Of a stretch of DNA of 44,773 nt, positions 1 through 44,773 are shown piece by piece. Position 1 is the first letter of the stretch. Each line of letters starts with the position of its first letter. The position numbers were made by a program, and so were the translations under genes. This stretch comes from Chloroflexota bacterium (GTDB taxonomy: Bacteria > Chloroflexota > Dehalococcoidia > CAUJGQ01). Location: positions 1 to 44,773 of the forward strand of contig CAUJGQ010000072.1 in assembly GCA_963170165.1 (NCBI GenBank), in the 5' to 3' direction. A model generated the notes under the pieces. The model worked only from the letters and a program-made list of their open reading frames with translations. It was not told the DNA's origin and did not search any database.

Positions 1-3
1 GAG

Positions 4-675
4 ATGAAGCAGCGCAACGCGGCCGTCTCGTTCTTGCTCAGCTTCAGCGCCATCGTCGCCGTGGGCGCCGGCGCACTGGTGTTCTTCGCCTCTGGGGGCA
101 ACGCCCAGGCAGAGGAGCAGGCCCCACGGATCCGCGCCACACGCGTGGCCGCGACGCCGGAAGTGCCGGCCGTCGCGGCCACCCCAATGCCCGACGCAAC
201 CCCGGAGCACGAACTGCTCGCCGACGAGCCGGTGATCCCCCGCCCCGACCTCCCCCACCGCCTGGTGATTCCGGCCATAGGCCTGGATACCAAGGTGCTG
301 GAGGTGGGCATCGTGGTGGAGAACGGCAAACCGGTGTGGGACACTGCCGCCTTCGCCGCCGGCTACCACCGGGGATCAGCGCTGCCCGGCACGCGTGGCA
401 ACACGGTGATGGCAGGACATATCAGCAGCCCCGTGTCGAAGAAGGGCGAGGTGTTCAAGCACCTGCCGGAGGTGCGCGTCGGTGACCGAATAGACGTGTT
501 CGTCGGCGAGCGCCGGTTCACCTACGAAGTCGCCGAGATCCGGGTGGTGGCGCCGGCCGCGGTGCAGGTGATGGAGCCCACTCCCGAGCCGGTCCTGACG
601 CTGATTACCTGCTACCCAGACCGTAGCTACGCTAAGCGGCTGGTGGTCATCAGCCGGCTGGTGCCCCCGGTCTGA
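4..675 (+). CDS. Sortase family protein (class D/E-like)
   Basis: Membrane-anchored cysteine transpeptidase of the sortase fold, 223 aa. Residues 8-30 form one N-terminal hydrophobic segment, followed by a Pro/Ala/Thr-rich linker to about residue 80 and the catalytic barrel. The three hallmark residues are visible: His139 in MAGHIS, Cys203 in TLITCYP and Arg212 in AKRLVV. The TLxTC arrangement and the lack of a C-terminal membrane segment fit class D/E housekeeping sortases. Its substrate cannot be told from the window; no protein with an LPxTG-type tail is seen nearby. The ATG lies three bases from the window edge, so the ribosome binding site cannot be judged, but the signal-anchor begins right after it, which supports the start. 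A link to motility is not implied by the sequence. Confidence 0.88.
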   Translation: MKQRNAAVSFLLSFSAIVAVGAGALVFFASGGNAQAEEQAPRIRATRVAATPEVPAVAATPMPDATPEHELLADEPVIPRPDLPHRLVIPAIGLDTKVLEVGIVVENGKPVWDTAAFAAGYHRGSALPGTRGNTVMAGHISSPVSKKGEVFKHLPEVRVGDRIDVFVGERRFTYEVAEIRVVAPAAVQVMEPTPEPVLTLITCYPDRSYAKRLVVISRLVPPV

Positions 676-700
676 GCGGCCAAAACCGACCGATCGGTTC

Positions 701-729
701 TTGATACCGTGCGCCGGCAGTGTCATCCT
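701..729 (+). promoter_or_regulatory. Candidate housekeeping-type promoter for flgM
   Basis: TTGATA at 701-706 and CATCCT at 724-729 are separated by 17 bases and lie 27 bases before the flgM start. The -35 matches TTGACA at five of six positions; the -10 is weaker. The sixteen-base box found before other flagellar units is absent here, so flgM may be expressed differently. Confidence 0.35.
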
Positions 730-756
730 ACCTGGGGGACCATGAGGAGGCCGGGC

Positions 757-1038
757 ATGGCAATCAATCCGATTAGTGGCTCCAACATCTCGTACATCAC
801 CGCGCGGCCGGCGGCCCGGGCGGTGGAGCCGCAGGCGGCACAGGCATACGGTGGCTTCCGCCCGGACCAAATGCAGCTCAGCTCGGCGGGCGCTACGGCC
901 CGCAAGGCACAGGCCGCTGCTGCTCAGGCGCCGGAATTGCGTGCCGAGCGCGTGGCGGGCCTGAAGGCGCAGGTGCAGAGCGGCGCCTATCAGGTGGATA
1001 CCACCGCGCTGGCGCAGAAGCTGCTAATGGTGCTATAG
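757..1038 (+). CDS. flgM: Anti-sigma-28 factor FlgM
   Basis: Small protein (93 aa) that, by family, holds the flagellar sigma factor FliA inactive until it is exported after hook completion. The C-terminal half carries the FlgM signature: RAERVAGLKAQVQSGAYQVD followed by TTALAQKLL, the helices that contact sigma-28. The N-terminal half is disordered and Ala/Gln-rich, as usual for this export-competent protein. The start is placed at 757 and not at the in-frame ATG at 709, because GAGGAGG at 744-750 is well spaced from 757. No fliA gene is visible in the window, so its partner must lie elsewhere. It opens the flagellar part of the locus, upstream of a small unknown gene and fliF. Confidence 0.85.
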   Translation: MAINPISGSNISYITARPAARAVEPQAAQAYGGFRPDQMQLSSAGATARKAQAAAAQAPELRAERVAGLKAQVQSGAYQVDTTALAQKLLMVL

Positions 1039-1219
1039 GCCATCACATCGCGGGGATGCATCAGTGAGGCGGGCCATGGGGCTCGCCTCTTGGTATTTCG
1101 ATCCGGCCGATGGCGCAGCTCTACCGATATCGGATGTTTCTATTGATGATGACGCGCAAGCGGAGCGCCGGTGTATACTCAGGCACACCCCGCACGACCG
1201 CCGCAGAGGAGGTGCTCCG

Positions 1220-1618
1220 ATGGCGTGGTTTGTGCATCGAACGCATCCGCGTCCGGCAGCTGTCCCCGAAGCGCCCGCACCACGGACCGTAGCTGCCACC
1301 GATATCGAAGCGATGCTTGGCGCGCTCCGCACCCTGATTGTGCGTGTGCCGTGCGCCGGTTGCGGCGGCGGCCACGAAATGACCTGCGCCGAACTGGTAG
1401 CGCGGCAGGTCTTTCGCGGCTCCGGCTGGGACTCAGAGGAGTGTGATGACACCGTGACACTGGGCACGGTGCTCTCCCTCGACGACGTGACGGGCTGCAA
1501 CGGCGATGCCGCCGCCATCGGTGAGCTGCTGGCCCGGCGCGGCTACCTGCAAGGGGAGACGGCCGTTCCTGCCGTATGCAACAGTCGCGAGCGCCATCAC
1601 ATGTTGCTCGCGCACTGA
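1220..1618 (+). CDS. Cys-rich hypothetical protein between flgM and fliF
   Basis: I do not recognise this 132-aa protein. The start at 1220 is preferred over the upstream in-frame ATG at 1064, because AGAGGAGG at 1205-1212 is ideally placed and a TATACT hexamer at 1174-1179 could be its -10. The protein has six cysteines (about residues 45, 48, 56, 75, 93 and 120), the first pair as CAGC followed by GGGHEMTC, which could bind zinc. A Pro-rich N-terminus precedes a helical middle (DIEAMLGALRTLI). There is no signal peptide or membrane segment, so it is probably cytoplasmic. It sits between flgM and fliF on the same strand, so a motility role (regulator or export helper) is possible but unproven. 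Confidence 0.6.
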   Translation: MAWFVHRTHPRPAAVPEAPAPRTVAATDIEAMLGALRTLIVRVPCAGCGGGHEMTCAELVARQVFRGSGWDSEECDDTVTLGTVLSLDDVTGCNGDAAAIGELLARRGYLQGETAVPAVCNSRERHHMLLAH

Positions 1619-1656
1619 CATCTGCTGCCCCGCCGCGCGTGCTTGCCCGCGCTTTT

Positions 1657-1700
1657 CCGGGTTTCCCCCGATCAAGCGTTGCCCTCCGGCTCCCTAGACT
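1657..1700 (+). promoter_or_regulatory. Flagellar box plus -10 upstream of fliF
   Basis: The box CCGGGTTTCCCCCGAT at 1657-1672 is followed after exactly 22 bases by TAGACT at 1695-1700, 51 bases before the fliF start. No TTGACA-like -35 is present where it would be expected (1673-1678). The box matches five others in this window with the same 22-base spacing, so I read it as an activator site centred near -42. Confidence 0.6.
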
Positions 1701-1751
1701 GGTGATGGCGGTCCGGGACGAGACTCCCCGGGCCGGTCGGGAGTCCGGCAG

Positions 1752-3419
1752 ATGGGCTCGTCTAACGCGATGCTGGGTCAGCTGCGCGCACTGTGGGGCC
1801 GGCTGGGGCGTACGCAGCGGATGGCGCTGGTGGGTGTGGCCGGCGGCGCGCTGGTGTTCGGCTTTATCTTCCTCAACATGGGCCGCACCCAGACCTTTGT
1901 CACCGCCTTCACCAATCTCGATCCAAAAGACTCGGCCGCCGTCGTCGAGCAGCTCAAAGCCGACGGCATCGCCTATCAGACCTCTGCCGACGGCTCGACC
2001 GTAAAAGTTCCGGCGGAGAAACTGGCCGACGCCCGGCTGAAGATGGCAGCCAAGGGCTTGCCTGCCGGCGGCGCTGTCGGCTTCGAGCTGTTCGACAAGA
2101 CGTCCTTCGGCGTGACCGACTTCGTCCAGCATGTGAACTACCAGCGGGCGCTGGAGGGTGAGCTGTCGCGCACGATCAATACCCTGGCTCAGGTGGAAGG
2201 CTCGCGCGTACACATCGTCGTGCCCAAGCAAGAGCTGTTCGTCTCGCAGCAGAAGCCCGCCACCGCCTCAGTCGTGTTGCGGCTGCGCTCTGGCCGGTCA
2301 CTGAACGAGGGGGAATTGAAGGGCATCGCCCACATGATCGCCCGGTCAGTTGAAGGGCTGGACGAGCAGAACATCACGATCCTCGATGCCGCGGGCAAGC
2401 TGCTGTACGACGGCGGTAGCCGTGACAGCAGTGCCGGGCTGTCTGCCACACAACTGGAAATGCAGCGCGCGGTGGAGCAGGGCATCGAGCAGCAGCTTCA
2501 GTCGCTGCTGGACCGGGTGGCGGGACCAAACCGCGCTGCGGTGCGGGTGCGCGCCGATATGGATTTTGCCCAGTCGGAGCGGCTGCAGGAGACCTACACA
2601 CCCGGCGGCCCCAACAACCAAGGCGTGCCGCGGTCCAGTGCCAGCACCCAGGAGACATACACCGGCCAGCCCGGCACGGGTGGCCAGCCCGGTACCGCCG
2701 CCAACCTGCCCGGCACACGGGCCGGTGCGGTGGCAGCCGGCTCCGGCGCCTCGCAGTATCAGCGCACGGAAAACACCACCAACTACGAGGTCAACAAGGA
2801 CATCACCAAGACTGTCCGTGGCCCGGGCGAGATTAAACGGCTGTCCGTATCGGTGTTGCTGGATTCCAGTATCCCAGAGCAGGACGCGCTCGGCCTGCGC
2901 GATGCCGTCTCGGCGGCAGCGGGCATCAACCAACAGCGTGGCGACCAGATCGTCGTTACCACCGCGGCCTTCAGCAACCCGCAGGTGGACCCCATCCCGG
3001 TGGCCAAGACAGCCTCTGGCGGGATTTTTACGTACGTCAAGATTGCCGTGCCGGTGCTGATGGCGGTCGTGGTGATCGTTATCGTGTGGCGGATGTCCCA
3101 TGCCGCGCAGCCGCTCAGCCTCAAGCTGCGGGCTGAGACCGCACAACCGGCGCTGGCCGCCGCGGGTGGCGGGATGTTCGCGCTGGCAGGACAGCCCGGC
3201 GCGCCCCAGATCGGCCAGCCGGCCGGAGCCGCCGGAGCGCTGGATGGGCCCCGAGGTGACACGAAGGCGCTGGCCGAACCGGCAAAGTCAGAGACGCCTG
3301 AGCAGGTCCGCCGCCGCAACGAGGTGTATGAGCGCATGACCAACCTGGCCACGGCCAACCCGGAAGCCGTGGTGGAGATCATCCACAGCTGGATGCAGCA
3401 GGATAACAAGCCGCGCTAG
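1752..3419 (+). CDS. fliF: Flagellar MS-ring protein FliF
   Basis: FliF builds the membrane ring on which the flagellar basal body is assembled. The 555-aa length is typical. Transmembrane segment 1 lies at residues 23-43 and segment 2 near 425-447. Between them are the ring-building motifs, including the stretch around LPAGGAVGFELFDKTSFGVT and the block SRVHIVVPKQELF, both FliF hallmarks, then a Gly/Thr/Gln-rich loop (about residues 285-335). The cytoplasmic tail ends with ATANPEAVVEIIHSWMQQD, the helix that captures the FliG N-terminus. fliG follows 33 bases downstream and fliH after that, the usual fliFGH order. An in-frame ATG at 1770 is a less likely start. Transcription probably begins at the box-containing promoter just upstream. 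Confidence 0.97.
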   Translation: MGSSNAMLGQLRALWGRLGRTQRMALVGVAGGALVFGFIFLNMGRTQTFVTAFTNLDPKDSAAVVEQLKADGIAYQTSADGSTVKVPAEKLADARLKMAAKGLPAGGAVGFELFDKTSFGVTDFVQHVNYQRALEGELSRTINTLAQVEGSRVHIVVPKQELFVSQQKPATASVVLRLRSGRSLNEGELKGIAHMIARSVEGLDEQNITILDAAGKLLYDGGSRDSSAGLSATQLEMQRAVEQGIEQQLQSLLDRVAGPNRAAVRVRADMDFAQSERLQETYTPGGPNNQGVPRSSASTQETYTGQPGTGGQPGTAANLPGTRAGAVAAGSGASQYQRTENTTNYEVNKDITKTVRGPGEIKRLSVSVLLDSSIPEQDALGLRDAVSAAAGINQQRGDQIVVTTAAFSNPQVDPIPVAKTASGGIFTYVKIAVPVLMAVVVIVIVWRMSHAAQPLSLKLRAETAQPALAAAGGGMFALAGQPGAPQIGQPAGAAGALDGPRGDTKALAEPAKSETPEQVRRRNEVYERMTNLATANPEAVVEIIHSWMQQDNKPR

Positions 3420-3452
3420 GCATCGCCGGCGCGGTGTGGGGTACAGGATGCC

Positions 3453-4481
3453 GTGGTGAGTGAGAAGCCGAGCGCGGCGAGAAAACTGACGGGCAAGCAA
3501 CGGGCGGCCGGTCTGCTGATCGCACTGGGCCCCGAGATCTCCGGCAAGGTGTTGCCGCGGTTCAAAGAGCACGAGATCGAGGCGCTGACCTGGGAAATCA
3601 CCAACATGGGCCAGATATCGGCCGAACTGCGCGATGAGCTGATGGAACAGGCCTACAGTGTCGCCATCGCCCAGGACTACGTCTCCAGTGGCGGCATCGA
3701 CTACGCCATGGAGATGCTGGAGAAGGCGTTTGGCACGGAGCGGGCCCGCGAGATCGCGAAGAAGGTGTTCGACAACGTAAAGGCTGTACCCTTCTCCTTC
3801 GCCCGTGAGCTGGACGCCACCCAACTGGTCTCGTTCCTCAACAACGAGCATCCGCAGACCGTGGCGCTCATCCTGTCGCACGTGCCGCCGGATAAGGCGG
3901 CCGCCGTGCTCACCAACCTGCCGGCCAGCATTCAGGCCGAGGTGGCGCTGCGGATTGCGCGTATGGATCGCACCGCTCCCGAAGTGGTGAAAGAGGTTGA
4001 AGACCTGATGCAGCGCAAGCTGGCGTCGGTGCTCACCTCTCGCTCGGCCATGCGCCAAGCCGGCGGGCTACCTTCACTGGTCAAGCTGCTGAAGGGGGTC
4101 GACCGCAGCACCGAGCGCACGATCCTGGAGACCATGGAACGGCTGGACCCGAAACTATCAGACGAGATCAAGAAGCAGATGTTCGTCTTCGAGAACATCC
4201 TGCAACTCGACGACCGCTCGATCCAGCGGGTACTGCGCGACATCGACATGAAGGACCTGGCTATGGCGCTCAAGGGGTCGAGCGACGAGGTGCGCAAGCG
4301 TATCCTCAAGAACATGTCCGAGCGCGCCGCCTCGATGCTGGAGAGCGACATGGAGGTGATGGGTCCGGTCCGGATCCGCAACGTCGAGGAGGCGCAGGGC
4401 CGCATCGTCAACATCATCCGCGCGCTCGACGAGGCGGAGGAGATTCTGATCACTCGGGAAGACGAGCAGGTATTCGAGTAG
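3453..4481 (+). CDS. fliG: Flagellar motor switch protein FliG
   Basis: FliG is the rotor component that binds FliF and turns stator force into rotation; with FliM and FliN it forms the C-ring. All three domains are present in 342 aa: an N-terminal FliF-binding domain (KQRAAGLLIALGPEISGKVL), a middle domain with the FliM-binding EHPQ motif (NNEHPQTVALIL, near residue 131), and a C-terminal torque domain with the charged helix around DIDMKDLAMALKG and the conserved MGPVRIRNVEEAQ region. The start is GTG; two consecutive GTG codons (3453 and 3456) make the exact first residue ambiguous. fliH begins 12 bases after the stop, which indicates a fliF-fliG-fliH transcript. Confidence 0.97.
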   Translation: MVSEKPSAARKLTGKQRAAGLLIALGPEISGKVLPRFKEHEIEALTWEITNMGQISAELRDELMEQAYSVAIAQDYVSSGGIDYAMEMLEKAFGTERAREIAKKVFDNVKAVPFSFARELDATQLVSFLNNEHPQTVALILSHVPPDKAAAVLTNLPASIQAEVALRIARMDRTAPEVVKEVEDLMQRKLASVLTSRSAMRQAGGLPSLVKLLKGVDRSTERTILETMERLDPKLSDEIKKQMFVFENILQLDDRSIQRVLRDIDMKDLAMALKGSSDEVRKRILKNMSERAASMLESDMEVMGPVRIRNVEEAQGRIVNIIRALDEAEEILITREDEQVFE

Positions 4482-4493
4482 CGGTGGTGTGAC

Positions 4494-5174
4494 ATGGCGA
4501 TAAACCGCCTGGTGAAGGGGACGGTTGCCGGTCCCGCTATCGGCGCCGATGAGACCGGGCGGTACCTGTCACCGCATCAGCGTGAGGCGCTCATTGCGCA
4601 GTTGTCGGCGGATGCCGAGGCCCGCGCCGGGCAACTCCTCGCCGAGGCGCGTGCGGCCGCCGCCGCTGTTCTGGCCGGCGCCGAGCGCGCGGCCGGTGAT
4701 GTACGTGCTGCCGCTCACCGCGAGGGCTATAGCACTGGGCACGCGCAGGGTTACGCCGAGGGGCTGGCGCAGGCTGAGCGTATCGCCGTAGTGCTGGCAT
4801 CTGCCGCCGAACAGGCCGAAGCCATTCGCCTTGCCCTCTTGGACGGGGTGGAAGCACAGGCGGTGGCCTTGGCGCTGGACGCCGCGCGCGCGGTCGTCGG
4901 CGCTGCGGCCACTGACCACGAGGAAGTGGCCGCAGCGGTCGTGCGCAATGGCCTGCGCCATCTGACCGGCCGGGTGCTGCGCATCCGTACCCATCCCGAT
5001 GATATCGAGCGGGTCACGGTCGCCCTGCTTGCTGATGGCCACAGCATCCCGGTGGCCGCCGGTGACGCCATCGAAGCCGGTGGCTGCATCATCGACGTCG
5101 AGGGCGGCACGGTGGACCTGCGCCTGCCGGTGCAGCTTGAGAGCCTGGAGCGGCTGCTTCGCCACGCGGCCTGA
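4494..5174 (+). CDS. fliH: Flagellar export ATPase regulator FliH
   Basis: FliH holds the export ATPase FliI at the C-ring and controls it, by homology with the stalk subunits of F-type ATPases. The 226-aa protein shows the expected plan: a short N-terminal segment, a long Ala-rich coiled coil (about residues 35-80), then a Gly-spaced region GYSTGHAQGYAEGLAQA resembling the GxxxG repeats of this family, and a C-terminal domain with RTHPDDIERV and GGCIIDVEGGTVDLRLPVQL. Its usual neighbours fliI and fliJ are not adjacent; they begin 3.6 kb downstream beyond four unrelated genes. It converges with lysA, leaving only 38 bases between the stops. Confidence 0.92.
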   Translation: MAINRLVKGTVAGPAIGADETGRYLSPHQREALIAQLSADAEARAGQLLAEARAAAAAVLAGAERAAGDVRAAAHREGYSTGHAQGYAEGLAQAERIAVVLASAAEQAEAIRLALLDGVEAQAVALALDAARAVVGAAATDHEEVAAAVVRNGLRHLTGRVLRIRTHPDDIERVTVALLADGHSIPVAAGDAIEAGGCIIDVEGGTVDLRLPVQLESLERLLRHAA

Positions 5175-5212
5175 TCCGCGGGGGTGTGCCGGCCGGCGGG
5201 CACGAGCGATCC

Positions 5213-6487
5213 CTAGACGACCTCGTTCTGCCACACCTGTTCCAGGCTCTGGCGGCGGCGCAGCAGGGTGAGGGAGCCGTCTCGCTCGAGCATCGCCTCG
5301 GGCGCCTGTGGGTACGAATTGTAGTTGATCGTGGACATGGCCGCACAGTACGCGCCGGCGCCACCGACCACTACCAGGTCACCGATCTGCGGCGCAGTCA
5401 CCAGCCGCGGCGCCAGCGCCTCCGGGTCGCCCGGCGCGGGAGTGAGGATGTCGCCGGACTCGCAGCAAGGGCCGGTAAACACCACCTGCTCGCGCTGGTC
5501 ACGCGCCGTCATGACCGTAATCGGGTGCTGCGCGCCGTACAGCGAGGGACGCGTCACCTCCGTCATGCCGGTGTCCAGCTTGGCAAAGCGGTAGCCGTCC
5601 GCGCCGGTGTCCACGACATCGATGATGGTGGCAACCACTGCGCCATTGTTGGCGACCAGGTACGTCCCCGGCTCGATCTCCATCGCCAGTGCCCGCCCCT
5701 CACGCTCGCGGAAGGCGATCAGTTCTTGGCGGACATGCTCGCCGACATCGGCGGTGAGGTCGGTGGCCTGCTCGCCATCCATACGCGCGACCTTGTAGCC
5801 GCCGCCCATGTTCATGATGGTGACGTCCGGCATCCGCGCGGCGATGTCCAGCGTCATGCGCGCCACTCGCTTCCACACCTCGGGGTCCGAGCCGGAGCCA
5901 ATGTGGGTGTGCAGCCGGTCGATGGCGACGTGATGGCGCTTGGCGATGGCCAGCGCTTCATCGAGGTGCTCGTGCCAGATACCGAAGGAGGAGGCGGGGC
6001 CGCCAGTGTTGGTGCGGTTGATGCCGCCGCTGCCCAGTCCGGCGTTGACGCGCACCGAGACGGAGCCCCCCGGGGCTGTCTTGCCGTACTGCTCCAGTTG
6101 ATGCAGCGAGCAGGCGTTGAACAGCACGCCGCGCGACACGTGCTCGGCAAGCCGCCGCGATGGCATCTGTGAGGTGAGCTGGATGCGCGCGGGCTCGAAT
6201 CCTGCCCGCAGCGCCCGCTCCACTTCATAGTCGCTGGAGGCGTCGATGTGCAGCCCCAGATCACGGAACAGTCGCAGGATGCCCAGCGATGGGTTGGCCT
6301 TCATGGCATAGCGCAGGGTGAAGCCATAAGGAGCGGGGAAGGCGAGCGCCGTGCGCGCTGCTGCCTCCAATCCGGCTCGGTCGTACACATAACATGGTGT
6401 ACCGAACTGCTCCCGAACCTTCGCGGCAATTGCCTCCGTCACAAACCCCGCTCGCGTCACCCTCGGCTCCCTGTCGCTGCCAGCCAT
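5213..6487 (-). CDS. lysA: Diaminopimelate decarboxylase-like PLP enzyme
   Basis: PLP-dependent decarboxylase of the alanine racemase-fold group; the best match is LysA, which makes L-lysine from meso-diaminopimelate. In 424 aa the key sites are present: the PLP lysine Lys63 in RYAMKAN, the phosphate-binding HIGSGS near residue 195, the GGGY loop near 228, EPG near 272, the substrate-site CCESGDIL (Cys342) from the partner subunit, and the C-terminal GAGAYCAAMSTINYNSYP. The specificity call rests on the CESGD and GAY/NYN motifs; a related ornithine or carboxynorspermidine decarboxylase is less likely. It runs against the flagellar genes and is the last gene of a minus-strand group with the two genes upstream (75-base gap). 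Its presence between fliH and fliI is unusual. Confidence 0.88.
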   Translation of the reverse strand: MAGSDREPRVTRAGFVTEAIAAKVREQFGTPCYVYDRAGLEAAARTALAFPAPYGFTLRYAMKANPSLGILRLFRDLGLHIDASSDYEVERALRAGFEPARIQLTSQMPSRRLAEHVSRGVLFNACSLHQLEQYGKTAPGGSVSVRVNAGLGSGGINRTNTGGPASSFGIWHEHLDEALAIAKRHHVAIDRLHTHIGSGSDPEVWKRVARMTLDIAARMPDVTIMNMGGGYKVARMDGEQATDLTADVGEHVRQELIAFREREGRALAMEIEPGTYLVANNGAVVATIIDVVDTGADGYRFAKLDTGMTEVTRPSLYGAQHPITVMTARDQREQVVFTGPCCESGDILTPAPGDPEALAPRLVTAPQIGDLVVVGGAGAYCAAMSTINYNSYPQAPEAMLERDGSLTLLRRRQSLEQVWQNEVV

Positions 6488-6562
6488 CGCCGGCCGGCGC
6501 GAGTGCTGTGTGATGTGGTGACACCCAGTGTAGCCGGTTGCATGCCGGGAGGTAGGAGAAGG

Positions 6563-7030
6563 TCAACCCTCCAGGGTCAGCACCATCACGGCCACCAGCC
6601 CTCCCACCACCGCGCCGGCCGCGAAGAAGGCGAGCACATCCGGCACCCGGCGACGGTGAGCCTCGCGCACCGCTATGGCGGCTGCTGCCAGGCCACCGGC
6701 GGGTAGCATCAGCCAGGCCGGGCCGGCCGCCGCCAGCGCAGCTCCGCCGAAGAACGCCAGCCCTGCCCCCATCCACTCCAGGCTGCGCGCGGCTCGGCTC
6801 CACAGCGGCGCGACGGTGAGCGTGATCAAGGCGGCAAGGGCTCCGGCCGCCATGCGGGTGCGGTCGTAATCCTGCGATATCACCACGGCGACGGCGACGG
6901 CAGCGGCAGCCAGCCGGCCACCGGCGCTGAGGCTGGCAGCCGCAGTCTCGGGGATGCGCCGCGCCGCATTGCCCAACGGTGATCCCTGCGGGTAGCGCCA
7001 CCCGGGGTGCGCGTGATTGGTGTCAGTCAC
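6563..7030 (-). CDS. Multi-span membrane protein, function unknown
   Basis: A 155-aa hydrophobic protein with about four or five membrane segments (roughly residues 38-56, 60-78, 86-122 as one or two spans, and 132-152) and short polar loops. It has no motif I recognise. The start is GTG and overlaps the end of the DM13 gene by four bases (GTGA), so the two are very likely translated together. The N-terminus is polar (TDTNHAHPGW), with no signal peptide. The coupling with a DM13 protein suggests a cell-surface or redox function, but this is inference. Confidence 0.7.
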   Translation of the reverse strand: MTDTNHAHPGWRYPQGSPLGNAARRIPETAAASLSAGGRLAAAAVAVAVVISQDYDRTRMAAGALAALITLTVAPLWSRAARSLEWMGAGLAFFGGAALAAAGPAWLMLPAGGLAAAAIAVREAHRRRVPDVLAFFAAGAVVGGLVAVMVLTLEG

Positions 7031-7641
7031 GATGATGCCTCCAGCGTGGCGATGGCGAACACGACCCGGAACGCGCGGCAGTAGATGATCACGCTCTGGA
7101 AGGCGGAGACCTCTGTGCCCTCTGGGATCAAGTAGTTGATGTTGCCGTCGGTGGCCTTGAGCTTGCCCAGGTTGAGCGCATCCCCGGCAGTTGCCGATCC
7201 ACGACTGCCGCTGGGATCGGTGCTGAGGATGACGAACAGGTCCGGCCCGTTCGTGACGGAGAACTCCTCTAACCGCAGCACGTATCCGCCATCGGCGGCG
7301 CGGATCAGCCGCGCGCGTCCCTCACCGTTGTGGCCCGGGTCGCCGTCGCGGAAGCTACCCTCGCGCAGCAGCTGGGCGGTCGCAGCGGCTGGGCCGGTCG
7401 GAGGCGGGTTTGCCACCATTGGCACCGGGCTGCCGGTAGCTCCGGCGCCGCTCGCGGATGACGGCGCCGCCGTGGTGGGAGCCGGGCGTGTCGCGGCCAG
7501 CGGATCGGCATCGTTCCGGTAGGTGCGCTGAAAGTATGGGCCGGCAAGCAGGAACAGCAGCACGGCGCCAGTTACCGCCCCGCCAGCCACCAACAGCAAC
7601 GCGGCTCCCCACGGTATGCGCAGCAGCAGTCTCGACAGCAT
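7027..7641 (-). CDS. Membrane-anchored DM13 domain protein
   Basis: A 204-aa protein with an N-terminal membrane anchor (about residues 12-34), a Pro/Ala/Thr-rich linker (50-85) and a C-terminal DM13 domain. The domain shows LLREGSFRDGDPGHNGEGRA, a YVLRLEEFSVTNGPDLFVIL strand region, LNLGKLKATDGNINYLIPEG, and the single conserved cysteine in VIIYCRAFRVVFA. DM13 domains are known from extracellular proteins, and a redox role for that cysteine has been proposed. The protein should face outside the cell. Its stop overlaps the next gene's start, and lysA follows, so the three could share a transcript. The start ATG at 7641 is preceded by an unremarkable upstream region. Confidence 0.82.
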   Translation of the reverse strand: MLSRLLLRIPWGAALLLVAGGAVTGAVLLFLLAGPYFQRTYRNDADPLAATRPAPTTAAPSSASGAGATGSPVPMVANPPPTGPAAATAQLLREGSFRDGDPGHNGEGRARLIRAADGGYVLRLEEFSVTNGPDLFVILSTDPSGSRGSATAGDALNLGKLKATDGNINYLIPEGTEVSAFQSVIIYCRAFRVVFAIATLEASS

Positions 7642-7833
7642 TGCGCCCTCCCCACGCAGCGCGCCGCACTACCCCAAGCCACGGCGCTCTTCCGATATCT
7701 GTCTATCCATACGCAGGTGGACCGGTACTTGGATTGGAGCTCCGCGGCGGGCGCCGCTTGCCCTTGCCGCGCTGGACGGTCACACTGAACCATTCGGTGA
7801 CGGTGGAGCGCTGAGCACCCGGAGGTGATGGGA

Positions 7834-8631
7834 ATGCCGTGGGTTGTGGCCGGCGACACGGATATCTACTACGTGGAAGAGGGCCAGGGCCAGCCGCTTG
7901 TGTTCTTGCACGGCAACAGCTCCTGCGCAGAGGCGTGGTTTCAGCAGTTTGCGCACTTCCGGGACCGCTATCGCTGCATCGCCTATGACAGCGTCAACCA
8001 TGGTCATTCCTCCAACTCCCCTCGCGATGTGGAGGAGCCTGACCGCGCAGACGAGCTGCAGGGGTTCCTGACGGCACTGGGCATTGAGCGGCCGGTGCTG
8101 CTCGGCAACTCAATGGGCGGTGATACCTTGCTGCGCTGGGCGGCGCGCCACCCCACCGACGCCGCGGCGCTAGTCCCGTCCGGTATGGGCCTGCTCGACG
8201 CATCCACTCCCGCGCTGGAGGTCCGCCCGCTCAGCCCGGATACGCTGTTTCTGCCGGCCGGCGATGCCCTCACCGAGCGGTTCAAGCAAGAGCAACCGCG
8301 CATGTACGAACGCTATCTGCGCATTCGCTCCACCGCCACCCGGCTGGAGGCGATGCGCAACCCACGCAGGCGTACGGCCACTCTGCAGGAACGGACCACG
8401 CTCGGTCAGCGGATCGGCGTGGTGACGGTGCCGGTGCTGATCGTCTGTGGCGGCCTGGACCGGTTAATTCCGGCCTGTGAACGGCTGCACGCGGCGTTGC
8501 CACAGAGTGAGTATCACGTAGTTGATGGAGCGCCCCACAACGTCTATTACGAGGCGGCAACGGAGTATAACGCCACCGTCGATGACTTTCTCGGCCGGGC
8601 GCTGGTGGGGCGGGCCGCTGCGGCGGTGTGA
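7834..8631 (+). CDS. Alpha/beta hydrolase
   Basis: An alpha/beta-hydrolase-fold enzyme of 265 aa with a complete catalytic triad: nucleophile Ser93 in GNSMGG, acid Asp209 in GGLDRLIP, and His235 in GAPHNVYYE. The oxyanion-hole strand is FLHGNSS near residue 25. There is no signal peptide, so it is cytoplasmic. The substrate cannot be assigned; the family includes esterases, haloperoxidase-like and C-C bond hydrolases. The start is placed at 7834 because GGAGG at 7821-7825 is correctly spaced from it; GTG at 7825 and ATG at 7828 lie in or too near that site. It points away from the DM13 group, with about 190 bases between the divergent starts, and runs toward fliI. No obvious motility link. 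Confidence 0.85.
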   Translation: MPWVVAGDTDIYYVEEGQGQPLVFLHGNSSCAEAWFQQFAHFRDRYRCIAYDSVNHGHSSNSPRDVEEPDRADELQGFLTALGIERPVLLGNSMGGDTLLRWAARHPTDAAALVPSGMGLLDASTPALEVRPLSPDTLFLPAGDALTERFKQEQPRMYERYLRIRSTATRLEAMRNPRRRTATLQERTTLGQRIGVVTVPVLIVCGGLDRLIPACERLHAALPQSEYHVVDGAPHNVYYEAATEYNATVDDFLGRALVGRAAAAV

Positions 8632-8660
8632 GCGCGGACCTACCTGAAGTGCGTGGTCGG

Positions 8661-8690
8661 TTGATGGGGGGGTGCCCTAGCGGCGATAGG
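8661..8690 (+). promoter_or_regulatory. Possible promoter for the fliI-fliJ-flgB-flgC unit
   Basis: TTGATG at 8661-8666 and GATAGG at 8685-8690 are separated by 18 bases, about 77 bases before fliI. The matches are weak. The 136-base gap after the hydrolase stop suggests a separate start of transcription, and the flagellar box is not found here. Confidence 0.25.
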
Positions 8691-8767
8691 GAAGCGCCCG
8701 ATGCTGCGATGGACACCGGCCCGCGTACGGTGAGCGTGAGCTGCCGGATGGGCCGGAGGTCACGCGC

Positions 8768-10093
8768 GTGCTGCCGCCCGATGCCGCCCCTCTTGACTTG
8801 AGTCCGTACCAGCGGCGGCTGCGCGGCTTTCTGCCCGGCCGCCGCACGGGCACCATCGCCGAGGCGGTGGGTCTGACCGTCGAAGTCGCCGGACTCACCG
8901 GCGCGGTCGGCGAACTGGTGCTGGTGCCGTCTCAGCACGGGTCCGTTCCCGCCGAGATCGTCGGCTTCCGGGGAGCGCGGCCGCTGCTGATGCCACTGGG
9001 CGAGCTGACCGGCCTGGCAGCAGGTATGGCGGTTGAGGCGCTGGGCCGTCCGCTGACGGTGCCGGTCTCCGAGGCGCTGCTCGGCCGCGTGCTCGATGGG
9101 CTGGGCCGGCCGATGGACGGCAGAGGGCCGCTGGCCGGCCCCACCTACACCGTCGCCGGCGGCGCCGCACCTGATCCGCTGGGCCGTGTGCCGGTAGCAG
9201 AACCCTTCCCGACCGGTGTGCGGGTAATTGACAGCCTGCTCACCTGCGGCCGTGGTCAGCGCATCGGCATCTTTGCCGGCTCTGGCGTGGGCAAGAGCAC
9301 CACACTGGGGATGATAGCCCGCCATGCTGCCGCTGATGTCAATGTGATCGCGCTGGTCGGTGAGCGCGGCCGCGAGGTGCGCGAGTTCCTGGAGCGTGAC
9401 CTGGGCAGCGACGGCCTGGCCCGCTCAGTGGTAGTGATCGCCACCAGCGACACGCCGTCGCTGGTACGGATCAAAGCCTGCTGGGTGGCGACGGCCATCG
9501 CCGAGGCTTTCCGCGATATGGGCCTCAACGTCCTGATGTTGATGGACTCCGTGACGCGCCTGGCGATGGCGCAGCGCGAGGTCGGTCTTGCTGCCGGTGA
9601 GCCGCCCGCACTGCGTGGCTACCCGCCCTCCGTGTTTGCGATGATTCCGCGCCTGCTGGAACGCACCGGCAACGGTGACCGGGGCTCCATCACCGCCTTC
9701 TATACCGTGCTGGTGGAAGGCGACGACCTGACCGAGCCGGTGACCGACACCGCCCGTGGCACGCTGGACGGCCACATTGTGCTGTCCCGCGCGCTGGCCG
9801 GCGAGAATCACTTTCCGGCTGTGGACGTGCTCAACAGCGTTTCGCGCGTGATGCCGGCGGTAGTCGATGGCGAGCATCTGGAGGCGGCCGGCCGGCTACG
9901 CGCGCTGCTGGCCGCCCACCAGGACGCGCGTGACCTGATCGCCGTCGGCGCCTACGCCGGCGGCAGCAGTCCGCGCGTCGATGAAGCGATTCGTAAGCTG
10001 CCGGTTATTCACCAGTTGTTGCGTCAGCGGCCCGATGAGACGACGCCCTTTGACGAGACCCGCGAGGCGTTGCGTGCGGTTGTGGGGGCATGA
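8768..10093 (+). CDS. fliI: Flagellum-specific export ATPase FliI
   Basis: FliI is the ATPase of the flagellar type III export apparatus and works with FliH and FliJ. The 441-aa protein aligns along the whole F1-beta-like family: N-terminal barrel, Walker A at about residues 170-177 (AGSGVGKST), the VGERGREVREF segment, Walker B around NVLMLMDSVTRLAMAQREVGL, then LRGYPPSVFAMIPRLLERTG and DTARGTLDGHIVLSR, which separate FliI from other rotary ATPases. The start is GTG at 8768, with GGAGG at 8755-8759. The stop overlaps an in-frame ATG for fliJ (ATGA). It is separated from fliH by lysA, the DM13 pair and the hydrolase. Confidence 0.97.
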   Translation: MLPPDAAPLDLSPYQRRLRGFLPGRRTGTIAEAVGLTVEVAGLTGAVGELVLVPSQHGSVPAEIVGFRGARPLLMPLGELTGLAAGMAVEALGRPLTVPVSEALLGRVLDGLGRPMDGRGPLAGPTYTVAGGAAPDPLGRVPVAEPFPTGVRVIDSLLTCGRGQRIGIFAGSGVGKSTTLGMIARHAAADVNVIALVGERGREVREFLERDLGSDGLARSVVVIATSDTPSLVRIKACWVATAIAEAFRDMGLNVLMLMDSVTRLAMAQREVGLAAGEPPALRGYPPSVFAMIPRLLERTGNGDRGSITAFYTVLVEGDDLTEPVTDTARGTLDGHIVLSRALAGENHFPAVDVLNSVSRVMPAVVDGEHLEAAGRLRALLAAHQDARDLIAVGAYAGGSSPRVDEAIRKLPVIHQLLRQRPDETTPFDETREALRAVVGA

Positions 10094-10104
10094 GGGGCCG
10101 AACG

Positions 10105-10602
10105 ATGACGACATTTCGTCTCCAGCGCGTGCTTGACCTGCGCAAGCGGGCCGAAGAAGCAGCCCGCCAGCAGTTGGGCGCTGCCACCATCGCTCGTCTG
10201 GCCGCGGAGGAGGAAATGCGAAGACGGCTGCACGAGGAGCAGCGACTGCGCGAAGAGGTGGCGGCGCTGCTGACGGGAGGGCGTGTCGATGCCCATCGCG
10301 TGCAGGGGCTGGGGTTGCTGCTCGATGCAGCGGCGCGCGCCATCCACGAACAGGAGGCAGCTGTGAGCCGCTGTGCCGCGCACGAAAAGGAGGCGCGCGT
10401 CCGCCTCACCGCTGCCATGAGCAGCCGTAAGGCGATGGACAAGTTGCGCGAGCATTTCGAGGAGCGGGTGCGGGCCGAGGAAAAACGTCGCGAGGCGGTC
10501 ATGCTGGGGGAGATTGCGAATGCGCGGGCGGCGCGCGAAGAACCGGCACGCCGGGCATTCACGGCCCGACGGGCGGGCGGTCAGGACAGGGCAATGGAGT
10601 AA
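10105..10602 (+). CDS. fliJ: Flagellar export chaperone FliJ
   Basis: FliJ is a small coiled-coil protein that sits in the FliI hexamer like the gamma subunit of F1 and escorts export chaperones. The 165-aa product is almost entirely helical and charged, with heptad patterns from residue 10 to 145 and the typical beginning MTTFRLQRVLDLRKRAEE. I chose 10105 because GAGGGG at 10093-10098 precedes it; the ATG at 10090 overlaps the fliI stop and would add five residues. The family is poorly conserved in sequence, so the call rests on this start, the coiled coil and its place directly after fliI. flgB starts five bases downstream. Confidence 0.88.
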   Translation: MTTFRLQRVLDLRKRAEEAARQQLGAATIARLAAEEEMRRRLHEEQRLREEVAALLTGGRVDAHRVQGLGLLLDAAARAIHEQEAAVSRCAAHEKEARVRLTAAMSSRKAMDKLREHFEERVRAEEKRREAVMLGEIANARAAREEPARRAFTARRAGGQDRAME

Positions 10603-10607
10603 CGCCG

Positions 10608-11021
10608 ATGATTGGCTCGCTGCTGAATGACCCGAGAGTCGCCACCCTTCAGCGGGCGCTGAATGGACTGGCGAGGCGACAACAAGCGCTGGCGAGCAAC
10701 ATCGCCAACGTCGACACGCCGGGGTATACCCGCCGTGACGTGTCGTTTGAGACCGAGCTCCAGGCGCGGTCCGGCGGCGGCCGCCTGGCGACCACATCCG
10801 CCGGCCATCTCGCCTCCGCCGGCACGGGCGAGGGCGGAATGCTCCGGGCGGTGATGACCGCCTCCGGCCATTCCACGTCGGCGCGCAACGACGGCAACGA
10901 CGTTGATATTGACTACGAGATGACGCGCGCCGCTGAGACATCGCTGCGCTATCAGGTGCTGTCGCAGGTGACAACCACGCGCTTCGCTACCCTGCGCGAT
11001 CTGATTTCACGGGCCGTGTAG
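10608..11021 (+). CDS. flgB: Flagellar basal-body rod protein FlgB
   Basis: FlgB is a proximal rod subunit exported by the flagellar apparatus. The 137-aa length is typical. The N-terminal rod signature is clear (RQQALASNIANVDTPGYTRR, residues 24-43), as is the C-terminal helix (NDVDIDYEMTRAAETSLRYQ) that ends family members. The middle is a short Gly/Ala-rich variable region. It is followed by flgC after 22 bases, the standard rod pair. Because GGAG precedes the ATG, the start is secure. Confidence 0.95.
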   Translation: MIGSLLNDPRVATLQRALNGLARRQQALASNIANVDTPGYTRRDVSFETELQARSGGGRLATTSAGHLASAGTGEGGMLRAVMTASGHSTSARNDGNDVDIDYEMTRAAETSLRYQVLSQVTTTRFATLRDLISRAV

Positions 11022-11043
11022 CGCCGGGCCACGGGAGGTTGCC

Positions 11044-11481
11044 ATGAGCCTGATCAACTCGCTGGGTATCAGCCGCACCGCCCTGCAGGCCGAACGGCTG
11101 CGGATGGATGTGGTGGCCAACAACCTGGCCAACATGAACTCGACCCGCACAGAGGAGGGCGGGCCATACCGGCGCCAGTCGGTGCTGTTCCGTGCCGCCG
11201 GCCAGGGTGTGAGTTTCGCGTCGGTGCTGGCCGGGAGGGCTGGTACCGGGCAAAGCGGCGTCGCTGTGGACGCCGTGATCGAGGACCCCAACCCGCCCCG
11301 CCGCGTGTACGAGCCCAACAACCCTGATGCCGATGCAGAAGGCTACGTACTCTACCCGGACATTGACGTTGCTAACGAGATGACGGACATGATGTCCGCC
11401 AATCGTGCGTATCAGGCCAACGTCACCATGCTTAACACCATCAAGGGGATGGCGCAGAAGGCGCTGGAGATCGGGCGCTAA
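11044..11481 (+). CDS. flgC: Flagellar basal-body rod protein FlgC
   Basis: FlgC forms the proximal rod with FlgB. The 145-aa protein starts with the rod/hook signature (GISRTALQAERLRMDVVANN then LANMNSTRT) and carries PYRRQSVLF, the segment EDPNPPRRVYEPNNPDADAEGYV, and the C-terminal NEMTDMMSANRAYQANVTML that places it among axial proteins. GGGAGG lies just before the ATG. A strong hairpin follows the stop, so this gene closes the fliI-fliJ-flgB-flgC unit, and fliE starts a new one instead of being co-transcribed as in many bacteria. Confidence 0.96.
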   Translation: MSLINSLGISRTALQAERLRMDVVANNLANMNSTRTEEGGPYRRQSVLFRAAGQGVSFASVLAGRAGTGQSGVAVDAVIEDPNPPRRVYEPNNPDADAEGYVLYPDIDVANEMTDMMSANRAYQANVTMLNTIKGMAQKALEIGR

Positions 11482-11505
11482 CGCCTGCCGGACACGCAGT
11501 TTGCC

Positions 11506-11536
11506 ATGGGGGAGCGGCGGCGCGCGGCTCCCCCAT
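11506..11536 (+). terminator. Hairpin terminator after flgC
   Basis: Perfect 10-bp arms, ATGGGGGAGC at 11506-11515 and GCTCCCCCAT at 11527-11536, with an 11-base loop, start 24 bases after the flgC stop. A run of T is lacking (CCGTCATTTCC follows). Confidence 0.65.
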
Positions 11537-11573
11537 CCGTCATTTCCAGATAGGCGCAGACGCTTGGGCGGCT

Positions 11574-11617
11574 AGGGAGTTGTCCCGATGGGGACGGCGG
11601 GTGGGCGGCGCGACAAT
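11574..11617 (+). promoter_or_regulatory. Flagellar box plus -10 upstream of fliE
   Basis: The box AGGGAGTTGTCCCGAT at 11574-11589 is followed after exactly 22 bases by GACAAT at 11612-11617, 28 bases before the fliE start. The left half is the poorest of the six boxes, the right half (CCCGAT) is intact. Its position directly after the flgC terminator supports a real promoter for fliE-fliK-flgD. Confidence 0.5.
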
Positions 11618-11645
11618 GGCCGCAGCACGGGTAAAGGGAAGCCGC

Positions 11646-11948
11646 ATGGAAATCGCGCGCATTGGCGCCGTAAGCCCGGTCAGTTCAGGACTGGCGCTGG
11701 CCGGGGCAGCACCGGCCGGCACTGCCGGGGCCGGCCTGGGCCAGGCGTTCTCCAATCTGCTGAGCCAGCTGTCGGCGACCGAGCAAGGGACCACCAATCT
11801 CGTCTCCCAGGTCGCCGCCGGTGGAGATGTGGATGTGCATGACGTGATGATCGCGACCCAGGCGGAGAGCTTGGCGTTTCAGGTGGGGCTCCAGGTGCGC
11901 AACAAGCTGGTGGAGGCGTACCAGGAGATCTTCCGGATGCAGGTGTAG
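11646..11948 (+). CDS. fliE: Hook-basal body protein FliE
   Basis: FliE joins the MS-ring to the proximal rod and is among the first exported proteins. The 100-aa product ends in the family signature: GGDVDVHDVMIATQAESLAF followed by QVGLQVRNKLVEAYQEIFRMQV. The start at 11646 (MEIARIG) gives the usual length and has AGGGA upstream; an in-frame ATG at 11580 would add 22 residues, but that segment overlaps the proposed promoter, so it is unlikely to be translated. fliK begins two bases after its stop. Confidence 0.93.
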   Translation: MEIARIGAVSPVSSGLALAGAAPAGTAGAGLGQAFSNLLSQLSATEQGTTNLVSQVAAGGDVDVHDVMIATQAESLAFQVGLQVRNKLVEAYQEIFRMQV

Positions 11949-11950
11949 CA

Positions 11951-13678
11951 ATGGGCGACATGTTTGCCGTGCCGGCTTCTGGGATCAGCGCCGGTGGCGC
12001 CATAGCCGTGGCAGCCCTGAGCCCGCCTGCAAACGCGGTCGCCAGTGGCCCGCCGTTCGAGCAGGTGTTGAGCGGTACGGTTAGTCGAGACCCATCAACA
12101 CCAGCGGAAGGGCGTGCGGGCGCGGAACTGGCCCCTTGGGCGCAGATGTTGCCTATCCCCATCCCGCTGGCCGTGATGCCGCTGGAGACCGCCGCGGCTG
12201 CTCCGGCAGCGCAGCCCGCGGGCATCGCGGGGTCATTCGAGGGCCCGCCCGTGACGATGTACGGCGGGCGGCAGCCGGCCGGAACCGGGAACATGCCCGC
12301 TGCGCTGTCCTCTGCTGCACGTGCGGGCGGGGTAAATGTTGAGCTGCCGGCTACCTCGGTGCTGTCCGGCGGCCGGATGCAGCCAATCGCTGTTCCGGGT
12401 TCGATGGGCAGCCAGCAAGCGGATCTGCTGTCATGCGCTGGTCTGTCCGGTGCGGCCGGCGCCATCGCGGGGCTTGGCACCGCGCAGGCGGGTTCACCGC
12501 CGCACGTCGCGGGCAGCGTGCAGCCGGCGCAGGCAGACCTGGCTCCGCTGGTTGAGCAGCACGAGCGGGGTGCGTCTTGGGCGGCAGCGGCAGGCACATC
12601 GCCGCCGGATCTGATGCCGCCCGGTGGTATTCCACCGCGGCAGCTGGCGATGGATGAAGCGCCGTTGGTGTCACCGGCACATTCCTGGGCGCCGGCTGTC
12701 CTGCCAGAGAACGCGCCCGATTGGCGCTCCGCTGCGTCCGGCGGCTGGAACCAGGCGGTACCGGGCCCAAGTCCCACGACCGCGCCGTTCTTGCAGGAAC
12801 GGACTGCGGCGTCGCTGGCGGCCGACCCCGTCTGGCTGGCCAGCACCGGCAGGTTGGTTGACGCGGCGCTGCTGGCGCGCGCGGAGACGGCAGCTGCGAT
12901 CGCTCCTGCTGATGAATCTGGTGGTGAGACCGAGGGGGCAGCGGGGTACGGCCCGCCCGCAGAGCGCCCTGAGAACGTTGCTGGGCGCCCACCGACGGTT
13001 GAACCCGATATGGAGCGTGCGCTCTCGGGACATCTCGACCACACCGTCTCATCCCGACCGCTGATGGAGACAGACGGAGAGCATGACGAGGTGCGCGGCC
13101 CCGGCCGGCCGTCGCTGAGCGGTCACGCCGCCCGCGCGTATGATGCGGCCGCCGCCGGCGCCGGCGTACCCGCGCGGCCGGTGATGCCGCCTGCCGGTCC
13201 GGTGAACGCTCCAGCGGCACGGTCGGGTGCGCTGCTGGAGGCGCAGGCAGCCCAGACCATCGATACGGCTACTGGTGCCGCTGCGGCGCGCACGGTGGAC
13301 CAGGTGGCCGGGGCACTGGCAGTGGAAGTGCGCGACGGCCGGATGGAGGCAGTGATCACGCTGCGGCCAGAGGCGCTGGGCGAGGTGCGCGCTCGCATCA
13401 GCACCGGCCCGGAGGGAGTGGTGATCCACCTCTCTGCCGAGCATGAGGCCGTGGGGGAGCTGCTTCGCGCACAACTGGGCGATCTGCGCGAGGCGCTGGC
13501 CAGCCATCAGCTTCCGATCGCCGATGTCCATGTGCTGCCGGCTACGCCGCCCGCTGCGTTCTCGGCAGCTCCCAACGCGACCCCATGGCCGGGACAGCAG
13601 TGGCCGCGCGCGCGCGATGAAGGCCAGGAGGCGGCGGAGCAGCCGGCCGGCGATGAACCTCAGGAAGATGAGGAGTAG
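11951..13678 (+). CDS. fliK: Flagellar hook-length control protein FliK
   Basis: FliK is an exported ruler that sets hook length and triggers the switch of the export gate (through FlhB) to filament substrates. The 575-aa protein has the typical plan: a long, poorly conserved, Ala/Gly/Pro-rich N-terminal region (about residues 1-440) and a compact C-terminal domain (about 450-530) with AVEVRDGRMEAVITLRPEAL, GEVRARISTGPEGVVIHLSA and LLRAQLGDLREALASHQL, the conserved FliK-C pattern. The tail is acidic (EEQPAGDEPQEDEE-like). Only the C-terminal domain is recognisable, which is normal. It lies between fliE and flgD, and flgD starts six bases downstream. Confidence 0.9.
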   Translation: MGDMFAVPASGISAGGAIAVAALSPPANAVASGPPFEQVLSGTVSRDPSTPAEGRAGAELAPWAQMLPIPIPLAVMPLETAAAAPAAQPAGIAGSFEGPPVTMYGGRQPAGTGNMPAALSSAARAGGVNVELPATSVLSGGRMQPIAVPGSMGSQQADLLSCAGLSGAAGAIAGLGTAQAGSPPHVAGSVQPAQADLAPLVEQHERGASWAAAAGTSPPDLMPPGGIPPRQLAMDEAPLVSPAHSWAPAVLPENAPDWRSAASGGWNQAVPGPSPTTAPFLQERTAASLAADPVWLASTGRLVDAALLARAETAAAIAPADESGGETEGAAGYGPPAERPENVAGRPPTVEPDMERALSGHLDHTVSSRPLMETDGEHDEVRGPGRPSLSGHAARAYDAAAAGAGVPARPVMPPAGPVNAPAARSGALLEAQAAQTIDTATGAAAARTVDQVAGALAVEVRDGRMEAVITLRPEALGEVRARISTGPEGVVIHLSAEHEAVGELLRAQLGDLREALASHQLPIADVHVLPATPPAAFSAAPNATPWPGQQWPRARDEGQEAAEQPAGDEPQEDEE

Positions 13679-13684
13679 GCAGTC

Positions 13685-14098
13685 ATGCAGGTAGCAGGCG
13701 CCACAGCTGCCCAACGATCGGAGGCTGCCGCTTCAGCGGCAGCGAACGTGCCCGAGAAGCAGAAGGTAGATTACCTCAAGCTGATCGTGGCCCAGATGCG
13801 CAACCTGAACCCGATGGACCCCAACAGCGGCGGTGACAGCCTGCCCACGATGATGGCGGCCGAGAGCCTCAACCAGCTCACCTTGCTCAACCAGAATATC
13901 AAAGACCTCCAGACACTGACGCAGACTTCGTACGCCTCCGGCCTCATCGGCCGAACGGTGACCGGTGAAGGAGATGGCCAGCAGGCCATAACCGGTGTCG
14001 TCAAGGGGCTGACGATGGAGTTGGGCGGCCCGGTACTGGAGCTGATGGACGGCAAGCGCCTGCGGCTGCTGGACGTCAGCGAGGTGCGAAATACGTGA
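13685..14098 (+). CDS. flgD: Hook-capping scaffold protein FlgD (short form)
   Basis: FlgD caps the growing hook and is needed for its assembly. This 137-aa protein has the N-terminal FlgD domain (KVDYLKLIVAQMRNLNPMDP, then a segment ending NQLTLLNQNIKDLQTL) and a short C-terminal part (LIGRTVTGEGDG to the end) with part of the Tudor-like fold. The longer FnIII/Tudor region of enterobacterial FlgD (about 230 aa) is missing, as in many Gram-positive forms. The usual QDP of the N-terminal motif is replaced by NLNPMDP. GAGGAG precedes the ATG. The hook gene follows after a 113-base leader. Confidence 0.9.
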   Translation: MQVAGATAAQRSEAAASAAANVPEKQKVDYLKLIVAQMRNLNPMDPNSGGDSLPTMMAAESLNQLTLLNQNIKDLQTLTQTSYASGLIGRTVTGEGDGQQAITGVVKGLTMELGGPVLELMDGKRLRLLDVSEVRNT

Positions 14099-14211
14099 AT
14101 CCCCGTGGATGGTGGGGATACGTTCATCGTGAAGTAGGGAAATCTACCGAACGACCCGGCAGCAACGGCACGAGACGATAGGGTCACGAAGACGCAAGGA
14201 GCATAGGTCCC
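14099..14211 (+). other. Structured leader between flgD and the hook gene
   Basis: This 113-base gap is unusually long inside a tight operon and can fold. ATCCCC at 14099-14104 pairs with GGGGAT at 14114-14119; GTAG at 14134-14137 with CTAC at 14144-14147; and GACCC at 14153-14157 with GGGTC at 14181-14185. AAGGAG at 14196-14201 is the hook gene's ribosome binding site. It could be an attenuator, processing site or regulated leader; no known riboswitch class fits. Confidence 0.35.
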
Positions 14212-15024
14212 ATGTTGCGTGCATTCTCCTCAGCCATCTCGGGTATGCGCACCCAGATGACCTTCATGGATACCGTTGCCAACAACATCGCCAACGTGAA
14301 CACTACTGCCTTCAAGACGACCCGTGCGCGCTTTTCCGACATGCTGTATCAAACGCTGGGGCAGGGGGTGGCGAGTGCCGGCGACCTGGGCAGCGTTAAC
14401 CCGATTCAGGTGGGCCTAGGTGTCAAGCTGGCCGCGATCGATACCAACATGGGTCAGGGTGCGTTGCGTGCCACCGGCGTCCCGCTTGACCTGGCGATTG
14501 AGGGAAACGGATTCTTCGTCGTCTCGCCCGATGGTGGGACGACCAAGTTCTACACACGCGACGGCTCCTTCTCGATTGACTCCAATGGTGACCTGATCAA
14601 CGCCTCCAGCGGGATGAAGGTTCTCGATATCGCCGGCTCGCCAATCAACGTCCCGCCGGGCACGTATGCCTCTATCAGCATCACCGCGACCGGCCAGATC
14701 CGCGGCGTGCCGCCGGATGGCAGCGCCCCGGTCGACCTGCAACAGCTCGGTGTGACGACCTTTGCCAATCCGGCGGGCCTGGAGAAGCTGGGTGACAACC
14801 TGTGGGCAGCGTCTGGCGCGTCGGGCACGCCGGTGGATGGACCGGGCGCCGACACCAGCCGGGCCAGCGGCTCGATCCGGTCAGGCGTGCTGGAAGGTTC
14901 GAACGTGGACCTGGCGCAGGAGTTCTCCAACATGATCATGGCGCAGCGCAGTTTCCAGGCGAACTCGCGCGTCATCTCGAACCTTGACGAGATCCTCCAG
15001 GATCTGGTGAACCTCAAGCGGTAG
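14212..15024 (+). CDS. flgE: Flagellar hook protein FlgE (FlgE/FlgG family)
   Basis: An axial protein of the hook/distal-rod family, 270 aa. The N-terminus has the rod/hook signature (FMDTVANNIANVNTTAFKTT) and the FlgE/FlgG core GNGFFVVSPDGGTTKFYTRDG near residue 100. The C-terminus, SNVDLAQEFSNMIMAQRSFQ then ANSRVISNLDEILQDLVNLK, ends in the form typical of hook proteins. By length it is closer to the rod protein FlgG (about 260 aa), but its place after fliK and flgD favours the hook. It is the only member of this family in the window, so the distal-rod partner must lie elsewhere or this protein serves both roles. A strong hairpin follows. Confidence 0.85.
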   Translation: MLRAFSSAISGMRTQMTFMDTVANNIANVNTTAFKTTRARFSDMLYQTLGQGVASAGDLGSVNPIQVGLGVKLAAIDTNMGQGALRATGVPLDLAIEGNGFFVVSPDGGTTKFYTRDGSFSIDSNGDLINASSGMKVLDIAGSPINVPPGTYASISITATGQIRGVPPDGSAPVDLQQLGVTTFANPAGLEKLGDNLWAASGASGTPVDGPGADTSRASGSIRSGVLEGSNVDLAQEFSNMIMAQRSFQANSRVISNLDEILQDLVNLKR

Positions 15025-15079
15025 TTCAGTAAGCGCCACCGCTCCTCATGCCAGCGCTGGAAGGCTAGCTTGACACGAA

Positions 15080-15120
15080 CGGGCCCCCGCTCCCGGCAGC
15101 CGCACGGGAGCGGGGGCCCG
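15080..15120 (+). terminator. Strong hairpin terminator after the hook gene
   Basis: Perfect 16-bp arms (15080-15095 and 15105-15120), almost entirely G and C, enclose a 9-base loop, 55 bases after the hook gene stop. No T-run follows. The next gene starts 17 bases later. Confidence 0.75.
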
Positions 15121-15137
15121 CTACTTAGGAGCGCCCT

Positions 15138-16100
15138 GTGATCAGCCGGGTACGGCGGCAGATCGGGTTGGTGGTGCTGGCGCTCACGCTGGTTGGTTGC
15201 GGTGCGCCGGCTGCATCCCCACAACCGGCGGCGGCAGGACGGCTGTACGTGGCCAGCCTGCGATCATCCGATGTGCGGGTGATGGATCTGGCGACCGGAG
15301 TCGCGGGCGCGCCGGCCTCGTCGCTGTTCAACCCGCACGAATTCGTCGAGGCCGGCGGGCAGGTGTGGGTGAGCAATTACCGCAGCGCCGCCGTCTCCCG
15401 GCTGGCTGGCGATGGTACACCGGCGACAACCTACGCCGTGGCGGGCGAGCCCCACGGTCTGGCCGCGGTCGCCAGCATCATGGCGGTAACGCAGGGGCGG
15501 CGCGGCAGTGTGGCGCTGCTTGATGTGGATTCCGGCGCCTTGCGCGCGGAGGTCATCACCGGTGGTGAGCCTCATGCCGTGGTCGCACGTGACGGGTTGC
15601 TGTACGCCGTGGATGCCGCCGGTGGCCAGCTGGTGGAGATCGATGCTGTGGCTGCACGTGTCACCCGGCGTGTGGCCGTAGGCGAGACGCCGGAGTCGGT
15701 AGACATCAGTCCCGATGGCCGGCAGATCGCCACCGCCAACGCCCGCTCCGGTGATGTGGCGCTGGTGGACCGCGATGGCTTCACCGTGCGGCGGCTGCTG
15801 GTACCCGGCGCGCCGGTGCGGGTCGCGTTCAGCCCCGACGGAATGACACTGGCGGTCTCCCTGCAAGACACCGGGCAGGTCGCGATGCTGGACGTCCGCG
15901 CCGGCCGGCTGATCGGAGGAATCGCGGCGGGGGCACGGCCGGACGGCCTGGCCTTCAGCGGCGATGGCCGGTGGCTCTATGTGGCGCTGACCGGCGAGCA
16001 GCGGGTAGCGGTGGTCGATGTGCGTGCCCGCCGTGTGACCGAACACCTGATGGCCGGCGACGGCCCCAGTGGTCTGCTGTGGCGGCCATCGCCGCCCTGA
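15138..16100 (+). CDS. YVTN-type beta-propeller lipoprotein
   Basis: A 320-aa secreted lipoprotein: signal peptide with lipobox LTLVGC (Cys21), then a seven-bladed propeller of the YVTN/NHL type. Repeats of the pattern G..P..V.....G..LYVA / V.V.D..... are visible at about residues 35, 75, 115, 155, 190, 235 and 275, for example GETPESVDISPDGRQIATAN and ARPDGLAFSGDGRWLYVALT. Such proteins are usually surface-exposed binding scaffolds; the ligand is unknown. The start is GTG with AGGAG at 15126-15130. It follows the hook terminator and is not obviously a motility gene; argG begins 89 bases after its stop. Confidence 0.82.
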   Translation: MISRVRRQIGLVVLALTLVGCGAPAASPQPAAAGRLYVASLRSSDVRVMDLATGVAGAPASSLFNPHEFVEAGGQVWVSNYRSAAVSRLAGDGTPATTYAVAGEPHGLAAVASIMAVTQGRRGSVALLDVDSGALRAEVITGGEPHAVVARDGLLYAVDAAGGQLVEIDAVAARVTRRVAVGETPESVDISPDGRQIATANARSGDVALVDRDGFTVRRLLVPGAPVRVAFSPDGMTLAVSLQDTGQVAMLDVRAGRLIGGIAAGARPDGLAFSGDGRWLYVALTGEQRVAVVDVRARRVTEHLMAGDGPSGLLWRPSPP

Positions 16101-16189
16101 TGCGGCATGGCGCGTCCCCGGCCTGGCGCTGCGATTGCCCCTAAGCCGCTGTCCTGCTTCCCTGATGGCACCACAGCGGAGGGCGGGCG

Positions 16190-17500
16190 ATGGCACAGAA
16201 GCGGGCGGTGCTGGCGTTCTCGGGCGGGCTGGACACCAGTGCGGTGCTCACCTGGATGACACGCGAACTGGACTGGGAGGTGGTGACCTTCACCGCCAAT
16301 CTCGGCCAGCGCGAGACCGATAGCCTGCGTGTGGCCGAGGAGAAGAGCCGGTCACTGGGTGCGGTGGCGCACGAGTCCGTGGATCTGCGCCAGGAGTTGC
16401 TGGAGGAGTACTTCCTGCCTGCGCTCCAGCTGCACGCGAAGCTCGAGGGCCGCTACCTGCTGGGGACTTCCCTTGCCCGCTACCCCACCGCCCGCGCCGC
16501 CATGCGCGTGGCACGCCGCTATGACTGCAACGTCCTCTCCCACGGTTCTACCGGCAAAGGCAACGATCAAGTGCGATTCGAGACAACCTGGCTGGTGCTG
16601 AACGCTGACCCCAGCCTGCACCTTGAGGGCATGACGATCTACGCGCCCTGGAAGGAGCCGGACTTCCTGCGCCGCTTCGGTGATGGCGGGCGCAAGGTGA
16701 TGCGCGCCTATCTGGAGGAGCAGGGCGTGCCCGTGCCCTCCGGTGGCTCCGACCGGCCCGACCCGTACTCCCAGGATGAAAACATGCTGCACATCTCGTC
16801 CGAGGGGGTGGCGCTGGAGAAGCCGGAGGAGAGCCATCTCGGCAAGGTGATCTACACCCGGCTGACAGACCCGCTACAGGCGCCGGACCAGCCGGAGTTT
16901 GCCCGCGTGCACTTTGCGGCGGGCGTGCCGGTGCGAATCACGGTGGAGGACGTGCAGGGTCGGGTGACCTCGGACGTGTCGGGCGGGCTGGTGGAGGTGT
17001 TCGCCGCCGCCAACGAGGTGGCCGGCCGCCATGGCGCTGGCCTGCTGGACATGGTCGAGCACCGCTACGTCGGCATCAAGTCGCGGGGAGTCTACGAGGC
17101 GCCGGGCCATACGCTGTTGTTGGAGGCGCACACCGACCTAGAGAGCATCGTCCATGACGGGCCCGTAATCGACCGCAAGGCGAGTGAAGGACCGCTGGTC
17201 GCCCGGCTGATCTACAACGGTGGCTGGTTCTCGCAGGAGATGCGCCGGTACCTATCCGTGCTGCCAGAGGAGCAGTCCCGCGTAAGCGGCTGGTCCTTGG
17301 TGCGGCTGTACAAGGGAAGCGCCCTGGCCGTCGCCCGCTCCAGCGCCAACACGTTATACGATCCGGCGGTAGCGTCGTTCGACGATATGACCGGTACCGG
17401 CTACGACCCGATGAAGGCGCGTGGCTTCATCGATGTCCAGGCGCTGCACATGTATGCCAGCGAGAAGGCGCGGCATCGCGCCACCGGGGGGCACGCCTAA
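16190..17500 (+). CDS. argG: Argininosuccinate synthase
   Basis: Cytoplasmic enzyme joining citrulline and aspartate with ATP to make argininosuccinate, the penultimate step of arginine synthesis. The 436-aa protein has the PP-loop LAFSGGLDTSAVL (residues 8-20), the LARYPTARAAMRVARRYDCN segment, HGSTGKGNDQVRFE for aspartate/citrulline binding, and the C-terminal GIKSRGVYEAPGHTLL. It is somewhat longer than the usual 400 aa through its C-terminal tail. GGAGGG at 16178-16183 sets the start. No other arginine gene is near, so it stands alone among motility genes, as lysA does upstream. Confidence 0.96.
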   Translation: MAQKRAVLAFSGGLDTSAVLTWMTRELDWEVVTFTANLGQRETDSLRVAEEKSRSLGAVAHESVDLRQELLEEYFLPALQLHAKLEGRYLLGTSLARYPTARAAMRVARRYDCNVLSHGSTGKGNDQVRFETTWLVLNADPSLHLEGMTIYAPWKEPDFLRRFGDGGRKVMRAYLEEQGVPVPSGGSDRPDPYSQDENMLHISSEGVALEKPEESHLGKVIYTRLTDPLQAPDQPEFARVHFAAGVPVRITVEDVQGRVTSDVSGGLVEVFAAANEVAGRHGAGLLDMVEHRYVGIKSRGVYEAPGHTLLLEAHTDLESIVHDGPVIDRKASEGPLVARLIYNGGWFSQEMRRYLSVLPEEQSRVSGWSLVRLYKGSALAVARSSANTLYDPAVASFDDMTGTGYDPMKARGFIDVQALHMYASEKARHRATGGHA

Positions 17501-17584
17501 GCGGCGTGATCATTGGGGCTCGGGGCGCTACGCTGGAGGTGTGCCGGGGACTCCCGGCCACTTTGCTGAGAGGTCCCGATAACG

Positions 17585-18343
17585 GTGTTCCATCGCGTTC
17601 GCGCCGCCAGTGTGGCGCTGGTCTTGGGGGCGGCGCTGGCTGCCTGTACGAGCCCTGATGACAAGAGCCAGGCCCAGCGCAGCCCAACCGCTCCCCTCCG
17701 GGTGGTGTCGGCCACCGCTCCGCCGCGGGTGACGGCCACCCCGGCTGGGACGCCGGTCGCTGCTGGTCCGTCAGCTCCGGCGACACCGGCGCCGCCGGCG
17801 GCCCGACCCGGTGACGATGTGCGTGGCACCGCGTGGTTCAGCATTACGCTGCCGGAGGGATGGCGGACCATACCGCTCAGCAAGGAGCAGATTGAGGCGG
17901 TCGCTCAGGAGCTTGGCCCCACCAGTCCGCAGGCGTCGACGCTCAAAGGCGTGATCCAGGCGGGGCAGTGGGACAAGCTGGAGTTCTTCGCCTTTGACCC
18001 GAAGTCGACCGACTATCTGACTGTGGTCAAGACGACGCTCACTGCCGGTGCGACCTCGCAGCAAGTGCTGGAGCAAATGAAGCAGACGTTGCCGCAGGTG
18101 CTGCCTGACTTCACGTTGCGTGGTAGCCGCGCTGGCTTCACTATCGACGGAAAAGACGCCGCGCTCGTCCAGCTGGACACCTCAGTGACGGGCGCAGGTG
18201 GGCTGGCGGGCATGCGCTTGTCCAGCGTGCAGTTCTACGTGCTGCATGGCACGGAGGCCGCGGTGATCAGCGTTTCCGGCTCTCCGCGCGATGGCTTCGA
18301 CCAGGCCGCCGAGCGCATTGCCTCGACGTTCCACTTGAAGTAA
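17585..18343 (+). CDS. Lipoprotein with a C-terminal PsbP/DUF1795-like domain
   Basis: A 252-aa secreted lipoprotein of unknown role. Signal peptide with lipobox ALAAC (Cys at residue 21), a Pro/Ala/Thr-rich linker to about residue 80, and a folded C-terminal domain starting near FSITLPEGWRTIPLSKEQIE and ending VISVSGSPRDGFDQAAERIA. The W..I-containing opening strand and closing F....I..TF resemble small secreted domains of the PsbP/DUF1795 kind, which is a tentative call. The GTG start at 17585 has GAGAGG upstream. A short hairpin (GCCGGG at 17543-17548 with CCCGGC at 17553-17558) separates it from argG. A terminator follows at once. Confidence 0.7.
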   Translation: MFHRVRAASVALVLGAALAACTSPDDKSQAQRSPTAPLRVVSATAPPRVTATPAGTPVAAGPSAPATPAPPAARPGDDVRGTAWFSITLPEGWRTIPLSKEQIEAVAQELGPTSPQASTLKGVIQAGQWDKLEFFAFDPKSTDYLTVVKTTLTAGATSQQVLEQMKQTLPQVLPDFTLRGSRAGFTIDGKDAALVQLDTSVTGAGGLAGMRLSSVQFYVLHGTEAAVISVSGSPRDGFDQAAERIASTFHLK

Positions 18344-18348
18344 CGCGG

Positions 18349-18384
18349 AAGGGACAGCGGGGGCGTTCTCCCGGCTGTCCCTTT
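18349..18384 (+). terminator. Terminator after the lipoprotein gene
   Basis: AAGGGACAGC at 18349-18358 pairs with GCTGTCCCTT at 18374-18383, with further partial G/C pairing inside and a short T-run after (CTTTC). It begins five bases after the stop and lies 26 bases beyond the end of the converging minus-strand gene, so it may serve both. Confidence 0.8.
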
Positions 18385-18409
18385 CGTACCTGTCGAGATG
18401 GGCCCTTTG

Positions 18410-18772
18410 TCAGGCGGCGCTACCGTCCGGCTCTGCCGGTGGCTTGAGCGCAGTAGCCGTGGCCTTGCGGCTGCGGCGGACCGGCGCAGCGGGCTGTTCT
18501 CGCTCCGCAGCAGGCGCTTCGGACGTGGTGACAGGCTCGGCTTTTGCCTTGGCCGGAGCTCGGCGTTTGGCCCTGGGCGGGGCGTCCTCAGCGACCGCCG
18601 CAGGCTGAGCCGGTCCAGTATCCGGCACCGGCAGCGCTGCCGCGGGAGGAGCGGCAGTGGCGGCCCGGCGGCGGCTCTGCCGGCGGGGTCCGGCCTCGGC
18701 GGGCTCCGCGGAGGGTGCGTGCTCAGGGAGCAGGGCTACCGGCGCCGGTTGGAGCGCCCGTTGGTGTGGCAC
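18410..18772 (-). CDS. Small basic Ala/Pro-rich protein downstream of flhB
   Basis: A candidate 120-aa gene that I do not recognise. GTG at 18772 begins 11 bases after the flhB stop, with GGAGGG inside the flhB end, somewhat far upstream. The product is disordered: Ala/Pro-rich with clusters of Arg and Lys (RRQSRRRAAT, RAKRRAPAKAKAEP, VRRSRKATATALK), reminiscent of nucleic-acid-binding or histone-like tails. Its stop sits 26 bases from the converging terminator, which fits a real gene end, and without it nearly 400 bases would be empty. The long frame continues backwards through flhB, but that part is a shadow. In GC-rich DNA such frames arise by chance, so I am only moderately sure. Confidence 0.42.
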   Translation of the reverse strand: MPHQRALQPAPVALLPEHAPSAEPAEAGPRRQSRRRAATAAPPAAALPVPDTGPAQPAAVAEDAPPRAKRRAPAKAKAEPVTTSEAPAAEREQPAAPVRRSRKATATALKPPAEPDGSAA

Positions 18773-18783
18773 GGGCTCGGCCG

Positions 18784-19836
18784 TTACGCCGCCCTCCGCC
18801 TGCCCTTCAGCCGGTACACGAAGGCGAGCACCTCGGCGACTGCCACGTACAGGTGCGGCGGGATCGGGTGGCCCACTTTCACCAGCTTGTAGAGCGCCCG
18901 TGCCAGGGGCGGGTTCTCCATCACCGGCACGCGCGCCGCGGCGGCGACCTCGCGAATGCGCAGGGCGAGGAAGTCCTGACCCTTCGCCAGCACGATCGGC
19001 GCTGCCATCGACTCCGGGTTGTACTGAATCGCCACCGCGAAGTGTGTCGGGTTGGTCACCACCACGTCCGCCCGGCGTACGTCCTTCATCATCTGCTGCA
19101 GGAACTGCTGGCGCTTGCTCCGCATCTGGGCGCGGATGTGCGGGTCGCCGTCGCTCTGCTTCGCCTCGTCGGCGATTTCTTTCTTGGTCATGCGGATGCT
19201 GTTCAGGAACCGGCGGCGTTCCCACAGCCAGTCCAGGATCGCCAGCGACAGCATCGCCATCGCGCTCTTGAACAGCACTTCCCAGATCAGCCCCATCATC
19301 AGCCTGGCGGCGGGCATCAGCTCCACGGCGCCGATTGCGGCGAGATCGGCCAGATGGGAGCGAATCACGGTCGTCGCCACCAGGGCGATGATCGCGAACT
19401 TGGCCAGCGCCTTGCCCGCTGTCAACAGACCCTGAATCGACAAGATCCTCTTCGTCCCAGCGAGCGGGTTCACGCGCTCCGACTTGGGTGTCAGGAGACC
19501 AGGGACGAATATGAAGCCACCCTGTAGGCCGCTGGCCACCACGGCCGCCACCGCCAGGACGCCAAGGAGGGGGGGCAGAATCGCGATAAGGGTTCCAATT
19601 ACGCTGGTTCCCCCGCTCGGGGCCGCGCTCTTGTCCAGCACGCCCACCGCCAGGATATTGCCCACCAGCAGGCCGCTGAGCCGGTCCAGAACCCCCGCGG
19701 CGAGGATTTTGATTGTGTATAGGCCCGCCAGGAGGACGATTGCGGTTGTCAGATCCTGGCTGCGGGCCGTTTGGCCCCGCTTGCGGACCTCTTCCCTGCG
19801 TTTGGGCGTCGGCGCCTCGGTGCGCTCCTCGGCCAT
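18784..19836 (-). CDS. flhB: Flagellar export gate protein FlhB
   Basis: FlhB is the export-gate subunit whose self-cleavage switches substrates from rod/hook to filament. The 350-aa protein has the start EERTEAPTPKRREEVRKRGQ, about four membrane helices between residues 30 and 200, and the cytoplasmic C-domain with the cleavage motif NPTH at residues 262-265 (TNPTHFAVAIQY), followed by GQDFLALRIREVAAAARVPV and the PLARALY element. Both cleavage and switching should therefore work. GAGGA lies just before the ATG. It ends the fliOPQR group; flhA, commonly next to it, is not in the window. Confidence 0.96.
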   Translation of the reverse strand: MAEERTEAPTPKRREEVRKRGQTARSQDLTTAIVLLAGLYTIKILAAGVLDRLSGLLVGNILAVGVLDKSAAPSGGTSVIGTLIAILPPLLGVLAVAAVVASGLQGGFIFVPGLLTPKSERVNPLAGTKRILSIQGLLTAGKALAKFAIIALVATTVIRSHLADLAAIGAVELMPAARLMMGLIWEVLFKSAMAMLSLAILDWLWERRRFLNSIRMTKKEIADEAKQSDGDPHIRAQMRSKRQQFLQQMMKDVRRADVVVTNPTHFAVAIQYNPESMAAPIVLAKGQDFLALRIREVAAAARVPVMENPPLARALYKLVKVGHPIPPHLYVAVAEVLAFVYRLKGRRRAA

Positions 19837-19935
19837 GCCGTCCTCGTTTGTTCATCCTTGTGCGCCTATCCCCTTGTGCCCGGCCCAAATGTGGGGTGGC
19901 CGGGCGCTGCCGTGGCTTGTGTGATCCTGGATTGC

Positions 19936-20703
19936 CTATCCGCCCAGCAGGCTGACGGCGCGCTGCCCGGCGGAGCGATAGACGGCGTCCATCAGCATGG
20001 CGGTAGTGGGGGCGGAGGCCGCCAGCATCAGCAGTCCCGCGCCGATCTTCACCGGCGCTCCCACCACCATAACTTGCATCTGCGGGGCGGCCTTGCCCAC
20101 CAGGCCCATCGCCACATCGGTGAGCAGCAGCGCGCCGATCGCCGGCATCGCGATGCGCAGCGCCACCACCACTACCGATTGCACCAGCCCCATGACCTGC
20201 ACCGGGTTGATGCTCGGTAGGGATGTCCCGGCGACCGGCGCCAGCTCGAACGTGCGCACCAGCGCGGCAAGGACCGCATGATGCCCGTTAGCGGCGAGGA
20301 AGATGACCGTGGCCAGCACCAGATAGAAGCTGTCCACCACGCTCGAGTCCGCGCCGCTGTTCGGGTCAATCAGCCCGCCAAATCCAAAGCCGATCTGCAC
20401 GCCAATGAGCTGGCTGCCCACCTGGATGCCGGTGAAGATGAGGCTGACCGCAAATCCCACCGCCAGCCCAACCAGGGCCTCGCGACCGGCCAGAAATCCA
20501 AACGCCACCGCATCGGCTGGGAGCGCCTCGACGCGGCTGACTTGCAGCGGCGTCAGGATGAGGCTCAGGATGACCGCCAGCCCGATCTTACTTTGTGGGG
20601 GAATCTGCCGCGCCCCGAAGATCGGCGCCGAGACCATCAGCCCGCTGACGCGGGCCAGCACCAGCCCAAATATCGCGATGTGCGTGGAGGAAATCACCGT
20701 CAT
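19936..20703 (-). CDS. fliR: Flagellar export gate protein FliR
   Basis: FliR, with FliP and FliQ, makes the conical core of the export gate inside the MS-ring. The 255-aa protein is strongly hydrophobic, with about six membrane segments, and has the family marks VSAPIFGARQIPPQSKIGLA near the N-terminus, GREALVGLAVGFAVSLIFTG in the middle, and GFGFGGLIDPNSGADSS. A 58-base gap separates it from fliQ and a 99-base gap from flhB, longer than usual in this operon. The ribosome binding site is weak. Confidence 0.94.
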   Translation of the reverse strand: MTVISSTHIAIFGLVLARVSGLMVSAPIFGARQIPPQSKIGLAVILSLILTPLQVSRVEALPADAVAFGFLAGREALVGLAVGFAVSLIFTGIQVGSQLIGVQIGFGFGGLIDPNSGADSSVVDSFYLVLATVIFLAANGHHAVLAALVRTFELAPVAGTSLPSINPVQVMGLVQSVVVVALRIAMPAIGALLLTDVAMGLVGKAAPQMQVMVVGAPVKIGAGLLMLAASAPTTAMLMDAVYRSAGQRAVSLLGG

Positions 20704-20761
20704 TGTCGCACATTTTTCGCCGCCGTCTACCCACTTCTTGCACGGCAGCGGGCGGACCAGT

Positions 20762-21031
20762 TCACTTTGCCACGGAGGGGAGGCTACTGAAGATCATCGC
20801 GGCAAACGCCACGACCTGATTGAGCATCCACGGCCCAAAGAAGGCCAGCGCCACCGCGCTCGCCAGTGCCTTGGGCACAAATGCCAGGCTCGCCTCGTTG
20901 ATCTGGGTCACCGCTTGCAGGGCGCTGATCACCACACCGATGACCAGCATGATGCCGAGGATCGGCGCCCCCACCATGATCGATGTCCATAGCGCCTCTT
21001 TTCCCAGGCCAACGACAAACTCTTGGGTCAT
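20762..21031 (-). CDS. fliQ: Flagellar export gate protein FliQ
   Basis: FliQ is an 89-aa two-helix protein of the export-gate core. It shows the family layout: helix 1 about residues 12-40 (WTSIMVGAPILGIMLVIGVV), a charged loop with QAVTQINEASLAFVPK, the most conserved element of FliQ, and helix 2 (about 55-80, LASAVALAFFGPWMLNQVV). GGAGGAG precedes the ATG. It lies 19 bases after fliP. Confidence 0.94.
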   Translation of the reverse strand: MTQEFVVGLGKEALWTSIMVGAPILGIMLVIGVVISALQAVTQINEASLAFVPKALASAVALAFFGPWMLNQVVAFAAMIFSSLPSVAK

Positions 21032-21050
21032 ACGCGACTCCTCCGCCCGC

Positions 21051-21800
21051 TCAGCCGAACGACCGCACCAGCGAGCCCGCGATCAGATACCAGCCATTGA
21101 CCAGCACAAACAACAGGATCTTGAAGGGCAACGACACCACCATCGGTGGCAGCATCATCATGCCCATCGACAGCAGCGCGCTGGACACGACGATGTCGAT
21201 CACAAGAAACGGCACAAACAGGATGAACCCCATCTGAAACGCGGTCTTGAGCTCGGAGATGATGAATGCCGGGATGACCACGTACGTCGGCACGTCTTCA
21301 ATCGTGTTTGGCTGCGCGCTGCCGGACAGCTTCACGAACAGCGCTAGATCCTGTTCGCGCGTCTGCCGCAGCATGAATTCCCGGATCGGCCGCTGCGCCC
21401 GGTCGAAAGCGTCCGCCTCGGTGATCTCCCCGCGCATGTACGGCTGGAGCGCCTCACTGTTGACCGCCTGCCACTGTGGCGCCATGACGAAGACCGTGAG
21501 AAACAGCGCCAGCCCCAGCAAGATCTGATTCGGCGGCAACTGGGGCACGCCGATGGCGTTGCGCAGCAGCGACAGTACCACCACGATACGGGTGAACGAT
21601 GTCACCATCATCAACAGCGCGGGGGTGATGGTGATAACGGTCAGCAGCCCCAGCAACGCTACGCCGGTGGACATAGTACCGGCCTGCGGATTGGCGGCGC
21701 TGCCGTCCACCGGCTGGGTGGCGCAGGCGCCCAGGGTCAGGCTGCAGAGCGCCAGCGTCAGCAGTAACCGCTTCTTGCGTCGCACCGCGCGTGCTCCCAT
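21051..21800 (-). CDS. fliP: Flagellar export gate protein FliP with a lipobox-like signal
   Basis: FliP forms the pentameric core of the export gate. Of 249 aa, the body is typical: [58 protein letters not shown], and the C-terminal [20 protein letters not shown] with [20 protein letters not shown]. FliP often has a cleaved signal peptide. Here the N-terminus has a basic start (RRKKR), a hydrophobic stretch and LTLGAC at residues 21-26, which reads as a lipobox with Cys26 as the modified residue. The start at 21800 follows the fliO stop by one base; GTG at 21809 is an alternative. The lipoprotein reading is inference. Confidence 0.94.
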
Positions 21801-21801
21801 C

Positions 21802-22590
21802 TCAGCCACCGAGCGCCCGCAGCCGGGCAGCCAGCGCGGCACGACGGTCAGCGGGGAGGACGTCTCTGCCGTCTTCGTCCAGGGTGTCCGGTTGATCCCG
21901 CTCTGAACGCTCGTCCTCCGCGGTGTGTACGGTGGCCAGCGTCTCCGTGAAACTCCGGCCTGCGGGCCGCCGCAGCATACCCTGCGCCTCTCGATCCAGC
22001 ACGGAAAGCGGCTGGCGGGCGGCGCTCTGGCGGGCGCGGGCGGCGTTGGCTGCCTGCACCATCAGGCTGAGGCTGCCGGACAGCGCCGCGATGGGCGAGC
22101 TGGGCCGCTCTGGCGCAGCGCGCAGCCTGTTCAACGTCTGCTCATCGGCAACTTCGGCCAGCAGCGACAGTTGTTGCGGCGTCGCGCCGACGATCAGCGC
22201 CCGGTCACCCACGTCCAGTACATACACGGCGCGGCCCTGCGCCAGCGGGATCGTGTCCGCGATCGCCACCGCGCCGGTCCGGCCCTGCACGCGACCGCGC
22301 TGGCCGGCATAGCGGCGTAGCAGCCACAGGCTGGCGCCGAGCACACCCGCCACGACGCCGATCTTCACCACCAGCGCGGCGATGTCACCACCGGACAGGG
22401 TGGGCGCCTGCTGGGCCCCGGCCTGCGGGCTGGGCACACCCGTGAACCCGCTCAGCACCGGTTCAGCGGGCGTGACCGTTGCGGCCGGAGCGGAGGGCCG
22501 GCTGCCGGAGGATGCGGCGTACAGCGCCAGGGCGCCCACGACCAGTATCGCGATCACCACGCCCCACCAGCGTCCGTTGCCTTTGGCCAT
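21802..22590 (-). CDS. fliO: Flagellar biosynthetic protein FliO
   Basis: FliO is a small-domain membrane protein that helps FliP assemble. The 262-aa protein has an N-terminal hydrophobic segment (residues 7-26), a Pro/Ala-rich periplasm-facing linker, a second membrane segment (about 72-95, [20 protein letters not shown]) and then the FliO domain with [20 protein letters not shown] and [20 protein letters not shown], the best conserved part. The 130-aa tail is charged and variable. Two membrane segments and a long tail make it larger than many FliO. The start at 22590 has GGGAG upstream and fits better than the in-frame codon at 22626. It leads the fliO-P-Q-R-flhB unit behind a flagellar box. 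Confidence 0.86.
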
Positions 22591-22642
22591 CCCCGGACTC
22601 CCTGCGCTGCCAGCCGCGCGGCGCACCGGCAGGCTCCCCTAA

Positions 22643-22686
22643 AGGGTGGCACGCCGCTCTCGATACCCGAATCGGGAAACCCCGTA
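22643..22686 (-). promoter_or_regulatory. Flagellar box plus -10 upstream of fliO
   Basis: On the minus strand the box TACGGGGTTTCCCGAT (22686-22671) is followed after exactly 22 bases by CACCCT (22648-22643), 52 bases before fliO. The -10 is weak, keeping only the A at position 2 and the T at position 6. The box lies between the divergent fliO and cupin genes. Confidence 0.45.
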
Positions 22687-22746
22687 TTCTCGCTTGGGCC
22701 GGCGGCCACCCTGGCCCGGAGGTTAGACTGCCCCTGGAGGTGCATG

Positions 22747-23217
22747 ATGCCCGCTGGTTCTGCGCCGGTTTCGAGGCAACCGGTTGCCATTGCCCCCGAT
22801 GGCATCGCCATCCACGGATTCGGCGTGCCGCCTGCATGGCTGGTGAGCGTGGTCGAGGGCCGGATTCCGCCGGGGGAGTTCGGCATTCACCGTCATCTGA
22901 CGCTGGACCAGTACACCTATGTGATCGAGGGAGCAGTCATAGCCACCACGGATGGTACGGAGACGGCGCTGCCGGCCGGTGGGCTACTGCTGACGGTGGC
23001 AGGGGAATCGTTGCAGTTCGCGAACCGCACAGAGTCGGAAGCAAGGGTGCTGTTCATCTGCGCGCCACCGTATCCGGCGGACGACAGCGACACCGTGACG
23101 CTGCCCGCGCACCGGCCGTTGCCGCCTGAAGAATACGTGGCAGTGCGGCAGCGGCTGCTCGCGTTGCGGGCTGCGATCATCGCGGCGATTGATGCCCGGC
23201 TCGCGGCGCTGGACTGA
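22747..23217 (+). CDS. Small cupin-domain protein
   Basis: A single-domain cupin of 156 aa, function unknown. Motif 1 is present (PPGEFGIHRHLTLDQYTYVI, with His48, His50 and Gln55 as possible metal ligands); motif 2 (AGESLQFANRTE) lacks the usual His, so metal binding may be incomplete. The C-terminal 50 residues form an extra helix. The start at 22747 is preferred to the ATG at 22744 because GGAGG at 22736-22740 is then better spaced. It diverges from fliO and converges on the receiver gene, leaving four bases between the stops. No motility role is evident. Confidence 0.75.
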   Translation: MPAGSAPVSRQPVAIAPDGIAIHGFGVPPAWLVSVVEGRIPPGEFGIHRHLTLDQYTYVIEGAVIATTDGTETALPAGGLLLTVAGESLQFANRTESEARVLFICAPPYPADDSDTVTLPAHRPLPPEEYVAVRQRLLALRAAIIAAIDARLAALD

Positions 23218-23221
23218 TGCT

Positions 23222-23602
23222 TTAGTGGGTGGGCTGGGCGAAGCGGGAGACGCAGGCGATCAGGTCGTCGATGTCGAACGGCTTGGCGATGAACCCCGCG
23301 ACGCGATGTTTCTCGGCCTCAGCGCGGGCATGCTGCCCAGCTGTCATGAAGACGAGGGGTACACCAAGCCCGCGCTCGTGTACCAGCTGCGTGACTTCCC
23401 AACCGGTCATTACTGGCATTTGCAGGTCGAGCAGTACCACACAGGGCGCGTGCGTGGTGATGTGGGTGATCGCCTCTTGGCCGTTGGTGACGGCTGCTAC
23501 CTGGAACCCCTCGTCTTGGAGGATGCTGGCGATGGCCTGACGAATCGCGGGGTCATCGTCCACGACGAGCACGTGGCTGCTGTGTGCGGGCAGAACGGTC
23601 AT
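23222..23602 (-). CDS. Stand-alone CheY-like response regulator
   Basis: A 126-aa receiver-only protein. All phosphorylation residues are intact: acidic cluster Asp15-17 (VVDDDP), phosphoacceptor Asp59 (LLDLQMP), Thr87 (FMTAG) and Lys107 (AKPF). It differs from the CheY encoded at 38151, having a longer N-terminus and the tail FAQPTH. It lies 101 bases downstream of fliN on the same strand, so it may be read from the mot/fliM unit or from its own promoter. Its place beside the switch genes suggests it could act on FliM or FliN, or be a second CheY, but no partner can be shown. The start at 23602 omits a doubtful 35-residue upstream extension. Confidence 0.85.
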   Translation of the reverse strand: MTVLPAHSSHVLVVDDDPAIRQAIASILQDEGFQVAAVTNGQEAITHITTHAPCVVLLDLQMPVMTGWEVTQLVHERGLGVPLVFMTAGQHARAEAEKHRVAGFIAKPFDIDDLIACVSRFAQPTH

Positions 23603-23703
23603 CGGACCGGCACACCTCGCTGGATCATCGTCTGCGTCCTCGCGCAGGATAACGTGTGTGCGGCCCGTCCGCCTACCACGCGGTGCCAGCATAGCCGGGG
23701 TTC

Positions 23704-24726
23704 TCACGCCAGCGCCGTTGCCCGCTGGCGTGGGGCAATGATTTCGGTCACGCGGACGCCGAAATTCTCCTCAATGACCACAACCTCACCACGGGCGATC
23801 AGCCGGTCGTTGATGACGATGTCGACCGGCTCGCCCGCCAGACGGTCCAGCTCGACCACGGAGCCGGGGCTGAGGCCCAACACTTCTTCCACCGTCATCT
23901 GCGTGGAACCGAGTTCGACGCGGACATTCAGCGCCACATCCAGAATGAGATCGACACCACGGTCGGTGCGTGGGGCAGAGGCGGCCGGTTCGAGCTGGCC
24001 AAAGCTCACCGGGTTGACGGCGATGGCGGGCCTGGCCGGGGGCAGGGGGGCCGCCGTGGGGGGAGGTGTGACCTGATCGGGCGTCTGCCGCCGGGCAGCC
24101 TGCTTGGCCGCCAGCCCCGCCGCCCGCTCGGCGGCCGTGGGCGTCCCGGTTACGCCGGAAGCGCCGCCCGCTGCCAGCGCAGCGACCAGCCCGCCATTGA
24201 CCACCACGACGACCGGCATCAGCAATCCGCCGGGGCGCAGCAGTATCCCAGCGTAGGCCACCGGCTCAGTCGCACCGAGCTGCGCCAGCACCGCTGCCGG
24301 CGAGCTGTTCGCCTCCTCGAGGCTGGCGCCAGAGACGCGCACCGAAGGCATCAGCGTCTCCGTGGTGAGCGCTCCGGCGAGCGCTCCGGTCAATGCCTCG
24401 GCGCCCTCGCTGAACTCGGCCAGCAACCGCAACTGGTTGTCGGGCTTCGACAGCTCGCTGTCCGGGATCTCTTCCAGGCCGAACAGCTTTTCACCGTCGG
24501 CGGCGAGCATGATCACCGACATGTTTGCGGGCTCAACCCGACCAAGGCGCACCTCCATCTCGAGATGGACGTGAACACCCGGGCCGAGGTCTGCCACCAG
24601 TTGTGCCGGCGGCCCCGGCACCAGTTCCGGGAGGTCGGTTGCACCGCCGAACGTCTCACCAATGGCAACCGGTAGCGCCGCGCGCAGGCGTTCCCCCAAG
24701 CGTACGATCTCGTCAGTTGTTGCCAT
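23704..24726 (-). CDS. fliN: Flagellar motor switch protein FliN/FliY
   Basis: C-ring switch protein. At 340 aa it is a long FliN, organised like FliY. The C-terminal SPOA domain is clear (about residues 263-330: ILDVALNVRVELGSTQMTVE, then EVLGLSPGSVVELDRLAGEP, VDIVINDRLIARGEVVVIEE). The N-terminal 190 residues resemble a CheC-like module (LLAEFSEGAEALTGALAGAL), but I see no E..N phosphatase pair, so it is probably not catalytic. A Pro/Ala-rich linker joins them. The start at 24726 (MATTDE) has AGGGGG upstream and overlaps the fliM end by 14 bases, a sign of coupled translation. Confidence 0.92.
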   Translation of the reverse strand: MATTDEIVRLGERLRAALPVAIGETFGGATDLPELVPGPPAQLVADLGPGVHVHLEMEVRLGRVEPANMSVIMLAADGEKLFGLEEIPDSELSKPDNQLRLLAEFSEGAEALTGALAGALTTETLMPSVRVSGASLEEANSSPAAVLAQLGATEPVAYAGILLRPGGLLMPVVVVVNGGLVAALAAGGASGVTGTPTAAERAAGLAAKQAARRQTPDQVTPPPTAAPLPPARPAIAVNPVSFGQLEPAASAPRTDRGVDLILDVALNVRVELGSTQMTVEEVLGLSPGSVVELDRLAGEPVDIVINDRLIARGEVVVIEENFGVRVTEIIAPRQRATALA

Positions 24727-25720
24727 CGTCGTCCCCCTGGACATCGGTGATTTTGACGGCCAGCCGTCCGCCGATCAGACCGGGCGTGCCGGTGAACTTG
24801 TCGCGATTGCCGACCCGCATCCGCACCTGGCGGACGGCGCCGGCGCCCAGAATCAGCACGTCATGTTCTTGCAGTTGCAGCAGTTCCTCGACGGTGACCC
24901 GCGTTTCTCCCAGGACGGCGGTGACCTTGAGCTGCGCCCGGCGGAGGTTGCCCCGGATCTGGGCGCGGGTCTGCGGGGTGGCGCTGTGACGGCGATTCGA
25001 GACGACCCACGCCTGAGCGCTCAACCGCTGCATCAGCGGCTCCAGCACCAGATGCGGGATACACAGGCTGATGGTGCCCAGGTGGTCCGCCATCTGTACC
25101 TCGAGCAGCACAATGATGACGATGTCGCTGGGGGCGCAAATGTGGACCAGCTGCGGGCTGGTCGAGACATCGACAATCGCGGGGTCCACTTCTTGGAGAT
25201 TGGTCCAGGCCTCGCGCACGCACTCCAGCAACGTGCGGCCGATGTTGCGCACTAGCGCCATCTCGATGTCGGTGAATTCGTGGTCGGAATCCACCCCGGC
25301 GCCGGTGCCCCCCAGGAGCCGGTCTAGCATCACGAGCGCCAGCTCGGGCTGGAGCTCCATGATTACGTTGCCTTCCAGCGGTTTGAGCGTGACGACGCTC
25401 ACCACACTCTGGGCGGGCAGCAGGTCAATGTATTCCTCGTACAGCCCCTGGTCGACGGATGTGACCCGCAGGGTGACGCTGGCGCGCAGCCTGGCCGATA
25501 GCGCCGACGATGCCAGCCGGGCGACATTCTGATGCAGCGCCAGCAGCGAGCGCAGGTGGTCCTTGGAAAACTTGTCCGGTTTGCGGAAGTCCCAGGTGCG
25601 GGCCTGCTTGGCGGGAACGGACGCAGGCTCCGCCGCAAGCGCTCCGCCGTCTTCCAGCGGCAGCGAGGCGAGTAGCGCCTCAATCTCGGTTTGCGACAGG
25701 GTTTCGCCACGCGCCTTCAT
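24713..25720 (-). CDS. fliM: Flagellar motor switch protein FliM
   Basis: FliM is the C-ring subunit that receives phosphorylated CheY. The 335-aa protein has the CheY-binding N-terminal peptide (LSQTEIEALL, residues 8-17), a middle CheC-like domain (from YDFRKPDKFS-type text WDFRKPDKFSKDHLR to about 240, including LGGTGAG near residue 150) and a C-terminal SPOA domain (VTAVLGETRVTVEELLQLQE then HDVLILG). These three parts are complete. fliN overlaps its end, fliL lies 27 bases before it. Confidence 0.96.
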   Translation of the reverse strand: MKARGETLSQTEIEALLASLPLEDGGALAAEPASVPAKQARTWDFRKPDKFSKDHLRSLLALHQNVARLASSALSARLRASVTLRVTSVDQGLYEEYIDLLPAQSVVSVVTLKPLEGNVIMELQPELALVMLDRLLGGTGAGVDSDHEFTDIEMALVRNIGRTLLECVREAWTNLQEVDPAIVDVSTSPQLVHICAPSDIVIIVLLEVQMADHLGTISLCIPHLVLEPLMQRLSAQAWVVSNRRHSATPQTRAQIRGNLRRAQLKVTAVLGETRVTVEELLQLQEHDVLILGAGAVRQVRMRVGNRDKFTGTPGLIGGRLAVKITDVQGDDDGNN

Positions 25721-25747
25721 GCCTGTTCCCTGACTGCTGCAATGCGG

Positions 25748-26299
25748 CTACTGAACGACCAGCCGGACGATGTAGACGCCGATGATCTCCGGCTTGCCCC
25801 CAACGATCTCATCAACGGCTTCCATCAACTCCACCTTGAGTGCCTCTTTGCCCTCCACGCTGGTCATCTCCTCCAGCGTCTTGCTGCTGATGATGCGCAG
25901 CACCGCGTCATCGATCTGAACCTTGCGATGGGACACCGGCTCCAGCGCCGGATCAAGTACCGGCTCGCTGCTCGCGGGCGCCCCGTGGCCGCCGCCGCCG
26001 CTGCCCTTGGCCTTCTTTGCGTCGGCCGGTGGCTCAAACTCGAACGCCAGCTCAATGCGCGCATAGTTGCGGACGCCGGGCGGTCCTGCCAGGTTCACCA
26101 CCCGGTCTGAAACGGGGTAGATCAGTCCCGGATCGTGACGTTTCGGCTTCTTCTTGGCGGTTTGGGTGGCATGAACGGCTTCTTCCTCATCCTCCACCGC
26201 CTCGGCCGGCTTCCCCTTCATCATCGGCAGGACAAAGAACCACACCAGCGCCAGCAACACCACCGCCGCGACGCCGCCAAACATCATCGGTTTCTTCAT
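25748..26299 (-). CDS. fliL: Flagellar basal body-associated protein FliL
   Basis: FliL is a single-pass membrane protein near the stator that supports torque under load. The 183-aa product has a membrane segment at residues 8-27, a highly charged stretch (EDEEEAVHATQTAKKKPKRH), a Gly/Ala-rich insert in the domain (about 95-112), and the C-terminal region DDAVLRIISSKTLEEMTSVE then GKEALKVELMEAVDEIV typical of FliL. It lies between motB and fliM, the common order. Confidence 0.92.
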   Translation of the reverse strand: MKKPMMFGGVAAVVLLALVWFFVLPMMKGKPAEAVEDEEEAVHATQTAKKKPKRHDPGLIYPVSDRVVNLAGPPGVRNYARIELAFEFEPPADAKKAKGSGGGGHGAPASSEPVLDPALEPVSHRKVQIDDAVLRIISSKTLEEMTSVEGKEALKVELMEAVDEIVGGKPEIIGVYIVRLVVQ

Positions 26300-26338
26300 G
26301 GCTGATCCCCTCGTCTCCCCTGCTGGCCCGGCAGACGC

Positions 26339-27118
26339 CTAATGCCCCTTCGCCGGCTTCGGTGTAGGCGTGGCGCGCGGTGTGCGGACGCCGGCCGCCG
26401 GGTCCGGAGTGGCAGGCGGGTAGATCACCACCACCTCAGCCCGCCGGTTTTGGGCGCGACCCTCGGCGGTGGAGTTATCGGCCCGTGGCCGGGACTCGCC
26501 GAACGCTGCCGCAAACATCTTGCCGGCGTCCAACCCACCTTCCACGAGCCGGCGTAGTACCGCGGTCGCCCGTGCGCTGGATAGCTCCCAGTTCGAGGCG
26601 TAGTCGACGGAGTTGTGCGGTACGTTGTCGGTGTGGCCGTCGATGCGGATTTCGTTCGGATTGCCCTTGAGAGCCTGGGCTACCGCGTCGATGATCGGCA
26701 GCGCCGATGGCCGCAGCTGGGCGCTACCGGAAGCAAACAGCAGGTCGCTGCCCATGCCGATGATGATGCGGTCCTGCTCCATGCGGATGTTGAGCCGGTC
26801 GCCGAGCCCGCGCTCCTTGGAGATCTGCTGAATCACGCCCTGCAGCGCTTGGAAGTCCGAGATCTCCTGCGTTGAGCCACCGGCGTTGGTCGAGCCGGAA
26901 CCAGTGAAGACGGCAGAACTGCCGCCGGTGCCGTTGCCGTCACCGAGCACATTGAAGGCGTCATGCAGGCTGCCGGCGAGAATGGCGAACTTCTTGGCGT
27001 CGTCCTGGGAACCGGAGTACAGCACGATGAAGAACACGAGGAGCAAGGTGATCAGGTCCGCATAGGTGATCAGCCAGCGCTCGTGGTTTTCCGGTTTTGG
27101 TTGCTTCTTTGCGCGCAT
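26339..27118 (-). CDS. motB: Flagellar stator protein MotB
   Basis: MotB is the peptidoglycan-anchored half of the ion-driven stator. The 259-aa protein has a basic N-terminus, one membrane segment with the ion-carrying aspartate (Asp21 in ITYADLITLLLVFFIVLYS), a plug/linker rich in Gly and Ser (about 62-85), and an OmpA-like domain (about 105-235) with RIDGHTDNVPHNSVDYASNW and LSSARATAVLRRLVEGG, the peptidoglycan-binding motif. The short Pro/Thr tail is variable. It follows motA by two bases. Whether it uses H+ or Na+ cannot be read reliably. Confidence 0.95.
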   Translation of the reverse strand: MRAKKQPKPENHERWLITYADLITLLLVFFIVLYSGSQDDAKKFAILAGSLHDAFNVLGDGNGTGGSSAVFTGSGSTNAGGSTQEISDFQALQGVIQQISKERGLGDRLNIRMEQDRIIIGMGSDLLFASGSAQLRPSALPIIDAVAQALKGNPNEIRIDGHTDNVPHNSVDYASNWELSSARATAVLRRLVEGGLDAGKMFAAAFGESRPRADNSTAEGRAQNRRAEVVVIYPPATPDPAAGVRTPRATPTPKPAKGH

Positions 27119-27120
27119 CG

Positions 27121-27921
27121 TTACGCCGCCTGCCGCTCAGCGCTCTTGCCACCGCCGGCTTCACTACCGGTGCGCAGCTTGGGCGACAAGAAGCCGTCCA
27201 GCTTCTCCCGCACAATGCGAGGGTTGTCGCCTGCTTGAATCGAGAGGATGCCCTCGAGCGACATTTCACCGATGTGCGCCTCGTGCTTCATACGGCCCTT
27301 GAGCTTGATACCCAGCGGCAGAAACAGGATGTTGGCGGAGAACACGCCGATGAAGGTGGCGATGAAGGCGCCGGCGATCTTGTGGCCGAGTGTGCTGGTG
27401 TCGCTGAGGTTGGAGAGCACGTTGATCAGGCCGAGCACGGTGCCCATGATGCCGAGCGTGGGGGCAAAACCGCCCATTGCCTCCAGCACGGCGATGCCGC
27501 CCTCGTGCCGCTCCTCGCGCGCGGCTAGCTCAATCTCCATGATCGAACGCAGCCGCTCGGGGTCCGTGCCGTCAATCATCAGCATCAGCCCCTTCTTGAT
27601 GAACGGGTCGCTGACCGATTGAGCTTTGCCCTCAAGCGATAGCAGTCCTTCGCGGCGGCTCTGCTCCGCCATGCTGACCAGCAGGTCAGCGGTATGGCGG
27701 GCATCATGGCCCTTATCGAAGAAGGCATGCATCAGCACGCCGGCCAGGCCAATGATGCGGCTGAGCGGAAAGGAGATGAAGGCTGTGCCGAAGGTGCCGC
27801 CGAGCACGATCACGAAGGCAGGGATGTTGATGATGGCCGCCGGGTTGCCGCCCTCCATCACCATGCCGCCGAAGATCGATCCGAAGCCGAGCGCCAGTCC
27901 GATCAGTGTAGCGAGGTCCAT
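27121..27921 (-). CDS. motA: Flagellar stator protein MotA
   Basis: MotA pairs with MotB to form the stator channel. The 266-aa protein has four membrane segments: near residues 3-20, 28-50, about 145-165 and 180-205, with the charged cytoplasmic loop between the second and third that touches FliG. Family motifs include MEGGNPAAIINIPAFVIVLG, GTFGTAFISFPL, GFAPTLGIMGTVLGLINVL and AGAFIATFIGVFSANILFLP. The start at 27921 has GGAGA upstream and removes eleven non-homologous residues. It follows flbD by 95 bases, a gap that holds a small imperfect hairpin. Confidence 0.95.
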   Translation of the reverse strand: MDLATLIGLALGFGSIFGGMVMEGGNPAAIINIPAFVIVLGGTFGTAFISFPLSRIIGLAGVLMHAFFDKGHDARHTADLLVSMAEQSRREGLLSLEGKAQSVSDPFIKKGLMLMIDGTDPERLRSIMEIELAAREERHEGGIAVLEAMGGFAPTLGIMGTVLGLINVLSNLSDTSTLGHKIAGAFIATFIGVFSANILFLPLGIKLKGRMKHEAHIGEMSLEGILSIQAGDNPRIVREKLDGFLSPKLRTGSEAGGGKSAERQAA

Positions 27922-28016
27922 TCGCTTATCTCCGTCGCGTCCTTGCGCGGGCATTGCCAGGTTTGGTGACCATGCTCACTACCGGGGCTCGCGGCCGGTG
28001 AGCGGAGGCCGGGTGG

Positions 28017-28241
28017 TCAGACGACGCTGCGGTGAATCTGGAGCGGCACCGGCGCGCTGGGATGATGGATCGCCTGGCGGTACTCGAGGACCAGCTCGGC
28101 CACCTGCGCCGCGCCCTCCCGCACGACATATGCCTGACCGTTCGTCAACAGAATGTGGGTGTCCGGCACGGCCTCGATCATCTGGATGTGCTCCGCGTTG
28201 ATGTAGAACCGGGAGCCGTTCAGCCGGGTCACTTCGATCAC
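28017..28241 (-). CDS. flbD: FlbD family flagellar protein
   Basis: A 74-aa protein of the FlbD/YlzI family, small proteins found before motA in many Gram-positive and thermophilic bacteria; the precise function is unsettled. The signature is present: IEVTRLNGSRFYINAEHIQM followed by EAVPDTHILLTNGQAYVVRE and a C-terminal helix. The start is GTG at 28241: GGAG lies eight bases ahead of it, while the in-frame GTG at 28250 would be too close. It is the first gene of the flbD-motA-motB-fliL-fliM-fliN unit, directly behind a flagellar box. Confidence 0.85.
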   Translation of the reverse strand: MIEVTRLNGSRFYINAEHIQMIEAVPDTHILLTNGQAYVVREGAAQVAELVLEYRQAIHHPSAPVPLQIHRSVV

Positions 28242-28268
28242 GTCACACACTCCAAGCTGACTGCACCC

Positions 28269-28312
28269 AGGCTATCCGGGCAGTTCGGCGGCTCCCATTG
28301 GGGTAATCCCCG
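28269..28312 (-). promoter_or_regulatory. Flagellar box plus -10 upstream of flbD-motAB
   Basis: On the minus strand the box CGGGGATTACCCCAAT (28312-28297) is followed after exactly 22 bases by TAGCCT (28274-28269), 27 bases before the flbD GTG. The box is almost a perfect palindrome, GGGG-ATTA-CCCC. It lies between the terminator of the regulator gene and flbD, where an independent promoter is needed. Confidence 0.65.
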
Positions 28313-28365
28313 AACCCGCGGCCGGTGGTTCCTGACCCGGCGGTCTGCTGCCTCTTGGGCCACGA

Positions 28366-28406
28366 GCAAACCCCCATCCCCGCGCCGCACGGGGATGGGG
28401 GTTTGC
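28366..28406 (-). terminator. Strong hairpin terminator after the response regulator
   Basis: Perfect 17-bp arms (28366-28382 and 28390-28406) enclose a 7-base loop, 25 bases beyond the stop of the minus-strand regulator gene. The outer pairs are A/T, but no long T-run follows. Confidence 0.85.
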
Positions 28407-28430
28407 CGGAGGAGGGAACCACAACCGCGA

Positions 28431-29177
28431 TTACCGGCCGCCGGCCATGCCGATGTCGGTGTCGGTCTCTACGAAGATCAGGCCCTTGCGGATGGCGTAG
28501 CGGATCAGTTCGGCACTGCCACGCACCCCGAGTTTCTGGACGATGTGCTCTTTGTGCGCTTCCACCGTCTTGACGCTGATAAACAGCCGCTCGGCGATGG
28601 CGCGATTGGTGTAGCCTTCGGCGATCAGCTGGAGCACCTCGCGCTCCCGCGCCGAAAGCGTTGCCTCGCGACCGCCCCGGCCCTCACTGGCCAGCAGGTA
28701 GCTGCGCAGCCGGTCGCCCTCGGCGAGCGACTGGGACAAGTAGGTGTTGGACTGGCTGACGGTGCGGATAGCGAGCAGCAGCTCGTCCGAGGAGGATGAC
28801 TTGAGCACGTATCCCGACGCGCCCGCCTTCAGCGCAGAGCGAACCTGATCCTCGTGGCCGTAGCCAGACAGGACGAGCACCTTGACCTTGGGCATCCGCT
28901 TGCGAATCACCGCCGTCGCCTCGATGCCATTGAGGCCCGGCATGGCGGTGTCCATCAGCACGACATCTGGCTTGAGCTGCTCGGCCTGGTCTATCGCCTG
29001 CCGCCCGTCCGACGCCTCGCCGATGACCTCAACCTCACCGTTCATTTCCAGCAGCAGGCGGAGCGTATCCCGCAGCACCGTGTGATCATCAACAATCAGC
29101 ACCCGGATGCTCTTGAAACCAAGGCGTCGATTCGCGCCGCTGGGGGTGGCAGTCATGGGCGAGGTCACAGTCTGCAT
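28431..29177 (-). CDS. NarL/LuxR-family response regulator
   Basis: A two-domain transcription factor of 248 aa. The receiver domain (about residues 24-140) has the acidic pair in IVDDH, phosphoacceptor Asp76 (LMDTAMP), and Lys126 (YVLKSS). The C-terminal LuxR-type helix-turn-helix (about 180-240) reads LSAREREVLQLIAEGYTNRA, IAERLFISVKTVEAHKEHIV, KLGVRG. The family binds inverted repeats, often centred near -42. The start at 29177 has GGAGA upstream and drops a 31-residue upstream frame that overlaps the promoter. No histidine kinase other than CheA is in the window. It is the only DNA-binding regulator among the motility genes, and its own promoter carries the flagellar box, so it is my candidate for the regulator of the locus. 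Confidence 0.93.
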   Translation of the reverse strand: MQTVTSPMTATPSGANRRLGFKSIRVLIVDDHTVLRDTLRLLLEMNGEVEVIGEASDGRQAIDQAEQLKPDVVLMDTAMPGLNGIEATAVIRKRMPKVKVLVLSGYGHEDQVRSALKAGASGYVLKSSSSDELLLAIRTVSQSNTYLSQSLAEGDRLRSYLLASEGRGGREATLSAREREVLQLIAEGYTNRAIAERLFISVKTVEAHKEHIVQKLGVRGSAELIRYAIRKGLIFVETDTDIGMAGGR

Positions 29178-29244
29178 TGGTGTTCTCCGCGCTGACCCGC
29201 CGGATAAATCGTGGTTCCGGTCGGTAGGGCTGTTCGCGAGTCCT

Positions 29245-29288
29245 ATGTTCGCGGCCGGTGGCAATTCCATATATTGGGGAAAACCCGC
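29245..29288 (-). promoter_or_regulatory. Flagellar box plus -10 upstream of the NarL-type regulator
   Basis: On the minus strand the box GCGGGTTTTCCCCAAT (29288-29273) is followed after exactly 22 bases by GAACAT (29250-29245), 67 bases before the start. The -10 is weak, but keeps A at position 2 and T at position 6. If real, the gene may control itself. Confidence 0.45.
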
Positions 29289-29378
29289 AATTCTGTCACG
29301 AACAACGCTAGGCTATCCATCACCGTGCCGGGTTTTATGCCATCGGGGAGCGTGAGTCAACAACAAACCGGCCGGTCA

Positions 29379-29407
29379 TTGATCAATGCTTGCCACCTAG
29401 GTATACG
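29379..29407 (+). promoter_or_regulatory. Possible promoter for the subtilisin-like protease
   Basis: TTGATC at 29379-29384 and TATACG at 29402-29407 are spaced by 17 bases, about 130 bases before the protease start. Each matches the sigma-70 consensus at four of six positions. Confidence 0.4.
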
Positions 29408-29537
29408 GCAGATCAGGGCCCCAACTTGAGGCCCATGCCCGGCAGTTTGCCTGTGGCCACCCGGAGCTTGCTGCCAGCCCCGGGGCAGCTATACTCCCTC
29501 CATCCATCGCGGCTCGCCTCGCTATTAGCCGTGGTCA

Positions 29538-30887
29538 ATGGGGGGATCGATGGTGCGTAACGGTAGCGTGTGGAAGCACCTGCGCCTCGGGCTCGTGGCG
29601 GTTGCGGTGGTGCTGGCCGGGGTGGGCGTTGGCTCCGGCCCACCGGGCGCAGCAGGAGAGCGGCGCGTGTCACTAGTGGTCGGACTGCAGCCCGGTGTCA
29701 CGGCGGATACGCTAGACCGGCAGCTGGCCATCGCCGGTGCGTGGCGAACCAGCGCGGTACCGCAACTTGGCCTGGCTGGCGTCAGTGTCCCCGAACCGCG
29801 CGCCGCGGATCTCCTGACACGTCTGCGCGCCCATCCCGCCGTCCGTCACGCCAATCGCGATGTGTCGCTGGCTCCGACCTCAGACGCGGTGATGGAGCCG
29901 CTGGATGAGGCGACACGAGAAGTGCTGCGGGAGTCCGGCGCCGGCGCAGACGCCGTCTTCTACGACCCGTTCTACGCGCAGGGCCGCCAATGGAACCTGG
30001 ACATCATCGGCGCGCCGAGGGCGTGGGACTTGCTCCCGGCGGGCGCCAGCACGGTAGTGGCGATCCTAGACACCGGTTTGGATTACGGCCATCCGGAGTT
30101 TGCCGGTCGCATCAACCGGCGCGCCTGCGATATGTGGGCGAACGCCTGTCCTTATCCGGCCGCTGCGCCCCAGGTGGATGTGCAGGGGCACGGTACACAC
30201 GTCGCAGGCATTATCGGTGCAAACACCGGCAATGCCATCGGTGTGGCGTCCGTAACCGGCGGGCGCGTCAGCCTGCTACCGGTGCGGGTACTGTCGCAGG
30301 CAGGATCGCTCGCCGGCGACCAGGTGCTTACGCTCAGCCGGGCCGTGGTCTATGCCGTGGACAACGGCGCCAAGGTGATCAACATGTCTTTGGGAGGCGC
30401 CTGCGGCACCACCTCCGCTGACGTGCCGGGCTTTTTCGATGCCATCGAGTATGCCCACCATCGGGACGTGTTGTTGGTGGTTTCGGCGGGCAACGGCGGC
30501 GGCTGCTACGGGGGCCGCTTCTGGGCCAACTCGGACCGCGTGATCTCGGTCGCCGCCACGGACAGTATCGATAACGGCGCCACCTTCACTGATCGCGGCC
30601 GCTGGGTCGATGTAGCTGCGCCGGGTGTGCGCATCCTGTCCACTATTCCCATGGACCAGGGCGGCTATGCACTGTTCAGCGGTACCTCGATGGCCACGCC
30701 ACACGTGGCCGGCCTGGCCGCCTTGCTGTATCAGGCGCCGGGGGCGACTAAGGCCAAAGTCATGGAGTGGATCACCAGCACCTGTGACCCGACCGGCATC
30801 AACGTCTTCACCATTTGCGGTGGGCGGGTTAACGCCTACCGCGCGGTCCACCTGGCGATGAGGGGTACCGACCCCGCCAAGCCATAA
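29538..30887 (+). CDS. Secreted subtilisin-family (S8) serine protease
   Basis: An exported endopeptidase of up to 449 aa: signal peptide (about residues 14-40), an N-terminal propeptide-like domain (45-115, ending AVRHANRDVS), and a subtilase domain with Asp178 (AILDTGLDYG), His218 (GHGTHVAG), Asn319 (SAGNG) and Ser384 (SGTSMATPHVAG). Several cysteines (CDMWANAC, GGACG, GGGCYGG, STCDPTG and FTICGG) suggest disulfides in the mature enzyme, as in extracellular thermostable subtilases. A second start codon twelve bases on (MVRNG) has a better G-rich stretch upstream and may be the true one. It is not obviously tied to motility, but lies inside the locus, and a terminator follows. Confidence 0.94.
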   Translation: MGGSMVRNGSVWKHLRLGLVAVAVVLAGVGVGSGPPGAAGERRVSLVVGLQPGVTADTLDRQLAIAGAWRTSAVPQLGLAGVSVPEPRAADLLTRLRAHPAVRHANRDVSLAPTSDAVMEPLDEATREVLRESGAGADAVFYDPFYAQGRQWNLDIIGAPRAWDLLPAGASTVVAILDTGLDYGHPEFAGRINRRACDMWANACPYPAAAPQVDVQGHGTHVAGIIGANTGNAIGVASVTGGRVSLLPVRVLSQAGSLAGDQVLTLSRAVVYAVDNGAKVINMSLGGACGTTSADVPGFFDAIEYAHHRDVLLVVSAGNGGGCYGGRFWANSDRVISVAATDSIDNGATFTDRGRWVDVAAPGVRILSTIPMDQGGYALFSGTSMATPHVAGLAALLYQAPGATKAKVMEWITSTCDPTGINVFTICGGRVNAYRAVHLAMRGTDPAKP

Positions 30888-30908
30888 GACGCCACCGGCA
30901 TGCTGCAC

Positions 30909-30942
30909 GGAACCGGGCAGGGTCGCTCCCTGTCCGGTTCCC
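30909..30942 (+). terminator. Terminator after the protease gene
   Basis: GGAACCGGGCAGGG at 30909-30922 pairs with CCCTGTCCGGTTCC at 30929-30942 (one G-T pair), loop of about 6 bases, with a TGTTTCC run after it. Confidence 0.8.
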
Positions 30943-31112
30943 TGTTTCCTGGGTTTCGCGCGCCGGCTAATGTCATGAGCAATTGATTCCACGCGGCGGC
31001 GGCCACCGCTTCAGGACAGCCTGATCTTGTCGATACTCGTGGTGTAGCAGCACTGTCACGCGCCGCGGCTCGCAGTGGCCGGCTTGGAGCGCGCGGAAGG
31101 GATCCGGGAAGC

Positions 31113-32009
31113 ATGAGTCACAAAGCCCATGTGCTGATTGCCGAAGACGGCGCGGCGGAGCGGCAGTTGCTCCAGTGGCTCCTGCAGCCCGAAGGCTACC
31201 GGCTAACGGTGGTCGATAACGGCGTGGCCGCCGTGGCGGCCTACCAGGCCAACGGCGCGGATGTCCTGCTCGTCGATTGGCTGATGCCGGAGATGGATGG
31301 CCTGGAGGTTGTGCGGAAGGTGCGGGCACTGGCCGCCGCGGTACCGCCGTACATCATCATGCTCACTGCCCGCATCGACCGCGACGACCTCGTTACCTGC
31401 CTGAATGCCGGCGCGGATGACTATCTCACCAAGCCGTTTGACCGGCGGGAGTTGCTGGCGCGCATCCGTGGTGGGGCTCGCATCCAGCAGCTGATGCGCG
31501 AGCTGTGGCGCAACAACGATCTGTTGCGGCGCATGGCCATGACAGACTCGCTTACCGGTTTGCCAAACCGCCGTGCCTTCGAAGAGTGGCTGTCTGCCGA
31601 GCGGGTGTTTCCCGACGGCCCGCGAACGTTCGCCGTGATCATGGCGGATCTTGATCACTTCAAAGCGATCAACGATGGAAATGGCCACCTGGTCGGCGAT
31701 GCCGTGTTACGCGAGGCGGCCGAGCGGCTGCGCGCCGCGCTACGCCCGTCTGATTTCATCGCACGCTTCGGCGGTGACGAGTTTGTCTTTGGTCTGCCGG
31801 ACTGCAACCGTGCCGATGCTGAGGGCGTTGCGGATCGGGTTCGCGCCGGCTTGCGCGAGGCACCCTTTGTGCTGCCGGATGGGAACATCATCAACCTATG
31901 CATCACCACCGGCATCGCGGTGTTCCCCGATGACGGCGCCCCCGCTGACCTGATCGCCGTTGCCGACCGCGCCCTCTTCCTGGCCAAAGCGGCGCGGCTG
32001 GCGGCGTAA
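31113..32009 (+). CDS. Response regulator with GGDEF domain (diguanylate cyclase)
   Basis: A 298-aa receiver-GGDEF protein that should make cyclic di-GMP when phosphorylated. Receiver: acidic pair near residues 11-12 (AEDG), phosphoacceptor Asp55 (LLVDWLMPEMDG), Thr85 (MLTAR) and Lys107 (TKPF). Linker helix about 122-142. GGDEF domain from MTDSLTGLPNRRAFEEW, with the exact active-site motif GGDEF at residues 220-224 and an inhibitory-site RPSD at 211-214, five residues before it, so product feedback is likely. It is like PleD but with one receiver. Cyclic di-GMP usually opposes motility, which makes its place in this locus sensible; no histidine kinase partner is next to it. Confidence 0.95.
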   Translation: MSHKAHVLIAEDGAAERQLLQWLLQPEGYRLTVVDNGVAAVAAYQANGADVLLVDWLMPEMDGLEVVRKVRALAAAVPPYIIMLTARIDRDDLVTCLNAGADDYLTKPFDRRELLARIRGGARIQQLMRELWRNNDLLRRMAMTDSLTGLPNRRAFEEWLSAERVFPDGPRTFAVIMADLDHFKAINDGNGHLVGDAVLREAAERLRAALRPSDFIARFGGDEFVFGLPDCNRADAEGVADRVRAGLREAPFVLPDGNIINLCITTGIAVFPDDGAPADLIAVADRALFLAKAARLAA

Positions 32010-32031
32010 GGCGCTGCCCGCATCACACGCA

Positions 32032-32064
32032 GACCGGCCGGTGACACCACGCCACCGGCCGGTC
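32032..32064. terminator. Convergent terminator between the GGDEF and M23 genes
   Basis: GACCGGCCGGTG at 32032-32043 pairs perfectly with CACCGGCCGGTC at 32053-32064, loop of 9 bases. It lies 22 bases after one gene's stop and 22 bases after the other's, so it may act on both strands. Confidence 0.8.
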
Positions 32065-32086
32065 CGTCGTTGTCTCTTACGCCAGG

Positions 32087-33394
32087 TTACGGCAGAAACG
32101 ACAGCGGGTTGAGCGGGGCGCCGCTGCGCCGGATCTCGAAGTGCAGATGGGTGCCGGTGGAATAGCCGGTAGTACCGGCGTAGCCGACTACCTGTCCCTG
32201 ACTTACCGTCTGGCCGATGCGCACCGGCGGCGGGCTGTTGAAGTGCGCGTACAGCGTCCGCATCCCGTCGCCGTGGTCCACCTCAACGTAGTAGCCATAC
32301 GAGCAGCAGGGGTTGCCGCCGGCGTAGGTGACGGTTCCCCCCCGGGCCGCGCGGATCGGCTCGCCATCGCGGCCGTACAGGTCAATATCAATGCCGAGCG
32401 GATGGCTGGGGCCGAAGTAGCTGGAGAGCGGTCCGGTGATCGGCCAGCGCCATGCGTAGTTGGGTACGGCCGCGGCGGTGGCAGCAGGCTGATTGCGCGT
32501 CGGTGTGGCGGTCGCTACAGGTGCGGCCGGCGTGGTGGTGCCGCTGGGCGATGGCGAAGCAGTAAGCGCTACCAGTGGCGCCGGCTGTGGCAGCCTGGCT
32601 CCGGGCACGAGCACCACCTGTCCTTCGCGCACCATATCCGGCGATGACAGGCGGTTGGCCGGCTCTGAGACAATTGCGCCGGCATCTACGCCGTAGCGGC
32701 TGGCGATTACGAGGATCGACTCACCGAGCCGCACTTCATACAGCAGCCCGTCGCGCGGTGGCACGCGCAGCTTCTGGCCGATTTTGAGCATGTCGCGGTC
32801 GGTGACGCCGGCGTTGTTCATCACTAGCGTCTCCGTGGTCACGCCCCACTTCTGCGCGATGGCCGACAGGGTCTCCCCCGGCTGAACTTGGTGTTCTGCC
32901 TCCAGGATGGGCTGATACGCGGCCGGAGACAGGGCTGAGGAGGATGCATCACGCGCGGGCGTCGCGGACGGCGCCAACGCCGGTGGTGCTGGGCTGGGTG
33001 CAGCGGTTGGCTGGGGCGAGGCGGCGGCCATCGATGAGGGCAAGGGCGCGCCGGGGGCCACCGAACGCGCCGGCGCGGGTGTGGTTGCCGGGGCGGCCGC
33101 TGGAGAGGTGGCCGCCGGTGCACCGGAGATGGTGCGCGCGCCGCTCTGCTGCACGCGTGCCGGTCCGCTCGGCGGCGGCGAGGGTGCCGCCACGGCTGCA
33201 CCGGCGGCCGGTAGCCCGGCCGGGGTCGAGGCGGCGACCGTCGTTGCGCTGCCGCGCAGCGCCAGCCCTCCGGCGGCGATGGCGGCGACGAAGGCGATGA
33301 CCACGCTGAGGGCGAATAGCCGGGCCGGCGGGCCGGCAAACGGGCCGGACTGCCGGTGTGGGGTCAGTGGTGCGGAATGGTCGGGGCTAGCCAT
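32087..33394 (-). CDS. LysM and M23-type peptidoglycan peptidase
   Basis: A 435-aa envelope protein with an N-terminal membrane anchor or signal (about residues 25-48), a long Ala/Pro/Thr-rich linker to about 150, two LysM domains (HQVQPGETLSAIAQKWGVTT and YEVRLGESILVIASRYGVDA) that bind peptidoglycan, a second linker, and a C-terminal LytM/M23 zinc peptidase. The metal motifs are HPLGIDIDL, LYAHF and GTHLHFE, all with their histidines. The start at 33394 has GGAGG seven bases ahead. It overlaps the transglycosylase gene by eight bases, so the two are probably made together and cut glycan and peptide bonds of the wall. Confidence 0.92.
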   Translation of the reverse strand: MASPDHSAPLTPHRQSGPFAGPPARLFALSVVIAFVAAIAAGGLALRGSATTVAASTPAGLPAAGAAVAAPSPPPSGPARVQQSGARTISGAPAATSPAAAPATTPAPARSVAPGAPLPSSMAAASPQPTAAPSPAPPALAPSATPARDASSSALSPAAYQPILEAEHQVQPGETLSAIAQKWGVTTETLVMNNAGVTDRDMLKIGQKLRVPPRDGLLYEVRLGESILVIASRYGVDAGAIVSEPANRLSSPDMVREGQVVLVPGARLPQPAPLVALTASPSPSGTTTPAAPVATATPTRNQPAATAAAVPNYAWRWPITGPLSSYFGPSHPLGIDIDLYGRDGEPIRAARGGTVTYAGGNPCCSYGYYVEVDHGDGMRTLYAHFNSPPPVRIGQTVSQGQVVGYAGTTGYSTGTHLHFEIRRSGAPLNPLSFLP

Positions 33395-34025
33395 TCGTGC
33401 CTCCGAGCAGCGTGCGCAGATAGAGGCGTGTCTCCTCCGGTAGCCCCTGTTCCCACGTCGCGCCAAAGCGAGAGACGGCGGCGTTCACCGTACCGGCCCC
33501 CGCGTTATAGGCGGCGAGCGCCTTTTTCAGATCGCCACCGTAGGTCTGGAGGTTCTGGCGCATGGTCGCCGCCGCGGCATGCAGGCTGGCCACGGGATCG
33601 CGGCGGTTGACATGCGGGTACGACGAAGGCATCAACTGCGCGATACCTTCCGCGCCAGCGCTACTGACCCGCCGGCCGGCAATCACATCCGGGTCAAAGC
33701 CGGCGGATTCCAGCTGCATCTGGCGGCTGAACACCTCCGCCACCTGGGGGGAGAGATACTGGCCGCCGATGCTCTTCGAAACCTGGAGCCAGCCGCCGGT
33801 ACTTCCGCCACCGGCGAGCAGCGATTGCTGCAGCGCGCTCTGGGAAGCCACGGTCGATGCGCGGGACGTGGCGCTGCTGCCGGAAAGTTCGTCGCCGATA
33901 GTCTGCGCGATCTCGGCGCGGATCTGCGCCCGCAGCGCGAGCGCGAACTCGGGGGCGCTGCCGTGCCGGCGCACCGGCAGGAACGCGGGAGCAGCGGTGA
34001 CACCGTGAATTGGGCCGATGCTCAT
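33387..34025 (-). CDS. Lytic transglycosylase (SLT domain), FlgJ-like role
   Basis: A 212-aa peptidoglycan-cleaving enzyme. The Slt-type domain is complete: catalytic Glu in MQLESAGFDP, the SSAGAEGIAQLMP element, and ALAAYNAGAGTV, which marks the family. The N-terminal 90 residues are Ala/Ser-rich and not a clear signal peptide, as for proteins sent out by the flagellar export system, so it might reach the wall like FlgJ. This is inference. The start at 34025 has GGAG eight bases ahead; the 61-residue upstream frame crosses the promoter. It has a flagellar box before it and the LysM/M23 gene after it. Confidence 0.88.
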   Translation of the reverse strand: MSIGPIHGVTAAPAFLPVRRHGSAPEFALALRAQIRAEIAQTIGDELSGSSATSRASTVASQSALQQSLLAGGGSTGGWLQVSKSIGGQYLSPQVAEVFSRQMQLESAGFDPDVIAGRRVSSAGAEGIAQLMPSSYPHVNRRDPVASLHAAAATMRQNLQTYGGDLKKALAAYNAGAGTVNAAVSRFGATWEQGLPEETRLYLRTLLGGTNG

Positions 34026-34326
34026 GCCCTGCGCTCCGCCGGATCGCTGTGCTGACCTCACGCTACGCGTGCGTGGTGGCGCTCCCCATCGGGGGATTCC
34101 CCATCGACCGATTATGCCTTCCCGATTCGGCTGCGCCGGTTCCCGGTGGCTGATTCCGCCGGTGTGTCGATACCGGAGGCGTAGCTGCGCCGTGGGCGGC
34201 GTCGCCACCGCGCACCATGCGGTTCACCCCTACAGGCCAGGGTGCATCGGCTCGATACCCAGGCAGACGCACCGGCGTTGGGCAGGGAAGGCCGTAGACG
34301 CAGCAGAGCGAGGAGATCGAGGGGCC
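34026..34326. other. Divergent intergenic region, transglycosylase and cheW
   Basis: These 301 bases carry no gene. They include the flagellar box and its -10 (34060-34103) on the minus strand. On the plus strand a poor copy of the box (TGCGGTTCACCCCTAC near 34218-34233) is seen, but no -10 at the expected place, so the cheW promoter is not defined. GAGG shortly before 34327 serves translation of cheW. Confidence 0.65.
34060..34103 (-). promoter_or_regulatory. Flagellar box plus -10 upstream of the transglycosylase
   Basis: On the minus strand the box TGGGGAATCCCCCGAT (34103-34088) is followed after exactly 22 bases by TAGCGT (34065-34060), 34 bases before the transglycosylase ATG. It is one of the clearest of the six copies. 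Confidence 0.65.
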
Positions 34327-34794
34327 ATGGCTGACATGCAAACCAATGACGGCGAAGAGCAGGTGGTGGTGTTCGAGCTGGCCAACGAGCATTACGGCAT
34401 CGATATCGGCCGGGTGCAGGAGATCATCCGGTTGCCGGCAATCACCGCCGTGCCCCGCGCCCCCGAGTGCGTGGAGGGGGTAGTGAACCTGCGTGGCCGG
34501 GTGATCCCCGTGCTGAACCTGCGCACACGCTTCGGCCTGCCGGATGGCGAGCGCGGCCGCAGCTCTCGCATTGTCGTGCTTGAGGTGAACGGCAACACCG
34601 TCGGGGCGCTGGTCGATGGCGTCTCTGAGGTGCTGCGTGTGCCCGTCAACGCCGTCGAGCCGCCCGGCGCCACGCTGACCGGCCCGGAGACGGCACACCT
34701 GCGCGGCATCGCCAAGCTGGAAGAGAGGCTGGTCATTCTCCTCAACCTGGACCACATCGTGGACCTGGCGCAGCGCGAACTGGTGGCTGCCTAG
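34327..34794 (+). CDS. cheW: Chemotaxis coupling protein CheW
   Basis: CheW links chemoreceptors to the kinase CheA. The 155-aa protein shows the family patterns: VVVFELANEHYGIDIGRVQE, IIRLPAITAVPRAPECVEGV, then VNLRGRVIPVLNLRTRFGLP and VGALVDGVSEVLRVP. The start at 34327 fits the family length; the long upstream frame is non-coding. It is the first gene of the che operon; cheA starts 85 bases after its stop. No chemoreceptor is in the window. Confidence 0.96.
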   Translation: MADMQTNDGEEQVVVFELANEHYGIDIGRVQEIIRLPAITAVPRAPECVEGVVNLRGRVIPVLNLRTRFGLPDGERGRSSRIVVLEVNGNTVGALVDGVSEVLRVPVNAVEPPGATLTGPETAHLRGIAKLEERLVILLNLDHIVDLAQRELVAA

Positions 34795-34879
34795 GTGAAC
34801 CAGCCGGGCCGGGAGCGCTGAGCGCGCCGCTCGGGTGCGTTCACTTCGCCACGCTCAGCACGAACCCGAGGGGGCAACC

Positions 34880-36919
34880 ATGACGCTACAGTTTGACGCC
34901 ACCGAGTCCGATCTCCAGTTGTTCTTGGAAGAAGCGGCCGAGCAACTGCGCACGCTCAGTGATGGCCTGCTGCGGATGGAGCGGGACGATTCCGACCCGC
35001 TCCTCATTCAGGCTGTCTTCCGTGCCGCTCACACGCTCAAGGGATCTTCGGCCACCATCGGCCATACCAATATGGCGGCCCTGACCCACGCGATGGAAAG
35101 CGTGCTGGACCGCATCCGCCAGGGGTCGCTGCCGGTGACGACGCCCATCGTTGACACGTTGTTGCAGTGCGTTGATGCGCTGAATGTGCTCAACGAGGAG
35201 GTGAATACCCTCGTGCCCTCTGGCCTGGCGGTCGATGACTTGATCAGGGGGCTGCACGGAGCGGCAGCGGCGCCGGCCCCAGAAGTCCAGGAGGAGGCCG
35301 CGCCAGTGGCGGTGGTGGCGACCGGCGCCGTGGAGGTCATCGTTGCGATTGACACCAGTTCCGAGTGGCCGGCGGTGCGTGCCTACCAGGCACTGATGGA
35401 GCTGGCAGCGCTAGGGACGGTCGTTGCGTCATGGCCAAGTGAGGACGAGTTGCAGAAGGGCGAGTCCGGCCATTGGCTGCGCGTGCATCTGCAGACAGAC
35501 CGGCCGGCCGCTGCGTTGCACGGCGCTGCAGGATCGGTCAGTGAAGTGGTGTCGGTCACCGTCACCCATCCAGATGCGTCGCAGGTCCGCCAGGGCACTC
35601 CCGACCCCGAGCAAACGCCCGATCCCGACCGCCGCCGGGTTGATCTGGGCACGGCCGCCCGAGGGGCGTCGCCCGATGACCAGCTCGCTATCGCCGGTCA
35701 AAAGCTGAGCACCGCGCAGCGGATGGTCAAGGTCGATATCGCCCGGCTTGATGAACTGATGAATCTGGTGGGCGAGTTGGTGATCGACCGTGGCCGCCTG
35801 CTCCAGGTGCTGCGCGAGCTGTCGGCGCGCTCCGGCAATGACGGCGCGCTCGAACACCTTTCCGAGATTACGCAGCACCTGTCGCGGGTGAGCGACGATC
35901 TGCAGGAGCAAGTGATGCTCTCGCGGCTGCTGCCGGTGGAGAGCGTCTTCAACCGCTTCCCGCGGATGGTGCGTGACCTGGCCAAGAAGAGCCAGAAGTC
36001 TATCCGTTTCGTGATGGAGGGGGAGCAGACGGGTCTTGACCGCTCCGTCATCGACGAGATCGGCGACCCGTTGCTGCACCTGCTGCGTAATGCTGTGGAT
36101 CACGGCGTCGAACCCGCGGACGAGCGCCGCGGCGCCGGCAAGCACCCGGAGGCGACGCTGTTGCTGTCTGCCCGCCACGAGGAGAACTACATCGTCATCG
36201 AGGTGACGGACGACGGCCGTGGCATTAACCACCAGAAGATCCGCGAGAGCGCCGTGCGCAAGGGCCTGCTGAGCGCCGAGGCGGCGACCCGCATGACCGA
36301 CGAAGAGGCGATCAATCTGATCTTTGCCCCGGGCTTCTCCACCGCCGAGCAGGTGACGGATGTTTCCGGCCGCGGCGTGGGCATGGACATCGTGCGCACC
36401 AACATCGAGAAGATTGGCGGCACCGTACGCGTACACACCGCCGCCGGCGAAGGCACCACCTTCTCGATCAAACTGCCGCTGACGCTGGCCATCATCCGGG
36501 CCCTACTCGTGCGTGTCGGCGAGGCAATCTTCACGGTGCCATTGGCCGCTGTTCAGGAGACGATGCGCGTCCGTACCGACAGCATCCACACCGTGCACCG
36601 GCGCGAGGTGGTGTTGGTGCGCGGACAGGCACTGCCGCTGGTGCGGCTGGCGGACGTCTTCTCGCGCAGCGGCCGGAAGGTACAGTGTGACACCCCAGAT
36701 TGGTGCTACATCGTCGTCGTCCGCTCCGGTCGCACCGATCTGGGGCTGGTCGTCGATGCCCTGATCGGCGAGCAGGAAGTGGTGATCAAGTCGCTGGGTG
36801 GCGTGCTCGGCGAGGTCGATGGTGTGGCAGGCGCCACAATCCTCGGCGATGGCCGGGTTTCGATGATCGTTGACGTCGCCAAGGTGGTGGAAAAACTCGC
36901 CGCGCGGGCGGCGGCCTAG
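34880..36919 (+). CDS. cheA: Chemotaxis histidine kinase CheA
   Basis: CheA phosphorylates CheY and CheB in response to receptors. The 679-aa protein has all the expected parts: P1 phosphotransfer domain with His51 (AAHTLKGSSATIG), a region near 165-240 resembling a P2 receiver-docking domain, a dimerisation stretch (about 290-340, MVKVDIARLDELMNLVGELV), the ATPase with LLHLLRNAVDHGVE, VTDDGRGIN, FAPGFSTAEQVTDVSGRGVG and GTTFSIKLPLT, and a C-terminal CheW-like domain (from LLVRVGEAIFTVPLAAVQET). The start at 34880 has GAGGGG ahead and gives a standard P1 beginning. Confidence 0.97.
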   Translation: MTLQFDATESDLQLFLEEAAEQLRTLSDGLLRMERDDSDPLLIQAVFRAAHTLKGSSATIGHTNMAALTHAMESVLDRIRQGSLPVTTPIVDTLLQCVDALNVLNEEVNTLVPSGLAVDDLIRGLHGAAAAPAPEVQEEAAPVAVVATGAVEVIVAIDTSSEWPAVRAYQALMELAALGTVVASWPSEDELQKGESGHWLRVHLQTDRPAAALHGAAGSVSEVVSVTVTHPDASQVRQGTPDPEQTPDPDRRRVDLGTAARGASPDDQLAIAGQKLSTAQRMVKVDIARLDELMNLVGELVIDRGRLLQVLRELSARSGNDGALEHLSEITQHLSRVSDDLQEQVMLSRLLPVESVFNRFPRMVRDLAKKSQKSIRFVMEGEQTGLDRSVIDEIGDPLLHLLRNAVDHGVEPADERRGAGKHPEATLLLSARHEENYIVIEVTDDGRGINHQKIRESAVRKGLLSAEAATRMTDEEAINLIFAPGFSTAEQVTDVSGRGVGMDIVRTNIEKIGGTVRVHTAAGEGTTFSIKLPLTLAIIRALLVRVGEAIFTVPLAAVQETMRVRTDSIHTVHRREVVLVRGQALPLVRLADVFSRSGRKVQCDTPDWCYIVVVRSGRTDLGLVVDALIGEQEVVIKSLGGVLGEVDGVAGATILGDGRVSMIVDVAKVVEKLAARAAA

Positions 36920-36974
36920 CCCGCGCTTGGTCCGATGCCGGGAGCACGGGCCAGGCGCGCTCGCGAGGAAACCG

Positions 36975-37589
36975 ATGAGCGCAACGTTCGCGTTGACACG
37001 CGGCCAGATGGCCCGGCTGCAGAGTCTGATCCATGAAGCGCTGGTGCACGTCTCCGGCGGCCTGACCGACATGTTCGGGGCGGAGGTGGTGGTGCGGGCG
37101 ATGCACGTGCGCACCGTGCCGCTGGCGGAGGTGGTGAGCATCGTCGGCAGCCCCGAAATGGAGGTTGCAGGGGCGTACCTCCAGTCCGAAGGCGAGCTAC
37201 CCGGCCATTTGTTGCTGATGATGCCGCTGTCTACCGCCTACAACTTGTGTGATGTGCTGCTGGAGCAACCGGCTGGCACAACCACCGCGTTGGGCGAGAT
37301 GGAGGCGTCGGCACTGGGAGAAGTCGGCAACATTGTCGGCTCCTTCTTCCTCAACTCCATCGCCGATCGCAGCGGCCTGCGCATGCAAGTCACGCCCCCC
37401 GGCGTCGTCAATGATATGGCCGGTGCTGTGATCGACATCGCCCTGCTGGATGTCGCGATGTATGCCGATGAAGCGGTGGTGATTGACGCCACCTTCGAGC
37501 ATGGCGGCCGCCACTGGCCCGCCTGGTTCATGGCGTTTCCCGACCCGATACACCTCGCCGGCCTGGTGGCCGAGGGGGGCGACGCATGA
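36975..37589 (+). CDS. cheC: CheY-phosphate phosphatase CheC
   Basis: CheC dephosphorylates CheY and pairs with the deamidase CheD. Of 204 aa, the second repeat has the active E..N pair, Glu116 and Asn119, in SALGEVGNIVGSFFLNSI. The first repeat (HEALVHVSGGLTDMFG) lacks the matching Glu/Asn, so only one active site is expected, unlike the two in Thermotoga CheC. The start at 36975 is chosen from the family beginning; a G-rich stretch GAGGAA precedes it. The stop overlaps cheD by four bases (ATGA). Confidence 0.88.
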   Translation: MSATFALTRGQMARLQSLIHEALVHVSGGLTDMFGAEVVVRAMHVRTVPLAEVVSIVGSPEMEVAGAYLQSEGELPGHLLLMMPLSTAYNLCDVLLEQPAGTTTALGEMEASALGEVGNIVGSFFLNSIADRSGLRMQVTPPGVVNDMAGAVIDIALLDVAMYADEAVVIDATFEHGGRHWPAWFMAFPDPIHLAGLVAEGGDA

Positions 37590-38080
37590 GTGCGGCGGTG
37601 GAGCAACTGCTCACGGTAGGGCTGGGTGAGATCAAGACTGCAGCCGGATCGGGCGTGCTAATGGCGCTGGGCCTGGGCTCGTGCATCGGTGTGGCGGTGT
37701 GGGACCCGCTCATGCGCGTGAGCGGCATGGCGCATGTGGTGTTGCCGGCGCCGCCGGATTCCAACCCGGCCGGCGGACCGAAGTTCGCCACTCAGGCGAT
37801 CCCGATGCTGCTGGAGCAGGTCGTTGCGCTGGGCGCCAATCGCTCTCGCCTGGTCTGCAAGATCGCCGGGGGGGCGCAGGTGCTGAATTCCGCAGCCATG
37901 CGCGACAGCTTTCGCATTGGCGAGCGCAACCGCGAAGCAGTGCTGGCAGCGCTGCGCGCCGCGGGCGTGCGGGTGCAGGCCGAGGACTGCGGCGGCAACA
38001 CGGGGCGCAGTTTCCGGCTGACCGCCGCTGACGGCAAGATGGCCGTCAAACGCTTGGGCTCTGACTGGAAGGACCTCTAA
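37586..38080 (+). CDS. cheD: Chemoreceptor deamidase CheD
   Basis: CheD deamidates glutamines of chemoreceptors and binds CheC. The 164-aa protein carries the catalytic Cys33 in LGLGSCIGV and His50 in MAHVVLP, as well as KIAGGAQVLN and AEDCGGNTGRSF. The residue six before the Cys, Thr21 in the Thermotoga protein, is Ala27 here, so the third catalytic residue is missing; activity may be lowered or the role may be mainly to bind CheC. It overlaps cheC by four bases, so the two are likely made in step. A perfect hairpin follows the stop. Confidence 0.93.
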   Translation: MSAAVEQLLTVGLGEIKTAAGSGVLMALGLGSCIGVAVWDPLMRVSGMAHVVLPAPPDSNPAGGPKFATQAIPMLLEQVVALGANRSRLVCKIAGGAQVLNSAAMRDSFRIGERNREAVLAALRAAGVRVQAEDCGGNTGRSFRLTAADGKMAVKRLGSDWKDL

Positions 38081-38083
38081 CCA

Positions 38084-38113
38084 CGCCGTGTGAGCGAACC
38101 CGCTCACACGGCG
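38084..38113 (+). terminator. Hairpin between cheD and cheY
   Basis: Perfect 13-bp arms, CGCCGTGTGAGCG at 38084-38096 and CGCTCACACGGCG at 38101-38113, with loop AACC, start four bases after the cheD stop. No T-run follows and cheY is on the same strand, so partial termination or an RNA-processing site is more likely than a full stop. Confidence 0.6.
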
Positions 38114-38150
38114 GTGATGAACAAGCAACTGGCACGCTGGAGGAACGACG

Positions 38151-38507
38151 ATGGCCAAGGTTCTGCTGGTTGATGACGCGGCATTCATGCGAATGCGCTG
38201 CGCCAAGCTCCTCCAGGAAGAGGGGCACGAGGTGATTGAGGCCGCGAACGGCCGCGAAGCGGTCGATGTCTACCTGGCGCAAAAGCCGGATGCCGTGCTG
38301 ATGGATATCACCATGCCGGAGATGGATGGCCTGGAGGCGCTGCGCGAGATCCGCGCCCGAGACGCCGGCGCCAAGGTGGCGATGCTGACCGCCATGGGCC
38401 AGCAGTCGATTGTGATTGAGGCGATCAAGTCTGGCGCCAAGGACTTCGTGGTGAAGCCGTTTGAGCGCGAGCGGGTGCTGGCGGCCGTTGCCAAGCTGGT
38501 CGGCTAG
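38151..38507 (+). CDS. cheY: Chemotaxis response regulator CheY
   Basis: A 118-aa receiver-only protein that, once phosphorylated by CheA, binds FliM and changes motor direction. The residues are in place: Asp8-Asp9 (VDDAAFMR), phosphoacceptor Asp52 (LMDITMPEMDG), Thr80 (MLTAMGQ) and Lys102 (VVKPF). The sequence with DDAAFMRM and SGAKDFVVKPF is characteristic of the CheY of Gram-positive and thermophilic bacteria. It follows the cheD hairpin and leads to cheB, 36 bases downstream. Confidence 0.94.
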   Translation: MAKVLLVDDAAFMRMRCAKLLQEEGHEVIEAANGREAVDVYLAQKPDAVLMDITMPEMDGLEALREIRARDAGAKVAMLTAMGQQSIVIEAIKSGAKDFVVKPFERERVLAAVAKLVG

Positions 38508-38543
38508 GCCCGCGGCTGGGCACGCACCCGAGGGGATGCCGCT

Positions 38544-39626
38544 ATGATTCGAGTCTTGATCGTCGATGATTCGGCGTTCATGCGCCATTCTGTCACCCGT
38601 GCCATTTCCGCCCAGGCGGACATGGAAGTCGCTGGCACCGCGCGCGACGGTATAGAGGCGCTGCAGCTGGCGCGCAGCCTGCGCCCCGATGTGATCACCC
38701 TCGATGTCGAGATGCCGCGGTTGGACGGGCTCAAGACACTCGAGGTGCTGATGCGGGAGAGCCCGCTTCCCGTTGTCATGCTGTCGAGCCTGACCGGAGA
38801 AGGGGCGCCCGCCACGATCCGTGCGCTAGAGCTGGGCGCAGTAGACTTCGTGCAGAAGCCTGCTCCCCCCGCGATCGGCGTCACCCGTGTGGAGGAGATG
38901 CTCGTCCAGGCGGTACGCACCGCCGTGCAGGCCCGCATCCGGCGTACTCCGCCGCCTGCCCGCTCCGGCCGGCCGGCAGTGACGCCGCATCCCAAGCCAC
39001 CACGCCCCTCCGGCGGTGTGGCCGTCCGGCCGGAGCGGGTGGTGGTGATTGGCTGCTCAACGGGTGGCCCGCGGGCACTGATGGAGGTGGTTCCCCACCT
39101 CCCCGGCAACTTGCCCGCGGCGGTGCTGATCGTCCAGCACATGCCGGCTGGTTTTACCAGGTCGCTGGCCGAGCGGCTGGACCAAGCCTCAGCCTTGCAT
39201 GTGCGCGAAGCGGAGCATGGCGACATGCCCGCGCCCGGGCTGGCGCTGCTCGCCCCCGGCGGGCGGCATATGCGCCTGGGGCCCGATGGCCGGGTGCAGT
39301 TGACTGATTCCCCGCCGGTGCACGGCGTCCGTCCCTCGGTCGATGTGTTGCTGGACACGTTGCCGTTCCTGTTCGGGAAGAAATGCGCCGTGGCCATCCT
39401 TACTGGCATGGGCAGCGATGGCGCGGACGGCGCAGCCGCAGTCAAGGCGGCAGGTGGTCACATCGTTGCTGAGCATCAGAGCACGACCGCGGTCTATGGG
39501 ATGCCTCGGGCCGTCGTGGAACGGGGGCTTGCTGAGAAGGTCGCACCGCTGCCGGACATCGCTCGCATTCTGTGCGACGTGACGCTGGCCGAGCGGACCG
39601 GCGCTGCCACCCGGCAGACCGCTTGA
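38544..39626 (+). CDS. cheB: Chemoreceptor methylesterase CheB
   Basis: CheB removes methyl groups from receptors after CheA phosphorylates it. The 360-aa protein has a receiver domain (acidic pair Asp8-9, Asp54 in TLDVEMPRLDG, Lys105 in VQKP), a Pro/Arg linker (about 130-160), and the esterase domain with its triad: Ser172 (IGCSTGG), His199 (QHMPAGF) and Asp292 (TGMGSDGADG). AGGGGA precedes the ATG. The gene after it is cheR, its antagonist, with an 87-base gap. Confidence 0.97.
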   Translation: MIRVLIVDDSAFMRHSVTRAISAQADMEVAGTARDGIEALQLARSLRPDVITLDVEMPRLDGLKTLEVLMRESPLPVVMLSSLTGEGAPATIRALELGAVDFVQKPAPPAIGVTRVEEMLVQAVRTAVQARIRRTPPPARSGRPAVTPHPKPPRPSGGVAVRPERVVVIGCSTGGPRALMEVVPHLPGNLPAAVLIVQHMPAGFTRSLAERLDQASALHVREAEHGDMPAPGLALLAPGGRHMRLGPDGRVQLTDSPPVHGVRPSVDVLLDTLPFLFGKKCAVAILTGMGSDGADGAAAVKAAGGHIVAEHQSTTAVYGMPRAVVERGLAEKVAPLPDIARILCDVTLAERTGAATRQTA

Positions 39627-39713
39627 ACGGACAGCAGCACTTAAGGCATGGGCCGCTCGCGTCGATGCTTAGGAGAGATCAGCGCGGCACGCGCGGTATG
39701 AGGGGTAGCGGCG

Positions 39714-40538
39714 ATGGCGGTGGACCAGGTTCACGATCCGGATTACCAGGCGTTCATCCGCAAGGTGCGGCGGCTCCTGGACCTTGACCTCGGTGGCTAC
39801 AAGCCGGAGCAGATGCGCCGCCGGCTCCATGCCCTGGCCACCCGCCACGGCGCGCCGAATCTCGCCGTGTTCGCTGATGTGATGGAGAAGGATGTGGAGG
39901 CGATGAACGCTTTCAAGAACTTCTTCACTATCAACGTCTCCGAGTTCCTGCGGGACGCCTCCCGCTGGAATGAGCTGCAACAGAAGGTGCTGCCCCGGCT
40001 CATGCAGTCCGGTAACCGCCGCGGACTGCGCATCTGGAGTGCGGGCTGCTCTATTGGCGCTGAGCCGTACTCGGTGGCGATGTTGCTGGAAGAGTCAGCC
40101 CCCGGCCAGCAGCACAGCATCATGGCCACCGATATCGACGAGACGATCCTGGCACGGGCCCAGGCCGGCCGCGGCTATCAAGAGAGCGATCTGCGGCAGG
40201 TCAGCGCCGAGCGCCGTGCCCGGTTCTTCTCCAAGGAGCCAGACGGCTGGGCCGTCAAGCCGGCGCTCAAGAGCCGGATCCGCTTCCTCAAGCAGGATCT
40301 GCTCACCCAGGTGCCGCAACAGGACCTGGATCTGATCGTCTGCCGTAATGTCGTGATCTACTTCACGGAGGACGCCAAGAAGGGGCTGTACGAACGCATG
40401 TATCGTGCGCTGCGCCCCGGCGGCTTCTTGTTCGTGGGTGGGACTGAAATCGTCGCGGGGGCCCGCGACCTTGGTCTGGGTCCTGTATGGACATCCTTCT
40501 ACGAGAAGGGTGGCTATCGCCAGGCCGGCGCTGCATAA
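39714..40538 (+). CDS. cheR: Chemoreceptor methyltransferase CheR
   Basis: CheR methylates receptor glutamates with SAM. The 274-aa protein has the N-terminal helical domain (LLDLDLGGYKPEQMRRRLHA), FFTINVSEFLRD, the SAM motif WSAGCSIGAEPYSVAMLLEE, MATDIDETIL, and the closing region DLIVCRNVVIYFTEDAKKGL then LRPGGFLFVGGTE. These are the standard CheR features. cheX follows 14 bases downstream. Confidence 0.97.
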   Translation: MAVDQVHDPDYQAFIRKVRRLLDLDLGGYKPEQMRRRLHALATRHGAPNLAVFADVMEKDVEAMNAFKNFFTINVSEFLRDASRWNELQQKVLPRLMQSGNRRGLRIWSAGCSIGAEPYSVAMLLEESAPGQQHSIMATDIDETILARAQAGRGYQESDLRQVSAERRARFFSKEPDGWAVKPALKSRIRFLKQDLLTQVPQQDLDLIVCRNVVIYFTEDAKKGLYERMYRALRPGGFLFVGGTEIVAGARDLGLGPVWTSFYEKGGYRQAGAA

Positions 40539-40552
40539 CAGGAGAGTGCGCT

Positions 40553-41083
40553 GTGCAGGTCGAACTGATCAACGTCTTCATCAAGGCCGCGATGGATGTG
40601 CTGCGCTCCGAGACGGGCGAAGAGCCAAGCGCCGGCTCGATCAAAGTGCTGAGCTCGGCTCAGACCTCGGAAGAAGTCACCGTCATGATCGGCGTGACCG
40701 GTGACGTGCGTGGCATGGTGCTGCTGGGCATGTCCGAGCGCACGGCCAAAGGCATCGTCTCGCGCATGATGGGCGAGCCCTGCCCGCTCTTTGATGAGCT
40801 GGCGCAGAGCGGCATCGCCGAGATGGGCAACGTCATTACCGGCCTGGCGACGCAGGGGCTCGAACAGGCCGGTTATGGGGCCGTTATCTCGCCACCGGCG
40901 CTGGTGGCCGGTGGCCCTGGCATCATCATCTCCACGGTCAACATTCGCCGGTTCGTCGTGCCGCTGCATTGCGGCGTCGGAGACCTGGTGCTGCACGCGG
41001 CGTTAGAACTGGCGCCCGCTACCAGTCAACACGGCCACAGTAACGGCCGCGCCGTGGTGGCGCCGGGCGTGTTCGGTATCTAG
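40553..41083 (+). CDS. cheX: CheY-phosphate phosphatase CheX
   Basis: CheX is a phosphatase of the CheC/CheX/FliY group. The 176-aa protein has the beginning VELINVFIKAAMDVLRSETG and the active pair Glu90 and Asn93 in SGIAEMGNVITGLA. The start is GTG at 40553, with AGGAGA about eight bases ahead; the upstream frame overlaps cheR in another reading frame and is unlikely. Together with cheC it gives two CheY phosphatases in one operon. A long inverted repeat follows. Confidence 0.9.
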   Translation: MQVELINVFIKAAMDVLRSETGEEPSAGSIKVLSSAQTSEEVTVMIGVTGDVRGMVLLGMSERTAKGIVSRMMGEPCPLFDELAQSGIAEMGNVITGLATQGLEQAGYGAVISPPALVAGGPGIIISTVNIRRFVVPLHCGVGDLVLHAALELAPATSQHGHSNGRAVVAPGVFGI

Positions 41084-41092
41084 CCAGAGCAC

Positions 41093-41195
41093 CAGGACCG
41101 GGAGAGCACCGGGGGACGCAGTCGACCACTGCTTTCATGCTTGCGCTGATGACCACCACTCCGCGCCTGCGCCCTCCGGTGTTCTCCCGGTCCTG
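41093..41195 (+). repeat. Long inverted repeat closing the che operon
   Basis: The left arm 41093-41112 and right arm 41176-41195 are 20 bases each and match except one G-T pair; CAGGACCGGGAG starts the left arm. The loop is 63 bases, which is too long for a normal terminator. The pairing continues for three bases with GGG/CCC inside. It begins ten bases after the cheX stop. It may still act as a terminator or stabilise the 3' end. Confidence 0.6.
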
Positions 41196-41331
41196 TCATG
41201 TACTGCCGCGACAGATCGGTGCTTCGTCACCGTGCAGTCACCATTCATTGCCTGACATACACCCCCCGGAATCTCGGTCACGCTGATGCTGGATACGCGG
41301 GATCTTAGCCCGCGGCCCGGCAGGTGTCGCT

Positions 41332-42435
41332 GTGACTGCTTCGGTCCCGGCTGCTCCCCTGGCCATCCAGCCTGGCGCCGAGCCGCTGTGCGCCCGCTGC
41401 GGCGGCGCGCTGCCTGCCGCCTGGAGCTGGTGCGCGTGGTGTGGCCTGCATCGCGCCGCGGCAGATCGCGCTGCTGCTCCGCTGTCCTGGACCGTATCGA
41501 TTCCCATCCTCACCAGCCGTTTCGCCCTCTGGGATCTTGCCCGGGCGCTGATTGCGTCGGTAGCGGTGACGCAGGTTGGGGCCTATGCCGTCTCGCGTCT
41601 TTCCCTCGGCAAGGCCCAGCTCATACCCTGGCCGCTGCTGCTCGGCGTCATCGGGCTGATCGCCTGCCTGGCGGTCGTCGTGGTGCTGGTGGTGTTCCAA
41701 AACCACTATCACGCACGCTTTCGCATTGGGCCGGCGGGCGTGGCCATGGCGCTGACAACCCGCGAGCGGCGGATCAATCGCGTGCTGTTCTGGGCCGGCC
41801 TGCTTGCCGGTAAGCCGCAGGTGGTCGGGGCAGCGATGATCGCCGAGTCGCAGGAAGCGAAGGTGGTGGACTGGCACGACATCCATCGTGTGACGGTGCA
41901 CCGCCGGCCGCGTGTTATCACGCTATCGGGCAGCCAGCGCACGCAGATTAGGCTGTTCTGCCCGCCGGAAGCATTTGACGAGGCGGTTGCACGGTGCCAG
42001 GCATCGCTGGCCGCTGCTGAACGCCTGCGCCGCGCCTGTGGTGAAGATGCCCCCCGGCCGTGGAGCCGCTGGCTGCTGACCGCTGCTGTGTTCGCCACCC
42101 TGACGCTGCTGGCCGGCGTGGCCACGTGGCCAGACGGGACGCTGGCACCGGTGGCCCTTGGCTCCGGAGCGCTGGCGGTGCTGTTGGTGCCGCTGCACGC
42201 GCGGTGGCGTGCGCCGCTGGCGCTCGGCGGGCTGATCGCGGCGGCCGTGGCAGCCATGCTGCTGGGCCGTGAGGCGTGGCAGGCGATCCCGTATCCGTGG
42301 GGTGGTGGCTTGCGCGCCCTGCATTATCAACCGTGGTGGCTGGCTCGCACGGCGGCCGGCACGCTGGCCCTGCTGGCCGTACATACCACCGTCCTGATTG
42401 GTCTCCTGGCAAGACGGAAAGGAGCGGCGTCATGA
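41332..42435 (+). CDS. Zinc-ribbon membrane protein, function unknown (1 of 3)
   Basis: A 367-aa protein that I do not recognise. An N-terminal zinc ribbon, CARCGGALPAAWSWCAWCG (about residues 20-38), is followed by two membrane segments (about 82-102 and 103-125), a cytoplasmic central part (130-245) with RVTVHRRPRVITLSGSQRTQ, and three or four more membrane segments (about 247-360). The start is GTG at 41332, with a modest purine stretch upstream; other in-frame starts are possible. It overlaps the next gene by four bases (ATGA), so they are co-translated. The group starts 136 bases after the inverted repeat and no regulatory box was seen. Confidence 0.75.
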   Translation: MTASVPAAPLAIQPGAEPLCARCGGALPAAWSWCAWCGLHRAAADRAAAPLSWTVSIPILTSRFALWDLARALIASVAVTQVGAYAVSRLSLGKAQLIPWPLLLGVIGLIACLAVVVVLVVFQNHYHARFRIGPAGVAMALTTRERRINRVLFWAGLLAGKPQVVGAAMIAESQEAKVVDWHDIHRVTVHRRPRVITLSGSQRTQIRLFCPPEAFDEAVARCQASLAAAERLRRACGEDAPRPWSRWLLTAAVFATLTLLAGVATWPDGTLAPVALGSGALAVLLVPLHARWRAPLALGGLIAAAVAAMLLGREAWQAIPYPWGGGLRALHYQPWWLARTAAGTLALLAVHTTVLIGLLARRKGAAS

Positions 42436-43853
42436 CGACCGATCGCTTCTGCCGGTCCTGTGGCGCGTCCATCGCGCTGGATACGCGCTTCTGTGAATCT
42501 TGTGGAAAGCCCGCGGATGCAGGTGCAGCCGCATCTCCGCCCATTGACGTTGCCCGGCCCCGATTCGCGGCTCCGGGGCGGCTGCCCGTGATCGCCGGAG
42601 CGGCGATCGTGATGGCTGTCGTGGTGGGGGGCGTGATCTGGTGGACTGGCCGGGATGGGTCTGATGGCGCACTGGGACAGAGCGGCGGACCGCCGGCAGC
42701 CACAGCCGCACCTGCCACCGCTACCGCCGGCGCTCGTTCGCCGGTGCCTGCTACGGTTACTCCGCCGCTGGCGAGTGCGACACCGCAGAGCACACCGTCA
42801 CCTGCTGCCACGCCGCGGACTGCGACCCCCGGACGGACGAGCACCCCGAGCGCAGCTGACCTGCGGCCGCTGCTGGGTGACTGGGACATCCGATCGGCGG
42901 TGGTCACAGAGGACGGTGAGACGAAGGACGCCACCGCTGATCTGGCGGACACGTTCATTCGCATCCTCACGCGCAACAACGGCGGCACGCTGGTGCTGGA
43001 GATGTGGATGCCGTACACCGAATCCTTTGAACTGACGGAAGTCGCACTGCGCCAGACCAGTGCCGGGCGCTACGAGGGCACCGGCGAGGGCGATGACGGC
43101 ACCGATCTGATCGTCACCGCGCGGTTGCCGGACGGCAACAACCGGCTGGAGTTGACGTTTGTCGATGCCGATCCGCTGGCCGACCCACCGAACCGGCTGG
43201 TGCTGGGGCTGGCACGGCGGGTCGCGGGTGGGAGCCCCACACCGGCCCCGACCAGCGCAGCGCTGGACCTTCGTCGCCCGGAGACGTATCTGCCGGCCGC
43301 GGGCCGTCACTTCTCCTACGTCGAGACCTACACGGACGGCTCCGGCAGCAATGAGCCTGAGGCGATTACGGCGCAGATTCCGGGTGGCCCGGCGGTCACA
43401 CGGCTGGAACTCACTCCTGATGCCTATGCCGGGATGCTGACCATCGCCATGCACTACGTCGTTCGCAGTGACGGCGTGTACCTGGCCTATGATCCCTTCC
43501 CGACGGAGCTGACGCTGTGGCTGGCGCGGGACCTTGCAGCCGGCCGGCGCTGGGAGACCCCCGGTTCGTTCAATGGCCCGAGTGCAATCCGGGCCCTGGT
43601 GGTGGAGACGGGCGGCGCCTGCCCAAACAAGCAGGTCAAGCTGAGCAACTGCATGACTCTGCGTGTGGAGTACGTCGATGCCGGCTTCACGTTCTTGCAG
43701 TGGTACGCGCCCGGATACGGCGAAGTGATGCGCCGGGACGCAGCGAACCTATCCGTGATGATGGAACTGGTGGCAGTCGACGAGATCGGCGAGAGCACGG
43801 CACTGGCCGTGGTCCGCTCGGAAGCGCCGAACGTCGCCAAGGTGCCACGCTGA
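42432..43853 (+). CDS. Zinc-ribbon membrane protein, function unknown (2 of 3)
   Basis: A 473-aa protein with an N-terminal zinc ribbon, CRSCGASIALDTRFCESCG (residues 7-25), one membrane segment (about 53-75), a Thr/Pro-rich linker (85-140), and a large exported domain with two repeats of similar style, one starting near DLRPLLGDWDIRSAVVTEDG and another near LDLRRPETYLPAAGRHFSYV. Two cysteines (GGACPNKQVKLSNC) may form a disulfide. No motif tells its function. AGGAG lies about nine bases before the ATG. It is preceded by the first and followed 21 bases later by the third member. Confidence 0.75.
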   Translation: MTTDRFCRSCGASIALDTRFCESCGKPADAGAAASPPIDVARPRFAAPGRLPVIAGAAIVMAVVVGGVIWWTGRDGSDGALGQSGGPPAATAAPATATAGARSPVPATVTPPLASATPQSTPSPAATPRTATPGRTSTPSAADLRPLLGDWDIRSAVVTEDGETKDATADLADTFIRILTRNNGGTLVLEMWMPYTESFELTEVALRQTSAGRYEGTGEGDDGTDLIVTARLPDGNNRLELTFVDADPLADPPNRLVLGLARRVAGGSPTPAPTSAALDLRRPETYLPAAGRHFSYVETYTDGSGSNEPEAITAQIPGGPAVTRLELTPDAYAGMLTIAMHYVVRSDGVYLAYDPFPTELTLWLARDLAAGRRWETPGSFNGPSAIRALVVETGGACPNKQVKLSNCMTLRVEYVDAGFTFLQWYAPGYGEVMRRDAANLSVMMELVAVDEIGESTALAVVRSEAPNVAKVPR

Positions 43854-43874
43854 CCGGCAGAGAGGGGCAGGGCG

Positions 43875-44773
43875 ATGAACGCGCCGGTGACACCGCGACG
43901 CTGCCCGTCTTGTGGACATGCGCTTCGGGCCGATGCGCGCTTTTGCGGAGGCTGCGGTGGCGCAGTCCACACCGGTGCGCCGGTTCCACCGGCGGCGAGA
44001 ACCGTTCCGGCGGCGAGTCGTTGCCGGTCATGTGGTCACCAACTACGTGCCGATGTGCGGTTCTGCGCCGGATGTGGCGCTCCGGCGAGTGCGACCCGCG
44101 GCCGTCCCCGCTGGCAGGTTGTCGCCGCGATTGGCGCGGTGATCGCGCTAGTGGTAGGGCTGGGCGCCTGGCAGCTGGCCGGGCGAGGTGGCCGCGGATC
44201 GACACCCAACGGCGGCGCGCCGGTTGCGACCGGCTACCGCCCTGCCCAGACGCTAACCCACGTCTCAGGTGCGCAGATCAACGTCCCGGGCGGCCAGATC
44301 GCCGATTCGCTCCACCTGTCGTGGGAGCCGGTGGAGACCCCGGCGGCGCTGGCCGATTTACCGCTCACCGCGCCGGTGATGCAGTTTCAGTCACTGGACA
44401 GCGCCACGCTGTCAGAGCGGGCGACGGTCGATCTGCCCGCGGGTGATAGGCCCGGCGAGGCCGTGGTGCTGGTGCGCACCACGCTGGGGTTGTGGGCGCC
44501 GCTGCCATCCACGCCGGTGACGCTGCCGAACGGCCAGGCCGGCGTGCGGATAAGCATCGACCGCGAGCCTTCACCCTGGGTCTTTGCCGTGGCGGCTCGC
44601 CAGTCGCTGGCGGCGATTCCGGCTGACCCGCTGGTCGCCGAGGTGATCAAGGCGGAGCAGCTGCTGTGGACGGACAAGGCGGCGCTGGCCATGCCACCGA
44701 AACAGAGCGGTGCCGTGCAGCCCTCCGACGCGCTGCGGGTCTCCAGCTCCTACCAGAGCCAGGAGCAGACCCT
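43875..44773 (+). CDS. Tandem zinc-ribbon membrane protein, cut by window edge (3 of 3)
   Basis: An open reading frame that runs off the right end, at least 299 codons. It begins MNAPVTPRRCPSCGHALRAD and has two successive zinc ribbons, CPSCGHALRADARFCGGCG and CRSCGHQLRADVRFCAGCG, which look like a recent duplication. One membrane segment follows (about residues 84-103, VVAAIGAVIALVVGLGAWQL), then an exported domain with LSWEPVETPAALADLPLTAP and VDLPAGDRPGEAVVLVRTTL. The domain is unknown to me. GAGGGGCAGG precedes the ATG. Its shared plan with the two genes before it suggests they act together at the membrane. Confidence 0.8.
   Translation, partial: MNAPVTPRRCPSCGHALRADARFCGGCGGAVHTGAPVPPAARTVPAASRCRSCGHQLRADVRFCAGCGAPASATRGRPRWQVVAAIGAVIALVVGLGAWQLAGRGGRGSTPNGGAPVATGYRPAQTLTHVSGAQINVPGGQIADSLHLSWEPVETPAALADLPLTAPVMQFQSLDSATLSERATVDLPAGDRPGEAVVLVRTTLGLWAPLPSTPVTLPNGQAGVRISIDREPSPWVFAVAARQSLAAIPADPLVAEVIKAEQLLWTDKAALAMPPKQSGAVQPSDALRVSSSYQSQEQT

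Follow-up and report, generated by a model that had tools for sequence, protein, structure and literature searches.

The window analysed here, meaning the whole stretch of 44,773 nucleotides of contig CAUJGQ010000072.1 (assembly GCA_963170165.1, Chloroflexota, Dehalococcoidia), contains a flagellar and chemotaxis island with fliF, fliG, fliI, flgB, flgC, fliO-R, flhB and che genes. Inside this island, an open reading frame on the reverse strand (28431-29270) encodes a response regulator (RR) of the NarL/FixJ type. A Pfam search identified a receiver domain (PF00072, E 4e-29) and, at the C-terminal end, a GerE/LuxR helix-turn-helix domain (PF00196, E 9e-22). The receiver keeps the phospho-acceptor D107 as well as D61, D62 and K157, and this Asp and Lys equipment together with the LuxR-type helix-turn-helix places the protein in the NarL/FixJ family. 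VraR and NarL are its top sequence matches in the PDB. Compared with NCBIfam equivalogs (NarL, UvrY/GacA, EvgA, UhpA, FixJ and others), the RR stayed below the cut-off of each one listed, and the best of them, MctR (NF052445), scored 197 bits where 300 would be needed. The gene probably starts at 29177 rather than at 29270, where the longest frame begins, or at 29288, because the box and promoter described below would fall inside the longer frame, a Shine-Dalgarno-like GGAG precedes the ATG at 29177, and orthologues begin at the matching position. The gene would then span 28431..29177 on the reverse strand and encode 248 residues. A first-pass annotation, made from the letters of this DNA, had put a NarL/LuxR-type regulator at 28431-29288; its identity is borne out by both domains, and its start is more likely the one given here.

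The RR gene lies upstream of flbD-motA-motB-fliL-fliM-fliN on the same strand. The leading gene of this box-headed operon, flbD (28017..28241, reverse strand), encodes a small motility protein of the FlbD/SwrD type (PF06289, E 4e-26), and a CheY-like receiver protein (23222-23707) follows fliN in the same gene run. A strong hairpin (28367..28407, reverse strand, fold -41.7 kcal/mol, z -5.7) separates the RR gene from flbD. It is a probable terminator of the RR transcript, and thus the RR gene and the flbD operon are probably two separate transcription units. An Rfam search gave no hits, and therefore no known RNA family was recognised. Another contig of this genome, C131, carries further motility genes, namely flhA, flhF, flgK, flgL, fliW, a flagellin gene and fliA, which codes for a FliA/WhiG-type sigma factor.

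Among the window proteins scanned, the RR is the sole DNA-binding regulator among the motility genes, as the first-pass annotation had stated; FlhD and FlhC were not found in this set, nor were histidine kinases besides CheA. The same annotation had seen no sigma-54, FleQ or FlrA-type activator in the window, and this holds for the whole genome, where the PF00158 matches are weak and partial (best E 5e-7) and include no true sigma-54 activator. The AAA+ domain of sigma-54 activators, the hallmark of FleQ and FlrA, is absent from the RR protein.

A box was found directly upstream of several of these genes. On the reverse strand, GGGTTTTCCCCAAT (29273..29286) lies 5' of the corrected RR start, in agreement with the earlier claim of a box in the gene's own upstream region, and is a candidate own-promoter operator, orthologous RR genes being boxed too. 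It is followed by a candidate -10 element, TAGGAC (29240..29245, reverse strand), whose assignment is uncertain, as it stands 41 nt from the box start against the usual 35-37. Ahead of flbD-motAB-fliLMN lies GGGATTACCCCAAT (28297..28310, reverse strand), at the same place as in related flbD promoters, with a candidate -10 TAGCCT (28269..28274, reverse strand) 36 nt from the box start. The box GGGTTTCCCCCGAT (1659..1672, forward strand) and TAGACT (1695-1700, forward strand) precede fliF, which starts at 1752, and GGGAATCCCCCGAT (34088..34101, reverse strand) and TAGCGT (34060-34065, reverse strand) precede the SLT/cheW genes (SLT start 34025). Six boxes had been proposed originally. These four are strong; the one 5' of fliO-P-Q-R-flhB, GGGGTTTCCCGATT (22670..22683, reverse strand), is degenerate and fails the strict pattern, and that 5' of an FlgE/F/G-type gene (flgG) at 14212, AGGGAAATCTACCGAACG (approximately 14134..14151, forward strand), is a weak, doubtful box-like stretch missed by the motif scan. 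Beyond the window, flhA and the fliA-proximal gene each have a degenerate box upstream. We do not claim a second spacing class at 41-42 nt (RR, flgG, flhA, fliO), which would consist of four weak cases.

The box is rare in the genome. In exact-pattern scans, GGGNWWNCCCCRAT matched eight times in 4.41 Mb, four times inside the 45-kb window that makes up 1% of the genome, and the reversed-pattern control gave 0 matches. All four window matches are directly 5' of motility genes or of the RR gene (fliF, flbD, RR and SLT). When the -10 pattern was added, six matches remained genome-wide, three of them in the window, with 0 in the control. The concentration of boxes in the window is more than chance. 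Box matches on contigs C11, C25, C67 and C129 have no clear motility gene beside them and are left as chance or unassigned; the one on C129 falls within a coding sequence that has cysteine motifs of the Fe-S type. A generic repeat search of the window missed the boxes and returned chance GC-rich repeats.

Alignment of 37 sites gives the motif GGG-N4-CCC(C/T)(G/A)AT followed by TANNNT, the first T of which usually lies 35-37 nt beyond the initial G of the box. In RR promoters the left arm is lengthened to ATNAGGG, giving a 20-bp dyad, TATCAGGG-N4-CCCTGATA, and in most orthologous RR promoters TAGACT stands at 35. Provided that TANNNT is the -10 element, the dyad centre falls at about -42.5 to -44.5, so that the inverted repeat near -42 expected for a LuxR/NarL protein is indeed present, centred at ~-43. 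The aligned promoters contain no conserved -35, and a box at ~-43 would occupy the position of a class-II activator. Further GGG triplets occur upstream of the boxes, at -22 in 32 of 45 sites and at -44 in 17 of 45, over a background mean of 4.5 per three-offset window; these counts are inflated by related promoters, and the pattern is seen in promoters of unrelated genes too. In the genome studied here, the -22 repeat is found at the SLT and flhA sites only. A period of ~22 bp, or two helical turns, is what stacked dimers would need.

Several comparative results connect the box with the RR. The RR-flbD-motAB gene order is conserved in nine related Chloroflexota loci and also in genomes G004, G023, G044 and G064, and in many of the related genomes the RR gene stands at the head of the flagellar cluster. 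With a motif trained on non-RR promoters only (flbD, fliF, fliP and SLT), a box was detected 5' of 21 of the 31 RR genes of the clade and of none of 66 other NarL-type RR genes (p 4e-14, a nominal value because close relatives do not contribute independent upstream regions); the other ten genes of the clade stay below every box threshold. The boxes lie ~140 to 520 nt before the start of the aligned protein match and occur across deep branches, namely that of G023 and the present genome, that of G069, G084 and G099, and Tepidiforma. A first motif, which included some RR promoters in its training, marked 23 boxed genes, all in one supported clade. The recognition helix of the clade reads TVEAHK.H, with K240 in 28 and H242 in 30 of the 31 RRs, as against R in 63 and N in 37 of the 66 other NarL-type RRs at these two positions.

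The spacing between box and -10 follows the regulator as well. In a sample of 100 genomes of the class, 19 of 21 matches to the box with its -10 in RR-bearing genomes have a spacing of 36-37, compared with 30 of 79 in RR-lacking genomes, where the distribution is flat over 33 to 38 (uniformity p 0.34). The contrast has p 1.4e-5, or 5.5e-4 with the present genome left out, and the genomes counted as RR-bearing include G031, where the RR forms a long branch, as well as G004, G044 and G064 of family f4, which were called by synteny. The first-pass annotation had proposed checking whether the box is present only where an orthologue exists; this spacing test comes close to that check, and its outcome speaks for the link, as the preferred 36-37 appears only in clade-bearing genomes. 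In G008, a flagellated genome without the RR clade, a strong box with TAGACT (L235 5116) precedes the gene of a TPR-like protein within a cluster related to cytochromes and may be an exception to the association of box and RR. Taken together, synteny, own-promoter boxes, spacing and recognition helix single out the RR as the best candidate for box binding, and very probably it is the box-binding factor.

We therefore propose the following scheme, which as a whole we consider likely on sequence grounds. An RR dimer would bind the inverted repeat, with the core GGG-N4-CCC(C/T)(G/A)AT, and, placed ~43 bp before the transcription start at most promoters, would recruit RNA polymerase by class-II activation to promoters with a TANNNT -10 and no good -35. 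Further dimers could be stacked on the upstream half-sites ~22 bp apart, and phosphorylation of the receiver may play a part. As targets the scheme predicts the promoters of fliF, flbD-motAB-fliLMN, SLT and the RR gene itself, and probably also fliO-flhB, flhA and the fliA region, with FliA as the presumed next tier below the RR.

The first-pass annotation had regarded the protein as the flagellar master activator. Synteny and the boxes across the clade speak for a probable box-binding regulator; sole or universal control is not supported, since a FliA/WhiG sigma is present in the genome, which leaves the RR as at most an upper tier, and four flagellated genomes do not contain the clade. The suggestion that the RR may control itself survives as a predicted link to its own promoter, in line with the boxed orthologues; with a -10 spacing of 41 instead of 35-37 in the present genome, this autoregulation may be positive or negative here.

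The box might instead be bound by another regulator, for example a paralogous NarL-type RR encoded on contig C150, with the linked RR merely adjoining the operon. This paralogue belongs to the clade and is 55-56% identical to the RR, and the recognition helices of the two are similar (TVEAHRSHI in the paralogue). However, it has neither an upstream box nor K240, and flagellar synteny, own-promoter boxes and co-occurrence all favour the linked RR, so we regard this reading as unlikely. It is also conceivable that the RR binds the box and acts as a repressor or autorepressor, motility being switched on once the RR leaves. In favour of this, the RR gene has a -10-like TAGCCT further upstream, and transcription directed by it would begin shortly before the box; the candidate -10 that follows the box is, moreover, unusually spaced, at 41. 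The other promoters, however, look activator-like in their centre at ~-43, fixed spacing, missing -35 and phased upstream sites, and the prevailing TAGACT in the orthologous RR promoters also argues against repression, which we judge very improbable.

The box could, finally, be a promoter element of a flagellar sigma factor of the FliA/WhiG type, the right arm (CCGATAA) serving as a sigma-28 -10. The sigma-28 -10 consensus is GCCGATAA, to which the right arm CCC(C/T)GATA is similar, and such a sigma factor is present in the genome. Against this, no conserved -35 is found ~15 nt upstream of the right arm, and this reading would not account for the dyad, for the phasing of the GGG repeats or for the TANNNT at a fixed distance downstream. 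Moreover, G005, G008 and G073 have a FliA-type sigma but lack the RR clade, and scanning of their flagellar loci gave no strong box. We rejected the right arm as a sigma-28 -10 because of the missing -35 and the unexplained dyad and phasing, and consider this the least probable of the alternatives.

The RR predicted to bind the box is not confined to flagellated genomes. Among the 100 class genomes, FlhA is present in 12, the RR clade in 15 and both in eight, so that the clade occurs in 8 of 12 genomes with FlhA and 7 of 88 without it, a co-occurrence that speaks for the link of the RR with flagella. Within family f33, both are present in G033, G059 and G076 and both are absent from G091. The flagellated genomes without the clade are G003 (54% complete), G005, G008 and G073, and another regulator therefore probably serves there. 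Conversely, the RR is found without FlhA in G001, G017, G051, G069, G084 and G099 (96-99% complete); the assemblies are mostly metagenome-assembled, and the absence of FlhA is read from near-complete, unfinished genomes. In this FlhA-less set, the RR gene is boxed in G069, G084 and G099, with weaker boxes in G051 and G001. The RR-box pair thus occurs also in several near-complete genomes without FlhA.

Within this FlhA-less set, csrA is a neighbour of the RR gene in G001, G069 and G099, and two of these genomes, G001 and G099, also have a FliA/WhiG sigma gene close to it (L213 9427-10637, L226 6124-9667 and L219 6249-8070). A box in G051 precedes the gene of an Ig-like surface protein, which is followed by sortase-like genes. 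Similar membrane proteins with no Pfam match are boxed in G051 (L218 4844) and G017 (L223 5824). In the f4 genomes G044 (L232 6255) and G064 (L233 1790), a box stands before genes for similar beta-propeller-like secreted proteins. Tepidiforma loci, which have no flagellar gene within 10 kb, were dropped as flagella-less examples, as their genomes contain FlhA; the non-flagellate set consists of G-handle genomes without FlhA only. In G100 (L018, Tepidiforma flava), flhA is split into several frame-broken pieces (contig C1 1670596-1672533), possibly by assembly frameshifts, although a flagellum has been reported for this strain (PMC10284905).

We tentatively suggest, at somewhat less than even confidence, that the RR, box, CsrA and FliA/WhiG sigma form a flagellar control kit that may have outlived the flagellum and been rewired to another surface programme. 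Flagella are reported to be ancestral in Dehalococcoidia and later lost (PMC10284905), which makes retention and rewiring of the RR-box pair a natural reading; the regulon of the flagella-less genomes is thinly supported.

VraR, NarL and DevR/DosR share the two-domain architecture of the RR and are its closest solved sequences, and none is a flagellar regulator. In the DevR site, GGG and CCC are further apart than in the box described here. VisN/VisR of rhizobia are LuxR-type proteins at the top of the flagellar cascade, the place proposed here for the RR, but they form a heterodimer without receiver domains and belong to Alphaproteobacteria. The first-pass annotation had seen a different control logic in this lineage. 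It is not unprecedented, since DegU of Listeria monocytogenes is a NarL-type activator of flagellar genes (PMC9263151). Like the RR, DegU belongs to the NarL family. It comes without its kinase gene, much as the window proteins scanned include no histidine kinase other than CheA, and it binds a palindromic operator as a dimer to switch on flagellar genes. For the RR, such activation is predicted from the operator-like dyad and its placement, and the likeness would be one of function and not of descent. DegU differs in lineage and operator, binds independently of phosphorylation, and shares control in Listeria with MogR/GmaR. In Actinobacteria, a FliA/WhiG-family sigma controls non-flagellar processes such as sporulation and type IV pili (PMC8325347), a precedent that differs in concerning the sigma factor WhiG and its anti-sigma RsiG and not a response regulator.

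The Thermomicrobium roseum genome paper names FliA and FlgM (PMC2615216). In the open-licence literature, we found no account of such a flagellar transcription factor, or of flagellar gene control, in Chloroflexota. New features appear to be the lineage, the operator and its phased array, the tie to the regulator's own promoter and the retention without flagellar genes. The analysis thus yields a candidate regulator, a precise operator and a predicted regulon for the flagella of Chloroflexota, and the prediction that the box follows the RR has already passed comparative tests. The RR-box pair also offers a way to trace the fate of a motility regulator after the loss of flagellar genes.
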